NCBI GenBank assembly: GCA_938008215.1
Contig: CALLLS010000004.1
Span: 1-64,000, forward strand
Reading direction: 5' to 3'
DNA from: an uncultured Verrucomicrobiales bacterium
GTDB taxonomy: Bacteria; Verrucomicrobiota; Verrucomicrobiia; Verrucomicrobiales; Akkermansiaceae
Length of the DNA: 64,000 nucleotides
Position 1 is the stretch's first letter. Each line of letters begins with the position of its first letter. The position numbers and the translations under genes were made by a program. A model generated the notes under the pieces. It was not told where the DNA came from. It saw only the letters and a list, made by a program, of their open reading frames with translations, and made no database searches. This document shows positions 1 to 64,000 of this stretch, one piece after another.

Positions 1-189
1 CTTATTGGAACAGGGTTAGATGTAGGAACGACAGGAAGGCTTCTTCCTACTACATCTTGTGATTTATACTTTGCAGAATTAGCGAAATGGTTTGGGGTTA
101 GTTCAGGAGACCTAGAAACAATTCTTCCTAATATAAATAATTTCTACTCACCGACTTCTTCAGATCCACCTCTAGGATTTCTTCTTTGA
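1..189 (+). CDS. DUF1501 family protein, C-terminal end (partial)
   Basis: The window opens inside a reading frame that runs from base 1 to a TGA at 187-189 and encodes the last 62 residues of a protein. The fragment contains GRLLPTTSCDLYFAELAKWF followed by a stretch ending LPNINNFY and a PPLGFL tail. This is the typical C terminus of DUF1501 proteins, secreted proteins of the sulfatase/alkaline-phosphatase fold that are abundant in Planctomycetes and Verrucomicrobia and usually follow a DUF1800 gene. The start and the catalytic part lie outside the window, so nothing can be said about activity. Family assignment rests on recall of this conserved tail. Confidence 0.72.
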   Translation, partial: LIGTGLDVGTTGRLLPTTSCDLYFAELAKWFGVSSGDLETILPNINNFYSPTSSDPPLGFLL

Positions 190-249
190 ATTTATGCTCT
201 CACTTATACCATTTCCTTGGTTATGCTAGATTAACTCTTAGCTGCAAAT

Positions 250-480
250 GGCGTTTAGTTCAGAACACAGGTAAGAGTTTTTAAATAAGGTGGAGACTCT
301 TTGTAGTTTTTCCAATAGGCTTGAGGTATTGGATAAGCTTGTCTTCAAGCTGCGTCTTCACTTTCCAGTCTCAATTACAAATTTCATCTTTAACGATATC
401 CCCAAAGCTTTTCCACAAAGTTAAGTTCAGGGCAAGTATGGAGGCAGCTGTAGCGCATTGACATCACTACCCTGAGTTTT
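250..480 (-). pseudogene. IS630-like transposase relic (C-terminal part)
   Basis: Read leftward, this stretch gives LQLPPYLPELN, then after a frame change VEKLWG and IVKDE, then in another frame KLIQYLKPYWKNYK. The order LPPYSPxLNPxEkxW is the C-terminal DDE signature of IS630/Tc1-type transposases (final acidic residue in the NPxE part). At least two frameshifts and stop codons interrupt it, and no N-terminal domain is visible, so it cannot encode an active enzyme. Boundaries are approximate. It lies directly beside an IS982-like relic in the same orientation. Confidence 0.55.
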
Positions 481-482
481 GT

Positions 483-960
483 TTAAGTGATTGAGATAGA
501 ATGATGGGTCTGGGCATTTGGAGATGGAAGGCTTGAGCATGTATGGAGTGAGTCCCGCAAGAAGGTTAATGAGGAATAAGCAGGGCTTAGATGCCTTGAA
601 TGCTCTACCTCACTTATATTCTTGAGCTGACCATTAATGGTTTCAATGATACTACGTTTACGAAGGAGTAACTTATCCTCCAAACAAAGGAGACGGTTTT
701 CATATTATCGCGGACAGAATCAATGAGCCTGACTGTGTCTGCAGTCAGGCTTTCCAAGAGCTTCACGGAGATTATAATATAGCCTTTATCTGCGTAAAGC
801 TTATCTCATAAGTTTTGCGCTAACGATGGTACAGGATTTCTGTCATCCACATTACCTCAAGTGATTTGGAAACTTTAAAGCTCTCTCGTCTCATTAAATG
901 ACTAGGTGTAGTTTAAACCCATAGAACCAGTCCTTTGTAGATTTGGATATATAACCTAAT
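483..960 (-). pseudogene. IS982-like transposase relic
   Basis: On the minus strand, scattered blocks appear in the correct order for an IS982 transposase: DWFYGFKLHLVI near 955-920, VDDRNPVPSLAQ and KLYADKGYI in the middle, then [20 protein letters not shown] and EVEHSRH near the left end. The last block lies in an open frame of 66 codons (683 to 483). The blocks sit in different frames with several in-frame stops, including TAA-TGA directly after HLVI. The gene is therefore decayed. The N-terminal third is not recognisable, and I could not identify terminal inverted repeats. Confidence 0.72.
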
Positions 961-966
961 CAAAAG

Positions 967-1262
967 GTGGAAAGCAGTCGATTCACCAAAGAGAAAAAAG
1001 TCCGAATATTACAAGAGATGAGAGGAGTAAGAAGCCGTAAGGAGATTATGGCGGAATATAACATGAGTAGCCAAAGGCTCTCGAATTGGAAGCGTAAGTA
1101 TTGAGATAGCAGCGAGATTCAACCTTGCCTTGAAAGTATCCAAAAGAACACCAAACAGATAAAAGAAGATTCATGACGCGATTGCTAGTGATTACACTGA
1201 AGTCCTCCAGCTGCAGAGCATTCCCTTTATCGGAAGACTAGGGAGTTGCTTTGATAATTAAA
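967..1262 (+). pseudogene. IS3-family orfA/orfB relic
   Basis: Starting at a GTG at 967, the frame encodes SSRFTKEKKVRILQEMRG and then SQRLSNWKRKY, the helix-turn-helix part of IS3/IS911-type OrfA, before a TGA at 1102-1104. The same frame continues with a lysine-rich stretch like the OrfA leucine-zipper region. Around 1230-1260 the frame reads FIGRLGSCFDN, which resembles the SMSRKGNCYDN block of OrfB, so most of orfB appears deleted. The OrfA match is good and the OrfB match is weaker. Stops and deletions make it non-functional. Confidence 0.58.
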
Positions 1263-1383
1263 AGTTAGAAAAAGGCTTGTACTTTCTTGGACAGCCTTTA
1301 AATATCGATGTCGACAAGAAAAGATATAAATTGTCTGATGAGCACTAGGTTTTACAATAATAGTTAGAACACGCTTAAACGAG

Positions 1384-1430
1384 ATGGGATGATATAATAC
1401 GGATAAAAAACGATCACATTATAATCCCAT
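1384..1430. repeat. Inverted repeat, 13 bp arms with a 2-nt bulge
   Basis: ATGGGAT(GA)TATAAT at 1384-1398 is complementary to ATTATAATCCCAT at 1418-1430, with a 19-nt spacer. It lies about 60 bp past the 3' end of the leftward tRNA-Arg gene. No T-run follows on either strand, so it is not a convincing intrinsic terminator. It could be a leftover end of one of the neighbouring insertion sequences. Otherwise 1263-1490 shows nothing I can assign. Confidence 0.4.
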
Positions 1431-1491
1431 TTTATTCTGATTCTAGATATTAAAAACCATATAAGCCTTATATTTACAGGTGTTATAAAAA

Positions 1492-1568
1492 TGGCACGTT
1501 CGAAGGGAGTCGAACCCCTAACCTCCTGAGCCGTAATCAGGTGCTCTATCCAATTGAGCTACGAACGC
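1492..1568 (-). tRNA. tRNA-Arg (anticodon ACG)
   Basis: The minus strand folds into a full cloverleaf. The acceptor stem is GCGTTCG with CGAACGT, the D stem GCTC/GAGC, and the anticodon stem CCTGA/TCAGG with loop TTACGGC. The anticodon is ACG, read as ICG for CGN arginine codons after the usual A34 deamination. The T arm is AGGGG/CCCTT around TTCGACT, and the discriminator base is G. The 3' CCA is encoded (1492-1494). The remains of several insertion sequences lie just beyond its 3' end. Confidence 0.95.
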
Positions 1569-1584
1569 ACTTTGAAGTGTGTAA

Positions 1585-1612
1585 TAACTATCTTAAAAAG
1601 TTACTCAGTCAA
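1585..1612 (-). promoter_or_regulatory. Possible promoter of tRNA-Arg
   Basis: On the minus strand TTGACT (1612-1607) matches the -35 consensus at five of six positions and lies 39 bp before the tRNA 5' end. With a 16-17 bp spacer the -10 would be TAGTTA or AGTTAT, which is a poor match. The placement is right for a tRNA promoter but the -10 is not convincing. Confidence 0.3.
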
Positions 1613-1669
1613 GTATGCAAATGAAAAATTTATCGTTTGATTTGATTAAATTTAGGGTATTCTAAATGC

Positions 1670-2023
1670 ATGAAAAATTATAATAAGATCTGTCTTGGTG
1701 ATTATACTGGGGACTTAAAAGATATACTAGAACAGTTGATGTATTATCGCATGCCTTTTGGAATGTTCGGACCTAGTCAATACCCACCTAAGGGTGTTTT
1801 ATTAATAGATTTACCAATAGAATATCTTAGCTGGTTTGAGCAGCGTTCTTATCCTAAAGGGCAATTAGGAGAACTAGTAATGCAGGTATATGAGCTGAAA
1901 GCGTTAGGTATGGATCATTTATTTGATCCTATCAGAAAACAGCACGGAGGGAGAACAATTCTTGACCCTAAAAAAGTGAAGCGAAATCAAATATGCAAAG
2001 AATTTGATAGCTACCACTGTTAG
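1670..2023 (+). CDS. DUF3820 family protein
   Basis: This encodes a 117-residue cytoplasmic protein. Residues 28-72 carry MPFGMFG, LIDLPIEYLSWFEQRSYPKG and QLGELV, the core of the DUF3820 family, a short domain of unknown function found mostly as a stand-alone protein. After it come GMDHLFDPIRKQHGG and a basic C terminus. No signal peptide or membrane segment is present. Family members are described as putative quorum-sensing-regulated factors, but no biochemical role is established and I do not assign one. The gene stands alone between the tRNA and a convergent mscS-type gene whose stop lies 24 bp away. The ATG start at 1670 is the first possible start in the frame. Confidence 0.75.
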   Translation: MKNYNKICLGDYTGDLKDILEQLMYYRMPFGMFGPSQYPPKGVLLIDLPIEYLSWFEQRSYPKGQLGELVMQVYELKALGMDHLFDPIRKQHGGRTILDPKKVKRNQICKEFDSYHC

Positions 2024-2061
2024 GAAATAAACCCCTTAAGAATCAACTAATTCACAGTGGT
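2013..2061. repeat. Inverted repeat between convergent genes, possible terminator
   Basis: ACCACTGT (2013-2020), at the end of the DUF3820 gene, is complementary to ACAGTGGT (2054-2061), at the end of the convergent mscS-type gene, with a 33-nt loop. On the plus strand it is followed by CTTTCCTTTT, so it could act as a weak terminator for the rightward gene. The long loop keeps confidence low. Confidence 0.35.
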
Positions 2062-2922
2062 CTTTCCTTTTATGGCAGTAGTCACTAAGGTGTTATTAGG
2101 AATAATGATGAACTCTCCGTCTGCTCGTAGCAGCTTAGTGGTAACAGGTCCGACACCGACGAGTTGGAGTATTTTCCCATCTATTTCTAATTCTGTTCCT
2201 TTTTTATATATGTCACGGACATAGACAGCAGCAACAATATTGCTTGCATGTTGCTTTAGTCCTAGGCCCAAGGCTAAGGCAACGGCAAGGGACACGCCAA
2301 CTAGAAGAATTTTCACAGTGGCTTTAAGCAATTCCGTCTCAATGCCGACTTGGCTTAAAGAAACGGTTAAGAAGACGATGAATACTAAAGCGAAAATGAT
2401 TTTAGATACCGTGCGTGCGTAGTCTAACCCTTTAGCATCCAGAGTGGCGTAGGTTGCGTTTTGGATAATATCTCCAACAAAGATGCCGATTACCATGATG
2501 AGAAAGGCAGTAATAAGCTTAGGGGTGAATGCGAAGAGAGTATCAATGAATGCGGAAATATCAGTAAAGCCTGCTGAGTCTGAAGCTTGTTTCACCATGA
2601 AAATAATGATAAAAAAACTCAACACCTTAGGAATTAGCCTAGCCAAGCTCCCAGTGATACCCATTTTAGCAAGAGCTGACTGCATACCTGCTTTCTCTGT
2701 AAGAGAATCAATTTTTAACCCCTGTAGTATTTTAGTTAATACCGTTCTTACTATCTTCGCTATTATTATACCAACGCATAAGATAATGATTGCGATGATT
2801 AATTTAGGGAGAAATTCAGCTAGGCTTTCACCTAGATTCATAAATGCTTCTCTAACTTTATATGCGATTTGCATGAAGGGATCTTCTGCATTGGCAATTA
2901 CTGGAGTGATATTTGAGTCCAT
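2047..2922 (-). CDS. Small-conductance mechanosensitive channel (MscS family)
   Basis: This is a 291-residue inner-membrane protein that should open under membrane tension and release solutes during hypo-osmotic shock. The N-terminal part holds two copies of the TM-helix motif of this subfamily: PKLIIAIIILCVGIIIAKIV near residue 40 and PKLITAFLIMVIGIFVGDII near 135. A further membrane segment follows around 170-190. The pore-like helix and MscS beta domain then appear, with ALALGLGLKQHASNIVAAVY and GKILQLVGVGPVTTKLLRAD, and PNNTLVTTAIKGK close to the end. The larger vestibule domain of E. coli MscS is largely absent. It lies 35 bp downstream of a small ORF and a sigma-factor gene in the same direction, so the three may be co-transcribed. 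Confidence 0.88.
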   Translation of the reverse strand: MDSNITPVIANAEDPFMQIAYKVREAFMNLGESLAEFLPKLIIAIIILCVGIIIAKIVRTVLTKILQGLKIDSLTEKAGMQSALAKMGITGSLARLIPKVLSFFIIIFMVKQASDSAGFTDISAFIDTLFAFTPKLITAFLIMVIGIFVGDIIQNATYATLDAKGLDYARTVSKIIFALVFIVFLTVSLSQVGIETELLKATVKILLVGVSLAVALALGLGLKQHASNIVAAVYVRDIYKKGTELEIDGKILQLVGVGPVTTKLLRADGEFIIIPNNTLVTTAIKGKTTVN

Positions 2923-2957
2923 TTGTGTGTATGGTGTGATTTTTTGTGAGAAATAAA

Positions 2958-3206
2958 TTATACTTTATAATCTTCTTTAGAATCGTTTATTTGCCCGAAC
3001 GTGGCACTAGTAAAACTGGTAAGAACCGCTCCAAAGCTTGTGAAAATAAAGTGAGCAGATTCTTTTAAGACTCTCTCACCGAGGGCTCTTTCTTCGATTA
3101 AGTCAATCCTTGCTTCGTTAGGGAGCGGAGTCTCCATCCACCCAGCTTGCGCAAAAATCTCTTGGATTTTCGCTTCTTCTTTTTGAAAGGATTGGTCAGT
3201 AATCAT
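2958..3206 (-). CDS. Small hypothetical protein coupled to the sigma factor gene
   Basis: This 82-residue ORF starts immediately after the stop of the upstream sigma-factor gene (TAA directly followed by ATG), which suggests translational coupling. The protein is acidic and partly helical at the N terminus (EEAKIQEIFAQAG). It has a mildly hydrophobic stretch AHFIFTSFGAVLTSFTSATF near residues 50-69, which is too polar to be a confident membrane segment. I recognise no family. Its position is where anti-sigma factors often sit, but it lacks an obvious zinc-binding HxxxCxxC motif, so an anti-sigma role is only a guess. Confidence 0.6.
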   Translation of the reverse strand: MITDQSFQKEEAKIQEIFAQAGWMETPLPNEARIDLIEERALGERVLKESAHFIFTSFGAVLTSFTSATFGQINDSKEDYKV

Positions 3207-3833
3207 TTAGGCTTTTAAAGGGGTTTGCGGGTCTTTGTTAACGCGCTCGAAGGCAACTTTAAAGGCGTCAAGAGCACGGTATAATCTCATTTTAGTAGCG
3301 CTCAAGCCTATTTCTAGAACGGTTGAAATTTCTTCAATTGTGAGACCAGACATGAATTTGAGGACGATAATCTCCCTATCTCTTGGCTTTAAGTTTTCAA
3401 GGGTAGTGTTCACCAGTTCTGAACGCTCTTTGTTTTCCGTGTTGTCGTATGTGTCCGCCATGAAGTGGTCGGCATGTTCTTCAATTGCTGCTTGTCCCTT
3501 TCTTTTGCGGATTTGCTTACCAATCTTATTCTTACAATAGTTATGAACGATTCTATAGAGCCAAGTTTTGAATGTAGACCTTCCTTGGAACTGGTGTAAC
3601 TTGTGAAAAAGCTGAATTAATGTATCTTGTGCGATCTCTTCCGCATCTTGGTGATTTCCAAGAAGTTTCATACAAGTATTGTAGATGAGACCTTCATACC
3701 TACCAATGAGGACGCGATAAGCTCTAGTCGTTTCTGGTAATTCCTCATTACAAATGTCTACAAGCTCTTCATCAGAAAGCTCTGTTAAGTCTGCACCAGA
3801 GTATGGTGAAGTTATTGAATCATTAAATGCCAT
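3207..3833 (-). CDS. RNA polymerase sigma factor, ECF (sigma-70 family)
   Basis: This 208-residue protein has the two conserved parts of an extracytoplasmic-function sigma factor. Region 2 spans about residues 45-115, with DAEEIAQDTLIQLFHKLHQF and TFKTWLYRIVHNYCKNK (contacts to core polymerase and the -10 element). Region 4 spans about 140-195, with LKPRDREIIVLKFMSGLTIE and a helix-turn-helix ending ATKMRLYRAL (-35 recognition). A run of negatively charged residues (DHFMADTYDNTENKE) links them. No region 1.1 or 3 is visible. The gene leads a leftward set with an 82-codon ORF and an MscS channel gene, which suggests control of an envelope or osmotic response. That link is inferred from position only. 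Confidence 0.92.
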   Translation of the reverse strand: MAFNDSITSPYSGADLTELSDEELVDICNEELPETTRAYRVLIGRYEGLIYNTCMKLLGNHQDAEEIAQDTLIQLFHKLHQFQGRSTFKTWLYRIVHNYCKNKIGKQIRKRKGQAAIEEHADHFMADTYDNTENKERSELVNTTLENLKPRDREIIVLKFMSGLTIEEISTVLEIGLSATKMRLYRALDAFKVAFERVNKDPQTPLKA

Positions 3834-3900
3834 TGAGGTTATACTCTATTGTATTAAGAAAGATGATCTTAGGTATTACAATTGTAAAATATACATAGTT

Positions 3901-4923
3901 TTATAAAGGCTGAAAATTGTCTAAGGGTTCTAGCTGGTTTCCAGGAAGAGGGAACATCTTTTCATAGAGGGTAGGGGAAAGCTTTGCGCTTTTCCTATAT
4001 GCCATCCTGCACATCTCTAATTTAGCGTCCATATTATCTATATAGTGTAATAAGTGAGCCTCTGGAGTTTTAGGGACGACGGGAGAGCCGAATTCGAGCG
4101 TGCCATGATGACTGGCAATTAAGTGTAGAAGGTGAACCTTAATTTTTTCATTTGCTGGGTGAAGCTCTCTCCATTCAGATGCTTCATCCTCGCAAAGTAA
4201 ATCTCTCCATATTTTATTTACTAGCTCTATACCTAAGCAAATGTGTCCTAGTGCTTCCGCGTGAAGAGAGTGAGTCTGGTGAAAATCTCTTTCAGGATAA
4301 TTGTTCTCCCAAAGCTTACCGCAGTCATGAAATAGAACGGCGGTGACCAGTAAGTCTTTATTGATTTCGGTATAAACTTGGCATAGGGCAACGGCACTTT
4401 TCATCATGTAGGCAACGTGTTCCACTAATCCTCCTCGTCTGGCATGATGATTCTTTTTAGCTGCTGCTGCTCGTTTAAATTTATCCCCAAATTCATTGAT
4501 GAAGCTGTTGCATAGCGCATTGAGTCGCGGGTCTTTTATTTCATTGATATCTGATAGAATAGATTCCCAATCTGCCTTTTGTTTAGTAATGAGTTTGGGA
4601 TCACCAGAAAGGAGAACGTCAATTTCATCTTCTGATAAAGGCTCCCATTTCCAATCTGGAGAATCTAATCCATACTTATTTTTGGTAAACTGTCCATCAA
4701 CAGCGAGAAATTGACCCGCTCTTAAAGATAATGCATGGTCAAACTGAGGGTGATTATTCCAAACCTTAAGGGAAATAGATTCTCTAGAGTCCACTAACTG
4801 AAGCTCATAGTAAGGTTTTTGAGATTTAGTGGTTCTCGGAAGACAACTTTGAACCTGACTTCCAAACCGATATGAAATAGGGCTTTCATTAGCTTCTAAT
4901 AAAATCTGAGAGAGTGTGTTCAT
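3901..4923 (-). CDS. OB-fold / HD-domain protein, YhaM-like 3'-5' exoribonuclease
   Basis: This 340-residue cytoplasmic protein has an N-terminal OB-fold nucleic-acid-binding domain (about residues 15-100, SISLKVWNNHPQFDHALSLR). An HD phosphohydrolase domain follows at about 150-310. Metal ligands are visible as HHARRGGLVEHVAYM, LFHDCGKLWENN, HSLHAEALGH and LIASHHG. This arrangement is that of the YhaM/CBF1 family, which degrades RNA (and single-stranded DNA) from the 3' end. The HD motif is intact. The gene stands alone, with about 65 bp to the sigma-factor gene downstream and a divergent sucC upstream. The exact substrate cannot be read from sequence. Confidence 0.82.
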   Translation of the reverse strand: MNTLSQILLEANESPISYRFGSQVQSCLPRTTKSQKPYYELQLVDSRESISLKVWNNHPQFDHALSLRAGQFLAVDGQFTKNKYGLDSPDWKWEPLSEDEIDVLLSGDPKLITKQKADWESILSDINEIKDPRLNALCNSFINEFGDKFKRAAAAKKNHHARRGGLVEHVAYMMKSAVALCQVYTEINKDLLVTAVLFHDCGKLWENNYPERDFHQTHSLHAEALGHICLGIELVNKIWRDLLCEDEASEWRELHPANEKIKVHLLHLIASHHGTLEFGSPVVPKTPEAHLLHYIDNMDAKLEMCRMAYRKSAKLSPTLYEKMFPLPGNQLEPLDNFQPL

Positions 4924-5067
4924 CTGACTGGTACGCTACACAGTTCTCTTTTTTTGTAACGAACAATTTAATTCTTAAAGATCGCAATAAATATGTGAAG
5001 GTAGATAACACGAAGTTTGCTTTGTAGTGGAATCTTGAGATATGCGAAAAAATGCCAGAGGTCATAC

Positions 5068-5094
5068 TTGACGGGCTAAAGAAAAGGGTATAGC
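5068..5094 (+). promoter_or_regulatory. Possible sigma-70 promoter of sucCD
   Basis: TTGACG at 5068-5073 and TATAGC at 5089-5094 are separated by 15 bp, about 35 bp before the sucC ATG. Both hexamers are close to consensus but the spacer is one to two bases short. No Shine-Dalgarno sequence is visible between it and the start codon. Confidence 0.38.
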
Positions 5095-5129
5095 TACCGC
5101 TTAAACTCACACGAGTTAAGTTTTATCCT

Positions 5130-6311
5130 ATGAATATTCATGAATACCAAGCGCAGGAACTGTTCACCCAGTTTGGAGTGCCTTGTCCAGCCGGTAAGGT
5201 TGCAAGCAGTAAAGCAGAAGCGGAAGCGGCTGCTAAGGAGTTAGGCGGCGGAAAGCTCGTCATTAAAGCCCAAGTTCACGCAGGTGGACGTGGAAAGGGA
5301 ACCTTCAAGAATGGTTTCCAAGGTGGTGTCCACCTCGGAGATACTCCTGCAGAAATTGGAGACCTTGCCGCTAAAATGATTGGTGAGACCCTCGTGACAA
5401 AACAAACGGGAGACGCTGGAAAGCTCGTTAGTAAGGTAATGATCGGAGAAGCTGTTTCTATTGAGAAGGAATATTATCTCGCCATCCTAATGGATCGCGA
5501 CACTTCAGCTCCTGTAATAGTAGCATCCACTGAAGGAGGTATGGACATTGAGGAAGTTGCGGAAAAAACACCTGAGGCGATCGTGCGTGAATTCGTTCAT
5601 CCTACGCTAGGGCTACAAGCCTATAACGTAAGAAAGCTCATTAAAGGACTTAAGCTAAATAAAGATCAAGGAAAGCAGTTTAATAAGCTCATCAAATCTC
5701 TTTATAATCTCTTCCTTTCTAACGATTGCTCCATGGTTGAAATTAACCCTATGGTTGTGACTAAAGATGGGCAACTTATGTGTCTTGATGCTAAGTTTGG
5801 GTTCGATGACAATGCACTTTACCGTCATCCAAACATCGTGGCATATCGTGATATTACTGAGGAAGACCCTCGTGAAGTGGAAGCCTCTAAGTTTGACCTG
5901 AACTACATCGGTTTAGATGGATCTATCGCATGTCTCGTAAATGGTGCAGGTCTTGCAATGGCAACGATGGACATCATCAAATTCTCTGGTGGTGATCCTG
6001 CGAATTTCCTCGACGTAGGAGGTGGAGCCACGGAAGAACAAGTAGCAGCGGCCTTTAAGATCATCATGGGTGACCCGAATGTGAAGGGGATCCTTGTTAA
6101 CATCTTTGGTGGTATCATGGACTGTGAAGTGATTGCTAAAGGGATCGTGGAAGCATGTAAGCAAACAGGTCTCACACTCCCACTAGTCGTTCGTCTGGAA
6201 GGTAACAACGTGAAGGCAGGTAAAGAGGTGCTCGCAAATTCAGGACTCCCGATCATTTCAGCAGATACGCTCTCAGAAGCTGCTAAAAAAGCGGTGGCTG
6301 AGGTTGGGTAA
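5130..6311 (+). CDS. sucC: Succinyl-CoA synthetase (ADP/GDP-forming), beta subunit
   Basis: The 393-residue protein is the nucleotide- and succinate-binding half of succinyl-CoA synthetase, which converts succinyl-CoA to succinate with substrate-level phosphorylation in the TCA cycle. It begins with the family hallmark [12 protein letters not shown]. The ATP-grasp part contains [16 protein letters not shown] near residue 50 and [17 protein letters not shown] near 205. The C-terminal domain has [17 protein letters not shown] near 325 and [19 protein letters not shown]. Length is normal. It is followed 33 bp later by sucD, with which it forms one complex, and the pair ends at an intrinsic terminator. 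Codons are noticeably more GC-rich than in neighbouring genes, consistent with high expression. Confidence 0.97.
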
Positions 6312-6344
6312 TTCTAGAAACTAAAAACTTAAAAATTTAATATA

Positions 6345-7250
6345 ATGTCTATTTTAATTAATGAAGATACTAAAGTCCTAGTCCAAGGAATTACTGGCGG
6401 ATTTGGTGGAAAACACGCTGGACTCTCTCTTGACTACGGAACAGATATCTGTGCTGGGGTAACGCCAGGTAAAGGCGGTCAAACATTTAACCACTCTGTA
6501 AAGAATGTTCCTATTTATGATACAGTTGCGGAAGCTGTAAAAGAGACAGGTGCTACAGCGTCTGCGATCTTCGTTCCTCCTCCGTTCGCAGCGGATGCTA
6601 TTCTTGAAGCGATCGATGCAGAAGTAGAGCTTATCGTAGCCATCACAGAAGGAATCCCTGTGATGGATATGATGAAAGTGAAGTCTGTATTGGCTAATAG
6701 TAGCTCACGCCTGATCGGACCCAACTGTCCAGGTTTAGTAACACCAGGGAAAGGTGTAGATTCCTATGGTGGGTGCCGTATTGGTATCGCTCCAGGATAC
6801 ATTCATAAGCGCGGAAATGTAGGTGTTGTTTCTCGTTCAGGAACGCTTACCTATGAAGCCGTTTATCAGCTTACTGAGCTTGGATACGGTCAATCCACCT
6901 GTGTTGGTATTGGTGGAGACCCTATTAACGGCACTTCTCACCTTGATGTTCTTGAAATGTTCAATGATGATGATGAAACAGAAGCGATCATCATGATTGG
7001 AGAGATCGGCGGAAACGCGGAAGCAGAAGCAGCACGTTGGGCTAAAGAGAGCTGTAAGAAGCCTATCGCAGGCTTCATCGCAGGTGCAACTGCGCCTCCA
7101 GGACGCACCATGGGGCACGCAGGTGCTATCGTGGGCGGTGAGGAAGACACTGCTGATGCTAAGAAAGCGATCCTCCGTGAGTGTGGAATCGCCGTCGCAG
7201 ATAACCCATCAGAAATGGGCAAAACGCTTCTCGAAGCGTGGGGTAAGTGA
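6345..7250 (+). CDS. sucD: Succinyl-CoA synthetase, alpha subunit
   Basis: The 301-residue protein is the CoA-binding and phosphohistidine-bearing subunit of succinyl-CoA synthetase. The N-terminal Rossmann fold shows [16 protein letters not shown] and [25 protein letters not shown] lies near 122, and the active-site histidine in [13 protein letters not shown] lies near residue 258. [20 protein letters not shown] is also typical. All key motifs are intact and the length matches the family. It is the second gene of sucCD, and a hairpin with a T-run lies 24 bp after the stop. Confidence 0.97.
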
Positions 7251-7273
7251 AGAATCTTTAATTCTTAAAATTT

Positions 7274-7302
7274 AAAAAGCGGGCAGAGATGTCCGCTTTT
7301 TT
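7274..7302 (+). terminator. Intrinsic terminator of sucCD
   Basis: AAAGCGGGCA, loop GAGA, TGTCCGCTTT forms a ten-pair stem with one G-U pair, followed by TTTTTT. It begins 24 bp after the sucD stop codon. Confidence 0.9.
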
Positions 7303-7431
7303 AGTTTGAAAATTCCATATTTAGTGAGGGCTGTTCTCGATGGTTTATACACTTTAGACTTGTCCGTGACAGGGTGGAGGCAGCCATTTCAATAATGAAA
7401 AAAGCCTAGTTTTCTACCTGACTGGCTAACC

Positions 7432-7578
7432 TTACCTAATAATTTTTAAAATGATGAAAATTCCAAGTAGAGTAAAAATCAAAAAATAGATAATAGCGCT
7501 AATTAAGTATGTAACCCAAATAGCCTTTGACCCTTTGTTCAGGCCTTTTGAAAAAGAATCTAATTTCACCTTCTGCAT
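7432..7578 (-). CDS. Small membrane protein ORF (48 aa), overlapping
   Basis: A leftward ATG frame of 48 codons encodes a basic N terminus (MQKVKLDSFSKGLNKGSK) followed by one very hydrophobic segment, VTYLISAIIYFLIFTLLGIF, and a short basic tail. It overlaps the 3' half of another small leftward ORF (7499-7657) in a different frame. No Shine-Dalgarno sequence is visible. The hydrophobic, basic-ended layout resembles small membrane proteins or type I toxins, but no family is recognised. It could also be part of one gene broken by a frameshift. It lies in a region with mobile-element debris. Confidence 0.35.
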   Translation of the reverse strand: MQKVKLDSFSKGLNKGSKAIWVTYLISAIIYFLIFTLLGIFIILKIIR

Positions 7579-7657
7579 TATTTGTTTTATATAGGTATGT
7601 GAAGGTGGCAGCTATTATCGCCAATAGAACACACATTATAGCTAAAATTAATTGCAT
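7499..7657 (-). CDS. Small ORF with N-terminal membrane segment (52 aa)
   Basis: A leftward ATG frame of 52 codons encodes LILAIMCVLLAIIAATFTYL (one membrane helix) followed by a charged tail with NNAEGEIRFFFKRPEQRVKG. It overlaps the ORF at 7432-7578 by 80 bp in another frame. One small two-helix protein with a frameshift, or two coupled peptides, are both possible. No family is recognised. The region 7303-7431 to its left and 7658-7815 to its right contain nothing else I can assign. Confidence 0.33.
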   Translation of the reverse strand: MQLILAIMCVLLAIIAATFTYLYKTNNAEGEIRFFFKRPEQRVKGYLGYILN

Positions 7658-7815
7658 AAAATTTATGGGGCTGGACTAAGCTAAGCGATATTAAATCGTT
7701 TAGAAGTATAGCTCAATGTATCAAAGGAAAAGTAGATTATCTACCTATAAACGGTTCTTTAGCTACTTTTTTCATGAGGTTAACATAACTGATTACATCA
7801 GAATTACTCAGCTAT

Positions 7816-7974
7816 GAAGTAGAAGCTGACGAGAGCTATTTCGGTGAAGTTAGAAAGGGAAAGCGAGGTCTTGGAGGGGGGATAGCTGTGTTTGGCTTAC
7901 TTAAGAGAAGCGAAAAGGTTTATGCTGTCATTATTACAGATGCCAAAACTGATACCTTAATGCCTCTTTCGTAA
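7816..7974 (+). pseudogene. IS1595-family transposase fragment
   Basis: The frame reads EVEADESYFGEVRKGKRGLG, then GIAVFGLLKRSEKVYAVII and TDAKTDTL before a TAA at 7972-7974. The DESYFG block followed by GKRGRG and a V-F-G-x-x-R strand is the start of the catalytic core of IS1595/ISXO2-type transposases. Both the zinc-binding N terminus and the rest of the core are missing, so this is an internal fragment. No terminal repeats were identified. It lies just upstream of queF. Confidence 0.75.
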
Positions 7975-7994
7975 AGAAGGTTTCTAACCTTCTT
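7974..7994. repeat. Perfect hairpin at the end of the IS1595 fragment
   Basis: AAGAAGGTT (7974-7982), loop TCT, AACCTTCTT (7986-7994) forms a perfect nine-pair stem that begins at the last base of the fragment's stop codon. It is followed by GTTTCTC on the plus strand, so it may have terminated the transposase transcript. From here to queF (7995-8182) I see no other feature. Confidence 0.5.
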
Positions 7995-8182
7995 GTTTCT
8001 CTAGACGTCGCCGCTCCTTGAGGGGATCGGGATTTTAAATGGGCAGGATACTTGTGCTTCTTGATGGGGGAAACAGACCTGGGTGATTTCTTAACTCTTA
8101 GATTTTATGAGATGATGGTTTGCAAAGCGAAAAAGGTTTCATAGCATCGCTGACTATTCAGAATGGGAAAAAGAAATTAGAT

Positions 8183-8623
8183 ATGGAAGAAAAAGAAATT
8201 AGCCTTTTAGGAAATACAGAAGCGAAGTGGCCAAAGTCACCAGAAGAAGCGACTTTAGAAACGTTCCCAAACAGAAGCCCTGAAAATAATTATTGGGTGC
8301 TATTAGATTTTCCTGAATTTTGCTCTTTATGTCCCGTTACTGGTCAGCCAGATACAGCGCGTATCCGTATACAATACCTCCCAGCTGAGAAGTGCATAGA
8401 GACCAAGTCTTTAAAATTCTATCTTTCATCTTATAGAAACCATCCTTCTTTTAATGAAGAAATCGTAAATCGTATTCTTTCAGACCTTTCCTCAGCTGTT
8501 CTACCTAAGGAAATGAAGGTAAGAGGGGATTTTTCTACACGTGGTGGTATAAGTCTTACCGCTCAGGCGTCTTATCCCTTTGATTCTGATAATCTGTCTC
8601 TTGAGGCTGGCTCAGCTCACTAA
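8183..8623 (+). CDS. queF: NADPH-dependent 7-cyano-7-deazaguanine (preQ0) reductase
   Basis: This enzyme reduces the nitrile of preQ0 to the aminomethyl group of preQ1 in queuosine biosynthesis. The protein is the short (type I, YkvM-like) form. The active-site cysteine lies in FCSLCPVTGQPD, and the NADPH-binding motif is ETKSLKFYLSSYRNH, with a histidine/glutamate in HPSFNEE. The frame is open from a TTG at 8120, but the ATG at 8183 (MEEKEISLLG) gives 146 residues, the normal size, and is preferred. queC follows after 4 bp, so two steps of one pathway are co-transcribed. Decayed IS1595 sequence lies upstream, and I saw no preQ1 riboswitch. Confidence 0.93.
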   Translation: MEEKEISLLGNTEAKWPKSPEEATLETFPNRSPENNYWVLLDFPEFCSLCPVTGQPDTARIRIQYLPAEKCIETKSLKFYLSSYRNHPSFNEEIVNRILSDLSSAVLPKEMKVRGDFSTRGGISLTAQASYPFDSDNLSLEAGSAH

Positions 8624-8627
8624 ATTA

Positions 8628-9287
8628 ATGAAAACGCTCGTCTTACTGAGTGGAGGAATGGACTCCACTGTTTTACTCCATAAGATGAATAGGGAGCAGG
8701 AGGTCTTAGGCGCTCTTAGCTTTGATTACGGGGCTAAGCATAATCACCGCGAGCTCCCGTTTGCGAAATACCATGCAGACCTAATAGGCGTATCTCATGA
8801 AGTCATTTCTTTAGATTTCATGGCAGAGAAGTTCGCGTCTGGACTCTTAAAGACGGGCGGAGAGATCCCAGAGGGGCATTATGAGGACGAGAGCATGAAG
8901 CAGACGGTAGTGCCTTTTAGGAATGGCATTATGCTCTCGATCGCAGCGGGGTATGCAGAGAGCATTGGAGCGGAGGCTGTGACCATTGCTGCTCATTCTG
9001 GAGATCATGCTATTTATCCCGATTGTAGAGAGTCCTTTATGCAGTTCATGGGGGACGCAATAGAAGACGGAACTTATGCAGGGATAAAACTCCTTAGACC
9101 TTTTATAAAGATGAGAAAAGAAGATATCGCTAGAGAGGGAGAGCAATTAGGCGTCGACTTTAAGCATACATGGTCTTGCTATAAAGGGGAAGAAACTCAC
9201 TGTGGAAAATGTGGCACTTGTGTAGAAAGAAAAGAGGCGTTTAGTATCGCTAACCTACCAGATCCTACTGTTTATCAATCTAGATAA
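8628..9287 (+). CDS. queC: 7-cyano-7-deazaguanine (preQ0) synthase
   Basis: QueC converts 7-carboxy-7-deazaguanine, ATP and ammonia to preQ0, the substrate of the adjacent QueF. The protein starts MKTLVLLSGGMDSTVLLH, with the PP-loop ATP-pyrophosphatase motif SGGMDS. SFDYGAKHNHRELPFA and GDHAIYPDCRESFM follow. The C-terminal zinc site is CYKGEETHCGKCGTC, with four cysteines in place. The frame extends upstream to 8580, but the ATG at 8628 fits the family start and lies 4 bp after the queF stop. Length 219 residues is normal. Other queuosine genes are not in the window. Confidence 0.95.
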   Translation: MKTLVLLSGGMDSTVLLHKMNREQEVLGALSFDYGAKHNHRELPFAKYHADLIGVSHEVISLDFMAEKFASGLLKTGGEIPEGHYEDESMKQTVVPFRNGIMLSIAAGYAESIGAEAVTIAAHSGDHAIYPDCRESFMQFMGDAIEDGTYAGIKLLRPFIKMRKEDIAREGEQLGVDFKHTWSCYKGEETHCGKCGTCVERKEAFSIANLPDPTVYQSR

Positions 9288-9371
9288 AACTTTTGGCTTT
9301 TTCATTGCTACAATAAGAAACAAATTATTACTCTAAACTATCTAATTACAACGTATATTGCCCCTTAACTT

Positions 9372-10349
9372 ATGTTTAAATCTTTCTTAGCCACTTTCTT
9401 TTGCTCTCTCTTAATTATCTCTTCTGCACCGATCCAAATTACGGGGGTAGCAGCTACCGTTAATGGAAAGGTGGTAACAATTAAAGAAGTGAGGGGGCTT
9501 TTAGCGCCTACTATTTCTCTTCTAAAGACTAAGTATCCTCGCGGAGGGGAAGCTGCTGAAAAAGAATTTAAAGAGGAGCAAGAGCGGGTATTAGAGCAAC
9601 TTATAGAAAATAAAATTATTCTAAGTGAACTAGAAGAACAAGGTGCAACTATACCAGATTTTGTGATCGATCAGGAAGTGAAGAGAATCATCAACGAGTT
9701 TTTTAATGGAAAGGAAGCGGAGTTCAGAAAAAGTCTCACTGAATCTGGAACCACAATGCGAAGCTTTAAAGAAACGCAAAGAGAAAAAATTCTCGTTCAA
9801 GCCTTGAAGTCGCAACAATTTGGTCAAAATCTTGCTCCGCCTACACCAGAGGAATTACAAGCTCAATACACCAAGAGAAAATTAGAGTATAGAGACCGCA
9901 CTCAGGATAGAGTAACCTTCTCAAAAATCTTCATCCCGATGGCGTCTGATGACCCTGACGCAACACCTGAGAGTCAGCTGAACCTGGCGGATAAGATAGC
10001 GTTAAATTTAAGAAACGGGGCAGACTTTTCTAAGACTGCTAAAGATAGCTCTGCGGACGCCTATGCGGATGAGGGAGGTAGTTGGCCGTCGACACTAAGA
10101 ACAGACTTAGAGCCATCCTTTTCTGAGCTGCTTTTTCAAGCTCCTATTGGGAAGATTAACGGTCCTTATAAAGACCCTAGAGGCTTTACGATCGTGAAAG
10201 TTACTAAGAAAGACTTTGGTCCTAGCCCACCGCTAAGTGAAATTAAAGATAGATTAGCTAAGGAAGTAGAATCTGAGAAGTATAAAGAGAAGTATAGCCG
10301 ATGGATAGACACGTTAAAGAAGAAGGCGATTATCGACCGTAGAATGTAA
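9372..10349 (+). CDS. Periplasmic peptidylprolyl isomerase, SurA/PpiC type
   Basis: This 325-residue exported protein has a signal peptide (SFLATFFCSLLIISSAPI). A SurA-like N-terminal chaperone region follows (VNGKVVTIKEVRGLLA, then helices with LIENKIILSELEEQ). One parvulin domain lies at about residues 175-300, with KIFIPMASDD, GADFSKTAKDSSADAYADEG and GFTIVKVTK. Family members help fold outer-membrane proteins in the periplasm. Only one PPIase domain is present, where E. coli SurA has two. It is the first gene of a rightward set: 5 bp separate it from an OmpA-domain protein and a LytM-type peptidase follows, so an envelope-assembly role is likely. Confidence 0.87.
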   Translation: MFKSFLATFFCSLLIISSAPIQITGVAATVNGKVVTIKEVRGLLAPTISLLKTKYPRGGEAAEKEFKEEQERVLEQLIENKIILSELEEQGATIPDFVIDQEVKRIINEFFNGKEAEFRKSLTESGTTMRSFKETQREKILVQALKSQQFGQNLAPPTPEELQAQYTKRKLEYRDRTQDRVTFSKIFIPMASDDPDATPESQLNLADKIALNLRNGADFSKTAKDSSADAYADEGGSWPSTLRTDLEPSFSELLFQAPIGKINGPYKDPRGFTIVKVTKKDFGPSPPLSEIKDRLAKEVESEKYKEKYSRWIDTLKKKAIIDRRM

Positions 10350-10354
10350 CCATC

Positions 10355-11635
10355 ATGAGAGTTCATTTAAAACATGGGAAAGCAAGCCCTGTGATTACGG
10401 CATTTTTACTGATGCTCTGTGTCGTAGTCGTCGTATGGTTATTCCTTGTCAGGGGCTGTAGTAAAGAGGCTTCTGAAAATGTAGAACAAAACGAAACAGA
10501 AAAGCCTCCTATCTCAGGTGTCTCCTCAGTGGAAAGCATTGGAGAAGTCAGTTCTTCATCAATAGAGAAGTTTGAAGACCCAGCAACATTGATGAGTGCT
10601 GTTAAGGCATCATTCCAAGAAGAAAATTTAGACATGCTTGATCAGTTGATGAGTAAAGGTCTTACTGATGATGAACGTTCTAAGCTTGAAGACTTCATTA
10701 TGCGGAATCATGATAAAGAGTTAAGCATACGTGAGGTCGGTGAAGTAGAGATTAATAAATTAGCTCGATGGGCTATTAAGGTAGAAGGGTCAGAGGAAAA
10801 AATCAGTTTAGATGTGAGAAAAACAGTGGATGGAAGCTGGATTGTTGAAGGTGTTAATTTAGATGGGATTAAAGACGCCAGAGGTGACATTTTCTCTGCG
10901 ACTGGCTCAGAAGGAGATTCCTTATCGGTAGCTGATTTATTTATCATGGCTATTTTGAACAGAAACTTTGATAAGGCGTTAGCCTTTGCAGATACCGCAA
11001 GTATTTCAGATGCAAAGGTGGCATCGCTTTGTATCATGTTTGAAGAGGGGGATTATAGCCTTCAAGCGCGTAAGCCCTTACGTTCTTTATTCCAGAGAGA
11101 GGGGGTTTCTGCATATATGGCAAATGTACAAGCCGCTAACGGTGAAGAAAAAGGGCAGTTCGGTCTTACCTTAGAAAGAAAGAACCAGCAAGAGGAGTGG
11201 AAAGTAACAGAGATTAATTTAGACAGTCTCCTTTCTGATTACATTCAGCGTGTAGCAGGCGGTGATGCCTATTATACGCCGTTAGTGCAAAACCCTGAAG
11301 GAGGTGAAACCCTAGCGCTATACTTTGATTTTAGCGAAGAAATGCTTACGAAAAGAGCGGAGACTCAACTAGAAATTATTGCAGGCATACTTAGAACAGA
11401 TACGAGTAAAAAGTTAACACTCAGTGGGCACGCGGATGCCATTGGTTCTGACGAAGATAATAATAAGTTATCTCTTAAACGTGCTCAAAATGTTAGAGAA
11501 TTTCTGGTGGGGCAGGGGATCAGTGAGAGCCAAATTGATATTCGGGCTTATGGGGAAACTAAGCCTCGAAGAAAGAATGATTCTGACTTAGGGCGCCGTG
11601 CGAACCGAAGAACGGAAATCTATTTAGATTTTTGA
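10355..11635 (+). CDS. OmpA/MotB-domain envelope protein with N-terminal anchor
   Basis: This 426-residue protein has one N-terminal membrane segment (VITAFLLMLCVVVVVWLFLV, residues 13-32). A long acidic, partly helical periplasmic part follows, and then an OmpA-like peptidoglycan-binding domain in the last 110 residues. The latter shows ALYFDFSEEMLTKRAETQLE, LSGHADAIGSDEDNN, LSLKRAQNVREFLVGQG and RRANRRTEIYLDF. The domain is expected to bind diaminopimelate in the cell wall, so the protein probably ties the inner membrane to peptidoglycan. The middle region (about 50-310) matches nothing I know. It lies between the SurA-like gene (5 bp) and the LytM-type gene (11 bp) and is probably co-transcribed with both. 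Confidence 0.83.
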   Translation: MRVHLKHGKASPVITAFLLMLCVVVVVWLFLVRGCSKEASENVEQNETEKPPISGVSSVESIGEVSSSSIEKFEDPATLMSAVKASFQEENLDMLDQLMSKGLTDDERSKLEDFIMRNHDKELSIREVGEVEINKLARWAIKVEGSEEKISLDVRKTVDGSWIVEGVNLDGIKDARGDIFSATGSEGDSLSVADLFIMAILNRNFDKALAFADTASISDAKVASLCIMFEEGDYSLQARKPLRSLFQREGVSAYMANVQAANGEEKGQFGLTLERKNQQEEWKVTEINLDSLLSDYIQRVAGGDAYYTPLVQNPEGGETLALYFDFSEEMLTKRAETQLEIIAGILRTDTSKKLTLSGHADAIGSDEDNNKLSLKRAQNVREFLVGQGISESQIDIRAYGETKPRRKNDSDLGRRANRRTEIYLDF

Positions 11636-11646
11636 AATAATTAGGA

Positions 11647-12480
11647 GTGAACATCGTAAATAGAGTTTTACCATTTATTGCGCTCCTATTCTTAGTGGTG
11701 ATGGTTTCCACCATCTTTTCTATGCATTCTGAGGCTAATTATACTCCAGAAGTCTCTACTCTCCGACCTCAATTAGCCGCTATTCCACAAGGTTTTCCCA
11801 GAGTAGTGAAAGATGGCTCAAATATAACTCCGAGCTTTGATCCTAGATTTGCTAAAATTGACCCTGTCACAGCATTTAAAATTCCGCGTGCAATCAGCTT
11901 CTCCTCACCAATGGGGGGACACTCTGGAGTGTTTACATATAATGCGCAGGCATATTGGGAAGATAACCCGCACCGACGCGGGCACCACACTGGAGATGAC
12001 TTAAATGGGATAGGGGGAATGAATAGTGATTTAGGAGATCCTGTTTATGCGATTGCAGACGGATTGGTCGTATACTCTGGGGAGCCTTCTCCAGGGTGGG
12101 GGGATGTCGTTATCCTTGCACACCGTATTCGAATGAATGGAGAGGAGAAAATAATCCAATCGCTCTATGCTCACCTTAAGCAGAGGATCGTCCGGGTAGA
12201 TGAAATGGTTTCTAGAGGCTCGCAGATTGGAACAGTAGGCTCTGCTGATGGGCAATATCTAGCGCATCTCCATTTTGAAATTAAGAAAGGACTAAGCCTG
12301 AATATTGGCCCAGGATACCTTAGGGTGCCAAGGACACACCTATCTCCAGAAAAATTTCTGCAGGAGCTTCTAAAATATGAAGAAGTCTTCATAAAGCCAC
12401 TTTCTACTCAGCCAAAAGCAAGTTGGGAGGATCTAGAAATGAATAATGTGGAGCGTCTTTTGGAGGTTCTAGATCGGTAA
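11647..12480 (+). CDS. M23-family (LytM-like) metallopeptidase
   Basis: The 277-residue exported protein has an N-terminal hydrophobic signal (VLPFIALLFLVVMVSTIF). The LytM/lysostaphin peptidase domain spans about residues 110-225. Zinc ligands and catalytic histidines are visible as RGHHTGDDLNG, SLYAHLK and AHLHFEIKKG, so an active endopeptidase that cuts peptide cross-links in peptidoglycan is plausible. The start is a GTG at 11647 directly after AGGAG, which is very close spacing, so the true start may differ. It is the third gene of a set with a folding chaperone and an OmpA-type anchor, which points to joint work in the periplasm. Confidence 0.85.
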   Translation: MNIVNRVLPFIALLFLVVMVSTIFSMHSEANYTPEVSTLRPQLAAIPQGFPRVVKDGSNITPSFDPRFAKIDPVTAFKIPRAISFSSPMGGHSGVFTYNAQAYWEDNPHRRGHHTGDDLNGIGGMNSDLGDPVYAIADGLVVYSGEPSPGWGDVVILAHRIRMNGEEKIIQSLYAHLKQRIVRVDEMVSRGSQIGTVGSADGQYLAHLHFEIKKGLSLNIGPGYLRVPRTHLSPEKFLQELLKYEEVFIKPLSTQPKASWEDLEMNNVERLLEVLDR

Positions 12481-12552
12481 AGATCTTCAAAATTAAAGGA
12501 TACTATCGTTTTCTTTTGCTCTTTTTTTGAAAAACGCCCAAGTTACTATACG

Positions 12553-13527
12553 ATGTTAAAGCAGAAAATCAGAACAGTCTCATCGATAACGGTGGGAGAA
12601 TTTTATGAGCGTCATAAAGAAAAACTAAAGCTTACCATAGTCGGGAAAAAAACGGGGTGCTCTAATAAAATTCAAGAACCAGCCTTAAACCGACCTGGAC
12701 TTGCGTTAACTGGCTATTTTGATCACTTTCCACCTAAAAGAATTCAGTTACTCGGTGATCCCGAGGTGTCATATCTTTTTCAGTTAGAAAAGGAGGAGAG
12801 AGAGAAAAGAATAAACCAGCTCTGCGATCTAGGCTTTCCTTGCCTTGTAATTACTAGGAGGCGGAAAGTGCCAGAAGATGTAATTAAAATATTAGCAAAT
12901 AGAGAACTGCCTGTTTTTAAAACCTCACTATCGACTATGAAGTGCCTCAACCAGATGACATACCGCTTAGAGAAGGAATTTGCTAAATCCACTTCTCTGC
13001 ACGGATGCATGTTAGATTATCATGGTATAGGAGTTTTAATTGCAGGAGATAGTGGATCTGGAAAGAGTGAAGCAGCATTGGGGCTCTTAGAAAGAGGTGC
13101 CGCATTAGTTGCTGATGACCTAGTGCGCGTTAAGCAACTTGGGTCAGGGCTATACACAGAATGTGCAGCACTTGCTCAAGGGTTTATAGAAATGCGAGGA
13201 ATTGGAATTATTAACGTGTCTAACTTATATGGGTTAGGAGCAATCCGTCCCAATAAGCAATTAGATTTAGTTGTATTACTTAAACCTGCGAGCGACCTGA
13301 ATAATGTGGATCGCATAGGAATGAACCGCAAAACAGCAAAGATCATTGATGCTGAAATCCCTATCATCGAGATTCCAGTGGCACCTGGACGAGACACAGC
13401 TAGGCTTATATCTGTTGCCGCGCTCGATATGCAACTGAGAAAGCTGGGATACGATATGGCAGACGAATTCAACCGTAAGCTTTTAGCTAAAATGGAAGTA
13501 GATTCTAACAAGAAGCTCAGACCGTAG
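12553..13527 (+). CDS. hprK: HPr(Ser) kinase/phosphorylase
   Basis: HprK phosphorylates and dephosphorylates a serine of HPr-like proteins in response to metabolic state. The 324-residue protein has the N-terminal DRTGG-like domain and then the kinase core. The Walker A motif GDSGSGKSEAALGLLERG starts near residue 162, VADDLVRVK follows, and the HprK signature EMRGIGIINV lies near 214. VAPGRDTARLISVAALD is near the end. No ptsH or ptsI gene is visible here. In many Gram-negative bacteria HprK acts in an incomplete PTS with regulatory roles only. A PAP2 phosphatase gene starts 2 bp after the stop. Confidence 0.93.
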   Translation: MLKQKIRTVSSITVGEFYERHKEKLKLTIVGKKTGCSNKIQEPALNRPGLALTGYFDHFPPKRIQLLGDPEVSYLFQLEKEEREKRINQLCDLGFPCLVITRRRKVPEDVIKILANRELPVFKTSLSTMKCLNQMTYRLEKEFAKSTSLHGCMLDYHGIGVLIAGDSGSGKSEAALGLLERGAALVADDLVRVKQLGSGLYTECAALAQGFIEMRGIGIINVSNLYGLGAIRPNKQLDLVVLLKPASDLNNVDRIGMNRKTAKIIDAEIPIIEIPVAPGRDTARLISVAALDMQLRKLGYDMADEFNRKLLAKMEVDSNKKLRP

Positions 13528-13529
13528 TT

Positions 13530-14588
13530 ATGTCTCGCTTCTTTAAATGGAGCTTTTACTTACCCACTGGGATTTTACTCATTGGCTCAGTTTTATTCAG
13601 GCTCTTACCATGGGATATGGAGTGGGCAGACCTGATGCACTCTCCTGATGGCGGGTGGGATCAGGATTCGACTGGTTTTTGGAAGTTTCTATACGACTTT
13701 GGAATTGTCCCAGCTGTGCTGTTAGTTCTAGGGGCATTTATTTTTCTGATGTTAGGGGTGGGGCATCAATGGCGAAAATATCGTAAGGTTCTTCTTTACC
13801 TTATTTCATGCCTCGCGATCGGGCCAGGCTTGATAACGAACGGGATTCTTAAAGAGTTCTGGGGGAGGCCAAGGCCGAAGCAGATTAATGACTTTGGCGG
13901 GATTTTCCCATATGAGCCACTATTAGTTATTGATCCTATCAGTACGGGTAAGTCTTTTCCCTGCGGGCACGCTACGATGGGTTTCTTTTTCTTTGCGTTA
14001 GGGTTCGCGTTTCTGCACCGAGGTAAAAAATGGATGCTATTTGGAGTGGTAACAGGTCTCATACTGGGAGGGCTGATCGGATATGCGAGGCTTGTTCAGG
14101 GCGGGCACTTCCCTAGTGATACACTCTGGGCTGCAGGAGTATGTTGGTTTACTTCTCTAGGATTATTTTATGCATATGGGTTACATAAAAGTCCTTTTTT
14201 ATCGCGGGAAGTAAAACGTAAAAGACCGTGGTGGGTGATGCCTGGAATGGTTGCAGGTATAGTAGTGCTAATGCTTACTATTTCTTTAGCTACTCCTTAT
14301 GAGAAGACTAGAAAGGAAACATACACTGATTCAAAAGGAGTTAAGCAAATTAATGCTTATTTACTTGGAGGATATGAACTTATTCCTCGAGAGGGTCAAA
14401 TAGAGGTTATATCTAGAGGGGCTGGACATCGTTTCCCTAAAAGCCGTCACTCCATTACGCTAATTAGAAAAAATGAGATATTAGAAATTAGGATGGATAA
14501 AACGGGATTCTTTACGGAACTGAATTTACAGAATACGATTTTTTATCCGCCTCATTTGGAGGTGGAAATTTTCAGGGGAAATTTATAG
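13530..14588 (+). CDS. PAP2-superfamily membrane phosphatase
   Basis: This 352-residue inner-membrane protein has several hydrophobic helices (for example VPAVLLVLGAFIFLMLGVGH). The three-part PAP2/haloperoxidase phosphatase motif is complete: KEFWGRPRP, SFPCGHATMG and ARLVQGGHFPSD. Enzymes of this group remove phosphates from lipid pyrophosphates such as undecaprenyl-PP or from lipid A. After the last PAP2 helices, a C-terminal part of about 110 residues with a further membrane segment (MVAGIVVLMLTISLA) and a soluble tail is not part of the usual fold. The gene begins 2 bp after hprK. The exact substrate is unknown. Confidence 0.88.
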   Translation: MSRFFKWSFYLPTGILLIGSVLFRLLPWDMEWADLMHSPDGGWDQDSTGFWKFLYDFGIVPAVLLVLGAFIFLMLGVGHQWRKYRKVLLYLISCLAIGPGLITNGILKEFWGRPRPKQINDFGGIFPYEPLLVIDPISTGKSFPCGHATMGFFFFALGFAFLHRGKKWMLFGVVTGLILGGLIGYARLVQGGHFPSDTLWAAGVCWFTSLGLFYAYGLHKSPFLSREVKRKRPWWVMPGMVAGIVVLMLTISLATPYEKTRKETYTDSKGVKQINAYLLGGYELIPREGQIEVISRGAGHRFPKSRHSITLIRKNEILEIRMDKTGFFTELNLQNTIFYPPHLEVEIFRGNL

Positions 14589-14735
14589 CTTAAGTTCTAT
14601 GACAGTTGCTTATCTTTTCAAACAAGAGCGTCTCCACGTTCAATTTCGTTTCTTAGCTTCACTATTTTAGTAAGCATACATCTTTACACTGTTCAATTTC
14701 TCTACCATTTGTTTACAGAATAATATCTAAGTTTT

Positions 14736-16208
14736 ATGAGTAACGATACCCCAACTTCAACAGAGGCAGAATTAATCGCCGTCAGGAAAGAGAAACTCGC
14801 GAAAATGAGAGATCTTGGGATAAACCCTTTTGGAGAGAAGTTTCAGACCACCATTACTCCGGGAGAGTTAAAGGCAGAGTTCACAGATGAAAAGAAAGTA
14901 ACACTCGCTGGTCGCCTTTTGGCAATCCGTGATATGGGGAAGTCAGTCTTTGCCACCCTGGGAGATATCCACGGACGTATTCAGATTTATATTAATAAAA
15001 AGGGAGTTTCTGAGCAGGAGTGGGAGGCGTATAAGCTTCTCGATTTAGGGGACTGGATCGGGATTTCTGGTGAGACCTTTACTACAGGAAAAGGGGAACC
15101 TTCCGTAAAAGTGGAGACTCTCACGGTGCTTTCTAAGGCACTGCGCCCGATGCCTGATAAGTGGCACGGTATTAATGACCAAGAGACGAAGTATCGTAAG
15201 CGTCACTTAGATCTCATGTCTAATCAGGAGAGTGCGGATTTATTTATTATTCGTTCTCAGATTATTGCGGAGATGCGTTCTTACCTTCATGGTCTAGGTT
15301 ACTTAGAGGTGGAGACTCCGATGTTACATGATATGGCGAGTGGTGCGGCGGCGCGCCCCTTTGAGACACATCATAATGCTTTAAATATGCCGCTGACGAT
15401 GCGGGTCGCTCCTGAGCTTCACCTGAAGCGTTTATTGGTGGGTGGGTTCACGAAGGTCTTTGAGCTAAACCGAAACTTTAGGAATGAGGGGATATCGCGT
15501 CGCCATAATCCTGAATTTACAATGCTAGAAGCGTATGAAGCATATGCGGACTTTGAGGTCATGGCGGAGATGGTGGAAGATATGGTTTGCCATTTGGCGG
15601 AAAAGTTCTTTGGCACCTTAAAAATTGAGCATAAGGATGGGGAGGGGAATATTAAGCGAACGATCGATCTCTCTCGTCCATGGAAGCGCGCGCCTTATAA
15701 GGATCTTGTAAGAGGAGTAGCGGGGGAAGATTGGTTTAATCTCACTGCAGAAGAGCGACGTGCAAAAGCAAAGAAAGAGCTTAAAGTAGAGATAGGAGCA
15801 GACTTAGAAGACTATGAGGTGACGCAACAAGTGTTTGAAAAACTCGTGGAGGAGCATACCTTTGACCCTTGCTTTGTGACACATGTGGATTCTAAGTTGA
15901 TTCCACTAGCTAAAGAGAACCCAAAAGACCCGTCGGTTATTGATGTTTATGAACTGATCATAAACGGGCAGGAAATTTCACCAGGGTACTCAGAGCTGAA
16001 TGATCCGGTCGTGCAGGCGAGACGCTTTGCGGAGCAATCTGGAGGAGAAGAGCAAGTTACGGATACGGACTTTGTGGAAGCAATGGAGCATGGAATGCCA
16101 CCTGCTGGTGGTATTGGAATAGGGGTGGATCGTTTAATTATGCTTCTTACAGGAGCTCCTACGATCCGTGATGTAGTGCTCTTTCCACAACTGAAGAGAA
16201 AGGATTAA
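14736..16208 (+). CDS. lysS: Lysyl-tRNA synthetase, class II
   Basis: This 490-residue enzyme charges tRNA-Lys. The N-terminal OB-fold anticodon-binding domain (VTLAGRLLAIRDMGKSVFAT) covers about residues 50-150. The class II catalytic core has motif 2 in FELNRNFRNEGISRRHNPEF and motif 3 in GIGIGVDRLIMLLTG near the C terminus. Length and motif order are normal. The gene has its own 147-bp upstream region and is followed by a perfect terminator hairpin, so it is probably transcribed alone. No T-box or other riboswitch is apparent upstream. Confidence 0.97.
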   Translation: MSNDTPTSTEAELIAVRKEKLAKMRDLGINPFGEKFQTTITPGELKAEFTDEKKVTLAGRLLAIRDMGKSVFATLGDIHGRIQIYINKKGVSEQEWEAYKLLDLGDWIGISGETFTTGKGEPSVKVETLTVLSKALRPMPDKWHGINDQETKYRKRHLDLMSNQESADLFIIRSQIIAEMRSYLHGLGYLEVETPMLHDMASGAAARPFETHHNALNMPLTMRVAPELHLKRLLVGGFTKVFELNRNFRNEGISRRHNPEFTMLEAYEAYADFEVMAEMVEDMVCHLAEKFFGTLKIEHKDGEGNIKRTIDLSRPWKRAPYKDLVRGVAGEDWFNLTAEERRAKAKKELKVEIGADLEDYEVTQQVFEKLVEEHTFDPCFVTHVDSKLIPLAKENPKDPSVIDVYELIINGQEISPGYSELNDPVVQARRFAEQSGGEEQVTDTDFVEAMEHGMPPAGGIGIGVDRLIMLLTGAPTIRDVVLFPQLKRKD

Positions 16209-16251
16209 AGTTAAATCCACACTCCAGAAACCTATGGTTTTGAGCTGTAAG

Positions 16252-16277
16252 GCGTAGTTGAAAAACTACGCTTTTTT
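16252..16277 (+). terminator. Intrinsic terminator of lysS
   Basis: GCGTAGTT, loop GAAA, AACTACGC is a perfect eight-pair stem followed by TTTTTT. It lies 44 bp after the lysS stop and just before the end of the convergent lpxK. Confidence 0.93.
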
Positions 16278-16296
16278 ACTGTTTATGACATAATGG

Positions 16297-17514
16297 TTAA
16301 TTCCCAAGGCGATCTAAGATTTGTTGATAGCCGTGTTCTACAGGGTGTTGATGATGAATTCCACAGATACTATTGATAGCGGCATCCCAATGTTCTTGTC
16401 CTTTAAGAATTTTTATTTCTATGCGTAAGAAGTATACAGGGACATCTAGTTCAGTAGGTTTAAGGAAGCGGACAGCATCCTTTTCCGTTGTGATTATCAT
16501 ATCTGAATCTCTCCTAAAAGCTCTCTCCATAAAGCGATCGATTTCTTTCTGAGTAAAGTTATGGTGGTCAGAAAAGGTGCGGTGAAAGAGCACTTCTGCT
16601 CCGTGTTTTTCTAAAAGGGACTCAAAACTTTTGGGGACAGCGATGCCACTAATAGCGGCGACATATTTACCATCCATGTAGGAAAGAGGTTCTCGTTTTC
16701 CTGTGAAAAGGTTCTCCAGTTCTATCGCTTCATGCCTGCATTCTACGATTCCGGCTTCTTTATTGTATTTGCGGATTCTTTTGATAAGCGCCTCATTGGA
16801 GGTTTCTTTACACTTAGTAATGATAATGAGATTAGCACGTTTCAGTTGACGTGGAGGCTCTCTTAATGTGCCTCTAGGAAGGAGCGCTTCGGTTCCAAAC
16901 GGTGCGTTTTGGTCGAGAAGGACGATGTCATACTTATGTCTTAGCTTCAGGTATTGCATACCGTCATCTAATACGAAGAGGTCGCTACCAAGGTTGTTAA
17001 GCGCGAAGCGGGCAGATTTGACTCGATTTTTATCAACGAGGACAGAAACGCTAGGGAGGTTTTTAGCCAGCATGTATGGCTCATCTCCAGAGTATGGAGG
17101 CTTTAGATAAATTTGGTGGTGATCACTTACCACTTTCGGCATGATGTCATAAGCCTCGTCTCTTGATATCCCATCCCACCTTTGTGGTTTATCCAGGGCT
17201 TTACTTTTATAGCCGCGCGATAATATGGAGACCATGCGTCCACGGTCAGAGAGCTCTTTGGCTAGCTTTTCTACTACAGGTGTCTTTCCTGTACCTCCTA
17301 CAGTCAGGTTTCCTACGCTGACAACCATGGTGGCGAAGTCTGCTTGCTCAGTGCGTCCGCTTAAAAAACTGCCTACTCTTATTCTAACGACAGCACCAAA
17401 AAGGATTGAGAAGACTCCAAGCACGCGTCGCATAAAAAATGCTAGAAAAGAACGATCCCTTCCAGAGATGACATCAGCTCCCCATTTTTCTAGCTCATCA
17501 CTCCTGCTTGCCAT
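16297..17514 (-). CDS. lpxK: Tetraacyldisaccharide 4'-kinase
   Basis: LpxK adds the 4'-phosphate to the lipid A precursor at the cytoplasmic face of the inner membrane. The Walker A region is [19 protein letters not shown] near residue 75, followed by [32 protein letters not shown] carries the Walker B-like [20 protein letters not shown] and [11 protein letters not shown] near the end are also family features. An N-terminal hydrophobic helix ([18 protein letters not shown]) is in place. At 405 residues it is longer than E. coli LpxK (about 328), with extra residues at both ends. It shows that the organism makes lipid A. Confidence 0.92.
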
Positions 17515-17566
17515 TTTATCATGAGTAAACGGTAGTTCTCTGTAGTATTCAACATTTATAGAGTCT

Positions 17567-17621
17567 AAAATACTTTAAGCTTTTTCGTGTCTTTCTTGGT
17601 TTTCGTGTTTTAAAGTATTTT
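17567..17621. repeat. Perfect 12-bp inverted repeat between lpxK and rph
   Basis: AAAATACTTTAA (17567-17578) and TTAAAGTATTTT (17610-17621) are perfectly complementary with a 31-nt spacer. The spacer carries two copies of TTTTCGTGT. It lies in the 120-bp divergent promoter region, 13 bp before the rph start codon. It could be a leader hairpin for rph or a protein-binding site. No function is known. Confidence 0.55.
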
Positions 17622-17634
17622 CCGAATTATTGAT

Positions 17635-18423
17635 ATGAACCGCCCTGATAAACGACAAGCTGATGAACTCCGTAAAGTTTCTTTCCAACCCGGTATAGCC
17701 CCAAACGCAAGTGGCTCCGTCCTTTGCTCCTTTGGAGATACGAGGGTGATTTGCTCTGCAACAATTGAGGACGATGTGCCGAGATGGATGAAGCATCAAG
17801 GAGTAAAGGGAGGGTGGCTCACTGCAGAATATTCAATGTTGCCGTATAGCACGCTAGATAGAAAGCAGAGAGACAGTACACGTGGTAAAGTAGACGGAAG
17901 ATCTATGGAAATACAACGCCTTATTGGTAGAGCTTTACGCTCAACAATTGATTTGAAAGCCCTTGGGCAGCGAACGATTTGGGTGGATTGTGATGTCCTT
18001 CAAGCAGACGGTGGGACTAGAACTACTTCTATCACAGGCGCAACAGTCGCGATCGGGATCGCACTTGCGGATTTACTAGAGCAAGGGAAGCTTAAAGCCC
18101 TTCCAGTGAAGAAATTGGTATCAGCTGTTAGTTGTGGTGTTTATTTGGATACACCAATTTTAGATCTTAATTACGTAGAAGATAGAGATGCCTCAGTAGA
18201 TTGTAATATCGTGATGACAGAGGATTTAGATTTCGTAGAGCTTCAAGTATCAGGTGAAGAGGCGACTTTCTCAGATTCGGAGCTTAATAATATGTTATCA
18301 CTTGCGAAGAAAGCGATCTCCGAAATCGTTACTCTGCAGAAGAAAGCCATTATTGAGGGCTCTAAAAAGACTTTTTCGTCCTTACCAGATTTCTCTACTC
18401 AAGGAGGGAAAATAGAACTTTAG
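17635..18423 (+). CDS. rph: Ribonuclease PH
   Basis: RNase PH trims the 3' end of tRNA precursors with phosphate as the acceptor. The 262-residue protein begins NRPDKRQADELRKVSFQPGI. It shows GSVLCSFGDTRVICSATIED, GGWLTAEYSMLPYSTLDRKQ, SMEIQRLIGRALRSTIDLKA and the catalytic VDCDVLQADGGTRTTSITGA. LDLNYVEDRDASVDCNIVMT near 180 is also typical. The C terminus is about 20 residues longer than in E. coli. It is divergent from lpxK, with an inverted repeat in the shared upstream region. Confidence 0.96.
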   Translation: MNRPDKRQADELRKVSFQPGIAPNASGSVLCSFGDTRVICSATIEDDVPRWMKHQGVKGGWLTAEYSMLPYSTLDRKQRDSTRGKVDGRSMEIQRLIGRALRSTIDLKALGQRTIWVDCDVLQADGGTRTTSITGATVAIGIALADLLEQGKLKALPVKKLVSAVSCGVYLDTPILDLNYVEDRDASVDCNIVMTEDLDFVELQVSGEEATFSDSELNNMLSLAKKAISEIVTLQKKAIIEGSKKTFSSLPDFSTQGGKIEL

Positions 18424-18439
18424 AACTGTATATTAAAAG

Positions 18440-18466
18440 CCTAGCTACCTTTTTAAAGTAGCTAGG
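18440..18466. repeat. Inverted repeat downstream of rph
   Basis: CCTAGCTAC and GTAGCTAGG form a nine-pair stem around CTTTTTAAA, 17 bp after the rph stop. No T-run follows on the plus strand, so termination is doubtful. The remainder of 18424-18625 (about 200 bp) contains nothing else I can name apart from AT-rich sequence before the next gene. Confidence 0.45.
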
Positions 18467-18625
18467 GGAGTAAATATCACATGGGGGGAGAATATAATGC
18501 TAATTATAAGGGGGAAATAAGTGCTATTCAAATTTATAGACCGCAAATGTATTTTTAATGTCACAATTTTATAAATAAAAATACTTTATGGTGTTTTTGG
18601 AGTGTTTTCTGGTTTAATAAGGTGA

Positions 18626-19360
18626 ATGATTTTAAGTCTGCTTGTGATTTTCAGGATGATAAGTGTAAGTGGGTGCTTTAAGGCTTTTATTCTAGCATTC
18701 ATATTTCTTATGCCACTTGAAGCAAAGTCACGGTTAGCGGAAGTGAAAACGCGAGTGATACCAGGTTTAAAGCAAGACTTGTCAAGAAACGGGCTAACTT
18801 TAGGAAACCCCGTTTATCTGCGAATCTTCAAGCTGGAGAGAGTCTTAGAGGTTTGGATGCAGCAGAAAGGGCGCAAGCAATATAAGCTTTACAGAACATA
18901 TCCAATAGCGGGGATGTCGGGTGAACTCGGCCCCAAACTTATGGAGGGAGATAAGCAAGCGCCAGAGGGGTTTTATAACATCGTAAAGGGGAATTTAAAC
19001 CCTCAGAGCAGATACCACTTATCCTTCAATATCGGTTATCCTAACGTTTACGATAAGTCACATAGCAGAACGGGCTCTTTCATTATGGTGCATGGCAGTA
19101 ATCAATCCATCGGATGTTATGCGATGACTGATCCTGTGATAGAGGTGATTTATCTCATTGTAGAATCTGCAATGAGTAAGGGGCAAAAGTCTGTTCCGTT
19201 CCATAGCTTTCCTTTTCGATACAAAGAGAATTGGGAAGGGGGGATTCGTTCTAGATGGAACCCGTTTTGGAGGGAATTAGAGCCCGCATATTGGAGCTTC
19301 CACAAAGAAAAACGCCCTCCACTTGTGAAAGTGGAAGGCGGTAATTATGTTGTTAGGTGA
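18626..19360 (+). CDS. L,D-transpeptidase (YkuD domain), exported
   Basis: The 244-residue protein has an N-terminal hydrophobic export signal (GCFKAFILAFIFLMPLEA). The catalytic domain covers about residues 50-185: VYLRIFKLERVLEVWMQ, KLYRTYPIAGMSGELGPK and the active-site block HGSNQSIGCYAMTD. There the histidine, serine and nucleophilic cysteine are all present. Such enzymes make 3-3 cross-links in peptidoglycan or attach proteins to it. This version resembles the E. coli DpaA/ErfK-related group with SxGCYAMTD. AAGGTG precedes the ATG at good spacing. The last 60 bp of the gene hold the terminator hairpin of the convergent ahcY. Confidence 0.88.
   Translation: MILSLLVIFRMISVSGCFKAFILAFIFLMPLEAKSRLAEVKTRVIPGLKQDLSRNGLTLGNPVYLRIFKLERVLEVWMQQKGRKQYKLYRTYPIAGMSGELGPKLMEGDKQAPEGFYNIVKGNLNPQSRYHLSFNIGYPNVYDKSHSRTGSFIMVHGSNQSIGCYAMTDPVIEVIYLIVESAMSKGQKSVPFHSFPFRYKENWEGGIRSRWNPFWRELEPAYWSFHKEKRPPLVKVEGGNYVVR
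19304..19340 (-). terminator. Intrinsic terminator of ahcY inside the convergent gene
   Basis: On the minus strand CGCC(T)TCCACTT, loop TCAC, AAGTGGA(G)GGCG forms an eleven-pair stem with one internal mismatch, followed by TTTTTCTTT. It lies 53 bp past the ahcY stop and wholly within the coding sequence of the L,D-transpeptidase gene on the other strand (19304-19340). Confidence 0.82.
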
Positions 19361-19392
19361 AACTGCGGGCGAGACGCCCACGCTCCCCTTTT

Positions 19393-20811
19393 TTAATATC
19401 TGTAATGCGCAGGCTTATATGGTCCATCAACGCTTACGCCGATGTAGTCTGCTTGCTTCTTGGAGAGCTTAGTAAGCTTACAACCAATCTTCTCAAGGTG
19501 AAGAAGTGCTACTTCCTCATCGAGCTCTTTGGGAAGAACCTCTACTCCGATTTCGCGAGAGTCTTTTGTTTTCCAGAGTTCAAGCTGTGCAAGCGTTTGG
19601 TTTGTGAAGCTGTTTGACATCACGAATGATGGGTGACCAGTAGCGCAACCAAGGTTTACAAGGCGTCCTTCAGCGAGGAGGAAGATGCTGTTTCCAGCTG
19701 GGAAGGTGTATTTATCAACCTGTGGCTTAATGTTAATACGCTCTACGTCTTTACGCTCATTAAGAGGCTCTACTTGGATCTCGTTATCGAAGTGTCCAAT
19801 GTTACAAACGATCGCTTGATCTTTCATCGCTTCCATGTGCTCGAGCGTGATAATGTCATAGTTACCCGTTGTGGTTACATAGATGTCACCCATTCCGAGT
19901 GTATCTTCGATTGGCATAACGCGGAATCCTTCCATCGCTGCTTGAAGAGCACAAATTGGATCAATCTCAGTGACGATCACTTGAGCACCGTGTGCTCGGA
20001 GTGCTTGAGCACATCCTTTACCTACATCTCCGTATCCACAAATGACGCCTACTTTACCGGAGATCATCACGTCCGTAGCACGCTTAATTCCATCTACAAG
20101 AGACTCACGACATCCATAAAGGTTATCGAACTTAGATTTCGTTACAGAATCATTTACGTTAATAGCAGGGAAGAGAAGCTTTCCTTCCTTATGCATTGCA
20201 TAGAGGCGGTGAACTCCTGTGGTTGTTTCCTCAGAAACACCTTTGAGCTCAGGAACCCAATTATTGAAAATTCCAGGGTGCTTCGCATGAATGTCTTTAA
20301 GGAGGTCTTTAATGACTTGCTCCTCAGTAGAACCAGACTCGGTATTTACCCAGTCACTTCCGTTCTCCAGTTCGAACCCTTTATGGATAAGAAGAGTGGC
20401 GTCTCCACCATCATCAACGATCATTTGTGGTCCAAGAGGCTCATCCCCAGCAGGATTTGGGAAGCAAAGCATCTTCCATGTGCACCACCAGTATTCTTCA
20501 AGGGTTTCTCCTTTCCATGCAAATACAGGAACTCCAGATACCGCGATTGCGGCTGCAGCGTGATCTTGGGTAGAGAAAATATTACATGACGCCCAGCGGA
20601 CGTCTGCGCCGAGTGCCGTGAGGGTCTCAATGAGAACGCCAGTCTGGATCGTCATGTGGAGAGATCCTGCAATTCGAACGTCCTTAAGTGGTTGTTCTTT
20701 GCCATACTTCTCGCGTGTGGCGATAAGTCCTGGCATTTCTGATTCTGCTACAACGAGTTCTTTTCGACCGAAGTCAGCGAGTCCTATGTCTTTTACTTTA
20801 TAGTCTTCCAT
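19393..20811 (-). CDS. ahcY: S-adenosylhomocysteine hydrolase
   Basis: AhcY splits S-adenosylhomocysteine into adenosine and homocysteine and so relieves inhibition of methyltransferases. The 472-residue protein shows [20 protein letters not shown] and [18 protein letters not shown] near the N terminus, [17 protein letters not shown] in the middle, and [20 protein letters not shown] as the NAD-binding site near 260. The C terminus KPAHYRY supplies the conserved Lys and Tyr that close over NAD. Length and motifs are normal. metK lies 60 bp upstream in the same direction, so both steps of the methyl cycle are probably co-transcribed. Confidence 0.97.
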
Positions 20812-20871
20812 TGTTGTTTGGTTTTAAATTTTAGAGTTTTAAGAATTGATTTTTAGAGAGCTTTAAGCGAA

Positions 20872-22071
20872 TTATCCTAAGATGTTTTTTAAGGCTTCCA
20901 CCTTATTTGTTTCTTCCCATGGTAGTCCTGCGTCTTCACGACCGAAGTGACCGTAATTCGTTGATTTTAGATAAATTGGACGAAGAAGATTTAGGTCTTT
21001 TACAATTTGGGCAGGCTTGAATGAGAAGACCTCTTGCACCGCAGAAACGATCTTAGCTTCATCTACTTTGTTGGTTCCGAAGGTATCTAAGTGAACTGAA
21101 ACCGGATCAGGATACCCAATTGCGTAGGAAACCTGTAGTTCGCATCGGTCAGCATATCCAGCAGCGACGATGTTTTTCGCTACCCAACGACAAAAGTAAG
21201 CCGCGGAACGGTCAACTTTAGATGGATCTTTACCAGAGAAGGCACCACCACCGTGACGTCCCATTCCACCGTATGTATCTACGATGATTTTACGTCCTGT
21301 AAGTCCTGCATCTCCTTCTGGTCCGCCGATTACGAAGATGCCTGTTGGGTTAATGTGGTATTCAGTATCCTCAGTAAGCATTTCTGCGGGAATGACTTTC
21401 TGAACGAGGAGAGATTTGATCGCCTCACGGATTTCAGGAGTCGTGATTTCCTTAGCATGCATGGTGGAAACAACTACCGCGGTAACGCGAGTAGGCTTAT
21501 TATCAACATACTCCACGGAAACTTGCGTCTTAGCGTCAGGGCGTAACCATGTAAGTACACGATCTTTTCTCAGGCGGGTCAGCTCTTGTGAAAGGGCATG
21601 TGAGTATGCAATCGGAGCAGGCATGAGCTCAGGTGTTTCTGTGCAAGCATATCCAAACATGATGCCTTGGTCACCAGCGCCTTGCTCAGCCGTTTCTTTA
21701 TTGTCAGCAGCGGCTTCATCTACACCTTGCGCAATCTCAGGAGATTGTTGCCCGATGAAGACATACTTTTCTAAGTTGCCAGCCTCAAAGTTACAAGAGT
21801 AGGAGTAGTCTGTGCCTTCGGCGTAGTTCTTATCGTAACCAATATCACGGATCGTGTCTTCCATGATTTGCTTATAATCAATATCAGCAGAAGTGGTGAT
21901 CTCACCAGCTACCCCGATGTTGTTATCTTTTACAAAGGTTTCACAGGCGACACGAGAAGTGTGGTCTTGTGCTAGACAAGCGTCTAAAACTGCGTCAGAA
22001 ACGGTGTCACACACCTTATCAGGATGACCTTCAGTAACGGACTCGGACGAGAAAATAAATGAATTCGACAT
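20872..22071 (-). CDS. metK: S-adenosylmethionine synthetase
   Basis: MetK makes S-adenosylmethionine from methionine and ATP. The 399-residue protein begins with [20 protein letters not shown]. It has [15 protein letters not shown] near 130, [20 protein letters not shown] near 255 and [20 protein letters not shown], all catalytic or structural signatures of the family. It is the first gene of a metK-ahcY pair. Just upstream lies a palindrome and, divergent, an ArsR-type regulator with a methyltransferase-like domain that probably controls the pair. No SAM riboswitch is visible in the short (50 bp) divergent spacer. Confidence 0.97.
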
Positions 22072-22075
22072 AAGT

Positions 22076-22093
22076 TATCAGTAAATCGTGATA
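22076..22093. promoter_or_regulatory. Candidate operator of metK-ahcY (palindrome)
   Basis: TATCA, eight bases, TGATA forms a palindrome whose edge lies 4 bp from the metK start codon in the 50-bp divergent spacer. A further ATGTTGAT follows. ArsR-type regulators of the SahR kind bind palindromes in front of methyl-cycle genes. Binding here by the divergent regulator is an inference from position and symmetry. Confidence 0.45.
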
Positions 22094-22121
22094 TGTTGAT
22101 GCGAACCTACATTTCCTTTCC

Positions 22122-23048
22122 ATGCCGTCAATTCTAAATTTCCTTAAACTTGTCTCAGATACCACTCGTCTGAGGATATTGCACCTGCTTGATACGGAGC
22201 CGCTTTCTGTTGCGGAGCTTCAAGAAATTCTGTCAATGGGTCAGTCTCGCATTTCTAGCCAACTCTCCCTTTTAAAAAATGGTGGTTTAGTAAGCGATAA
22301 ACGGGTAGGTAAAAACAATATCTATACCTGCCTAGTTAAGAGAGAGCACAAGTCTCTCCTCACTGATGCAGTTAAGGAGATTCCCGAGGTTTCTTTTGAT
22401 GAAGAAAAATTAGAGTATTTATTAATGAAGCGTCGCGATCAAGCACGGGCGTATTTTGATAAGTTAGCTGGTAAATTTGGACGAGAATACGTTCCTGGTA
22501 GATCATGGAAATCACTTGCAGAAGGATTGCTGAAGATGACTAATTATGGAGTGGTGGCTGATTTAGGAGCTGGGGAGGGCACACTTGCTCAGCTGATGGC
22601 GCAAAAGTCTGACCAAGTAATAGCGGTGGATCATTCACAAAAAATGGTAGAATACGGCCGCCAATTAGCTAAGCAACATAATTTAAAGAATCTCGAATAC
22701 AGGTGTGGAGATCTACAGAGTCCGCCAATAGATGAGAGTTCCGTAAACCTCGTGGTGTTTTCACAAGCCCTTCATCATGCCAGTGACCCAGAGAAAGCGT
22801 TAGAGGCCGCAGTTAAGATTCTTAAACCAGGAGGGAGAGTCCTTATCTTAGATTTGCTACAACATACATTTGAACAGGCCAAAGACCTTTACGGTGACGT
22901 ATGGTTAGGATTCTCTGAAATAGAGCTTGTCCGAATGGCCAAGAATGTTGGCTTTTCTGATGTAACGACAACAATTGTAGATCGCGAAGAAGAGTTACCT
23001 CATTTCCAGACTCTTTTAGTTACCGCTGTAAATAAAAAGGTAGGTTAA
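22122..23048 (+). CDS. ArsR-family regulator fused to a SAM-binding methyltransferase domain (SahR-like)
   Basis: This 308-residue protein joins two domains. Residues 1-90 form an ArsR winged helix-turn-helix (LVSDTTRLRILHLLDTEPLS, ILSMGQSRISSQLSLLKNGG). Residues 135-300 form a class I methyltransferase fold: VADLGAGEGTLAQLMA (motif I), VIAVDHSQKMVEYGRQLA, LVVFSQALHHASDPEKALEA and LKPGGRVLILDLLQHTFEQA. No arsenic-sensing CVC motif is seen. In Proteobacteria SahR, an ArsR-type regulator, controls methyl-cycle genes in response to S-adenosylhomocysteine. The divergent position against metK-ahcY fits this role. The methyltransferase-like domain may be a sensor, an enzyme or both. Confidence 0.82.
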   Translation: MPSILNFLKLVSDTTRLRILHLLDTEPLSVAELQEILSMGQSRISSQLSLLKNGGLVSDKRVGKNNIYTCLVKREHKSLLTDAVKEIPEVSFDEEKLEYLLMKRRDQARAYFDKLAGKFGREYVPGRSWKSLAEGLLKMTNYGVVADLGAGEGTLAQLMAQKSDQVIAVDHSQKMVEYGRQLAKQHNLKNLEYRCGDLQSPPIDESSVNLVVFSQALHHASDPEKALEAAVKILKPGGRVLILDLLQHTFEQAKDLYGDVWLGFSEIELVRMAKNVGFSDVTTTIVDREEELPHFQTLLVTAVNKKVG

Positions 23049-23087
23049 ATTCTTTTAAATGAAAAGTGATCTGGTAATAAGATCTTC

Positions 23088-23426
23088 ATGAAATATCAGT
23101 TATTCATTCGTCATACTTTTTGTGCAGTTATAATTTTTCTACAATTTTCATGTAGTGATAAAAATTTCACTTCTAGAGAAGATATAGTAACTCCTAAGCC
23201 CACAGAAAAATTAGCGAAGTTGAATGGGAAAAATCTAGAGGAGCTACAATTAGGATATCAGGTTTTTAACGCTAATTGTGTGGTATGCCATAATGTAAGG
23301 ATTCCGAATACGGTAAACTTCCCGCAATGGCATGCTAAAATTGAAGATATGGCTAACAAAGCGGCTCTTTCCAATGATGAGGAGTCAGCTCTTCAGTCTT
23401 ATCTAGAGATTTTTGCAAGTCGCTAG
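23088..23426 (+). CDS. Small monohaem cytochrome c lipoprotein
   Basis: The 112-residue protein has a lipoprotein signal (FCAVIIFLQFSC, lipobox cysteine near residue 22) and one haem c attachment site, CVVCH, near residue 63 (YQVFNANCVVCH). Distal methionine candidates occur near the C terminus (IEDMANKAALS), followed by a final helix EESALQSYLEIFASR. This is the layout of a short class I cytochrome c anchored to a membrane, suited to carry electrons in the periplasm. No oxidase or dehydrogenase genes adjoin it. It starts 40 bp after the SahR-like gene and may be co-transcribed with it, without obvious functional reason. Confidence 0.83.
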   Translation: MKYQLFIRHTFCAVIIFLQFSCSDKNFTSREDIVTPKPTEKLAKLNGKNLEELQLGYQVFNANCVVCHNVRIPNTVNFPQWHAKIEDMANKAALSNDEESALQSYLEIFASR

Positions 23427-23452
23427 AGCATAGGGCATTTACTTAAACAGAG

Positions 23453-24568
23453 TTACGTCTTCTCTTCCATTTTTTCTATTAGCGGGAGGAAGCTGTCTAA
23501 ATCAATGAGACCATCTGGATCATCATCTGGATTTTCTGTCCAATGAGCTAAATATGGTTGCCGCAGAGTGGCACAGAGATGGTAAAAGTGAGGAAACATA
23601 AAGGTGCCCGAGAAGCATTCCATGAGCTTTGTCTTATTGCTTGAAAAAACGAGATTAGTCATGGCGGCGCCGTGCGGTCCTACGACATGTGTCGCTTGAG
23701 AAAAGAGCTCCGCTTGTTCCTTTATAGTCCGTTTGCCTATTATGACATGTTCGTATCCATATTGTTCAATTGCCCCAAAGACTTCTTCTTCATTTGTGAT
23801 GCGCCTTCTCCAGCCATCATTTCTACTTAGATAGAGTTTGCGAGAGGCGTTTGAACTAGGGTGGACTTTAAAGAGGTCTCTCAAATACTGGATCGCTTCA
23901 TCTGGAATCAGGGCGACTCCTCCCCTAGGAATATGCGAAATTTTCTCAATTTCATAGTGTGAGTTATGCTCGAGAGGAATTATTTTATCTGACGGAATAC
24001 CTAGAGCTTCATACGAGTATGTGTGGTATTTTCGGCAATTGGGGGCTAGAATGTAGTCATAATCATCCCAGTCTATGAAACGTGCTGCAGGAAGGGTGTC
24101 TACGAGCCAATGAAAATAATTTTTCCAGGAGGCTGCCGAAACAAATGAAAATCCGTGCCCTTTTAATTTCTTAGGTTCTGGAAGACCAGTATAACGAAGT
24201 AGGCGATGTTCATGTTTTTCGCTTGGTTTAAAGTCAGGGGAAAGATCTCCAATGATTTTATTGTCTGAGTTAATAAGGACTCCATTTTGAGAAAATATAC
24301 GGATATTCTCCATGGAATGGAGAGTGCGTGCATCTATAGTATCTGAAATGACAGAAAGACGCTTATGCACAGGTTCAGCTACATATATCCCGTTAATAGG
24401 CGGGCGCTTATCTTTGGAGCGAAGCTCTACTTCTACATGGCTTTTGACGTCGCCCGTGTGAGTAATTCCATCTGGAGTTTTAAATGCCCAGTTTGGAGGG
24501 CAATGAATGGTATCGTCTACAATGCAGCTATTTTTACCTCTTCTTCTATTTCTGGTGGGAAGAGCCAT
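23453..24568 (-). CDS. Glycosyltransferase family 61 (DUF563) protein
   Basis: The 371-residue protein shows the DUF563/GT61 core. SWKNYFHWLVDTLPAARFID lies near residue 150, KLYLSRNDGWRRRITNEEEV near 245, and HVVGPHGAAMTNLVFSS near 300, with the GPHGA signature where sugar-nucleotide is thought to bind. No signal peptide or membrane segment is seen, so it probably acts in the cytoplasm on surface polysaccharide or a glycolipid. Acceptor and sugar are unknown. It is the last gene of a leftward set after exbB, exbD and two TPR genes, 14 bp from the nearer TPR gene. It may modify the envelope structure that this set builds or moves. Confidence 0.83.
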   Translation of the reverse strand: MALPTRNRRRGKNSCIVDDTIHCPPNWAFKTPDGITHTGDVKSHVEVELRSKDKRPPINGIYVAEPVHKRLSVISDTIDARTLHSMENIRIFSQNGVLINSDNKIIGDLSPDFKPSEKHEHRLLRYTGLPEPKKLKGHGFSFVSAASWKNYFHWLVDTLPAARFIDWDDYDYILAPNCRKYHTYSYEALGIPSDKIIPLEHNSHYEIEKISHIPRGGVALIPDEAIQYLRDLFKVHPSSNASRKLYLSRNDGWRRRITNEEEVFGAIEQYGYEHVIIGKRTIKEQAELFSQATHVVGPHGAAMTNLVFSSNKTKLMECFSGTFMFPHFYHLCATLRQPYLAHWTENPDDDPDGLIDLDSFLPLIEKMEEKT

Positions 24569-24582
24569 ATTTAAGAGAAATC

Positions 24583-26973
24583 TTATTTATTAGGTTCTTT
24601 CCACTCAGGAAATTCTTCTCTTAAGGCACTAAGCATAGATGAACTTACAGGATTCTCTTGGATCTTTAGGATTTCAATTGCTTTCCATAGTGCATAAGGG
24701 CGAATAGTCTCATCACCCTTAAACTTATCTGCAACGAGCAGGTAAATATCCTTAGCTGTATTTTTTTCACCCTTTCTTAACCTTCCTTCAGCGATAACAA
24801 ACTTTAGACCAGCTTCTATCGTGCCTCTGGGTTCTTGGAATAGAGCTTCTTCTGCGACAGCAATCGCTTCATCTACCTTATCTAGACCTAGCAAAGCTTG
24901 TGATTTATCTAAGAGGGCGTCGGTTTTCCAGAAACTATCTTCTTCTCGCTCTAATACGTAATTTACCGCTTCTTCAGCTTTTTCATACTGTTTAGTCTCT
25001 AACGAAGACTTTGTTAAATATCGCCAAACATCAATTGGTGTTTCTAATGGTTCTTCTCTATTAGCAATGCTGTCTAAAACTTCTGTCGAGAGTTTATAAT
25101 CCTCTTTTTGAAAACGTTGAATACCAAACCATGCTAAGATTCTTGGTGGGAAATATTTTCCTGGGACGTCATGCTTCATTCGTATGAAAGCCTCTTTCAT
25201 GATATCTGCATCTTGGAGGTAATAAGAGGAGAGAAAAACTCTTGTCCCTGCAGGTTCTTTATATGTTGAAGGATCAAGATTACGCGCTTTATTAAACTCA
25301 GGAATGCATTCTGCAAATTTCTCCTGCTTGAAGTATCCCCATCCCATCCAGTAGTGTGCATGTGCTTGTGCTGCTTTTTTTAAGCCTGGGAATTTTTGCA
25401 GTAAAAGCTGAGACGCAGTAATGAGTTCATCATAATTACGTTCTCGACGGTAAACTTTAATCATTCCTTGCAGGGCTGTGGCAGCTAGTGCGGATCCAGA
25501 TGACTCTTTAAGAACTTTTTGAAAATCATTTAGTGCTGAAGCGTAGTTGTTATTAGAGAGATAAGCATTCCCTCGCCTAACATGCACTTCAAAAGCGAGG
25601 TCGTGAGCAGGAAACTCATCAATGAAATGTCCCGCTGCATTTATGCAACCTGCATAGTCCTCAGCCTCAGAGAGGCATACTAATTTTTTGAAGAGGAAGT
25701 TTGCTTGTAGAGTGCTAGGTAAGTCTTTTGAATCGATAGAGCGATATACCTTTGCTGCTTCTTCTGGCATTCCAGAATGTAAAAGTGATTCCGCTTTAAA
25801 TACGCCGATGAGTTTATGCCATTCATTCTTTTTCTGATAGGAACCGTAAATTTCTTTAAAGGCGTCTGCCTGATCTGCAACATTTGCTCCATCTAAGCGG
25901 TAGAAGCAGTATAGCCTTCGGAAGCTAGCCTCAAAGCTTAGAGCACTGTTAGGAACAAGCCGCTCAACGGAAGTGAACGCAGTGATAGCTCTCTGGAAGT
26001 AGTCTTTTTTAAGTAGGGCATATCCAGCAAGAAGATAAGTGTTAGAGGTAACAATTGGCTCACTCGGATAGACACCTTTCTGGTAGTTGTCTATGAGGGC
26101 ATCTAAGTTGTCATTATCAAAGTAGATTTGATATAGCTCGCTTTGTGCCTTTGCTTTATAATCGTTCTTTATTCCTGGAGTATCGATTGTCTTAGCTATG
26201 ATCTCCTCTGCTTTTTCTTGGTTGCCAAGTCGTGCATTAGTAATACCAGTATATAATAAGGCTTCTACTTTGATATCGGGTGCTACTTTTGCGTTATTTG
26301 CTAGTTTGTCGAAGTGCATTAACGCTTCCTCAAACTCACTTAGCTCAAAGAGAATGTGAGCAAGAGCGAGGCGTGAAGTATCTTGATATGAGCTCTCTTT
26401 TTCATTAACAAGCCTTCTCAAGGGCTGAAGTGCCTTTTCTTTGCTACCGCTTAGCATGAGGCAACGTGCTTGTAGATACAGTGCTTGTTGTCTCACTGCT
26501 GGCTTTTCACTTTGTTGAGCCGCTAGTTTGTAGTATTTTTCGGCAGATTTATAGTTTTCCTCATTATAGCGCTGTGTCCCTAGGCGATAAGCAGAGGCGG
26601 CTACGAGTTGCCCCGTTTTGTATTTTTTAATAAGAAATTCAAAGTTTGCTTCGGCAGAATCGATATTTCCAGTAAGGAGCTGACTTACAGCCATGCGGTA
26701 ATAAGCTGTTTGCCTGTCTTTATGACCACCATGATTTTGCAGGTAATTTCTAAAGCTGAGTTCAGCTGTCCTTAAGGCACTGCGGCTTTCGTAATAATCT
26801 TTTTGGTTTCGTCCGTACTCGTATATTTTAGAAGCTCGGAAAAACGCTTCATCTGCCTCGTTTTGAGCTTCAAGAATAGATGGTGTTCCTACTAGTAAGA
26901 GGATTACTAATGAGAGGGTATTTAAAGTTTTGGAGTGTCTGTTAGACATAAGTATAAGGCGGAGAGAAGGCAT
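24583..26973 (-). CDS. Exported tetratricopeptide-repeat protein (796 aa)
   Basis: The protein begins with a signal peptide (LSLVILLLVGTPSILEAQ near residues 17-34) and is otherwise made of helical TPR units to the end. Examples are AYYRMAVSQLLTGNIDSAEA, AYRLGTQRYNEENYKSAEKY, ALNDFQKVLKESSGSALA and HYWMGWGYFKQEKFAECIPE. No enzymatic domain is recognisable. Such solenoids serve as periplasmic protein-binding scaffolds. It starts 1 bp after the preceding, similarly sized TPR protein, and both follow exbB-exbD, so the two probably form partners of the ExbBD motor. The two TPR proteins differ clearly in sequence and may be an ancient duplication. Confidence 0.8.
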   Translation of the reverse strand: MPSLRLILMSNRHSKTLNTLSLVILLLVGTPSILEAQNEADEAFFRASKIYEYGRNQKDYYESRSALRTAELSFRNYLQNHGGHKDRQTAYYRMAVSQLLTGNIDSAEANFEFLIKKYKTGQLVAASAYRLGTQRYNEENYKSAEKYYKLAAQQSEKPAVRQQALYLQARCLMLSGSKEKALQPLRRLVNEKESSYQDTSRLALAHILFELSEFEEALMHFDKLANNAKVAPDIKVEALLYTGITNARLGNQEKAEEIIAKTIDTPGIKNDYKAKAQSELYQIYFDNDNLDALIDNYQKGVYPSEPIVTSNTYLLAGYALLKKDYFQRAITAFTSVERLVPNSALSFEASFRRLYCFYRLDGANVADQADAFKEIYGSYQKKNEWHKLIGVFKAESLLHSGMPEEAAKVYRSIDSKDLPSTLQANFLFKKLVCLSEAEDYAGCINAAGHFIDEFPAHDLAFEVHVRRGNAYLSNNNYASALNDFQKVLKESSGSALAATALQGMIKVYRRERNYDELITASQLLLQKFPGLKKAAQAHAHYWMGWGYFKQEKFAECIPEFNKARNLDPSTYKEPAGTRVFLSSYYLQDADIMKEAFIRMKHDVPGKYFPPRILAWFGIQRFQKEDYKLSTEVLDSIANREEPLETPIDVWRYLTKSSLETKQYEKAEEAVNYVLEREEDSFWKTDALLDKSQALLGLDKVDEAIAVAEEALFQEPRGTIEAGLKFVIAEGRLRKGEKNTAKDIYLLVADKFKGDETIRPYALWKAIEILKIQENPVSSSMLSALREEFPEWKEPNK

Positions 26974-26974
26974 T

Positions 26975-29356
26975 TTATCTCAGTTGCTCAAGTTCTTTTT
27001 GATATTCTTTAATAAGAGGTTGAGTATTTAAAGTCTTATCTGGTTTGAGGGATTTTATCAAATAGTTTAGAGCATTAACCTTTAAGTCATGAGTATCTTT
27101 TCCTCCGAATTGGTAAACTCGCTTAAGAACTCGCGTGCCATTTTCTTTCTCTCCAGTCTCCATTTCTATCTTGCCATGGAGAAGTAGCAATTCATGCCTA
27201 AGTCTCCCTTCAGGGTTAATTAATAGCGCTTCTTCGACTTCTTTTTTAGCGTCCTGAGCGCCGTTCAAATAATAAGTAGCAGTTCCAAAGCGGAATAGAT
27301 TGAGTGCTTTTCGGTATGCTCCTAAGTCTTTTGGTTTTAGAAAATTAGTGATAACTCTTAATTCAGTCCAATTCTCAGTCATAAAAGCAACTTGGGCATA
27401 GTTCTCTAGAATTGGAGGGGTGTATGCTTCTATTTCGTATAGCTTTTCTAGAGATATATATTTATTGAAGTAGTTCCATGCTTCACCCCAATTTTCATTC
27501 TTGGAATCTTCCAGGGCAAGCATGAGATATATAGGTTCAGGTAGAGAACTCCCTCCAAGCTTTTCATAATTAATGACTTCCTTTCTCAAAGCTACGGAAT
27601 CTTTTTCATTATAGGCAATAAGAGCGAGAAGCTCTGCCGTTTCTTCTGGTTGAAAACTTCTACTGAGTGCTCTTACTTTTAAGAAGTTTTGCTTCGCCTC
27701 CACGAATTTTTCTAATTTGTATTGTGAGTAAGCGAGCCAGAAATACCACTCTGCTTTCTGCTTACTAGGAGTGCCCTTACTGAATTTTAGGTTAAGACTT
27801 TCGTAAGCACCGACTGCTTTTTGGTAGTTTTTTTGCTCTAGATTAAGTTTAGCAATATATTGCCATGATGAACGTAGGATATCTTCAGGAGCGTTCTTGT
27901 GGTTGATAACTTCTTCAAATCCTTTAATTGCTTCACCCGTATGGGTTAATTCTGCTAGAATAGTGGCTTTGTCATAAAGAAGATAAGTTGTTCTAGAGTC
28001 TTCTGGGTATTTTCTAGCGTATTGATTTATATAGGAAATGGCTGAGTCTTTTTCTTTCAGTAAGACCGCTATTTTACAAATTCGGTAACCAATGGTAGGA
28101 ATGTTTTCTGGTGCTATTTTATCAGTGTCTAGGCTGTTATAGACTTTAAGAGCCTCCTCATAATTAGAGTTTTCATAAAGAATTTCAGCTTTTAAGAGCT
28201 TAACGCTCTCATACCTTTCATCTGATGAAAATTGTTCTTGGTAGGTCTTTAAAAAATGATTGGTTTCATTTATTGATACCTTCTTTCGGGCTTTAGATGT
28301 AATTTGATAGTATGCGACTTCAAAGCCCGTAGATGTCCCCTCAGAAAGACGTGCTAGTTTAGAGTAATATGATTGAGCTTTTTTTGTGTCATCTTGCGCT
28401 TGATATGATTTAGCAAGTAGCTCTAAGCGCTTTAAGGTTTGAGGATCGGATAGCCCTTTATCTCCGTATCTTTCATACTGAGATATAACTTTCCAATCCT
28501 TTTTTTTCTCAGCATTCACCATGAGGATAAGTGCAGAAGAGGGGTGCCATTCTTTAAGGTCTCCCATTTTTAGAACTTTTTTGAAATAGTTAGTCGCTTT
28601 ATCTATATCACCTAACTTCTGGGTTATGATAGCGCATTTATATGTAGATAGGGCTTTGATTTCCGTGTTTGAATCTTTTGTGCAATTTTGAAAAAATTGA
28701 TAAGCTTTATTAAACTCGCCATTTTTAAAGTAAGTTTCTCCAAGGTGAAATTTGCTGTGACTATGATATTTTTTTCCTTCTTCTTGATTTAGAACAAACA
28801 AGAAATCATCACGCGCTTTATTATACTTCTCAAGTTTCTGATGAGAGAGAGCTTTCATATATACTCCGAAAACACTGCTTGAACTTTGAGGGAGTTCTTT
28901 GTTTGCAATAGTGAGATATTGAATGGCTCTAGCGTAGTCCTTGGTTTCGTATTGTGCCAAACCAAGCTGGAGAGCTGCCGCACCTGCTTGAGGTCCCGTT
29001 GGGCTTCTTTTTAAGACTTCTAAGTATGCTTGGAGAGCCTCTTCATTTTTTCCTAGTTTGCTAAGACAGCTCGCTAGATAAAAGTAGCCAGAAGCAGAAT
29101 TTGGGTGCTCAGGGAATTTCTCTAAGTATTTAGCGAACTTCTCAGCAGCAAGTTTGTATTCAGCAGGTTTATTTTTTTTGCTTGCCTCGTTATAAGACAT
29201 CTGGGCGATGGTATATAGGTCATCAGCCAGATCTGCTTTTAATGGGGTAGCTGTGGTAAATGAGCTAAGAGGGAAGGCGGAAAAAAAGCAAATTAAGACT
29301 AACCGCTTAAAAGTTTTGAGTTTCTCTAAGTAAGTGAATTTAGGGCTGTGGTTCAT
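26975..29356 (-). CDS. Exported tetratricopeptide-repeat protein (793 aa)
   Basis: An N-terminal export signal (RLVLICFFSAFPLSSFTTAT) is followed by about 750 residues of TPR-type helices. Examples are YLASCLSKLGKNEEALQAYL, AALQLGLAQYETKDYARAIQ, KFHLGETYFKNGEFNKAYQF and WFWLAYSQYKLEKFVEAKQN-like units. No other domain is seen. The gene starts 5 bp after exbD and ends 1 bp before a second TPR gene of nearly the same length. The tight spacing suggests equal production. In other bacteria TolQR-like motors work with TPR proteins, for example in gliding or Tol systems. Here the link is based on operon structure. Confidence 0.8.
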   Translation of the reverse strand: MNHSPKFTYLEKLKTFKRLVLICFFSAFPLSSFTTATPLKADLADDLYTIAQMSYNEASKKNKPAEYKLAAEKFAKYLEKFPEHPNSASGYFYLASCLSKLGKNEEALQAYLEVLKRSPTGPQAGAAALQLGLAQYETKDYARAIQYLTIANKELPQSSSSVFGVYMKALSHQKLEKYNKARDDFLFVLNQEEGKKYHSHSKFHLGETYFKNGEFNKAYQFFQNCTKDSNTEIKALSTYKCAIITQKLGDIDKATNYFKKVLKMGDLKEWHPSSALILMVNAEKKKDWKVISQYERYGDKGLSDPQTLKRLELLAKSYQAQDDTKKAQSYYSKLARLSEGTSTGFEVAYYQITSKARKKVSINETNHFLKTYQEQFSSDERYESVKLLKAEILYENSNYEEALKVYNSLDTDKIAPENIPTIGYRICKIAVLLKEKDSAISYINQYARKYPEDSRTTYLLYDKATILAELTHTGEAIKGFEEVINHKNAPEDILRSSWQYIAKLNLEQKNYQKAVGAYESLNLKFSKGTPSKQKAEWYFWLAYSQYKLEKFVEAKQNFLKVRALSRSFQPEETAELLALIAYNEKDSVALRKEVINYEKLGGSSLPEPIYLMLALEDSKNENWGEAWNYFNKYISLEKLYEIEAYTPPILENYAQVAFMTENWTELRVITNFLKPKDLGAYRKALNLFRFGTATYYLNGAQDAKKEVEEALLINPEGRLRHELLLLHGKIEMETGEKENGTRVLKRVYQFGGKDTHDLKVNALNYLIKSLKPDKTLNTQPLIKEYQKELEQLR

Positions 29357-29361
29357 AGTCC

Positions 29362-29793
29362 TTAGTTCACTTTTCTAGTAGAGAATGAGATATTCCAAAT
29401 CCCAGCTTTTTTACAGAGGTCAATGACTTCAACTATTCGTTGGAAATCTACACCTGAAGCTCCTCTTATCCTAACAGGTTGGCGTGATTTTCCAGTTTTC
29501 TCATCTTTGAATGCTTCAGCAATGCTCTTTAACTTACTGCTCAGTTCGCCTTCTGAGAGAGCCTGACCGTCTACAGTTATGACGCCTCCATCACGAACGT
29601 TAAGAATGATTTCTCCGAGGGGTCTTTTATCATTCTCGCCCTGGTTAGCGGTAGGAACGCTAACATTAAGATCTACCTCATCACGTGAAAACTTCCATGT
29701 TACAATGAAGAAGACGAGGAGTAAGAATACTACGTCTATCATTGGTGCCAGAGGAATTCCAGCTTGTGGAGGTGTGGGTTTTTGAAATTTCAA
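29362..29793 (-). CDS. exbD: ExbD/TolR-family proton-channel protein
   Basis: The 143-residue protein has one membrane helix with the conserved proton-carrying aspartate (PLAPMIDVVFLLLVFFIVTW, residues 16-35). A periplasmic domain follows (GEIILNVRDGGVITVDGQAL, PVRIRGASGVDFQRIVEVID). ExbD/TolR forms an ion-driven motor with ExbB/TolQ in the inner membrane and passes force to a periplasmic partner. The exbB-type gene lies 43 bp upstream, and two TPR genes follow after 5 bp. No tonB, tolA or pal gene is present in the window, so the partner is probably one of the TPR proteins or is encoded elsewhere. Confidence 0.9.
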   Translation of the reverse strand: MKFQKPTPPQAGIPLAPMIDVVFLLLVFFIVTWKFSRDEVDLNVSVPTANQGENDKRPLGEIILNVRDGGVITVDGQALSEGELSSKLKSIAEAFKDEKTGKSRQPVRIRGASGVDFQRIVEVIDLCKKAGIWNISFSTRKVN

Positions 29794-29836
29794 TTCTCTA
29801 TAATTATTTAGAATTTTAATTATCTACACTATCAAC

Positions 29837-30634
29837 TCAAAAGTCACCTGGTGTAAGAGGGTCATAAGAGCGCTTATTCTTAGTAACTTTCTCAGTTTCT
29901 ACTGCTGATTTCACGGAAGACATGACAGCCATGAGGTGTGTAGCGGCTGCTTCTAACTCCGCGATAAAGCGCTGTACCCTTCCGCGGAATATAGAATAGA
30001 AAATAACTGCGATAATCCCTATCACAAGTCCAGAGGCGGTAGTTATCAGGGCTTCTGAAACACCACTTGCGAGTTGCATTTGTTTTACGCCTTCAAAGTT
30101 TCCTTCCGCAATTTCCATGAAGGACTTAATCATGCCTATAACAGTTCCAAGAAGCCCGACCATGGGCGCTACTGCTCCGATATCAGCGAGATATGCGATG
30201 CGCTGTGAGAGAAGTCCCGCCTGGCGAGACCCTTCTGCCTCCGCTACATCTCTGATATCACCTAGCGAGGCGGACGGTGTGGCTCTGTGGAAGTCTACAG
30301 CCCGCCCGATGATCTTAGATACTGCAGATGAGTTCCGATCACATATTTCGCTTAGATTATGATAATCACCTTGGATAATCATATTTTCTGCCTGTGTCAT
30401 AAAGCGATTACTGACTACAGCTCCTTTTCTAATAATAAGAAGATAGAGAAAAATTAAGAATACGGTGAGGACAGAGAGAAAAGCTAAAGGATACATCATG
30501 ACCCCGCCTTGCTTAAGGATTTCAATGAAATCGACCGTGATGGGAGCAGCTGTGCTAGCCTCTGAATCTGAGGTCCGGGCTGATGCTACTTGGATACAGG
30601 AAAGAATGAAGAGAGATTTAAGAAAGAGTTTCAT
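29837..30634 (-). CDS. exbB: ExbB/TolQ/MotA-family proton-channel protein
   Basis: The 265-residue protein carries an N-terminal export signal (FLKSLFILSCIQVASA), then a first membrane helix (VMMYPLAFLSVLTVFLIFLY), a cytoplasmic loop, and the paired helices of the MotA/TolQ/ExbB channel. YLADIGAVAPMVGLLGTVIG and SEALITTASGLVIGIIAVIF are the family signatures. ExbB pentamers conduct protons around ExbD. The extra signal peptide before the first helix is typical of one ExbB subgroup. It is the first gene of the leftward exbB-exbD-TPR-TPR-GT61 operon and is divergent from uvrC. The C-terminal extension is basic (VTKNKRSYDP). Confidence 0.9.
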   Translation of the reverse strand: MKLFLKSLFILSCIQVASARTSDSEASTAAPITVDFIEILKQGGVMMYPLAFLSVLTVFLIFLYLLIIRKGAVVSNRFMTQAENMIIQGDYHNLSEICDRNSSAVSKIIGRAVDFHRATPSASLGDIRDVAEAEGSRQAGLLSQRIAYLADIGAVAPMVGLLGTVIGMIKSFMEIAEGNFEGVKQMQLASGVSEALITTASGLVIGIIAVIFYSIFRGRVQRFIAELEAAATHLMAVMSSVKSAVETEKVTKNKRSYDPLTPGDF

Positions 30635-30745
30635 CTAGTTATAATAAGAGAGATATGAAGGTAATGCGGTTTTGTTCAAGCTTTCGATTTGCGATTATGT
30701 TAATTTATTCATTATTATAGTGTAGAGCGATTCGCTCAATCAGAT

Positions 30746-32290
30746 ATGTCTCAACCAGATTTACTTAAAGAGAAGCTCCAAGATGCACCGCATAAACCAG
30801 GGGTCTATATTCATAAGGATCGGTTGGGAGGGGTTATTTATGTGGGTAAGGCACGAGATCTAAGGAAAAGAATCTCCAATTATTTTTCGCCCTCCAGAAA
30901 GATGAAGGCAGACCGGAAAACACGGGCGCTTATAGAAACGATTGCGGATTTCGATTATCATATCGTTAGGAATGAGCAGGAGGCACTGCTTCTAGAGTCT
31001 AAGCTTATTAAGCAATATCGTCCGCGTTATAACATCGTGTTCCGTGATGATAAACGGTTTAAAATGGTGAAGGTGAGCTTAGATTCTCCATGTCCCAAGT
31101 TTCAGGTAACACGGATTAAAAAGGCAGATGGTGCGAAGTATTTTGGCCCCTTCGCCCACTCAGGCGCTTTGCATGACACATTAACATATTTTAATAATAA
31201 ATTCGGTCTAAGAACGTGTCGCGCTGTAAACCCTGGGGAAAAGGACTATAAGCATTGTAATGCCGACGTGATTCGTAATTGCTCTGCACCTTGTATCGGT
31301 AAGATTTCAGCTGAAGATTATAAAGCGAGAGTGCAAGAAGTGTGTGACCTCTTCAGTGGAAAGGAAAAGCGTAGCTTTATTAAGGAAATAGAAGGCGAGA
31401 TGCAGGCGGCGGCTGCGGACATGGACTTCGAGCGCGCGGGTAAGCTCCGCGATGTTATGGAAAACTTTAAGAAAACGCTTACTCCCACACGGCAGTTTAA
31501 AAATACCCTAGACCTTCCGTCTACCGTGCAACCTGCCGATGACCTTTCTGAGCTTTCAGACCTTCTAGGGCTGGAAGCTCCTCCCAGAGTGATGGAGTGC
31601 TTTGATATTTCTAATGTGTCGTCTACCCATATTGTGGCATCTATGGTGCGTTTTACAGACGGGAAGCCTGATAATAACAAGTATAGGAGGTATCGCATAA
31701 GGACGGTTGAGGGGCAGGATGACTTTGCCTCCATGGCGGAGGTGGTAAGGAGGCGCTACAGTAGATTGCTTCAAGAGGGCGCAAAGCGAGCGAAGGAGAT
31801 AGGCATAGAAGAGAGCCAAGAGTTACCAGCAGACTTAGCCAAAAGAGTAAACGCTGGACTGCCAGATCTAATAATCGTGGATGGAGGGAAAGGGCAACTG
31901 AGTTCTGCGGTGCGTGAGCTACAGAGGCTTGGGCTATATGACCACCCCATTATTGGGTTAGCGAAGAAACACGAAGAAGTGTTTTTTTATGGAGAATCTG
32001 ATCCTATTCTAATCCCACATGATAAGGGGGCTCTGAAGCTGCTACAACGGATACGTGATGAGGCGCACCGCTTCGCTAATAATTATAATGAGCTTTTACT
32101 TAGAAAGCGCATTAAGGAGTCTATCCTCGACGATTGCCCTACGGTTTCTCCCAAGCGCAAGGAGCTTTTACTCAAGAAGTTTGGCTCAGTTCTAAGAATT
32201 AAGAAAGCCACGGCGGAGCAAATCGCAGAAATCTCAGGGATTTCATTGAAAGGAGCGCAAGGCATCCTAGCGTGGTTAAAAGAGAGTTGA
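30746..32290 (+). CDS. uvrC: Excinuclease ABC subunit C
   Basis: UvrC makes the two cuts beside DNA lesions in nucleotide excision repair. The 514-residue protein has the GIY-YIG domain (KPGVYIHKDRLGGVIYVGKA, residues 16-36), which makes the 3' cut. A UVR motif for UvrB contact follows (MDFERAGKLRDVMENFKK, near 225-242), then the UvrC RNase-H-like domain with ECFDISNVSSTHIVASMVRF and DLIIVDGGKGQLSSAV (5' cut). Helix-hairpin-helix motifs close the C terminus (AEISGISLKGAQGILAWL). It is shorter than E. coli UvrC (about 610), mainly between the cysteine-rich part and the C-terminal half, but no key block is missing. Confidence 0.95.
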   Translation: MSQPDLLKEKLQDAPHKPGVYIHKDRLGGVIYVGKARDLRKRISNYFSPSRKMKADRKTRALIETIADFDYHIVRNEQEALLLESKLIKQYRPRYNIVFRDDKRFKMVKVSLDSPCPKFQVTRIKKADGAKYFGPFAHSGALHDTLTYFNNKFGLRTCRAVNPGEKDYKHCNADVIRNCSAPCIGKISAEDYKARVQEVCDLFSGKEKRSFIKEIEGEMQAAAADMDFERAGKLRDVMENFKKTLTPTRQFKNTLDLPSTVQPADDLSELSDLLGLEAPPRVMECFDISNVSSTHIVASMVRFTDGKPDNNKYRRYRIRTVEGQDDFASMAEVVRRRYSRLLQEGAKRAKEIGIEESQELPADLAKRVNAGLPDLIIVDGGKGQLSSAVRELQRLGLYDHPIIGLAKKHEEVFFYGESDPILIPHDKGALKLLQRIRDEAHRFANNYNELLLRKRIKESILDDCPTVSPKRKELLLKKFGSVLRIKKATAEQIAEISGISLKGAQGILAWLKES

Positions 32291-32304
32291 ATGCCAATTT
32301 TTCA

Positions 32305-32659
32305 ATGGTGGACAGAAAAGGTGTTATATATCATAGAACGTTGTTACAGGAGTATTTTAAGGAAATCACTGGAACACATGTGCCTGAGCAGGAATTGAGG
32401 GAGGAGGTCGATAATATCAGTCAAGAAGGTCTGAACGCTGTTCAGATTATAAGTGATTTAGCCACGAAAATTAATTCTACAGGGGAAAGAGACTGTCATG
32501 CGTTCTGCTTATGCTGTTGCAATCTCAGACGGTAAGCTAGATGAATCTGAGTATACGTGTCTCTTTGAAGTAGGAAAAGCATTGGAAATGACAAATGCGC
32601 ATATTCAAGGCGTGATTGCTCATCATGAAGTATTTCTACTTAGAAGTGCAAAAGATTAG
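32305..32659 (+). pseudogene. TerB-like protein, frameshifted
   Basis: A frame from about 32305 encodes TLLQEYFKEITGTHVPEQEL and VDNISQEGLNAVQIISDLAT. After a GGGG run at 32481-32484 the matching sequence continues in another frame as VMRSAYAVAISDGKLDESEY, EVGKALEMTNAHIQGVIAHH and a TAG at 32657-32659. The second part (AVAISDGKLDESE) is the metal-binding-like motif of TerB/DjlA-type domains. Removing one G would join the two halves into a protein of about 117 residues. The first codons also look disturbed. It is either a recent pseudogene or a sequencing error. It begins just after uvrC and its end overlaps the convergent LURP-one-like gene by 24 bp. Confidence 0.6.
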
Positions 32660-33280
32660 CGCTCTGATAGATCTCGGTTGGTATACTACCCTTTGCGTCT
32701 CTCTAGGAGCGTAAGCATTTGAAAACTTAACATAAAGGTTCAGTTCTTCAGTAGTAGTTAGGTCTGAGAGTTTATCAACCTGAAAGCGTCCCTCAAAGAA
32801 GGCAGGCTTCTTTGAGAGCCTCATTACTTGTTCCTTAGTATCGATTTTCTTAGCAACATATTTTGGCTGGAAGAGGATGGCAGTTAAAAATCCGAGAAGA
32901 GGAATTTCACCAAGCATCGAATCAAAGATTTTAGCGAAAGGGTTCTCTTCCTCTATGACGAATTTTTCTTCGTTAGAACCTGCTTCAAAAACGGTGTAAG
33001 TGGCTTTCCATATAGAGCGCATTCCTTTTCTTCCAACAGAGCCTAAACTATTTCCTTGTTCATCTGTAAAGTTGTATCTGGCAGACCAATCAATGATTTT
33101 ATTTGTTTTGATATCCGCAAGAAGAGTGGAGCGTGACTTATCAGTGTAAACTTGAGCATGTTCGCGAAGTTTGAAGAATTTTTGCCTTATGAAAGCAATA
33201 GTCTCCATATTTGCATCTGTGATCGTGATTTGGGGTGCAAAGGCAAGAATCTTAAAACGAATGCTAAGCGGGTATTCCAT
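32636..33280 (-). CDS. LURP-one-related / Tubby-fold family protein
   Basis: The 214-residue protein has the repeated beta-strand pattern of the LURP-one-related (Tubby-like, scramblase-like) family. MEYPLSIRFKILAFAPQITI is the start. IAFIRQKFFKLREHAQVYTD, IIDWSARYNFTDEQGNSLGS and GRKGMRSIWKATYTVFEAG follow, then a hydrophobic block IPLLGFLTAILFQPKYVA and KKPAFFEGRFQVDKL. There is no signal peptide. Members are thought to bind membranes or phospholipids, but the bacterial role is unknown. The gene stands alone, converging on the frameshifted TerB-like gene, with a terminator for rplI between it and rplI. Confidence 0.65.
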   Translation of the reverse strand: MEYPLSIRFKILAFAPQITITDANMETIAFIRQKFFKLREHAQVYTDKSRSTLLADIKTNKIIDWSARYNFTDEQGNSLGSVGRKGMRSIWKATYTVFEAGSNEEKFVIEEENPFAKIFDSMLGEIPLLGFLTAILFQPKYVAKKIDTKEQVMRLSKKPAFFEGRFQVDKLSDLTTTEELNLYVKFSNAYAPRETQRVVYQPRSIRALIFCTSK

Positions 33281-33315
33281 GCCGGCTTGTAATCACTTTC
33301 CCAATACCTATACAA

Positions 33316-33340
33316 TAAAAAAGCCTGCAATTTGCAGGCT
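33316..33340 (-). terminator. Intrinsic terminator of rplI (prfA-rplI)
   Basis: On the minus strand AGCCTGCA, loop AAT, TGCAGGCT forms a perfect eight-pair stem followed by TTTTTT. It lies 26 bp after the rplI stop and 35 bp before the start of the next leftward gene, which therefore needs its own promoter or read-through. Confidence 0.9.
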
Positions 33341-33366
33341 AAGTAAAGTAGCGGAAGTGGTATCGC

Positions 33367-33825
33367 TTACTTAGTAATTGGATTCACTTTAACCGCTATA
33401 GTCGCAGTAACTTCTGGGTGAAGTTTAATCTCAACATCTGTAGTCTTAGTTCCTTTAATAGGTTTTTCAAGAGCGATGCTGTGACGGTCTATCTTAAAGC
33501 CTTTATCTTCAAGTGCCTTGTGAATATCGATATTCGTGATAGCACCGAATGCTTTCCCACCTTCACCGATTTCTAGATCAAGTCTGATATCTGTTCCATT
33601 AAGCTTCTTAGCAATATCTTTATATTCTTCCAGTTCAGCTGCCTCACGCTCTGCACGTGCTGCTTTTAACTCTTCAAGATATTGAATGTTATTATCGGTA
33701 GCCTCATAAGCAATTCCACGTGGGATCAGGTAGTTACGTGCGTAACCAGCTTTAACTTTAACGATGTCTGCTTCTGCGCCTACGCCATCGATTTTTTCTT
33801 TGAGGATAACTTGTGTAACTGCCAT
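33367..33825 (-). CDS. rplI: 50S ribosomal protein L9
   Basis: L9 binds 23S rRNA at the base of the L1 stalk and affects reading-frame maintenance. The 152-residue protein shows the N-terminal rRNA-binding part, VILKEKIDGVGAEADIVKVK and AGYARNYLIPRGIAYEAT, then the long connecting helix (EELKAARAEREAAELEEYKD). The C-terminal domain follows, with GKAFGAITNIDIHKALEDKG and a final strand ATIAVKVNP. Length matches the family. The usual partners rpsF and rpsR are not adjacent. It lies 58 bp downstream of prfA and before a strong terminator. Confidence 0.96.
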   Translation of the reverse strand: MAVTQVILKEKIDGVGAEADIVKVKAGYARNYLIPRGIAYEATDNNIQYLEELKAARAEREAAELEEYKDIAKKLNGTDIRLDLEIGEGGKAFGAITNIDIHKALEDKGFKIDRHSIALEKPIKGTKTTDVEIKLHPEVTATIAVKVNPITK

Positions 33826-33883
33826 TGCTAAATTGGTTGGGCGAGGGGAGTAACCTTGGAGTAAAGGTCAAGTCAAGTGCTTT

Positions 33884-34960
33884 CTAATCATTTTCCGCGG
33901 CTTCTAGACGCATTTCCATATCTGCTTTTTGAAGGAGCTCAGTGAATTCATTAATTTGCCCGTCAAGCACATAGTCCATATTGTGCGAGGTGTGATTTAT
34001 GCGATGATCTGTAACTCGACTTTGCGGAAAATTATATGTTCGGATCTTTTCTGAGCGATCGCCTGATCCAATAAGAGATTTACGTTGGGCTGCATGTTTA
34101 GCGTCTTCTTCTCGCTTTCTTTCTTCGTAGAGCTTAGCTCTGAGGATTTGCATCCCTTTTTCACGGTTTTGAGTCTGGGATCTTCCATCCTCACATCGCA
34201 CCATAAGCCCGGTGGGTTTGTAAGTGATTTGCACCGCAGATTCCGTCTTGTTTACATGTTGTCCACCTGCGCCACCAGAACGGCAGGTTTGGATATCTAG
34301 ATCATCTGGTTTTATATCCACGTCGACTTCTTGAGCTTCAGGTATGACCGCGACGGTGGCTGTAGAGGTGTGAATGCGTCCTTGGGTCTCGGTAGCTGGC
34401 ACTCGTTGAACGCGGTGCACTCCCGATTCGTATTTAAGATAACGGAAAACTTCATCACCAGAAACTTTTAAGACTACTTCTTTAAATCCTCCAACTTCTG
34501 ACGGACTAGACTCTAGATGCTCGGTCTTCCATCCTTGTCGTTCGGAATACCTGTTATACATTTTCATGAGTTCTCCGACGAAGAGAGAGGCCTCATCACC
34601 TCCTGCGCCAGCACGAATCTCAATCAAGGCGTCACGTTCTTCAGCAGCATCTTTTGGCAGTAAGGCATACTGGACATCTGCTTGGAGTTTCTCAATGCTG
34701 GATTCTAATCCTGGGATTTCTTCCTCAGCCATTTCAGCCATTTCCTTATCCTCTCCCTTTGCTAGTTCTTGATTATCAGCCAAATTACGCCGGCACTCTT
34801 GAAGCGATTCCCAATTTTCAGCGAGTTTTTTTAGACCTCGATGCTCTCGCATCATTTCTGAGGCTGTTTTCTGGTCATTGAAAAAGTCTGGAGCAGAGAT
34901 GAGCCCTTCTACTTCAGAGAGACGGGCTTTTCTTTTTTCGACGAGTGCTGAATAATCCAT
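33884..34960 (-). CDS. prfA: Peptide chain release factor 1
   Basis: RF1 ends translation at UAA and UAG. The 358-residue protein has the GGQ tripeptide in TCRSGGAGGQHVNKTESAVQ (residues 232-234), which triggers peptide release. RVQRVPATETQGRIHTSTAT carries the PxT-type stop-codon reading motif of RF1, not the SPF of RF2. The C-terminal part has YNFPQSRVTDHRINHT and a final helix. Length is normal. It is followed by rplI and the terminator. No prmC methyltransferase gene lies beside it, unlike in many bacteria. Confidence 0.96.
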   Translation of the reverse strand: MDYSALVEKRKARLSEVEGLISAPDFFNDQKTASEMMREHRGLKKLAENWESLQECRRNLADNQELAKGEDKEMAEMAEEEIPGLESSIEKLQADVQYALLPKDAAEERDALIEIRAGAGGDEASLFVGELMKMYNRYSERQGWKTEHLESSPSEVGGFKEVVLKVSGDEVFRYLKYESGVHRVQRVPATETQGRIHTSTATVAVIPEAQEVDVDIKPDDLDIQTCRSGGAGGQHVNKTESAVQITYKPTGLMVRCEDGRSQTQNREKGMQILRAKLYEERKREEDAKHAAQRKSLIGSGDRSEKIRTYNFPQSRVTDHRINHTSHNMDYVLDGQINEFTELLQKADMEMRLEAAEND

Positions 34961-35046
34961 GCGTAAGCAGGTTTAGTAAGATTTGATTGAAAGAAAAGGG
35001 GTTTTCTAGTTTTTTAGGGATTTACGGATTATAGAAGAGTTTTTTC

Positions 35047-35733
35047 TTAGAGCAGTCCTTTTTCTTTTTTGCTCTCGAGCGCATTCTTTATCAACTCTTT
35101 TACTTTATCGGGCGTTTCAGCGAAATTAGGGAATCTTCCAAGGTAATCATAGATAGGAACGAGAAGGCCTTTAGTAAGAATGGGTTTTTCTTCTAAGACT
35201 TTATCAAATGAAGAAATGATTTCATGCGCGGTTAGCTTTACCGCTTCTAGTTGCGCTTGGAGATTTTTTTCTAGAGTTTCAGGGGTGAAACTATCAATAT
35301 TTTGTCGTTCTTGACCTGCTTGCGTTGCAGTCTTAAGACATGGTAGGGTGATAGTCTCTGTTCTGGGATAGAAGCTACACATGAGATTCCAAGGGTCGCC
35401 ACCTCTATCTTGATCCCCTCCTTCTCTAAAATCGGTGCGAATAATCACAGACGGGATATCGGCGAATTTGGCGAACATGAATTCAACTACGGTTCCTGAG
35501 TCTAATTCAGGGCCATCAAAGTGGAAGAGTGCCAGATCACATTGAAGAAGGCTTAACAAATCGTGATCTCTAATCGCTCTTGGATTAGCACTTCTAAATT
35601 CTAAATCTTGAGGGAGGACAGGAAGGTATTTCTCCTTTGATTCTTGGCAAACGGCTTTTGCAAGTAAGGCATTACCGACGAGATGTTTTTGACTAAAGAG
35701 CTCACCTGCGAGGTAAAAAGTATACTGATTCAT
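35047..35733 (-). CDS. Nucleoside 2-deoxyribosyltransferase family protein
   Basis: The 228-residue cytoplasmic protein starts YTFYLAGELFSQKHLVGNAL. It continues with AIRDHDLLSLLQCDLALFHF and DGPELDSGTVVEFMFAKFAD, the core of the nucleoside 2-deoxyribosyltransferase fold, with the nucleophilic glutamate expected in SGTVVEFMFA. DFREGGDQDRGGDPWNLMCS follows. Enzymes of this type exchange or hydrolyse the base of deoxynucleosides or deoxynucleotides. The C-terminal 75 residues are helical and lie outside the core. The gene is 36 bp downstream of ppk1 in the same direction, so it may be co-transcribed, although a shared role is not evident. The true substrate is unknown. Confidence 0.8.
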   Translation of the reverse strand: MNQYTFYLAGELFSQKHLVGNALLAKAVCQESKEKYLPVLPQDLEFRSANPRAIRDHDLLSLLQCDLALFHFDGPELDSGTVVEFMFAKFADIPSVIIRTDFREGGDQDRGGDPWNLMCSFYPRTETITLPCLKTATQAGQERQNIDSFTPETLEKNLQAQLEAVKLTAHEIISSFDKVLEEKPILTKGLLVPIYDYLGRFPNFAETPDKVKELIKNALESKKEKGLL

Positions 35734-35769
35734 AGTGTCTTATGGCATCTGACGATGAAATTTAATCTT

Positions 35770-37860
35770 CTATAGTTCTGGTGAAGAATGTGGTTGGAAG
35801 GTGACATTAGCCGTTTCATTCTTTGCCGTGATACGTTCTTTTGTCAGCTTATACATATACTCTTGGAATCTGAAAGGCACTTTGCCTTCAGAAGAAATTC
35901 TTTCTGAGCTACCATCAGGGAGGATAATGTGGGCATTGGTATTATCTTTAAAACAGGCTAGTAAATATGCTTTGATTCGTTCCTTATCGCGGTCTTCCTC
36001 AATAGGTATCATGAGCTCTAGCCTTTTCTCTAAGTTCCTTACCATCCAGTCCGCAGAGGAAATGTAAACTTGTTGGTCACCTGCTTGCTCAAAGTAAAAG
36101 GTGCGCGTGTGCTCTAAGTAGCGGTCAATGATGGAGACGACTTCTATGTTGTCAGAGACCCCTTTAATATCTGGTTTTAGGCAACAGATGCCTCTAATAT
36201 TGAGTTTTATTTCTACGCCTGCTTGAGAGGCAGAGTAGAGTGCCGCAATTATATCAGGATCTTGCAAGGAGTTCATCTTGGCGAGAATTCGAGCCTTTTG
36301 ACCACTCTTAGCAATTTTAGCTTCTTTTCCTATTAGCTCGATGAGGAGGCTTTTCATATGAGTAGGTGCTGGCCTTAGCTTACTAAAGCGTGTCATCTTA
36401 GAGTGGCCTGTTAGCATATTAAAAAAGAGGGAGGTGTCACTCCCTAGCTCTGTTTGGCTAGTGAGATAAGAAATGTCTGTATAGAGATTCGCAGTGGACT
36501 CATTATAGTTCCCAGTGCCGAGATGGACATACCTCTTAATACCAAGATGCGTTTTCCGAACGACTAAAGTGGCCTTAGCGTGAGTTTTGTAGCCTTTCAC
36601 TCCGTAGATTACTTGCACGCCAGCTTTTTGTAGCTCATCAGCGCGGAGTAGATTTCTCTGTTCATCAAACCGCGCTTTCAGTTCGATGAGAACAGTTACC
36701 TGTTTACCATTCATTGCGGCTTTTTTAAGAGCCTCTATGATGTGTGACTTAGAGGCTGTTCGGTAGAGAACTTGTTTTATCGCTAGTGTATGAGGGTCTT
36801 CTGCCGCTTCTTGTATGAGCTGCACCACTGGATCAAACGATTCATATGGATGGAATAAGGTGATGTTTTTCTTGTCGAGAGTCGCAAAGATAGATTCGTC
36901 TGGATCAAACGTGGGAGAAACTTGAGGATGCCAAGGCTCAAATTTATATTTTTCGAACCCCGGGATGATAGCTAGAGAAAATAAATCCGCAATTCCTAGA
37001 GGTCCATCAACATCGATAATGTGGTCTAGTTTAGCGCCTGTAATTTGAGTAATGATCTCTTTTAATGAAGATGAGGTGCCTTCTGGGATCTCTAAGCGCA
37101 CTGCCCTTCCAAATCTGCGACGCGTTAGAACTTCTTTCATTTCGCCAGCTAGGTCTCTAGCATCTTCATCATCTAAGACGATGTCACTATTCTTAGTGAG
37201 ACGGAATACAGAGCTCTCCACTACTTCTTCATGAGGGAAAAGCTCCCCAGTATGGTGTGCGATGACATCCTCTAAGAGTAATTTATAAGATTCCCCTAGT
37301 TTTTCAGATAAGGTTAAGAGTCTTGGTAAGTTTGCTGGGACGGGTATGAAAACGTGTCTAAACGTACCTAATTCTTCCTTTAATTTACAAATTATGCACA
37401 GTTGAAGTGCAGGGATAGAAAGATAAGATTCCTCATATTGAATTGCGATAGGAGTTAATACGGGTAAAATGTTATTAATCATCCTATCTTGTAACTCCTG
37501 CTGGGACTTCCCTGAGAGTTCAGCAGGCTTCGTAATCTTTATTTCTGCGTCTAGGAGTTTAGGGAAAAGAGCCTCATTCCAGATTTTGTATTGTTCACAC
37601 ATCATCTCTTGGGCGCGCTTTCTAGTTTCATAAAGCTGACTAGAGAGAGTCATGCCTGAAGGGTCAGTTTGATAGTTTTCTTTTCTAAGTTGTTCAGTTA
37701 AACCCCCTATTCTGACTTGGTAAAACTCATCTAAGTTTGATCCTGAGATGGCGAGAAACTTTACTCTCTCAAGTAAAGGCAAGTCCTCTCGCTTAGATTC
37801 ATCTAAAACACGCTGGTTAAATTCCAGCCATGAGAGTTCGCGATTTGTATATGGAATCAT
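35770..37860 (-). CDS. ppk1: Polyphosphate kinase 1
   Basis: PPK1 reversibly polymerises the gamma-phosphate of ATP into polyphosphate. The 696-residue protein begins with the N-terminal domain NRELSWLEFNQRVLDESKRE. ALKKAAMNGKQVTVLIELKA and FDEQRNLLRADELQKAGVQV are followed by the catalytic histidine in GVKGYKTHAKATLVVRKTHL and RYVHLGTGNYNESTANLYTD. The second conserved histidine is in YLEHTRTFYF, and SADWMVRNLEKRLELMIPI is also present. Length is normal. A Ppx/GppA-like gene lies 30 bp upstream in the same direction, the usual ppk-ppx neighbourhood. Confidence 0.96.
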   Translation of the reverse strand: MIPYTNRELSWLEFNQRVLDESKREDLPLLERVKFLAISGSNLDEFYQVRIGGLTEQLRKENYQTDPSGMTLSSQLYETRKRAQEMMCEQYKIWNEALFPKLLDAEIKITKPAELSGKSQQELQDRMINNILPVLTPIAIQYEESYLSIPALQLCIICKLKEELGTFRHVFIPVPANLPRLLTLSEKLGESYKLLLEDVIAHHTGELFPHEEVVESSVFRLTKNSDIVLDDEDARDLAGEMKEVLTRRRFGRAVRLEIPEGTSSSLKEIITQITGAKLDHIIDVDGPLGIADLFSLAIIPGFEKYKFEPWHPQVSPTFDPDESIFATLDKKNITLFHPYESFDPVVQLIQEAAEDPHTLAIKQVLYRTASKSHIIEALKKAAMNGKQVTVLIELKARFDEQRNLLRADELQKAGVQVIYGVKGYKTHAKATLVVRKTHLGIKRYVHLGTGNYNESTANLYTDISYLTSQTELGSDTSLFFNMLTGHSKMTRFSKLRPAPTHMKSLLIELIGKEAKIAKSGQKARILAKMNSLQDPDIIAALYSASQAGVEIKLNIRGICCLKPDIKGVSDNIEVVSIIDRYLEHTRTFYFEQAGDQQVYISSADWMVRNLEKRLELMIPIEEDRDKERIKAYLLACFKDNTNAHIILPDGSSERISSEGKVPFRFQEYMYKLTKERITAKNETANVTFQPHSSPEL

Positions 37861-37890
37861 TTGAATATGTCGCTTCTAATACATTAAAGG

Positions 37891-39417
37891 TTATTTTAGT
37901 AGTAGATCTAGTCCAAAGAGTTCCTCAAAAAGATCTCCTTTTTCTTTAAGGGCGATTCTCTCTAATTCCAACTCTATTTCAGAGAGACCGAGTGCAGTGA
38001 TAATGAATTTATTTTTCTTAGTTTGAGTTATAATGGACTTTACACGCTGCTGTTGTGCTACGTCTAGAGCATCTGCTATCCTAAGAAGAGCGGAAAGCTT
38101 ACAAACGAGAAGTTGGTCTTCTTTTGGAAGAGACATGTATTCTGAATGAGTGAGCTTAGGGGGTGACTTACGGTGATACCGAGCTATTAGAGCAACGATC
38201 TTTAAGTATCGCTCATTTAAGCCAAAGATTTCACTATTTGCGATGAGGTAATAGGAATGCTTATGGTGTAGTCTTGGACTGATGTATGTACCTACTTTAT
38301 GAGCAATAGCGGCAACCTTGAGGAGAAGTAGGTCCCAATCCTTAAGCTCGTGTATCTTTTGCGTATCTTCAAAAAGCTTAGTGGCTAGGTCACAAACATG
38401 CATGTAATGAGTGGGATCCGCATTATATCTGAGGGCAAAGAGTTTGGCAGCGTGAATCGTCTCAGGTTCTAAATCACGCGAGGTAGTATTAGATGCCGCT
38501 AGATCTCTAAGCAGTCCTTTTTCAAAATCTGTTTTCGGTATCCAATACCGCTGTATTTTAAAACTATGAAGAAGGTTATAGTTAATCTGTAGAGCGGGTA
38601 AAAAAGCGTCTTCAGTATGCACATCTAGGTTAAAGCGATTGATACGCTCTTCTTCCGTAAGAGAGGAGGCGGAATCTAGAAAGTCTCCATATTTTTGAAT
38701 GTCGTCTCGGAAGTATGTCTCTGTTCCCAAATCGTCAGACACGAGCTGAATCTCATAGCCAATGAGAATGATATTATCAATACGGTCTCTGCGGTGATCG
38801 TATTTTATAGTTGTTAGCTGCGGGTCAGTGTGGGAGCGTATGAATTGAAGGTACTCTTTTCCGTTCGAGAACGATTTGCGCAATGCCTCTGAAGTTCGGT
38901 GTGTTCCTAACCTGTAGGAGTTATATCGCTCTACTCTTCCATTATTTAGGAGGAGTGTTCTAGTATTACCTGGTCCTACATGGATGGCTAAGGTTTTACC
39001 TGTATTAATAAATGCCGCTTCTTCTTGTCTGCGTTTAATCTTCTTAAAAACTAAGCGAGTCATAGCTCCATTGTCTAAGGCTAGAAATTCCAACCCAGAA
39101 GAGACCTTTAAACGGTTTAATACACTTTGCCTATTTTTTGCCTCAATAAGGATATTCGTTACCGCTGGTGTGGTGCAGGCATGAATGTCTAGCCCAAATC
39201 CTTCAATAATAGAGACGTATCCTTTGACGATATCAACAATTCGTTCTAGGGTTTGCCTCTTTACAGATTTGTTGCGAAAGATGTCACGTGCGAGGGGGAC
39301 TGGTTGCTCTAGATATTCTATTTCCCGTACTTCGTCCTGAACTGTTTCGCATATTAGAAGCGAGAGAGAGCTGGCTCCGAGGTGAATACTAACGTTATAG
39401 GATGGGGTGTCTTGCAC
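37891..39417 (-). CDS. Ppx/GppA-like protein with HD-like domain, motifs degenerate
   Basis: The 508-residue protein has the two-part layout of long exopolyphosphatases: an actin-fold Ppx/GppA half (residues 1-310) and a C-terminal HD half (about 325-500). Key motifs have changed. The first phosphate loop reads VSIHLGASSLSLLI in place of AIDxGSNSxxL. The stretch that should be SGEEEA with the catalytic glutamate reads LALDNGAMTRLVF. The second loop reads IHVGPGNTRTLLL in place of DIGGGSTE. In the HD half AAIAHKVGTYIS replaces the usual AAxLHDIG, although HHKHSYYLI is kept. The protein is therefore probably not a normal exopolyphosphatase. Its place directly before ppk1 suggests a regulatory or polyphosphate-binding role. 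Confidence 0.8.
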   Translation of the reverse strand: MQDTPSYNVSIHLGASSLSLLICETVQDEVREIEYLEQPVPLARDIFRNKSVKRQTLERIVDIVKGYVSIIEGFGLDIHACTTPAVTNILIEAKNRQSVLNRLKVSSGLEFLALDNGAMTRLVFKKIKRRQEEAAFINTGKTLAIHVGPGNTRTLLLNNGRVERYNSYRLGTHRTSEALRKSFSNGKEYLQFIRSHTDPQLTTIKYDHRRDRIDNIILIGYEIQLVSDDLGTETYFRDDIQKYGDFLDSASSLTEEERINRFNLDVHTEDAFLPALQINYNLLHSFKIQRYWIPKTDFEKGLLRDLAASNTTSRDLEPETIHAAKLFALRYNADPTHYMHVCDLATKLFEDTQKIHELKDWDLLLLKVAAIAHKVGTYISPRLHHKHSYYLIANSEIFGLNERYLKIVALIARYHRKSPPKLTHSEYMSLPKEDQLLVCKLSALLRIADALDVAQQQRVKSIITQTKKNKFIITALGLSEIELELERIALKEKGDLFEELFGLDLLLK

Positions 39418-39670
39418 AAGAATATCGTTAATCTTTAAGTCCTTTCATGCAAGGATAAGTCGTTCTTATTGAAGCGTTTTACAATGTGGCTGGAGTATTA
39501 GGCTATTTAAGAGACCTTCTCCGTAGGTTAGCAGAGGGTTTTTGAACTTGTAGTTATTAAGAGGCTGGTTTCTGATACCATTATTCTGGGGAGTATCTGA
39601 GCGATTGATGAACGTGGAATGCTAACAAGAAATATAGCTTAGGGTTATAAGGTAGAAGACATATACAGGA

Positions 39671-40948
39671 TCAATTCAAGATAACACGAGTAGTTCTTGC
39701 TACTGCGCCTTTTTTTCCTTCTAGGTAGAGCTGACCCTTTTTAGCGATCCTCTGCGCCTCACTGGGATTATTCAAGAGGTTTTTAATGACTTGTGCGAGG
39801 TGATCAGGAGTGGAGATCTGTATAACGCCATTCTTAGTAACGAGTTGACCTAAAAGAGGCTGAAAATTATCCATGTAAGGGCCGCAAATTGTTGTTTTAC
39901 CTAAAATGACGGATTCGAAGGGGTTTTGCCCCCCTTTTTTAAGCCAGCATTTCCCCATGATAACGATGTCTGCCACTTGCAACCATTGGGAAAGCTCTCC
40001 TGTAGTGTCAATCAAGAGTGCATGGGGATTTAGAGACTTGCCGTCTGGCTCCTTATATTTTGTTCTTTTTATGACGTTATAGCCACAGGATATTAGATCA
40101 CGAGTTACCTCATCTCTGCGTTCAGCGTGTCTAGGCGCGACGATTAGTCGGAATGGAAGCTCAACTTGCTTTAATGCATTAACAAGGAGAGCTTCTTCTT
40201 CTGGATGGGTGCTGGAAAGGAGGATAGAAGGTAAACCTTTACCGAAAGGCTCAAGCAATTTTTGCAGTTCACCATTAGGTTTCTGAGGTTTATCACAGAA
40301 GTCAAATTTCAGGCTGCCGACATCATGAATTCGTTCATCTGGGACACCTAAAGTGTGCCAACGATTCACCTGGTTTTCCCCATCTACACAAACCGAGTGA
40401 AGGGTTTTTAAGATAGGAGCTACAAGTTTCTTAAAGGTAAGGAAACGCTCGAATGAGCGTGCTGATATTCTACCATTTATGACGCTCACAGGAATATGAT
40501 GCTTATCAGCATAATGCAGTAAGTTTGGCCATATTTCAGAATCTACGAGAATAATTTTCCTAGGTTTTAGAATTGGAAAAAGTTTCTTTAAGAGAGGAGG
40601 AAGATCTAATGGAGCGTAAATTATATGGGTATTTATGATGGACTTAGCGTGCGCGACTTGGTGCCCAGTAGCGGTGGTAACTGCTATAACAGCGAGATAA
40701 TGAGGGTTTGCCAATTGGCATTCCTTGATGACTTTCAACGCCATTATAGTTTCACCCACGCTGACTGCATGGTAATAGTCAGCTCCTTCATATGCGTTTA
40801 GACCTTTATCGTCGTAAATGCCTAAACGCTCTACTAGACCAGTTCCCCAACCTCCGCGTTTGTGCATTTTCCAAATCCATGCCGGCGCGAGAATCATGGA
40901 CACGAAAAATAGTAAGATTGAATATATGAAACGAAAAACGAACATCAC
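39671..40948 (-). CDS. waaA: 3-deoxy-D-manno-octulosonic acid (Kdo) transferase
   Basis: WaaA adds Kdo to lipid A precursors at the inner membrane. The 425-residue protein has an N-terminal membrane anchor (FRFIYSILLFFVSMILAPAW). It also has YYHAVSVGETIMALKVIKEC, where the catalytic glutamate lies in SVGE, and KIILVDSEIWPNLLHYADKH with VINGRISARSFERF. A GT-B fold donor site follows: ILLSSTHPEEEALL, LIVAPRHAERRDEV and GQNPFESVILGKTTICGPYM. It lies 3 bp downstream of rsmD. Together with lpxK and the KdsD/GutQ-type isomerase in this window it supports a Kdo-containing lipopolysaccharide. Confidence 0.93.
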   Translation of the reverse strand: MMFVFRFIYSILLFFVSMILAPAWIWKMHKRGGWGTGLVERLGIYDDKGLNAYEGADYYHAVSVGETIMALKVIKECQLANPHYLAVIAVTTATGHQVAHAKSIINTHIIYAPLDLPPLLKKLFPILKPRKIILVDSEIWPNLLHYADKHHIPVSVINGRISARSFERFLTFKKLVAPILKTLHSVCVDGENQVNRWHTLGVPDERIHDVGSLKFDFCDKPQKPNGELQKLLEPFGKGLPSILLSSTHPEEEALLVNALKQVELPFRLIVAPRHAERRDEVTRDLISCGYNVIKRTKYKEPDGKSLNPHALLIDTTGELSQWLQVADIVIMGKCWLKKGGQNPFESVILGKTTICGPYMDNFQPLLGQLVTKNGVIQISTPDHLAQVIKNLLNNPSEAQRIAKKGQLYLEGKKGAVARTTRVILN

Positions 40949-40951
40949 TTT

Positions 40952-41527
40952 TTATTCTGGAGAGACTTTATTATAACCGAAGAGGGTGAGATGTGCCTTT
41001 CCGTATTTCCGTGCGGTTTCTAACTTCCAGTAATCGGGAATAGCCTCTAGATCCTTAGCGGAGAGCTTCTGAGGAGTCTCGATGATGATAAGCGCATTTT
41101 CTGAAATAATGCTTGGGAGACGAGAGTGGTTGAGGAGTTTTAAGACCTCACTTCCCAGAAAGTTTTTATCATACGGAGGGTCAGCAAAGACGAGGGAGAA
41201 TTCTCCTCTGGCTTGCTTCTCTAGAAATTCAATGACGGGGCTGTGCACGATAGAAACATTATCTACGTTTAAATTACGGAGGTTTTTATTAATCACCTTC
41301 GCAGCGTGCTTATCTTTTTCTACAGCCATGGCATGGCTTGCACCTCTGCTCACCGCTTCTATAGAAATAGCCCCTGATCCCGCATACAGGTCTAAAACAG
41401 AAGCTCCTTCTATAACGTTTTGTAGGATATTAAAGAGAGCTTGACGGGTGCGATCCATCGACGGTCTCGTTACCTCATCTGATACGGAGAGAGACTTTCC
41501 TTTCCATTTTCCAGCAATAATTCTCAT
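40952..41527 (-). CDS. rsmD: 16S rRNA (guanine-966-N2)-methyltransferase
   Basis: RsmD methylates G966 of 16S rRNA in the assembled 30S subunit. The 191-residue protein starts MRIIAGKWKGKSLSV. It has RPSMDRTRQALFNILQNVIE, the SAM-binding motif SVLDLYAGSGAISIEAVSRG near residue 45 and the catalytic motif LVFADPPYDKNF (DPPY) near 125. All match the family. Its start overlaps the end of the upstream AsmA-like gene by 4 bp and waaA follows after 3 bp, so the genes form one leftward transcript. The coaD gene often found beside rsmD is absent. Confidence 0.94.
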   Translation of the reverse strand: MRIIAGKWKGKSLSVSDEVTRPSMDRTRQALFNILQNVIEGASVLDLYAGSGAISIEAVSRGASHAMAVEKDKHAAKVINKNLRNLNVDNVSIVHSPVIEFLEKQARGEFSLVFADPPYDKNFLGSEVLKLLNHSRLPSIISENALIIIETPQKLSAKDLEAIPDYWKLETARKYGKAHLTLFGYNKVSPE

Positions 41528-42951
41528 TCTTCGTTTAATTCCATATTAATGAACCATTTTAAGCGTGAGAGTAAAACCTCAATTGGTGTCCATTGCTCTC
41601 CTCCTTCAAAAAGATACTGTAGTTGAAAGTCTTTCTCTGATTTAAGAAAGAAGTCTTTATAAAAGCGATCAGGAAGGTTTAGCGGCGTAATCTTTCTAGC
41701 CCCATTTCTAAGGATTAGACCATTACATAAACGTTGATACTCCTCTTTCCAGTGTGGTGATCCTACCATTCGGAAAACCCCGCTGAGTGAGCCATTCATT
41801 GAAGAAAAGCCATTGCCAAGAAAAGACAGGTCATCACTTATGAGCTTAAATTTTGGTAAGATAATACGCCCTCTGCCCAATGATAGATCATAACTTCCTT
41901 CATCAAAATGGTGCGCTTGCTTATTTCTGAAAAGTAAGTCTATACCGTTAACTTTACCAAAGGATAGAGCTTTATACGACAATGGGTTGATGGCATATCC
42001 TTGAGTAAGGAGCTCTATATGAATGGATTCAGTCTCAGTAGACGTCTCTGGAATACTCGAAAGATTCCATTTCTTAGGTGAATCTTGATCGAGATGAGTT
42101 TCTAGGAAAAACGGAAGGCTACGATAAAGAGCGAGTTCTCCAGCGAGTGTAAGTTTCAGCCCTTGTAATACATGTTCCGTTTTAGGAAGACGGATTATTC
42201 TACCGTTAATATCTAGTGATTGAGTTATATGGAGACTGTAATCATTATCGCCGACTATAATTCGCTTGATAGATAGCTCACCTTTTTGATGAGCGTCATT
42301 TGATTTGGTTACGAGGTTAATCCCAGTAATTTTTGAATTTAGCTGAGGGAAGCGTTTCGACGATATTTTGATGGAGGCATTATTTATTAATATTTCAGGG
42401 AAGGCATACTTATTCTTTTTAGGCTTTGATCTAGAGATCTGGTCTTTGTTAAGCTTATTTCTAGTCTGCTCATTTGGCTTTCCGACAGGAGGCTTCTTCA
42501 GGGGGGGAAGTTCACTCTGGGTAGTTTCTTTTGAGGGAAGTTGGGCAGGGGGATCCTTCTTAATGCCAGGCTTTTTGATGCGTCTAAGTAAAGACTCTAG
42601 CTTGAGGTTAATGCTCGGTTCTTCTAGATGAATCTTATCGAGGACAATATCTTGCGTTTTGAGCGTTTTCCATACATTTAAATCTATAAGGATAGAGGGC
42701 AACTTTACGAGTTCGTTTGGAGTAAAGGAACAGTCCGTTATTTTTATGCAATCTAATCTGACGGGTAGAATTCTATTATAGGTTATCTCTTTCCCAATTA
42801 TACTTTTGACTTTTTTATTAAATAAATTTTTCCCAATCGGTAGATTTATAAAAGCAATCGCAATTGCGCCTAATAAAAATGCGATAGAAACGAGAAGTAA
42901 GGCAAGTTTGAAAAAACTGCTTAAGTGGAGAGTTCTCACTGCTTGTCGCAA
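41524..42951 (-). CDS. AsmA-like envelope protein, unknown role
   Basis: The 475-residue protein has one N-terminal membrane helix (LALLLVSIAFLLGAIAIAFI). It is then predominantly beta-strand with short repeating blocks (DIVLDKIHLEEPSINLKLES, LILINNASIKISSKRF-like), resembling AsmA/DUF748-type proteins that span the periplasm and are linked to lipid transport. A proline- and lysine-rich linker lies at about 115-165 (PPAQLPSKETTQSELPPLKK). No catalytic motif is seen. It is 5 bp downstream of a small exported protein and overlaps rsmD by 4 bp. The AsmA comparison rests on general pattern rather than a firm motif. Confidence 0.55.
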   Translation of the reverse strand: MRQAVRTLHLSSFFKLALLLVSIAFLLGAIAIAFINLPIGKNLFNKKVKSIIGKEITYNRILPVRLDCIKITDCSFTPNELVKLPSILIDLNVWKTLKTQDIVLDKIHLEEPSINLKLESLLRRIKKPGIKKDPPAQLPSKETTQSELPPLKKPPVGKPNEQTRNKLNKDQISRSKPKKNKYAFPEILINNASIKISSKRFPQLNSKITGINLVTKSNDAHQKGELSIKRIIVGDNDYSLHITQSLDINGRIIRLPKTEHVLQGLKLTLAGELALYRSLPFFLETHLDQDSPKKWNLSSIPETSTETESIHIELLTQGYAINPLSYKALSFGKVNGIDLLFRNKQAHHFDEGSYDLSLGRGRIILPKFKLISDDLSFLGNGFSSMNGSLSGVFRMVGSPHWKEEYQRLCNGLILRNGARKITPLNLPDRFYKDFFLKSEKDFQLQYLFEGGEQWTPIEVLLSRLKWFINMELNEE

Positions 42952-42956
42952 ATGGG

Positions 42957-43655
42957 TTACTTTTGGATCGGGAATTGAATAATGATGCGGCGGTCATATA
43001 AGTTCCGCCCCGTATTCGATACTTCTTTTAAACGGTAGACAATGTAACCTATCGCCTCATTAGCTTTTTTTCCTATGGCAAAGTTTTCCATCGTTTTAGA
43101 GATGGTAGTCTCAGATTCGTGTTTCCATTCCTGCCCCGCCCAAGAGCCAAGAAGGCTTTCCTTATCTCCTTTAATATCTTGAATTTGCTTCATAAGCCCA
43201 TTGGGCGACTTAAGTTGATTTTTCTCTTCATCATATCGCAAGGATGAAATCGGAAAACCTGGACCAGTAGCACTGATCATCCAATCTCCATCAGCGGATT
43301 TCTCTAATCTAAGCGCTACGGGCTGAGAGGGTTTAAATAAACGCTTAGCCCATATAGTTTTATACTGGGCATATTCTTTTTTCGTGAGCCCTAAATTTTC
43401 GTGAAAAGGGAGGGGAACACCGGGCTTGGAATTTTTACTAAATTCCTCAAACCATTTTTGATTTTTAAGAGCTGCTGCTTCAACCTTTTTTACATATGGT
43501 TCTATTTCTTGAGGGGGTAAGACCATCCCAGACTGCCCTTTAACGAAGCCATCTACAGGAAGATATCGCGTGAATATTTCTGGCTCTGAAAATAAAGGGG
43601 AGGCGAGCAATCCAAAAAATATAAAGCCCTCAATAAGATGTTTATTCTTTCTCAT
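42957..43655 (-). CDS. Exported protein of unknown function (232 aa)
   Basis: A signal peptide (IEGFIFFGLLASPLFS, cleavage near residue 23) is followed by a soluble mixed protein of about 210 residues with no domain I recognise. Short features are LPVDGFVKGQSGMVLPPQEI near the start and KANEAIGYIVYRLKEV and DRRIIIQFPIQK at the end. Cysteines are absent from the mature part. Its first 14 bases overlap the end of the upstream membrane protein gene and the AsmA-like gene follows after 5 bp, so it belongs to the same operon. It is presumably periplasmic. Confidence 0.7.
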   Translation of the reverse strand: MRKNKHLIEGFIFFGLLASPLFSEPEIFTRYLPVDGFVKGQSGMVLPPQEIEPYVKKVEAAALKNQKWFEEFSKNSKPGVPLPFHENLGLTKKEYAQYKTIWAKRLFKPSQPVALRLEKSADGDWMISATGPGFPISSLRYDEEKNQLKSPNGLMKQIQDIKGDKESLLGSWAGQEWKHESETTISKTMENFAIGKKANEAIGYIVYRLKEVSNTGRNLYDRRIIIQFPIQK

Positions 43656-44091
43656 TATTAGTAGTGTCTTTTGCTTTTAAGTTTCTTGTTTGCACGTAGG
43701 AGCGTAAGATTAACCCCGCTCCGCTAGCCATCATCCCTAAGATTATGACCATATGGCTGACCTTTAAATTCACCATGAATTGCGTTCTGGAAATGACTTC
43801 TACGATGATGAAGATGAGCCCTACTCCAGCGACCCACCAAGCCCATTTTTTAGTGGCGTCAAAGAAGAGGATTACAATCCCCAAGAAAAAAGGAGTAAAA
43901 ATGAGAGCGTTTGATACCGTGCCCGCCATTCCACCACCACCTCTTCTACTGATGAGACCAGAGATGACGCCGGCGTTACCTGCAGTTACACGCACTGAAT
44001 CTAAAAATAAGTAAGCCCCGAAGCCTAAGAGAAAAATCCCTAGTCCCCATATAAATAAAGCCTCTCCACCTTTTGTTCCGCCAGGTTCCAT
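43642..44091 (-). CDS. Small multi-span membrane protein of unknown function (149 aa)
   Basis: The protein has about four hydrophobic segments: ALFIWGLGIFLLGFGAYLFL, NALIFTPFFLGIVILFF, WAWWVAGVGLIFIIVEVIS and VSHMVIILGMMASGAGLILR. A glycine- and arginine-rich loop (LISRRGGGGMAG) lies between the first two. It ends in a charged cytoplasmic-type tail. No family is recognised. It is the first gene of the leftward set that continues through an exported protein, the AsmA-like protein, rsmD and waaA. Confidence 0.72.
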   Translation of the reverse strand: MEPGGTKGGEALFIWGLGIFLLGFGAYLFLDSVRVTAGNAGVISGLISRRGGGGMAGTVSNALIFTPFFLGIVILFFDATKKWAWWVAGVGLIFIIVEVISRTQFMVNLKVSHMVIILGMMASGAGLILRSYVQTRNLKAKDTTNNEKE

Positions 44092-44161
44092 ATAATTTAT
44101 TTATTTCAAATACTTACTAAGCACAAGTAAACACGTATTTAATCTATTTCGGTACCTTTAA

Positions 44162-44599
44162 ATAGCAATTTTGAATTTGCTCTGTATCACCTCTCAAAAA
44201 GAAGGTGCACCTCTGAAGTCACTTTCCAACGGTCATCCTGCGCTCATTACTTTTACGAGCGGAAGCACAGGCTTACCGAAAGCGGAGTGCCGTTCACACG
44301 GGGGAATCATATAGGAGCATTACGCCATTTTAAAAAGTCCTGAAGGAAAAACGATCTGTCCTTTTTGCATCGAAACCGTGGCGATGACGCAGAGAGAAGT
44401 GAAAGCCTTTGCGGTGGTGGCTCATAAAAATAAAATCACCTTTTGCTATGAAGGAGACGTAAAGCTAGACCAGCTCAAGCACCTGAACTCTCCCCTAGGA
44501 ATGGAACACTACATCCACCTAGAAAAAATCCCTATGGACTCACGCCATAATGCGAAAGTGGATTATCCTAAATTAAGGCGGAAGCTTGAGAACAGCTGA
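44162..44599 (+). pseudogene. Decayed acyl-AMP ligase (OleC-like), internal deletion
   Basis: One frame carries GHPALITFTSGSTGLPKAEC and RSHGG, the AMP-binding P-loop region of acyl-AMP ligases. It is cut by a TAG at 44312-44314 and then runs straight into FCIETVAMTQREVKAFAVVA and IPMDSRHNAKVDYPKLRRKL, which belong at the very C terminus. More than 200 residues between these blocks and the whole N terminus are missing. The ending DSRHNAK resembles OleC-type ligases. The last 73 codons form an open frame from an ATG at 44378 but cannot encode a working enzyme. Confidence 0.72.
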
Positions 44600-44672
44600 A
44601 ACTCAGTTTTGAGAAGTAACTGCACGAAATTCTCTTTATTTTTAGCATCATTTTTGCCAAGACCTTTTTTAT

Positions 44673-45962
44673 ATGGCTCAGATTAAAACTCTCAATGGCT
44701 TTAGAGACTTCACTCCCGATGATTGTTCCGTTCGCAATTACATTTTTTCGACTTGGCGAGAGGTGGCAAGACGTTTCGGTTTTCTCGAGTATGAAGTGCC
44801 TGTTTTAGAGTCTACCGAGCTGTATCTAAAAAAGTCGGGGGGGGAAATCGCGGGTCAGTTATTTCGGTTTGAAGACCAGGGCGGGCGAGATGTATCTCTG
44901 CGACCAGAGGTGACGCCTTCTTTAGCGAGGCTCGTAGCCGCTCGTCAGCGAGAATTCCAGAAGCCGATGAAGTGGTTCCAGATGGGGCAATGCTTTCGCT
45001 ATGAACGCCCCCAAAAGGGACGATTACGTGAGTTTTATCAATATAATGTAGATCTTGTTGGAGAGGGTTCTCTAGAGGCGGATATAGAGCTGATCGCACT
45101 ATCGATAGAAGTGATGCGAGAATTTGGATTTCAACAAGGGGATTTCATTGTGCGCTTATCTCACCGCGGCGCATGGCAAGGTTTTTGTGAAAAGTATGGG
45201 TTGGTAGGGGAGCAAGCAACAGACTTCATGAGTATTATTGATAAATGGGAAAAGCTGAATGATGAAAAGCTAGCGGAGCAGTTGAGCCCGATGGGAATTA
45301 ATAAAGATACGGTGCAATCTTTTATGAATGAAGGAGCAGATGGAAATCAGGACTTAGAGTATATTTTAGCAGGACTAAAGGCGAGAAGCCTTGAGCATTA
45401 TGTAAAGGTAGATTTAGCAATCGTACGTGGGTTAGCCTATTACACGGGGACTGTTTTTGAGGTATTTGATCTGAAGCATAATATGCGCTCTGTTGCCGGT
45501 GGTGGACGTTATGATGATCTCATTAAGACACTTTCTGACGGGGCTGTAGACTTGCCTGTGATTGGTTTTGGGATGGGAGATGTAGTTCTGAGAAACCTGA
45601 TTCAGGAAACTCCCCGAGCTCTCATTAAAATGGAAGGGAGCATTCGCCAAGATGCACCGTGTGATGTCTTCCTTGTCATTGCTGATGAGGAAAAGAGAGC
45701 CCAAGCTGGTATGGTGGCGACTTCTCTTCGCGACGCCGGAATTAAAACAGACTTCCCCTTATCAAGTATGAAAATAGGAAAACAATTCCAGCGCGCTGAG
45801 CAGCTCCATGCAAGGCTGGCAGTAGTGATAGGGGCTGAGTTCCCAACGATACAAGTGAAGAATCTTAATGAAAGAACAGAGCAAACATTGCAATATGATG
45901 ATTACGTAGCTGAGGACATAAAGGCTATGTTAGCAACCTTTGATACTGGAATTTTGGCATAA
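44673..45962 (+). CDS. hisS: Histidyl-tRNA synthetase
   Basis: HisS charges tRNA-His. The 429-residue class II enzyme begins LNGFRDFTPDD. It has FEDQGGRDVSLRPEVTPSLA, motif 2 in CFRYERPQKGRLREFYQYNV, the HisA motif in AIVRGLAYYTGTVFEVFD near residue 255, and motif 3 in LPVIGFGMGDVVLRNLI. A C-terminal anticodon-binding domain follows (CDVFLVIADEEKRAQAGMVA). Length is normal. The gene starts 73 bp after the decayed ligase relic and is read alone. Confidence 0.96.
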   Translation: MAQIKTLNGFRDFTPDDCSVRNYIFSTWREVARRFGFLEYEVPVLESTELYLKKSGGEIAGQLFRFEDQGGRDVSLRPEVTPSLARLVAARQREFQKPMKWFQMGQCFRYERPQKGRLREFYQYNVDLVGEGSLEADIELIALSIEVMREFGFQQGDFIVRLSHRGAWQGFCEKYGLVGEQATDFMSIIDKWEKLNDEKLAEQLSPMGINKDTVQSFMNEGADGNQDLEYILAGLKARSLEHYVKVDLAIVRGLAYYTGTVFEVFDLKHNMRSVAGGGRYDDLIKTLSDGAVDLPVIGFGMGDVVLRNLIQETPRALIKMEGSIRQDAPCDVFLVIADEEKRAQAGMVATSLRDAGIKTDFPLSSMKIGKQFQRAEQLHARLAVVIGAEFPTIQVKNLNERTEQTLQYDDYVAEDIKAMLATFDTGILA

Positions 45963-46108
45963 AAAATGCGAAGAGATATTGATTTATTTGTGGTTATGAT
46001 GTAAACTCTGCAGATTTCTCACTGATAGCTTGGATGCTCAGAAGTTACTTCCAGCACACAAATTTATCTACAGCTCAATAAAACAACAACAACTAAGCAT
46101 AACTAATA

Positions 46109-46924
46109 ATGAAAAAATTCTATTCTATCCTACTCGCTCTTACTTTAATAGGGGCTGCAGAACCATACTCTACCGCATCTCCAGAGCAAGTTGATGCGCG
46201 TGTAGAAGACTCTAAAAAAAGGCTTGAACAAACTGAAGGAGGAAAACTTCTTTGGGAGTCTATAAAAGCTCATGGGGGACAAAAGCAGTGGTTTTCAAAC
46301 GGGCTCTTCTTCTTTCGTTGGACGTATCACATGGATGATGCTGGTTTAACTAAAGACACAAGTCAGACGATCGATACCTGGTCAGCAAGAGCGAGGCATG
46401 AGGGACACGGAGATCTAGAGGGCATTACCTTTGGCTGGGACGGAAAAAAAGCCTGGATCAGTCCAGAAGATGCTGATTTAGGGTTTCCTGCTAGTTTTTG
46501 GGCACTAACTCCATATTATTTTGTAGGCGTCCCTCATGTCCTTGCCGACCCAGGTACAATTCACGAAAAACTTGCAGATCAGATTAGCTTAGATGGTAAT
46601 AACTATGATCAAGTAAAGGTGACATATAAGTCTGGCACAGGGGAAAGCCCAGATGATTATTACATCACTCTGATAGATCCGCAGACTAAGCTGGTTAAAG
46701 GCGTGCGCTACATCGTAACCAGCCCTCTTGTGTTAAAGGGGAGAAAGCCAGTTGAAAAACTTCTTACCTATGAGGGTTGGCATAAAGTCTCAGGTATATT
46801 CTTACCTAAGAGTCATCGCACTTTCGTCATGGATGGAGATATTATAGGTAAGCAAATTAGAAGTGCAGAGGTGTCAGATGCTAGATTTTTGGGAGAACAA
46901 AAAATCTCTTTTGAACACAAATAA
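46109..46924 (+). CDS. Exported protein, DUF6503-like
   Basis: The 271-residue protein has a signal peptide (YSILLALTLIGAAEPYSTA). A soluble domain follows that begins LLWESIKAHGGQKQWFSNGL. It then forms long beta-strands, with GITFGWDGKKAWISPEDADL, LTPYYFVGVPHVLADPGTI and YYITLIDPQTKLVKGVRYIV, and ends with LPKSHRTFVMDGD. The start A-H-G-G-x-x-x-W followed by strands resembles the LolA-fold-like DUF6503 group of exported proteins, mostly known from Bacteroidetes. The match is from memory and moderate. No enzymatic motif is apparent. It is read alone between hisS and a short inverted-repeat element. Confidence 0.6.
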   Translation: MKKFYSILLALTLIGAAEPYSTASPEQVDARVEDSKKRLEQTEGGKLLWESIKAHGGQKQWFSNGLFFFRWTYHMDDAGLTKDTSQTIDTWSARARHEGHGDLEGITFGWDGKKAWISPEDADLGFPASFWALTPYYFVGVPHVLADPGTIHEKLADQISLDGNNYDQVKVTYKSGTGESPDDYYITLIDPQTKLVKGVRYIVTSPLVLKGRKPVEKLLTYEGWHKVSGIFLPKSHRTFVMDGDIIGKQIRSAEVSDARFLGEQKISFEHK

Positions 46925-46976
46925 ATACTTATCTAAATGAAATGAGTAGTAAGTAATAGCTACCAATCTATTTTTT

Positions 46977-47203
46977 TAAGGGGAATTCTGGAAACTAAGT
47001 TTAAACGATTTACGAGCATTTTGGCAGAGGGCAAAGAATGAGGCAGGAGTAATGCGTGCATTGCGACTAACGAATGATAAAGCCTTCTGTTATAAAGGAA
47101 AAGTAACCCCAAAGGGCAAAAACACATTCCCTTTTTTAAAGACATTAGAATATCAAGAGATTTTATATTGATCGTAAAAGATAGTTTCCAGAAGTTCCCT
47201 TAA
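46977..47203. mobile_element. Short element with inverted-repeat ends (MITE-like)
   Basis: The left end AAGGGGAATTCTGGAAACT (46978-46996) and the reverse complement of the right end, AAGGGAACTTCTGGAAACT (47185-47203), match at 17 of 19 positions. The arms enclose about 190 bp. A frame without stops runs rightward from 46980 to a TGA at 47169-47171 but has no start codon near its beginning. It contains DLRAFWQRAKNEAG and GKVTPKGKNTFPFLKTL. The nearby 14-bp palindrome TTCCCTTAAGGGAA (47195-47208) overlaps the right arm. No transposase is recognised, so it could be a non-autonomous element or an IS remnant. Confidence 0.42.
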
Positions 47204-47246
47204 GGGAAAGAATCCCCTTTTGAGGAATTCTTCAGCATAATTAGGC

Positions 47247-48263
47247 TTAAGCAAATTGGCTTAAGAATCTTTTATCATTCTCAATAAGAAGTCGAATGTC
47301 ACGGATGCCATATTTAATCATGGCAAGACGATCGATTCCCATCCCGAAAGCAAAGCCAGTCACTTTTTCTGGGTTTAAGAGGTCATCTTTACGCTGTTTA
47401 TTAATAGCTGAAAAGACGGCGGGATCTACCATTCCACATCCTGCGACTTCTACCCACTTTGGTTTTTGACCTTTTGCATGAAGCATAATGTCTATCTCAA
47501 AGCTAGGTTCTGTAAATGGGAAGAAGTGTGGACGAAAACGAATTTCAGTATCTTCCCCGAAGAGGCATTGGAAGAAGTATTCTAGCGTTCCTTTTAAATC
47601 TCCTAAATTCACATCCTCTGCTACATAGAGCCCTTCTAGCTGATTAAACACCGAAAGGTGTGTGGCGTCTATTTCATCACGGCGGTAAGCAGAGCCTGGC
47701 GCTATGATACGGATTGGAGGAACTGCTTTTTCCATGGTGCGCACTTGGACGCTGGATGTATGCGTCCGGAGAAGCTTGCCACTATTGAAGTAGAAGGTGT
47801 CCTTCTCATTTCTAGCGGGGTGGTCTAGCGGCGTGTTTAAGGCATCAAAGCAGTGAAACTCCGTCTCTATCTCAGGACCATCAGCTATAGAAAACCCTAG
47901 GCGTCTAAGTATTTGGATCGCTTCATCTTTAACAATAGTCAGAGGGTGGAGCGTCGCTTGCGGTGTTGGGTAAGCTGGTAAAGTGAGATCAATACTCGCT
48001 ACGGATGCGGCATCAGCTTCATTCTGAAGGATACTGAGCTTTTCTTCTAAAGCGGAGTTAATGGCATTACGCGCTTCATTGAGAAGTTGACCAAAGGCTT
48101 TCTTCTCCTCGTTAGGGATGGTCTTCATGAGCGCTTGCGCTACGGTCAGCTTTCCTTTTTTCCCTAGAAAAGAAATTTTCTGTTCATCCAATGACTGAAG
48201 AGAATCTACTCTAGAAATCGCAGCTAAGGCCTCTGTTTTTATGTCCTGAACGTCTTGTGACAT
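47247..48263 (-). CDS. pheS: Phenylalanyl-tRNA synthetase, alpha subunit
   Basis: PheS is the catalytic subunit of the alpha2-beta2 enzyme that charges tRNA-Phe. The 338-residue protein has the N-terminal coiled coil (FLGKKGKLTVAQALMKTIPN), then the class II core: FHCFDALNTPLDHPARNEKD, LLRTHTSSVQVRTMEKAVPP, RFRPHFFPFTEPSFEIDIML and FAFGMGIDRLAMIKYGIRDI (motif 3). All expected parts are present. pheT, usually directly downstream, is not in the window. The start is divergent from a sugar dehydrogenase gene. Confidence 0.96.
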   Translation of the reverse strand: MSQDVQDIKTEALAAISRVDSLQSLDEQKISFLGKKGKLTVAQALMKTIPNEEKKAFGQLLNEARNAINSALEEKLSILQNEADAASVASIDLTLPAYPTPQATLHPLTIVKDEAIQILRRLGFSIADGPEIETEFHCFDALNTPLDHPARNEKDTFYFNSGKLLRTHTSSVQVRTMEKAVPPIRIIAPGSAYRRDEIDATHLSVFNQLEGLYVAEDVNLGDLKGTLEYFFQCLFGEDTEIRFRPHFFPFTEPSFEIDIMLHAKGQKPKWVEVAGCGMVDPAVFSAINKQRKDDLLNPEKVTGFAFGMGIDRLAMIKYGIRDIRLLIENDKRFLSQFA

Positions 48264-48366
48264 GCATGCTTGCTAGGCTGATATTTCTATAATGGCAATG
48301 AAAAGGTCATGCGACACGATTTTTTCTTTTAGGAATCTCATTTTGGTGGTGTTATATTGGACTAAT

Positions 48367-49515
48367 ATGAGAGCAATGCATTGGATAATCATAGTATTTC
48401 TCATTTTACCCTTGGTGGGAAAAGAGGCGTATTGGCAAGTCGTTGCGGAGGGATACGAAAGACCAGTGGATGTAAAGCCCCTGCCTAAGCTAAATGGGGA
48501 GAAATTATTCTTTGTTTTGGAGCAAGGCGGGCGACTCTTTTTGACCGATTTTTCTCAAAGAAAAGATGAGGTCTTAGACTGGTCTAAGAAGGTGACAAGG
48601 AGAGCGAATGAACAGGGTTTTCTCTGTTTAGCACTAGCTCCTGATTTTAATAGGACGGGTAGAGCTTATTTTAATATTAACAATAAAAGGGGCGATACGG
48701 AAATTTGGCGATATACCTTTGATTTAAATAATCTTTCTCAAGCGTCTATAAAGCCCGAACTTCTCTCATCATTTAAGCAACCGTATAAAAACCACAATGG
48801 TGGCTGGTTAGGCTTTGGACCAGACGGAATGCTTTATATAGCAACTGGTGACGGGGGATCTAAGAATGATCCGAAAAATCACGCGCAAAACCTTAACTCT
48901 TACTTAGGCAAGATATTACGCATCGATGTTTCTGGAGAAACAGGATACCGTATTCCTCATAATAACCCTTTTGTTGATTTGCCCCAGGTTAAGCCTGAGG
49001 TTTTTGCTTATGGTCTTAGAAACCCTTGGCGATGCGCATGGCATAATGATCTCCTAATTATGGGCGATGTGGGGCAATACCACTTTGAAGAAGTCAATGC
49101 GGTGAAGATAAAGGATTTGCGCGGTGGCAACTTTGGTTGGCGATTAAGAGAAGGTGAGGTAGCTACACCACAAAAAAAGGTCGGAGGAAACGCACCATCA
49201 GGAGAAATTAAACCTATTTTGGTCTATCCGCATGCAACGAGCGAGCAACTGGGTGGGATGTCTATTACGGGAGGAGTGTATTATGATGGAAAAATACAAG
49301 AATACGCTGGAAGATACTTTTTTGCGGATTATGTGTTACCTCGCATTTGGTCTATAAAGCTCTCAAAAGGAGGTTCCGCTGATATACAGATACATGAAAT
49401 GAAAGCAAAGCCAAATAACAAAAGCGTCGGATCCATTTCATCATTCTCATTAGGCCATGATGGAGAGCTTTACCTTATCTCTTTAAGAGGAGAAATTTAT
49501 AGGCTATCAAAATGA
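48367..49515 (+). CDS. PQQ-type sugar dehydrogenase (glucose/sorbosone dehydrogenase family), exported
   Basis: From the ATG at 48367 the protein begins with a signal peptide (MHWIIIVFLILPLVGKEAYW), so this start is preferred over 48292. The mature part is a six-bladed beta-propeller of the soluble aldose dehydrogenase (Asd/YliI) type. RANEQGFLCLALAPDFNRTG, NHNGGWLGFGPDGMLYIATG, DGGSKNDPKNHAQNLNSYLG and KILRIDV lie in the first half. EVFAYGLRNPWRCAW and ITGGVYYDGKIQEYAGRYFF lie in the second. These enzymes oxidise sugars in the periplasm with PQQ and calcium. No PQQ biosynthesis genes are visible, and some family members are not true dehydrogenases. Confidence 0.87.
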   Translation: MRAMHWIIIVFLILPLVGKEAYWQVVAEGYERPVDVKPLPKLNGEKLFFVLEQGGRLFLTDFSQRKDEVLDWSKKVTRRANEQGFLCLALAPDFNRTGRAYFNINNKRGDTEIWRYTFDLNNLSQASIKPELLSSFKQPYKNHNGGWLGFGPDGMLYIATGDGGSKNDPKNHAQNLNSYLGKILRIDVSGETGYRIPHNNPFVDLPQVKPEVFAYGLRNPWRCAWHNDLLIMGDVGQYHFEEVNAVKIKDLRGGNFGWRLREGEVATPQKKVGGNAPSGEIKPILVYPHATSEQLGGMSITGGVYYDGKIQEYAGRYFFADYVLPRIWSIKLSKGGSADIQIHEMKAKPNNKSVGSISSFSLGHDGELYLISLRGEIYRLSK

Positions 49516-49606
49516 ATACCATTTTAAACGATTTACTTTGATTTAATACCGATTTTTAAAAGCAAAGAAAACTCTCTATGATGAGAAGCATAGCAGAAAA
49601 TATAAA

Positions 49607-51757
49607 ATGAAAACGCCAAAAATTTTAAACTTAGAAGAGCTCCCAAACGAGCCGCATATTTTATTACCTAGCCGTTTGAATGGTGATGAGCTGACATTTC
49701 TCATCATTGCTTTATCGGATCGGAATCTCACAATTCTGGTAGAGGAAGGGAATGAGATACATGAGGATTTAAAAGAAGCAGTTAAGGCTAACTCTCTAGA
49801 CGGGGTCTCATTTTCTGCAGAGGATTCATATCTGTCAGATGTCGGCAGAAGCTTGGAAAGTAGGCTCGGCGAAAAAGGGGTGGCACTTTTTTTACCACCA
49901 AGAGCGAACACTTCAAACGGTAATCCTCTTGATGTTCCTCATCAAACGTTGAAAGGGCTTTGCGAATTAGAGCTTCCTCTGGCGACTCTTTCTGTCCACC
50001 GCCCAGAGGAGCATCGTTTAAGGGTAGATGACCTATCAGATGAGCCGCCTGTGATTATGAGCATTGGTAAGGCTATGCGTTCTGATACTCTAAGTGTTTC
50101 TAACATTATCCAAGAAATGTTGATCGGCAGTGAGAAAGCGTTTTCATCACGAGACTTTCTAAAAGGTTCACTTCCCGCTTTTTTACTGAAGTCTCTACAT
50201 AAAAACGGGAAAAATAGCCGCGTTTTCGACGGTAATGATGACTCAGAACTTACTTATCATAAAATCCTCGCCGCGTCTTTAGCATTATCAGACTATATAT
50301 TGAGTCATACGACTAAGCGCCGGGTGGGGATTATTCTGCCTCCTGGAAAAGGAGGGCTGATCACAAACCTCGCGGTCTTGTTCTCAGGGAAAGTGCCTGT
50401 AAATCTGAATTTCACGTCATCAAAGGCTGCTATTAAAAGCTCTATTAAGCAGGCAGATATAGACCTTTTTATTACCGCACAGCTTGTAATGGAAAAGATA
50501 CCAAGCTTTCCCTGGCCAGAAAGGGAAGAATTGGTTCTCTTAGATGCTCTTACTCCTAAGCTCAAGCCCGCTGTACTTAAATGGGTGCTAAAGCTGAAAA
50601 TTTCTTCACCTGAGGGGATTATTAAAAAGAGAGGGTTAGAGAAGAGGAATGATGGGGATGAAGCGATACTGCTTTTCACATCTGGGTCATCTGGATTGCC
50701 TAAAGGAGTGCCTCTATCTCATAGGAATGTCTTAGCTAATATTTGTCAGTTCGGGACGAGGCTCAATTATTCTAATGGAACTAAGATTTTGGGATGTCTC
50801 CCTCTTTTTCACTCCTTCGGGAGCACTGTTTGTATGTTTTTCCCTCTTATGGAGTGCTTAGATTTAGTCACCTATCCTAATCCTCTAGATGTAAAAAGGA
50901 TTGGCGAGCTCATCAGTAAGCATGAGGTTACCTTACTTACCGCTACTCCTACCTTTTTGAGAGGGTATCTACGGAGAATAGAGCCTGAGCAACTTAAGAG
51001 CTTAAAGTATGTTATCACAGGAGCAGAAAAATTACCTCAAGACGTCGCCAATCATTTTGAAAAACGTTTCGGGATTAAACCGTTGGAAGGATATGGACTG
51101 ACGGAGACCTCACCTGCTTCTCACTTGAGTATTCCATCTAATGAAGAAAAGGAAGGGATGGTGACATTAAAGACAGAAAAGCAGGGGACAGTGGGCATGC
51201 CGCTTGTAGGAATGGCGATGCGCCTGGTAGACCCGATGACTGGCGTAGATGTGCCTCTTAGCTCCTCCGGATGCCTATTATTAAAAGGAGCAAATATCTT
51301 TAACGGGTATTTAGATATGCCTGAAGTGAATGATAAGATCTTTTATGACGGATGGTTTAATACTGGAGATATAGGAAGAGTAGATGATGAGGGTTTCTTA
51401 AAGATAGAAGGGCGTCTTTCTCGATTCTCAAAAATAGCAGGAGAGATGGTTTCTCATGAATCTGTAGAAGATGCGATTTCCAAGGTACTTAATACTGATG
51501 ACCAAGAGGAAAGGAAATTCGCAATCGTCGGGATGCCCTGTGAGAAAAAGGGAGAAAAATTAATCCTCTTAAGCAGTATTCCTGAAGATGACGCAGACGT
51601 ATTTATTAATGACCTAAAGAAAAAGCTAATCCAAGCAGAGATACCTTCGCTTTGGTGCCCTAAAAAAATGCTTCCCACTTCTAAAATTCCCATGCTTGGA
51701 AGCGGCAAACTAGATATTGCCCAGTGTCGAAAAATTGTGGAAGGCGCGATGAATTAA
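49607..51757 (+). CDS. Acyl-AMP ligase with degenerate acyltransferase-like N terminus (Aas-like)
   Basis: The 716-residue protein has a C-terminal AMP-binding ligase (about residues 200-716). It shows LLFTSGSSGLPKGVPLSHRN (P-loop), LPLFHSFGSTVCMFFPLMEC, EGYGLTETSPASHLSIP and GWFNTGDIGRVDDEGFLKIE. The end carries the lysine-containing LGSGKLDIAQ. The layout matches bifunctional acyl-ACP synthetase/2-acylglycerophosphoethanolamine acyltransferases. In those the N-terminal part carries NHxSxxD and a PEG motif. Here the corresponding stretches read LLPSRLNGDELTFLIIAL and LFLPPRANTSNG, so the catalytic histidine is not seen. The ligase half is probably active on fatty acids or holo-ACP, while the N-terminal half is probably inactive. 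Confidence 0.8.
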   Translation: MKTPKILNLEELPNEPHILLPSRLNGDELTFLIIALSDRNLTILVEEGNEIHEDLKEAVKANSLDGVSFSAEDSYLSDVGRSLESRLGEKGVALFLPPRANTSNGNPLDVPHQTLKGLCELELPLATLSVHRPEEHRLRVDDLSDEPPVIMSIGKAMRSDTLSVSNIIQEMLIGSEKAFSSRDFLKGSLPAFLLKSLHKNGKNSRVFDGNDDSELTYHKILAASLALSDYILSHTTKRRVGIILPPGKGGLITNLAVLFSGKVPVNLNFTSSKAAIKSSIKQADIDLFITAQLVMEKIPSFPWPEREELVLLDALTPKLKPAVLKWVLKLKISSPEGIIKKRGLEKRNDGDEAILLFTSGSSGLPKGVPLSHRNVLANICQFGTRLNYSNGTKILGCLPLFHSFGSTVCMFFPLMECLDLVTYPNPLDVKRIGELISKHEVTLLTATPTFLRGYLRRIEPEQLKSLKYVITGAEKLPQDVANHFEKRFGIKPLEGYGLTETSPASHLSIPSNEEKEGMVTLKTEKQGTVGMPLVGMAMRLVDPMTGVDVPLSSSGCLLLKGANIFNGYLDMPEVNDKIFYDGWFNTGDIGRVDDEGFLKIEGRLSRFSKIAGEMVSHESVEDAISKVLNTDDQEERKFAIVGMPCEKKGEKLILLSSIPEDDADVFINDLKKKLIQAEIPSLWCPKKMLPTSKIPMLGSGKLDIAQCRKIVEGAMN

Positions 51758-51829
51758 ACGAAAAGGCAAAAATACCAAAAATTGCCTGACTCTGATACGC
51801 AAAGTGTAAAGAAGCAATTCGCTAGGGTC

Positions 51830-52126
51830 ATGGATAAAAGACTAATAATATTAATAGGTTCAATTGTACAAACTTCGTGTATGTTTGATAATTACAGCAA
51901 AGCATATGTAACAGGTCCAAATAGAGTTCAGCAAGATTTAGGAAAAATAGAGACTCTTAATGAAAAGTCAAAGCAAGGAAATGCCCAAGCTTCTTATGAA
52001 TTATCGAAAATATATGGATTCACCTTTAAAGACGAAGAGAAAATGAGGGAGTATTTATATTTGGCTAAAAAACAGGGTCCAAAATTGGCAAAAGAAACAA
52101 TAATTGATATTTACGGGGGAGAATAA
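51830..52126 (+). CDS. Small lipoprotein with Sel1-like helices
   Basis: From the ATG at 51830 the protein has 98 residues. A short signal with a lipobox-like end (ILIGSIVQTSC, cysteine near residue 17) is followed by a linker and one Sel1/TPR-like helical pair (GNAQASYELSKIYGFTFKDE and MREYLYLAKKQGPKLAKET). The frame is open upstream to a TTG at 51782, but that start would add a non-hydrophobic leader. Function unknown. It lies 72 bp after the ligase gene. The downstream 200 bp (52127-52326) show nothing recognisable. Confidence 0.62.
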   Translation: MDKRLIILIGSIVQTSCMFDNYSKAYVTGPNRVQQDLGKIETLNEKSKQGNAQASYELSKIYGFTFKDEEKMREYLYLAKKQGPKLAKETIIDIYGGE

Positions 52127-52326
52127 TTAAGCGTTTCAGGTAAAGAATCTTGGCTTTTTGTGGTGGGTTGAATAGTGATCTTTATTTCTTGTGTCAGGAG
52201 TTGCCTAGGCAAAGCGTGTAAGAATGAGGAAGCGGTTAATTATTTGGTGGTAGGTGGAAAGTATGGGAGCTAAATGATTTCCAATTTTGTTGTTGTGTAA
52301 GTCTTCTGCTATTTTAACTCTTTGGT

Positions 52327-53301
52327 ATGCACGATTATGTGAAATGGGGAAAGAAAGTCCTAGAGATTGAAAAAAATGCCCTCTGCCATGTTTCCGAGCG
52401 GTTGTGTGATAGCTTTGTAGGGGCGGCAGAGACCTGTTTAGAAACGCTGAGTAAAAAAGGTAAAATCGTGGTTATCGGAGTCGGCAAGTCAGGTAATATA
52501 GGCATTAAGATAGCGGCGACCTTAAATTCTACAGGCTCAACTGCGGTCGTTCTGGACTCACAGAACGCGCTGCATGGTGATTTAGGCTTGATATCTGAGG
52601 AGGACACGGTGCTCGCCATGTCTTACTCTGGCGAGACGCAAGAACTCCTTACGCTTCTTCCGCATATTAAGTTCCAAGGAGTGAAAATTATCGCTCTCAC
52701 CCGTGCTCCAGAATCGACGTTAGGTAAAAATGCTGACTATGTCATCGATTCTAGTGTGGAAGAAGAAGCGTGTCCTTTAAAGCTTGCTCCGACGGCATCA
52801 TCAACAGCTATGCTTGCGCTAGGGGATGCCCTTGCCATGGTTTTATTACAAGCGAGAGGTTTCACTTCTGAAGACTTTGCTAAATATCACCCTGGCGGTG
52901 CGCTGGGAATGGCTCTTCTCACACGGACAGAAGACATCATGCGTAAAGGGGAGAACGTCCCTACCGTGAAGAGGGAGAGTCTCGTGAGAGATGCTCTCAG
53001 CTTAATGTCTAAAAAGCGAGCAGGAGCATGTGTGATCGTGAGTAAGGACAATGAACTTGAAGGCATTTTAACGCATGGAGATTTCATAAGAGCCTATCAA
53101 GCTGACGCGAATATCGGTGATAAGGCAATTCAGGAAGTGATGACGGAGAACCCAATCTTCGTTGAAAGCCACCTATTGGCAGTGGAGGCAGTGAAAATCC
53201 TCCGAGAAAGAAGGATAGATGACTTAGTGGTCATAAACTCTGAAGGAAAAGTGGTGGGACTGATAGACTCACAAGATTTAGCTCGGCATAATATCCTGTA
53301 G
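52327..53301 (+). CDS. kdsD: KpsF/GutQ-type sugar-phosphate isomerase (arabinose 5-phosphate isomerase)
   Basis: Arabinose 5-phosphate isomerase interconverts ribulose 5-phosphate and arabinose 5-phosphate, the first step to Kdo. The 324-residue protein has an SIS domain (about 25-175) with VVIGVGKSGNIGIKIAATLN, ALHGDLGLISEEDTVLAMSY and SGETQELLTLL, then LKLAPTASSTAMLALGDALA and KYHPGGALG. Two CBS domains follow from about 195 to the end. HPGGALG and the CBS pair are hallmarks of the KdsD/KpsF/GutQ family. waaA and lpxK in the window fit a role in lipopolysaccharide. GutQ-like and KdsD-like members cannot be told apart by sequence alone. Confidence 0.92.
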   Translation: MHDYVKWGKKVLEIEKNALCHVSERLCDSFVGAAETCLETLSKKGKIVVIGVGKSGNIGIKIAATLNSTGSTAVVLDSQNALHGDLGLISEEDTVLAMSYSGETQELLTLLPHIKFQGVKIIALTRAPESTLGKNADYVIDSSVEEEACPLKLAPTASSTAMLALGDALAMVLLQARGFTSEDFAKYHPGGALGMALLTRTEDIMRKGENVPTVKRESLVRDALSLMSKKRAGACVIVSKDNELEGILTHGDFIRAYQADANIGDKAIQEVMTENPIFVESHLLAVEAVKILRERRIDDLVVINSEGKVVGLIDSQDLARHNIL

Positions 53302-53326
53302 CGTAATTCTGGTAACCACCATTAAT

Positions 53327-54241
53327 TTGCCTAAAAAAAGAAAAGCGAATTACTCTGGGCTCCAACCTACAAAGGGGTGGGTCGCAAGGAATTATACATT
53401 TTTCAGGCATCGCATCATTCCACAGATATTTCGCAAACCCTTAGGCATTCCTAAGAAGCCAAATTTACAACCTCCTGAGAGAGGTTCGGTAAGGACTACA
53501 TGGATTGGACATGCTTCTTTTTATATTGAGTTTCATGATTACTCACTACTCATAGACCCTGTTTGGGGAACATGGTTAGGCTTTGTGAGGCGGCAGCAAA
53601 TGCCAGGGCTATGTCTGGAGTCTTTACCTACTGTGGATTTGGTTTTAATTTCACACGCTCATGTGGATCACCTACACCGTCATACCTTACGTCAGGTGAA
53701 TTCACACCATGGGATTATTGTAGCTAATGGTAGTGGTGATCTTGTGAAAGGGCTTGGTTTTAGTGAAATTCAAGAAGTAAAAGCATGGGAGGAAAGAGAG
53801 GTGGAAGGAATGAAAATCACCCACACACCTAGTCACCACTGGGGGGCACGATATGGAACAGATACTCACCGTGATTACGGAGGGTATTTGATCGAGTATG
53901 ATGGAATCACTGTATATCATGCTGGGGATAGTGCATATTTTGACGGATTTAGTGAAATCAAGGAGAAGTGCGGAACGGCAATAGATGTCGCGATCTTACC
54001 GATTGGTGCTTATGATGCACCCAGTGGAAGAAATGTGCATATGTCTCCAGAGGAAGCCTTGGATGCCTTTAATGATCTAGGCGCGAAGATAATGATTCCG
54101 ATGCATCACGATACCTTTCCTCTAGGAAATGAAGCGACGGGAGAGGCTAAGGAACGACTCGCTAACCAAGCGGAGAAGCTTTCGATTCAAGAGAAGGTGA
54201 AAATCTTAGAAACAGGCGATCACTTCACTTGGAAGCTTTGA
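53327..54241 (+). CDS. MBL-fold metallo-hydrolase (NAPE-PLD/UlaG-like)
   Basis: The 304-residue protein has a TTG start at 53327 and a basic leader. The metallo-beta-lactamase fold follows: RTTWIGHASFYIEFHDYSLL and IDPVWGTWLGFVRR, the metal motif LISHAHVDHLHRHTLR, then THTPSHHWGARYGTDTHRDY, YHAGDSAYFDGF and MIPMHHDTFPLG. The ligands needed for two metals are present. This subgroup contains phospholipase D-like hydrolases such as NAPE-PLD. A lipid or phosphodiester substrate is plausible but unproven. It starts 25 bp after kdsD and may be co-transcribed. It has no signal peptide. Confidence 0.83.
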   Translation: MPKKRKANYSGLQPTKGWVARNYTFFRHRIIPQIFRKPLGIPKKPNLQPPERGSVRTTWIGHASFYIEFHDYSLLIDPVWGTWLGFVRRQQMPGLCLESLPTVDLVLISHAHVDHLHRHTLRQVNSHHGIIVANGSGDLVKGLGFSEIQEVKAWEEREVEGMKITHTPSHHWGARYGTDTHRDYGGYLIEYDGITVYHAGDSAYFDGFSEIKEKCGTAIDVAILPIGAYDAPSGRNVHMSPEEALDAFNDLGAKIMIPMHHDTFPLGNEATGEAKERLANQAEKLSIQEKVKILETGDHFTWKL

Positions 54242-54262
54242 GCGATCATTTGAAAACTGCTC

Positions 54263-55264
54263 TTAGCGTCGGCTATGCTTTTCCGTGACAGTCTTATAAC
54301 GGATAATTCCATCAGCAATGGCACTAGCCATAGATGTTAGGTAACGATCATCATTGATTTTTCTCGCTTCACTAGAGTTGCTCATAAAGCCTCCTTCAAA
54401 GAGAATAGCGGGATGGCGTACTCCAGTGAGAACGGTGAATCTGGCTCTACGGATTCCACGGTCTTTCGCGCCAAGTTTCCTTATTGCTTGTCCGTGGACA
54501 GCAGTAGCAAGTGCGATGTTCATGTAGTCTTGTGAATTTCCCGTTCTTATTTGAAGGTCGCTAGATTTTAGACCTCTTCCGTAATGTGCTACTCCTGGAG
54601 GAGAGAGAGAGAATGTCTCTATACCGTCTGCTCGGCCTGCGCCACCTGCGTTAAAGTGGAGGCTGATAAAAATGGCGTCTTGGTAACGGTTTGCGATTGC
54701 TACGCGCTGTTGTAATGAGGGGTAAGAATCACCTGGGCGGGTCATGACTACCTTAAAGCCAACCTTTTCTAGAAGGACCTTCACTTTTCTTGCTAAAGAT
54801 AATGTATAGGTTTTCTCCTGACCGTAGTGGTTTACTGTTCCCGGTTCATAACCACCGTGACCAGGATCTAAGATGACAGTTTTTAACGTGCGCCCATTGT
54901 TAATATGGGAAGGGCGGAGGATGGGGTGAATGAGCTTTACCCAATCAATCTGAGAGATAAGAATTTTCCCACTTTTAGCGACTACGGGATAAGAGAAGTG
55001 GAATTTAAGGTTGTTAATGAAGATTTCTTGAGAGCCGATGATGAAATCAATATTCACGCCTTTCAACACGGAGGCATAACGGATTTTATTTGATGCCTTA
55101 TACTCTTTTTTAAATTTGTATTCTTTATAAAAACTTGGGATTTGAGCAGCATCTACGTATTTTTGATTCAAATGCACGATTGTATCCCATTCTGCGAAAG
55201 CAGGAATGACACTTATGATGAAAATCAAAAGTGCAGTGAGATGCTTTTGAGGTGAATAAGGCAT
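54263..55264 (-). CDS. N-acetylmuramoyl-L-alanine amidase (Amidase_3), exported
   Basis: The 333-residue protein has a signal peptide (HLTALLIFIISVIPAFAEWD) and an N-terminal domain of about 90 residues resembling the copper-amine-oxidase-like substrate-binding fold (IFINNLKFHFSYPVVAKSGK). The amidase domain then runs to the end. Zinc ligands and catalytic glutamates are visible in TVILDPGHGGYEPGTVN, IFISLHFNAGGAGRADGIET and AILFEGGFMSNSSEARKI. Such enzymes cut the amide bond between MurNAc and the peptide and split daughter cells. It is convergent with the MBL-fold gene. A second, shorter amidase is encoded at 63399. Confidence 0.92.
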   Translation of the reverse strand: MPYSPQKHLTALLIFIISVIPAFAEWDTIVHLNQKYVDAAQIPSFYKEYKFKKEYKASNKIRYASVLKGVNIDFIIGSQEIFINNLKFHFSYPVVAKSGKILISQIDWVKLIHPILRPSHINNGRTLKTVILDPGHGGYEPGTVNHYGQEKTYTLSLARKVKVLLEKVGFKVVMTRPGDSYPSLQQRVAIANRYQDAIFISLHFNAGGAGRADGIETFSLSPPGVAHYGRGLKSSDLQIRTGNSQDYMNIALATAVHGQAIRKLGAKDRGIRRARFTVLTGVRHPAILFEGGFMSNSSEARKINDDRYLTSMASAIADGIIRYKTVTEKHSRR

Positions 55265-55366
55265 TTGAGTAAGAATCTATTTTTCAGTAAGGACAGATTC
55301 GTAGTTCGACAAGGAAAAGGTTTGCTCTGCTTAATGATTTTTCATTTTCTCATGTAAGTTGAAAAT

Positions 55367-56059
55367 ATGAGCGCTGCTTCCCAAGAGATTATTCTAAAAA
55401 ATGTGAGAAGTTGTTATTCATCTAAGCGAGAAGCATCCTTTTTTTCTATTCCTGAGTTTACCTTGGAGAAGGGAGCGCAGCTTGCGCTGCTGGGGAAAAG
55501 TGGAAGTGGTAAATCTACGCTATTACATCTCATAGCTGGTCTCATTCCAGTGAAGGCGGGGCGAGCAAGGGTGTGTGGTGAGGAACTGATGGGGATGAAG
55601 GAGCATGCAAGGGATTTGGTAAGAAGAGAGCATATCGGACTCGTTTTCCAGACCTATCAGCTTCTTGATGAGTTTACTGTGATTGAAAATGTGCTCATGG
55701 GTAGCTTTTTCTCTGGAGTTAAGAAAGAAGCGGAAGGAGAGGCTAAAACGCTTTTATCGAAAGTAGGTTTAGAGAACTACGCTTCACGTTTCCCATCCGA
55801 ACTCAGTGTTGGGCAGCGTCAGCGAGTAGCGATCGTCCGAGCCTTAATTAAAAGGCCAGCATTAATTTTAGCGGATGAGCCGACAGGGGCGCTAGATAGA
55901 GAGACAGGGTATCAAGTAAGCGCGCTTTTGAAAGATTTAGCAAAGGAGCAGGGAAGTAGTATGATCTTTGTGACACATGATGAGGAACTGGCATCTACTT
56001 TTCCATCTCAAGCACAAGTCACAGATCTGATCAGGTGGGAAAAGGGGGATCCAGTATGA
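55367..56059 (+). CDS. ABC transporter ATP-binding protein (LolD/MacB type)
   Basis: The 230-residue protein has all ABC motifs: Walker A LLGKSGSGKSTLLHLIAGL near residue 40, the Q-loop in LVFQTYQLLDEFTVIENVLM, signature ELSVGQRQRVAIVRALIKRP and Walker B LILADEPTGALDRETG with the catalytic glutamate. FVTHDEELA carries the switch histidine. The sequence type (TGALD, YQLLDEF) is that of LolD/MacB/FtsE ATPases, which drive lipoprotein release or substrate export with FtsX-fold permeases. Its stop overlaps the start of the permease gene in an ATGA arrangement, so the two subunits are translationally coupled. Confidence 0.93.
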   Translation: MSAASQEIILKNVRSCYSSKREASFFSIPEFTLEKGAQLALLGKSGSGKSTLLHLIAGLIPVKAGRARVCGEELMGMKEHARDLVRREHIGLVFQTYQLLDEFTVIENVLMGSFFSGVKKEAEGEAKTLLSKVGLENYASRFPSELSVGQRQRVAIVRALIKRPALILADEPTGALDRETGYQVSALLKDLAKEQGSSMIFVTHDEELASTFPSQAQVTDLIRWEKGDPV

Positions 56060-57273
56060 GCTCATTATTTAAAATCTCTTGGAGAATGTTATGGTCTCGG
56101 AAATGGATCACATTTGCGACTCTCTTCGCGCTCATTCTCCCCACCGCTTTAGCAGTTATTCTAGTGGTAGTTAGGTATCAAACAGAAGGAGCGTTAAAGA
56201 AAGATGCTGGTCAAATTGATTTGGTAGTAGGAGCTAAGGGTGGGGCGATGCAACTCGTTCTGAGTTCACTGTATCATCTGGGTATGCCAACTGGTAACAT
56301 TCTTTACGAGAACTATGAGACACTTAAGGAGGATCAGCGCGTGAAGGCAGCTGTTCCCATCGGGCTGGGAGATAATTATGACGGATATCGCATCGTAGGG
56401 ACAGAGAGCGCATTGTTTGATTTAAAGGATCACGCGGGAACGCAGATGCTTAATTTCAGAGAAGGAGAGGCGTTTACCGCAGATACCTTTGAGGCAGTGA
56501 TTGGGGCGCAAGTGGCGGACTTATCGGGCTTAGGGCTGGGTGCCACTTTTCACGGAACACACGGGCTTCTGAGAGTGCCTGGGGCAGAGCTTCATACTGA
56601 CTTTACTTACCGAGTGGTGGGAGTACTAGAGCCGACCGGCAGCGCGAAAGATCGCGCCATTTTCGTGCCCATCTCTGCGGTATGGAAGGTTCACCATGCG
56701 GAGGAGTCTGTGCATCAAGTTTTTAAAGGGGCGCAGCCAATCGTAAAAGAGGTGACGGCGGTTTTAGTGCAATTAGAGTCTGCGGGGCTAAGGCTTTGGA
56801 TGCTAGATGAACTGAAAAAGAAGCCGAATCTTATGGCGGCGGTTCCCATCAATGAAGTTCTCGCGATGTCTCAGATATATCTCGCCCCATTTCAGAAGAT
56901 GCTTTTTCTTATTACGATAGGCGTCGTCATTGTATCCTGTCTCGTTATTTTACTAGCTCTTTACCAAGCGATTGAGCGACGGGAGAAAAGCTTACTGACG
57001 CTTAGAAGCCTGGGGGCTAAGAGATCAGAGATTAGCTTAATCCTCTTTTATGAATTAGCTTTTCTGATTTGCTCTGGTGTGATTCTGGGGGGCGTTATTG
57101 GTCATTTGGTCGTGCAGGTTCTCTCAGGCATCATCTACCAAAAAACAGGTCTTATTCTCCATGCATGGAGCCTCGCACCGGGGGAGCTTCCTATCCTAGG
57201 AGGAATTGCAGGAATCCTTTTCCTTATCGGGCTCTTTCCGATTTTTAGTATTTACCGGAAAACTGTTGTTTAA
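56056..57273 (+). CDS. ABC transporter permease (FtsX/MacB fold)
   Basis: From the ATG at 56056 (MSSLFKISWRMLWSRKW) the protein has about 405 residues. One N-terminal membrane helix (TFATLFALILPTALAVILVV) is followed by a periplasmic domain of about 230 residues. Three C-terminal helices follow: MLFLITIGVVIVSCLVILLA, ALAFLICSGVILGGVIGHLV-like, and LGGIAGILFLIGLFPIFSIY. This is the FtsX/MacB permease topology. ERREKSLLTLRSLGAKRSEI in the last loop is typical. It works with the ATPase encoded just before. The substrate is not known. No membrane fusion protein is adjacent. Confidence 0.88.
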   Translation: MSSLFKISWRMLWSRKWITFATLFALILPTALAVILVVVRYQTEGALKKDAGQIDLVVGAKGGAMQLVLSSLYHLGMPTGNILYENYETLKEDQRVKAAVPIGLGDNYDGYRIVGTESALFDLKDHAGTQMLNFREGEAFTADTFEAVIGAQVADLSGLGLGATFHGTHGLLRVPGAELHTDFTYRVVGVLEPTGSAKDRAIFVPISAVWKVHHAEESVHQVFKGAQPIVKEVTAVLVQLESAGLRLWMLDELKKKPNLMAAVPINEVLAMSQIYLAPFQKMLFLITIGVVIVSCLVILLALYQAIERREKSLLTLRSLGAKRSEISLILFYELAFLICSGVILGGVIGHLVVQVLSGIIYQKTGLILHAWSLAPGELPILGGIAGILFLIGLFPIFSIYRKTVV

Positions 57274-57341
57274 ATTATTAGGAGGGCATGATTTTTTTAA
57301 AGTTCTATATCTACATACCTTACCCGTGCTACAGAAAAGGC

Positions 57342-57384
57342 TTTTTATCAAAAAGCCCCTACCTTATATAAAAACGGCAGGGGC
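57342..57384 (-). terminator. Intrinsic terminator of the outer-membrane efflux gene
   Basis: On the minus strand GCCCCTGCC, a 12-nt loop and GGTAGGGGC form a nine-pair stem with one G-U pair, followed by TTTTT. It lies about 108 bp after the stop of the leftward gene at 57493. An overlapping plus-strand stem GGCTTTTT/AAAAAGCC (57339-57357) lacks a following T-run and is probably incidental. Confidence 0.7.
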
Positions 57385-57492
57385 GATTCGATGAATAGCC
57401 TTTAATCAATGCTCTTGCTTACGCTCAAGGTAGATAAGCCACTCATAAAGCTTGGATTGAAACCATATCCATTTGTGGATCTTGATATCGCT

Positions 57493-58881
57493 TTATGGAT
57501 TTCCACCAACGGCAAGGAAGAGATTCACTTGGTTTTGCAGTCGTTCATTCTGAATACGAATGAGTGAGGAGCGCGCATTTACCGCTCTGCGCTGGGACTC
57601 AAGCACAGAGAGAATTCGCGCATTGGCAAGACCAGAGGAATAGTCGCGCTGGGCTTGAGCTTCCGCAAGGGTTGTGATACGCACTTCTTTTTTAAGCAAC
57701 TCTGCTTGTTCTGCAATTGCTTTATCTGCCATCAGTGCAAACTCTACTTCTTGAAAAGCGATTAAAGCGGCGTTAGAGTAGCGTTGGATAGCGATTTTGT
57801 GTTGAATGAGAGCTTGGGAGATAGCTGCTTTTCTCTCTCCGCCGTCAACGAGAGGCTGAGAAAGGGAGCTAGCGACAGACCACGCAAGAAAAGTGGGGTT
57901 CAGAAGTTCTGTGATTGAAACGGAGGAATCACTCACACGCCCTGAAAGTGAGATGCTAGGGAGTAAAGCTTTTTGGCGTATATCTACTTCTTTTACTAAG
58001 CTTGCGAGCTGTGCTCGTGAGGCAATAAGGTCAGGGCGTTGTTCTATGACGCCTTGTGGAAGTGTATTAGGTAATGATGAGATGGGTGAGGGGAGCTCTT
58101 GCTTAGAGAAGAGGCTTCCATCGGGGTATCGACCTAGAAGTATTTGCAGGGCTTGTGATGTGCGCGCAAGATTAAGCTTGGCCTCAGAGACGTTGCGCTG
58201 AGCAGAAGTGACGTTGTTTCGCCCAAACTGGACATCAAGAGCATCTACTCCCGGGATGCCGGCTTTATAGTTTCGCTCAATGATGCGCAGGCTTTTATTG
58301 AAGTTGTGGAGGGTCTCTTCTGTGAGGTTGAGAGACTCTCGTGCGGAAAGGAGATTAAAGTAAGCGCTGGTCACGGTGCCAGCTAAGGAAAGCCTAGCCG
58401 AGAAGTAGTCCGCTTTTGCTGCGGTAGTATCGAGCCTTGCTTGCTCTCTTTGATCCTTTAAGCGTCCCCAAAGATCTGCCTCCCATCCTGTACTAAAAGA
58501 AAGCGAGAGCGGGGTGGATTCATTAATGTCGCCATAATCGTTAGAGCCAGAATTTGTGATAGATGCGCCTCCATTTAAATTTGGTCTTTGACGCGCCTTA
58601 GTGATGATCTCCAATGCTTTTAGCTGATCTATTCTCAGAGCGGTAGCTTTCAAAGAGTAATTATTCTCTAAAGCCTCGTTTACTAATGAAGTGAGGGAAG
58701 AATCCTTGAATTTCTTTACCCAGTTATGTGCATCACTTCCATTGTTTAGGCGCGTGACCCAAGTGCTAGGAATGGGGATGTCTTCAGAGTCTTGTTTTAT
58801 CTTAGGAAATAACGGAGAGAGAGCTCCGCAACTTGAGAGTAGCGGAATCAAAAAGAGAACTTTAATATAATTGTTGGGCAC
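57493..58881 (-). CDS. Outer-membrane efflux lipoprotein (NodT/OprM family)
   Basis: The 462-residue protein has a lipoprotein signal (NYIKVLFLIPLLSSCG, lipobox cysteine near residue 18) and two outer-membrane efflux (OEP) repeats. Typical parts are WVKKFKDSSLTSLVNEALEN, TGWEADLWGRLKDQREQARL, NYKAGIPGVDALDVQFGRNN, LPQGVIEQRPDLIASRAQLA and LAWSVASSLSQPLVDGGERK. It forms a trimeric outer-membrane tunnel and works with an inner-membrane pump. The RND pump and membrane fusion genes that usually accompany it are absent. It is convergent with an ABC exporter pair, which could be a partner, although no MacA-like adaptor is seen. It has its own terminator. Confidence 0.93.
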   Translation of the reverse strand: MPNNYIKVLFLIPLLSSCGALSPLFPKIKQDSEDIPIPSTWVTRLNNGSDAHNWVKKFKDSSLTSLVNEALENNYSLKATALRIDQLKALEIITKARQRPNLNGGASITNSGSNDYGDINESTPLSLSFSTGWEADLWGRLKDQREQARLDTTAAKADYFSARLSLAGTVTSAYFNLLSARESLNLTEETLHNFNKSLRIIERNYKAGIPGVDALDVQFGRNNVTSAQRNVSEAKLNLARTSQALQILLGRYPDGSLFSKQELPSPISSLPNTLPQGVIEQRPDLIASRAQLASLVKEVDIRQKALLPSISLSGRVSDSSVSITELLNPTFLAWSVASSLSQPLVDGGERKAAISQALIQHKIAIQRYSNAALIAFQEVEFALMADKAIAEQAELLKKEVRITTLAEAQAQRDYSSGLANARILSVLESQRRAVNARSSLIRIQNERLQNQVNLFLAVGGNP

Positions 58882-58962
58882 GAAGACTTAAAGGCAAGAT
58901 TATGATTTCATGATTTCGCCATATTTTCAACGTGTCAAGCAGTCCATTTCTTAAGCTCAAAC

Positions 58963-58992
58963 GAAAAAGCCACAGTGAAATACTGTGGCTTT
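58963..58992 (-). terminator. Intrinsic terminator of sdhCAB
   Basis: On the minus strand AAGCCACAGT, loop ATTTC, ACTGTGGCTT is a perfect ten-pair stem followed by a short T-run (TTTCGTTT; the stem's last two bases are also T). It lies 25 bp after the sdhB stop. Confidence 0.9.
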
Positions 58993-59016
58993 CTTAAAAT
59001 TATTGTATAGTTAGCT

Positions 59017-59784
59017 CTAAACCGTCGCTACGGCTTCTTTAGCAGAGGCGAGAGCGAAGTCTCGGTTAAGCTTGGAGATGTTGTCAGCCGAGATAAGCTT
59101 AGGACATGCTGCTTCACATTCGTATTGATTTGTACAGTTGCCAAAGCCTTCTTCATCCATTTGACGCACCATTGCGAGGACACGCTTGTCTTTCTCTGGT
59201 TGACCCTGAGGAAGAGTATTCAAGTGAGACGCTTTAGCGGAGACGAAGAGCATAGCCGAAGAGTTCTTACAAGATGCGACACAAGCACCGCAACCTATAC
59301 AGGTAGCAGCATCGAATGCCCAGTCAGCTTGATCTTTAGGAATAGGAACAGAGTTTGCATCTGGAGCAGATCCCGTGCGAACGTCAATGTATCCACCTGC
59401 CGCAATGATATTATCAAAAGATGTTCTATCGACGATGAGATCTTTCATTACAGGGAAGGCATTTGCGCGGAAAGGCTCTATCCATATAGTGTCTCCATCA
59501 TTGAATTTACGCATGTGAACCTGACATGTTGTCACACCCTCTTCCTTAGAATGAGGAACACCGTTAATGGTGAGAGAACACATTCCACAGATTCCTTCGC
59601 GACAGTCATGATCAAAGTGAATGGGGTCTGCGCCTTCTTCAAGGATCTCTTGGTTTACAATATCAAGCATCTCTAGAAAAGAGGCCTCCGTTGGAATACC
59701 GTTCGCTTTACGAGTCTCTATCCAGCCATCATTATCAGGAGACGGCTGACGCCAGATTTTGAGAGTTAAGTTAAGTTTAGCCAT
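59017..59784 (-). CDS. sdhB: Succinate dehydrogenase/fumarate reductase, iron-sulfur subunit
   Basis: SdhB passes electrons from flavin to quinone through three iron-sulfur clusters. In the 255-residue protein the [2Fe-2S] site is [19 protein letters not shown] near residue 60. The [4Fe-4S] and [3Fe-4S] ligands are in [15 protein letters not shown] near 162 and [17 protein letters not shown] near 215. These patterns are complete. The C-terminal [10 protein letters not shown] is typical of the Bacteroidetes-type enzyme. It is the last gene of sdhC-sdhA-sdhB and is followed by a strong terminator. Confidence 0.97.
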
Positions 59785-59795
59785 TTGTTTTGAGA

Positions 59796-61766
59796 TTATG
59801 CGTATGAACGGATTGCGAGTTTTACGTTCTCGTATTCGAGAACTTCTTTATGGAGAGCAGGGGTTTGGTTATACCCTCTGTATTCCCAAGCAGAAACGTA
59901 ACAGAAATTGTCATCATCACGAAGTGCTTCTCCTGGTTGAGTTTTACCTGATTTTACTTCAGGAGAATCTTCAGTGAATTGGTATTCACCACGGAAGTGT
60001 CCGCCACAAGATTCTTCACGATCAAGAGCATCCTCATAGAGCATTTCTGCAAACTCAAGGAAGTCAGCAACACGCATCGCTTTCTCTAGCTCCATATTAA
60101 TACTTTCAGCTGTTCCTGGAATACGAACATCATTGTAGAACTCTTCACGAAGCGCCTTAATTTTTGTTATCGCTTCTTCTAAACCTTCTTTTCGGCGATC
60201 CATTCCACATTTATCCCATGTGAGTAGACCCATTTCACGGTGGAAGTGATCAACAGTCTTTGTCCCTTGAATGGACATAAGTTTATTGATGCTGTCACTT
60301 ACCGCTTTTTCTGCCTCAGTAAATTCAGGGTGGTCAATCGTTACTGATCCTGGTTTTTGTGTCGCTAAGTAGTTAGCAATGGTTGTCGGAATAACAAAGT
60401 ATCCATCAGCAAGACCTTGCATGAGAGCGGATGCTCCAAGGCGGTTTGCTCCGTGGTCAGAGAAGTTTGCTTCTCCGAGGACGTGTAGTCCAGTGAGATT
60501 TGATTGGAGATTGTAGTCCACCCAAAGTCCACCCATTGTATAGTGAACAGCAGGGTAAATCATCATTGGCTCTTTGTATGGATTTGTGCCTGCGATCTTC
60601 TCATACATCTGAAAGAGGTTTCCATAGCGAGCGCGGATCGCATCTTCTCCAAGGCGTTCGATAGGGTCACGGAAATCAAGGTAAACTCCAAGACCTGTTT
60701 TAGATACGCCACGTCCATCATCACAGGCTTCCTTAGCGGCACGAGAGGAAATGTCACGAGGAGCGAGGTTCCCGAATGACGGGTATTTACGCTCTAGGTA
60801 ATAATCACGATCTTCATCGGGGATGTCTGCAGCAGTCTTTTTCCCTTCTCGAATCGCTTGCGCGTCTTCTTTTTTAGCAGGTGCCCAGATGCGTCCGTCA
60901 TTACGGAGAGACTCAGACATGAGCGTGAGCTTGGACTGGTAATCACCACTGACAGGAATACAAGTAGGGTGGATTTGCGTGTAACATGGGTTAGCAAAGT
61001 AAGCTCCTTTTTTCCATGCTTTCACAGCAGCGGATGCATTACAGCCCATTGCATTTGTGGAAAGGTAAAAGACGTTTCCATACCCACCTGTAGCGAGGAT
61101 AACGGTATCTGCGGCGTAGGACTTAATCTTTCCGTTTCTCATATCACGAACAACGATCCCTTTAGCGTGCCCATCGACAACCACAAGATCTACCATTTCT
61201 GTGCGTGTAAACATTTCTACACCACCATTGTTAATCTCTTTTTCGAGCGCTTGATATGCTCCTAGAAGAAGCTGCTGTCCCGTTTGTCCACGAGCGTAAA
61301 ATGTTCGGGAAACTTGTGCTCCTCCAAAGGAGCGGTTAGCGAGTAGTCCGCCGTATTCACGAGCGAAGGGGACTCCTTGCGCTGTTGCTTGATCAATGAT
61401 GTTTACGGATACTTCCGCCAGACGGTGGACATTTGCTTCACGGGAGCGGAAGTCTCCACCTTTTACGGTATCATAGAAGAGGCGTTGCACGGAATCGCCA
61501 TCATTTTGGTAGTTTTTAGCAGCATTAATTCCACCTTGTGCGGCGATGGAGTGGGCGCGACGCGGAGAATCTTGATAGCAAAAACATTTAATTTTATAAC
61601 CGAGCTCAGAAAGAGTGGCTGCCGCGGATGCTCCTGCTAAACCTGAACCTACCACGATGATGTTATATTTTCTCTTATTGGCTGGGTTAATCAGCTTAGA
61701 GTTCATCTTGTGGTTCGTCCATTTTTCAGTGACGGGACCTTCTGGAATATTTGAATTTAGTGACAT
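59796..61766 (-). CDS. sdhA: Succinate dehydrogenase/fumarate reductase, flavoprotein subunit
   Basis: SdhA oxidises succinate to fumarate (complex II) with covalently bound FAD. The 656-residue protein starts with an FAD site [20 protein letters not shown]. The histidine that carries FAD is in [47 protein letters not shown] and [20 protein letters not shown] follow. This longer type (about 650 residues) with [15 protein letters not shown] is the Bacteroidetes/Chlorobi/Verrucomicrobia form. It is the middle gene of sdhCAB, with short gaps of 17 and 11 bp. AGGA precedes the ATG at normal spacing. Confidence 0.97.
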
Positions 61767-61783
61767 GGTTTCCTGCTATGAAA

Positions 61784-62491
61784 TTATTTTATGATCTTTA
61801 GCATCACACTAATAGGGATGGAGATAAATCCTACCCAAATGATGATGGAATATAACTTAGCACCTTTATTGATGAGTGCATCTGTTTTTGAAGATCTTAG
61901 CCCTAAAGTTTGAAAAATGGAGGCTACACCGTGAGAAAGGTGACTGCATAATAGAGTGACTGCAATGACATAGAAGAGGGTAGCAGGAAACCAACTAAAC
62001 CCGTCAATAACCATTTTATAGGCATTGTGATACTCTTTTCCATCGTAGATCACTTTATAAAGATCTGGATTGTTATACTCATTGCCGACGCGTGCAGTAA
62101 AATGAAGGATGTGATAAATAATGAAAGCAATGATCGTAAGACCTGACCAAATCATAAGCTTAGAGTTGAGACTGGAGCGTTGCGTCCCGTCTACTTGATA
62201 CTTAGTGCCAGAATTGCGGTTCTGTATTGTTAGTTGGACTGTAGCTACGATATGTAATGTAATACATACGAGTAAAACAATCCTTGCGATCCATACTCCT
62301 CCTCCATGCAACATGTGATGAAGGAAGTATGCATATTCATTAAAGGCGTGTTCTCCTACATACATGAGGAGGTTTCCGCTAAGGTGTCCTGCTAAGAAAA
62401 GGGTTAAAACTATTCCAGTTAGAGCGACGACGATTTTTTTTCCAATAGAGGAAGACCAAAGTTTGGTGATTGAAAGCAGAGGGCTACTCAT
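61784..62491 (-). CDS. sdhC: Succinate dehydrogenase cytochrome b subunit, single-polypeptide type
   Basis: This 235-residue membrane anchor binds haem and quinone for complex II. Five hydrophobic segments are visible, including KKIVVALTGIVLTLFLAGHL, WIARIVLLVCITLHIVATVQ, SKLMIWSGLTIIAFIIYHIL, FPATLFYVIAVTLLCSHLSH and LYSIIIWVGFISIPISVML. Histidines in them (AGHL, LHIV, YHIL, SHLSHG) supply the haem ligands. The ATG at 62491 (MSSPLLSITKLWSSSIGKK) is preferred to the upstream ATG at 62524, which would add 11 residues, because family members start this way. It is the first gene of sdhCAB. Having one anchor protein and no SdhD is the type B layout. Confidence 0.92.
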   Translation of the reverse strand: MSSPLLSITKLWSSSIGKKIVVALTGIVLTLFLAGHLSGNLLMYVGEHAFNEYAYFLHHMLHGGGVWIARIVLLVCITLHIVATVQLTIQNRNSGTKYQVDGTQRSSLNSKLMIWSGLTIIAFIIYHILHFTARVGNEYNNPDLYKVIYDGKEYHNAYKMVIDGFSWFPATLFYVIAVTLLCSHLSHGVASIFQTLGLRSSKTDALINKGAKLYSIIIWVGFISIPISVMLKIIK

Positions 62492-62708
62492 TATTTTTAA
62501 TGTTGATATGGACGTAACCCACATATGATTGCACGCAAGTGCAAAAGTGTGTGAAATGAATTATTTTTTGTATAGCTGAATCATCAACCTCTATTAAGAA
62601 TTGGTTTCAATAGAGGTTGAATAAGGAATGAAGGAGAAGTGCAAATGAGAACTCTTCCCGAGTTGCTACAAGTAAACTATATTTCGATCAGTCCGATCAA
62701 ACTTTGCG

Positions 62709-63113
62709 TTAACTGAGTAAGCAGTCGGCGCCGGCTTTTGCAACTGTATGATCGTCTTCAACGCTGCTGCCTGAAACGCCGATGGCTCCGATTATATCAC
62801 CCGCAGTATTTTTTAGAGGAACGCCCCCAGGAAAAGTGATGAGTCCGCCATTGGAATGCTCGATGTTGTAAAGTGCGCCGCCTGGCTGGGAGAGTGTTCC
62901 GATAGCACCAGAATCCATGTTAAAGCTACGGGCGGTTTTTGCCTTTTTCATAGCGATATCGATAGAGCCAATCCATGCGCCGTCTTCTCTAACAAAGGCG
63001 GTGAGGTTGAGGCCTGAGTCGATTATCGCAATATCCATTTTTGTTCCAATTTCTTGGGATTTTGCTACGGCTGCAGTGATGACGAGTTGGGCTTGTTCTA
63101 GTGTGATGTTCAT
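62709..63113 (-). CDS. GlcG/HbpS-family haem-binding protein
   Basis: The 134-residue protein is a single GlcG/HbpS domain (PF03928 type). It opens with [60 protein letters not shown] and [20 protein letters not shown] follow, and it closes with [17 protein letters not shown]. Members bind haem or cobalamin, or act as accessory proteins of glycolate and diol metabolism. The function here is open. No signal peptide is present, so it is cytoplasmic. It lies alone between sdhC and an amidase gene. Upstream sequence (63114-63398) shows no recognisable feature. Confidence 0.85.
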
Positions 63114-63398
63114 TTTTATTGGGTGTTTTGTTAGTATGTGTTAATAGCTATATATCGGAATGTTGAGTTGTGGTCGACAAATAGAGTGAACAACTAGCAT
63201 TGTTAAGTGGAGTGTAAATGATTTTTCATTTATAAAGAGTGTGATTCTTTGTATTTGACGAAATGCAGATTATCTCTCTCTTTCCAAGGGTGAGGCAAAT
63301 ACAGTCTGGGAGGTTATTTGAAGGCTTTTCCGAGCTGAAGATAGAAAATGCATTTTATTTAACTATACTTTTCATTTAGTAATCCTTAAGTAATTGCT

Positions 63399-63992
63399 AT
63401 GAAGTCTTTTTTTAAGCTTTTACTGTTTCTTGTCTTTTCCCTCGTTGCAGAAGCGCGATACTTTGATACGGTCATCATAGATCCAGGTCATGGGGGCAGA
63501 GATAAAGGCGCGTATTGGGGAGGGATAAGGGAGTCCTATCTTAATATGATCGTCGCCAATAAGTTGGCATATGAACTTAAGGCACGCGGCATAAAAACGG
63601 TCATGACGCGTTATTCAGATAGGACGATGAATAAGGCGAGTAGGATTGGTATTGCAAATGCATACCCTAAAGCTATAGTCGTAAGTGTTCACTTTAATGC
63701 ACATTTAGATACCTCAGTAAGGGGGGTGGAAACTTTTTACTATAGCTCTGAAGGTAGGAAGATCGCTGATAGGGTGCAAAAACGTTTAGTAAAGGGCTTA
63801 AAAGTGAGAGATAGAGGAATTAAGCCTAGGAAATTCGCATTACTCTCTGGGACACGTGGACCAGCGGTATTAGTGGAGTGTGGCTTTATAAGCAATTCAA
63901 GTGAGAGATCAAAAGCGAAAACTAGGTCATATCAGTCTACAGCGGCAAGAGTTATCGCTGATGGACTAATGGACTACCGTAAAATGAGATAG
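63399..63992 (+). CDS. N-acetylmuramoyl-L-alanine amidase (Amidase_3), short exported form
   Basis: The 197-residue protein is almost only an amidase catalytic domain after a signal peptide (FFKLLLFLVFSLVAEARYF). Zinc ligands and catalytic residues are in TVIIDPGHGGRDKGAYWGGI, the glutamate in RESYLNMIVANKL, VVSVHFNAHLDTSVRGVETF and AVLVECGFISNSSERSKA. It removes stem peptides from MurNAc. It lacks the N-terminal substrate-binding domain of the amidase at 54263. The gene ends 8 bp before the window edge, so it is complete. Neighbours downstream are unknown. Confidence 0.93.
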   Translation: MKSFFKLLLFLVFSLVAEARYFDTVIIDPGHGGRDKGAYWGGIRESYLNMIVANKLAYELKARGIKTVMTRYSDRTMNKASRIGIANAYPKAIVVSVHFNAHLDTSVRGVETFYYSSEGRKIADRVQKRLVKGLKVRDRGIKPRKFALLSGTRGPAVLVECGFISNSSERSKAKTRSYQSTAARVIADGLMDYRKMR

Positions 63993-64000
63993 AATTTGCT

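Follow-up and report, generated by a model that had tools for sequence, protein, structure and literature searches.

The ExbB-ExbD motor encoded in the window (the whole stretch of 64,000 nucleotides analysed here, from an uncultured Verrucomicrobiales bacterium) forms, together with a large TPR solenoid, a real and ancient unit, which lies beside uvrC across the family, spans the order and is found in no fewer than 12 further families of the Verrucomicrobiota. The operon may constitute the motor and the periplasmic hub of a Tol-like envelope machine that does without TolB and whose ExbBD motor moves an OmpA-tipped arm, a reading held tentatively, at close to even chances. The gene for this force-transmitting arm probably lies at another place in the genome.

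Table 1. Genes of the motor locus and its divergent neighbour in the window.
Feature	Coordinates	Strand	Basis
exbB/tolQ-like motor subunit, 265 aa	29837..30634	-	PF01618 99 bits; orthologue alignment
exbD/tolR-like motor subunit, 143 aa, TTG start	29362..29793	-	PF02472 88.9 bits; 22-sequence alignment
TPR1, exported TPR solenoid, 793 aa	26975..29356	-	TPR families; AlphaFold model; tree
TPR2, exported TPR solenoid, 796 aa	24583..26973	-	TPR families; AlphaFold model; tree
GT61 (DUF563) glycosyltransferase, 371 aa	23453..24568	-	PF04577 85.7 bits
uvrC, divergent neighbour, marker of the orthologous locus, outside the machine	30746..32290	+	Pfam UvrC domains; same position in many relatives

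The five genes exbB, exbD, TPR1, TPR2 and GT61 form one compact string on the minus strand (Table 1), separated by gaps of 43, 5, 1 and 14 bp, in the order given by the initial annotation. Its account of an operon devoid of tonB, tolA and a TonB-dependent receptor also agrees with the gene content, as none of these lies within the operon. The boundaries of 24583-30634 drawn at that stage enclose exbB to TPR2 but leave out GT61. Neither promoter-like signals (14 in the region versus 16.5 expected) nor terminator-like signals (9 versus 6.6) were found in excess. The reported 1-bp junction between the TPR genes is true for the first ATG of TPR2 only; if translation starts at a second ATG, 24 bp downstream, the signal peptide is more typical and the gap to TPR1 widens to 25 bp. 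As a conserved feature the junction was rejected, since the spacing is about 21 bp in two congeneric genomes and the genes overlap by 4 bp in genus g43 and part of g46. Elsewhere in the window, a SurA-like chaperone, an OmpA-domain protein (426 aa) and an M23 peptidase are encoded consecutively on the plus strand (9372-12480), forming an envelope-biogenesis cluster.

The GT61 gene had been regarded as a component of the system, an assignment rejected for lack of conservation. Of the two other genomes of the genus, only G145 has it at the locus, G151 lacking it there, and all other loci compared are without it. The gene is a co-directional accessory neighbour, a local extra outside the conserved unit. 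Convergent with it lies a gene for a small secreted cytochrome c-like protein with a sub-threshold PF00034 match (23088-23426, plus strand).

Linkage of exbBD to TPR across Verrucomicrobia, put forward for checking at the outset, is conserved in searches begun from either end of the unit. A search with TPR1 alone matched 138 of 142 genomes of the order. In the foreign loci fetched from it, exbD adjoins TPR in 29 of 29 and exbB is present in 28, the remaining one being seen once the locus was extended. A search of GTDB genomes with the ExbB alignment yielded 80 loci, 76 of them with the order exbB-exbD-TPR, including Akkermansia, Luteolibacter, Haloferula, Persicirhabdus, Prosthecobacter, Verrucomicrobium, Chthoniobacter and Spartobacteria; by a strict rule, uvrC adjoins exbB in 30 of the 80. 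Beyond the order, at least 12 families of the same phylum have the unit, while other members of the phylum (e.g., families f9, f18, f23, and f25) gave weak matches only. In the order-wide search, the TPR gene or the unit is apparently missing from two genomes, both more than 90% complete (G130 and G044).

The first two proteins belong to the ExbB/ExbD (TolQ/TolR) motors by their PF01618 and PF02472 matches and by the residues of the proton path. Asp20 of ExbD, located within the transmembrane helix, is invariant in the 22 sequences of the family alignment, and Thr164 and Thr199 of ExbB are invariant in the alignment of family orthologues. Judged by these residues, the motor looks competent.

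The N-terminal segment of each TPR protein resembles a signal peptide. The AlphaFold model of TPR1 is an all-helical, TPR-like solenoid over residues 43-792 (mean pLDDT 89.5), and that of TPR2 is a continuous superhelix over residues 34-787 (mean pLDDT 92.9); a fold search with the TPR2 model returned generic TPR or superhelical proteins only, with low TM-scores. The full-length CpoB/YbgF model (NF008068, cut-off 383) gives the two proteins 19.9 and 15.9 bits, far from a match. Both exceed the cut-off of the short TIGR02795 (125 and 117 versus 90.1), a model that scores generic TPR stretches too. A loose lipobox pattern occurs in 3 of 75 TPR sequences, so lipid anchoring is not general.

TPR1 and TPR2 are only 20% identical. 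In a tree of 63 TPR proteins, the TPR1 proteins of genera g1, g5, g9, g43, and g46 form one clade, and the TPR2 proteins of the same genera form another, placed within the family's single-TPR group, together with the single TPR of most of its genera. This topology fits a single old duplication in these five genera, with TPR1 as the faster-evolving copy. Separate duplications are found in g6, in g3, and in one Akkermansia. In g5 and g9, TPR1 remains with exbBD and TPR2 stands alone elsewhere, without exbBD. The view of the pair as an invariant unit was abandoned in light of these duplications; the pair is a lineage-limited product of paralogue duplication, and most genera have a single TPR.

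Evidence on the arm comes from relatives outside the order. In families f8 (G233, G262, G273, and G288) and f12 (G294), the gene directly after TPR encodes a transmembrane helix with an S-x3-H motif, a linker, and an OmpA domain. In G278, G312, and G335, the product of the gene at that position is built alike but has a vWA tip, and a vWA arm directly follows exbB-exbD-TPR in loci L266, L267, and L277; in three deeper families the post-TPR gene is a vWA arm. TolA and TonB carry the same S-x3-H motif in their helix (PMC12204202); of 1154 background genes, only 6 have a helix motif of this kind. No arm gene follows TPR in the window or in the loci of its order. An inventory of the window genome, made by family and protein searches, contains one OmpA-tipped protein of the arm design (439 aa, contig C23), which combines a transmembrane helix carrying His and a small residue four positions before it, a linker, and a globular tip. 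The C23 gene is an orphan, with no exbB or exbD nearby. All 133 genomes sampled from the order contain a homologue of it, and the His of the membrane helix is kept in 28 of 30 aligned homologues; the two exceptions are genomes of g5, with Phe in its place.

In all five f8 and f12 genomes, the best match to the C23 protein is the gene directly after TPR in the exbB-exbD-TPR operon. The C23 protein, rather than the TPR proteins, is most likely the arm of the ExbB-ExbD motor. The similarity between C23 and the f8/f12 arms is detectable in the OmpA domain only.

A further arm design was encountered beside other motors. In L149 (6281-7822, plus strand), and also in L153, L160, L043, and L203-L210, the ExbB-ExbD-ExbD genes are followed by one for a protein with a His-containing transmembrane helix, a Gly-rich linker, and a squalene-cyclase-like alpha/alpha toroid, a candidate new arm type. 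Up to 13 homologues of this toroid-arm protein are found per genome in the family. A 513-aa gene located before exbB in one lineage was considered as the published vWA arm and rejected, as Pfam assigns its product to the squalene-cyclase-like toroids.

In the proposed Tol-like machine, ExbB-ExbD would convert the proton gradient into movement of an arm anchored in the inner membrane, the C23 protein with its TonB/TolA-like helix, linker, and OmpA domain. The TPR solenoid, single in most genera and duplicated here, would bind the C23 protein and act as a periplasmic scaffold through which the motor and its arm are connected with the outer membrane and with the synthesis of peptidoglycan, a role suggested by analogy with CpoB in Tol-Pal. 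The machine would share with Tol-Pal (TolQRA-TolB-Pal-CpoB) a proton-driven TolQR-type motor, a TPR protein in the operon, an anchored S-x3-H arm encoded in the operon in relatives of the window, and, in Akkermansia, a link to a class A PBP-like enzyme. It differs in its arm tip, which is OmpA or vWA and not the TolA C-terminal domain, and in its TPR protein of about 800 aa, as opposed to the small CpoB. The locus itself is not a Tol-Pal locus, for the operon contains neither a TolA-type arm nor pal. A search for TolB (TolB_N, PF04052) detected none in the window genome or in any of 38 relatives, while the control genomes of E. coli, Caulobacter, and Bacteroides were all positive; a strongly diverged TolB could escape the model.

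The link to peptidoglycan comes from Akkermansia and its close kin, where a PBP1A-like gene lies directly after exbB-exbD-TPR in all 17 loci of one set and all 15 of another, the two sets overlapping in part. Genus g2 is counted here as Akkermansia because its loci group with named Akkermansia loci through the common downstream gene. The glycosyltransferase domain of the PBP1A-like protein matches solved enzymes. In one of the 17 Akkermansia-type loci (L049:6150-7955), the SxxK motif of the transpeptidase reads DLFT, so the protein may function as a glycosyltransferase whose transpeptidase domain is inactive. In E. coli, CpoB is the TPR protein of the tol-pal operon and regulates PBP1B under the control of TolQRA (PMC7391070); the PBP1A-like end of the Akkermansia operon recalls this CpoB-PBP1B pairing.

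Several observations count against the Tol-like reading. Within the order of the window, the C23 gene is unlinked to the motor, and the genome has other motors that lack a clear arm (C37 and C20). The restriction of the likeness with the f8/f12 arms to the OmpA domain and the His-to-Phe replacement in g5 also weigh against it, as do the apparent lack of TPR in G130 and G044 and the placement of the locus beside a Mul1-like cluster in g4 and its kin.

The last point bears on the main rival, according to which the motor powers uptake of large glycoproteins or polysaccharides in the manner of Akkermansia Mul1, with the TPR protein as a periplasmic docking scaffold. According to a review, MUL genes encoding pili and periplasmic complexes are required for mucin accumulation (PMC12418764), and Mul1 resembles the window locus in combining ExbB-ExbD with a large exported TPR protein. 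Directly upstream of exbB-exbD-TPR in L149, L153, L160, and L043 lies a Mul1-like cluster (TPR-1000, ExbB, ExbD, ExbD, and a toroid arm). The window genome, although not that of an Akkermansia, has a second motor cluster on contig C45 (L058:3452-9137), ExbB-ExbD-ExbD-TPR (1003 aa)-Mul1B, whose last gene scores 200 bits with NF052542 (cut-off 75). The Mul1 type is nevertheless a separate locus here, distinguished by two ExbD subunits, a different 1000-aa TPR protein, and the Mul1B gene, and no member of the Mul1B family occurs at the window locus. A search of the same genome with TPR1 matches TPR1 and TPR2 only, not the Mul1-type TPR. Genes for a receptor, a hydrolase, or a binding protein are absent from the window locus; nearly every genome of the order has the unit, ones of 1.5-2 Mb among them; and Akkermansia keeps the operon with a peptidoglycan glycosyltransferase. 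Import of the Mul1 type is an unlikely function for the window motor.

The initial annotation had proposed that the force of ExbBD acts on the TPR pair itself, in place of TonB or TolA and with no arm of their kind. No other gene accompanies the motor as constantly as TPR, and the loci of the window and its order have no arm gene after TPR. The TPR proteins are, however, exported, with no lasting membrane anchor or motor-binding helix motif seen, and they are not conserved as a pair. Moreover, a TolA/TonB-like anchored transducer follows TPR in the same operon in f8, f12, and several deeper families, and the C23 homologue is universal in the order. The model loses likelihood because relatives possess both TPR and arm; the TPR proteins probably do not replace TonB/TolA, and direct transfer of force to them appears improbable.

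It is very unlikely that the window genes are a spare ExbBD pair energising a TonB encoded elsewhere, with TPR as an unrelated co-transcribed gene. A TonB and two plug-domain receptors do exist in the genome, but the sole TonB_C match lies on contig C15 with its own ExbB-ExbD, and for that reason TonB is taken not to be served by the window motor, whose locus is not a Ton system. Linkage between TPR and motor across the phylum, far beyond chance, already disfavours this reading. Of the remaining motors, that on contig C20 (L059:4068-5926) is an ExbB-ExbD-like pair; the gene after it encodes a membrane-anchored protein of 257 aa that matches no family. A gliding or adhesion machine like AglRQS-Glt of Myxococcus, which likewise joins a TolQR-like motor to exported TPR proteins (PMC3169522), is very unlikely as well, since its components and gene order differ, the Agl motor has two ExbD-like subunits where window-type loci usually have one, motility is not indicated for the window system, and Akkermansia, which carries the operon, is described as non-motile (PMC12418764).

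Contrary to what had been supposed, this kind of gene cluster has been described: TPR genes beside tolQ/tolR-like genes and vWA transducers were reported from PVC bacteria in 2025 (PMC12204202). The loci with a vWA arm (L266, L267, and L277) represent the same kind of cluster. The window's order differs from it in lacking the vWA arm at the locus, with no anchored vWA protein at that of the window, in usually having one ExbD instead of two, and in an arm candidate that is OmpA-tipped and encoded apart from the motor. The OmpA-tipped arm, its orphan state across the order, and the Akkermansia glycosyltransferase link were not found in that report; the literature covered was open-licence, and an earlier description elsewhere is possible.

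More broadly, it is possible, though still rather doubtful, that in the TolB-less Verrucomicrobiota ExbBD drives an OmpA-tipped, peptidoglycan-binding arm, and that a TPR solenoid of 800 residues both organises this arrangement and controls a class A PBP-like enzyme. The gene set concerned is small and directly testable, comprising exbB, exbD, TPR, the C23-type OmpA arm, and the Akkermansia glycosyltransferase, and its OmpA-tipped member joins a growing list of motor-driven arms. The proposal bears on how the outer membrane stays tied to the dividing cell wall where a complete Tol-Pal system is lacking, and the Verrucomicrobiota include the gut symbiont Akkermansia. If true, the proposal would represent an independent solution for coupling proton power to the growth of the cell wall and the outer membrane.
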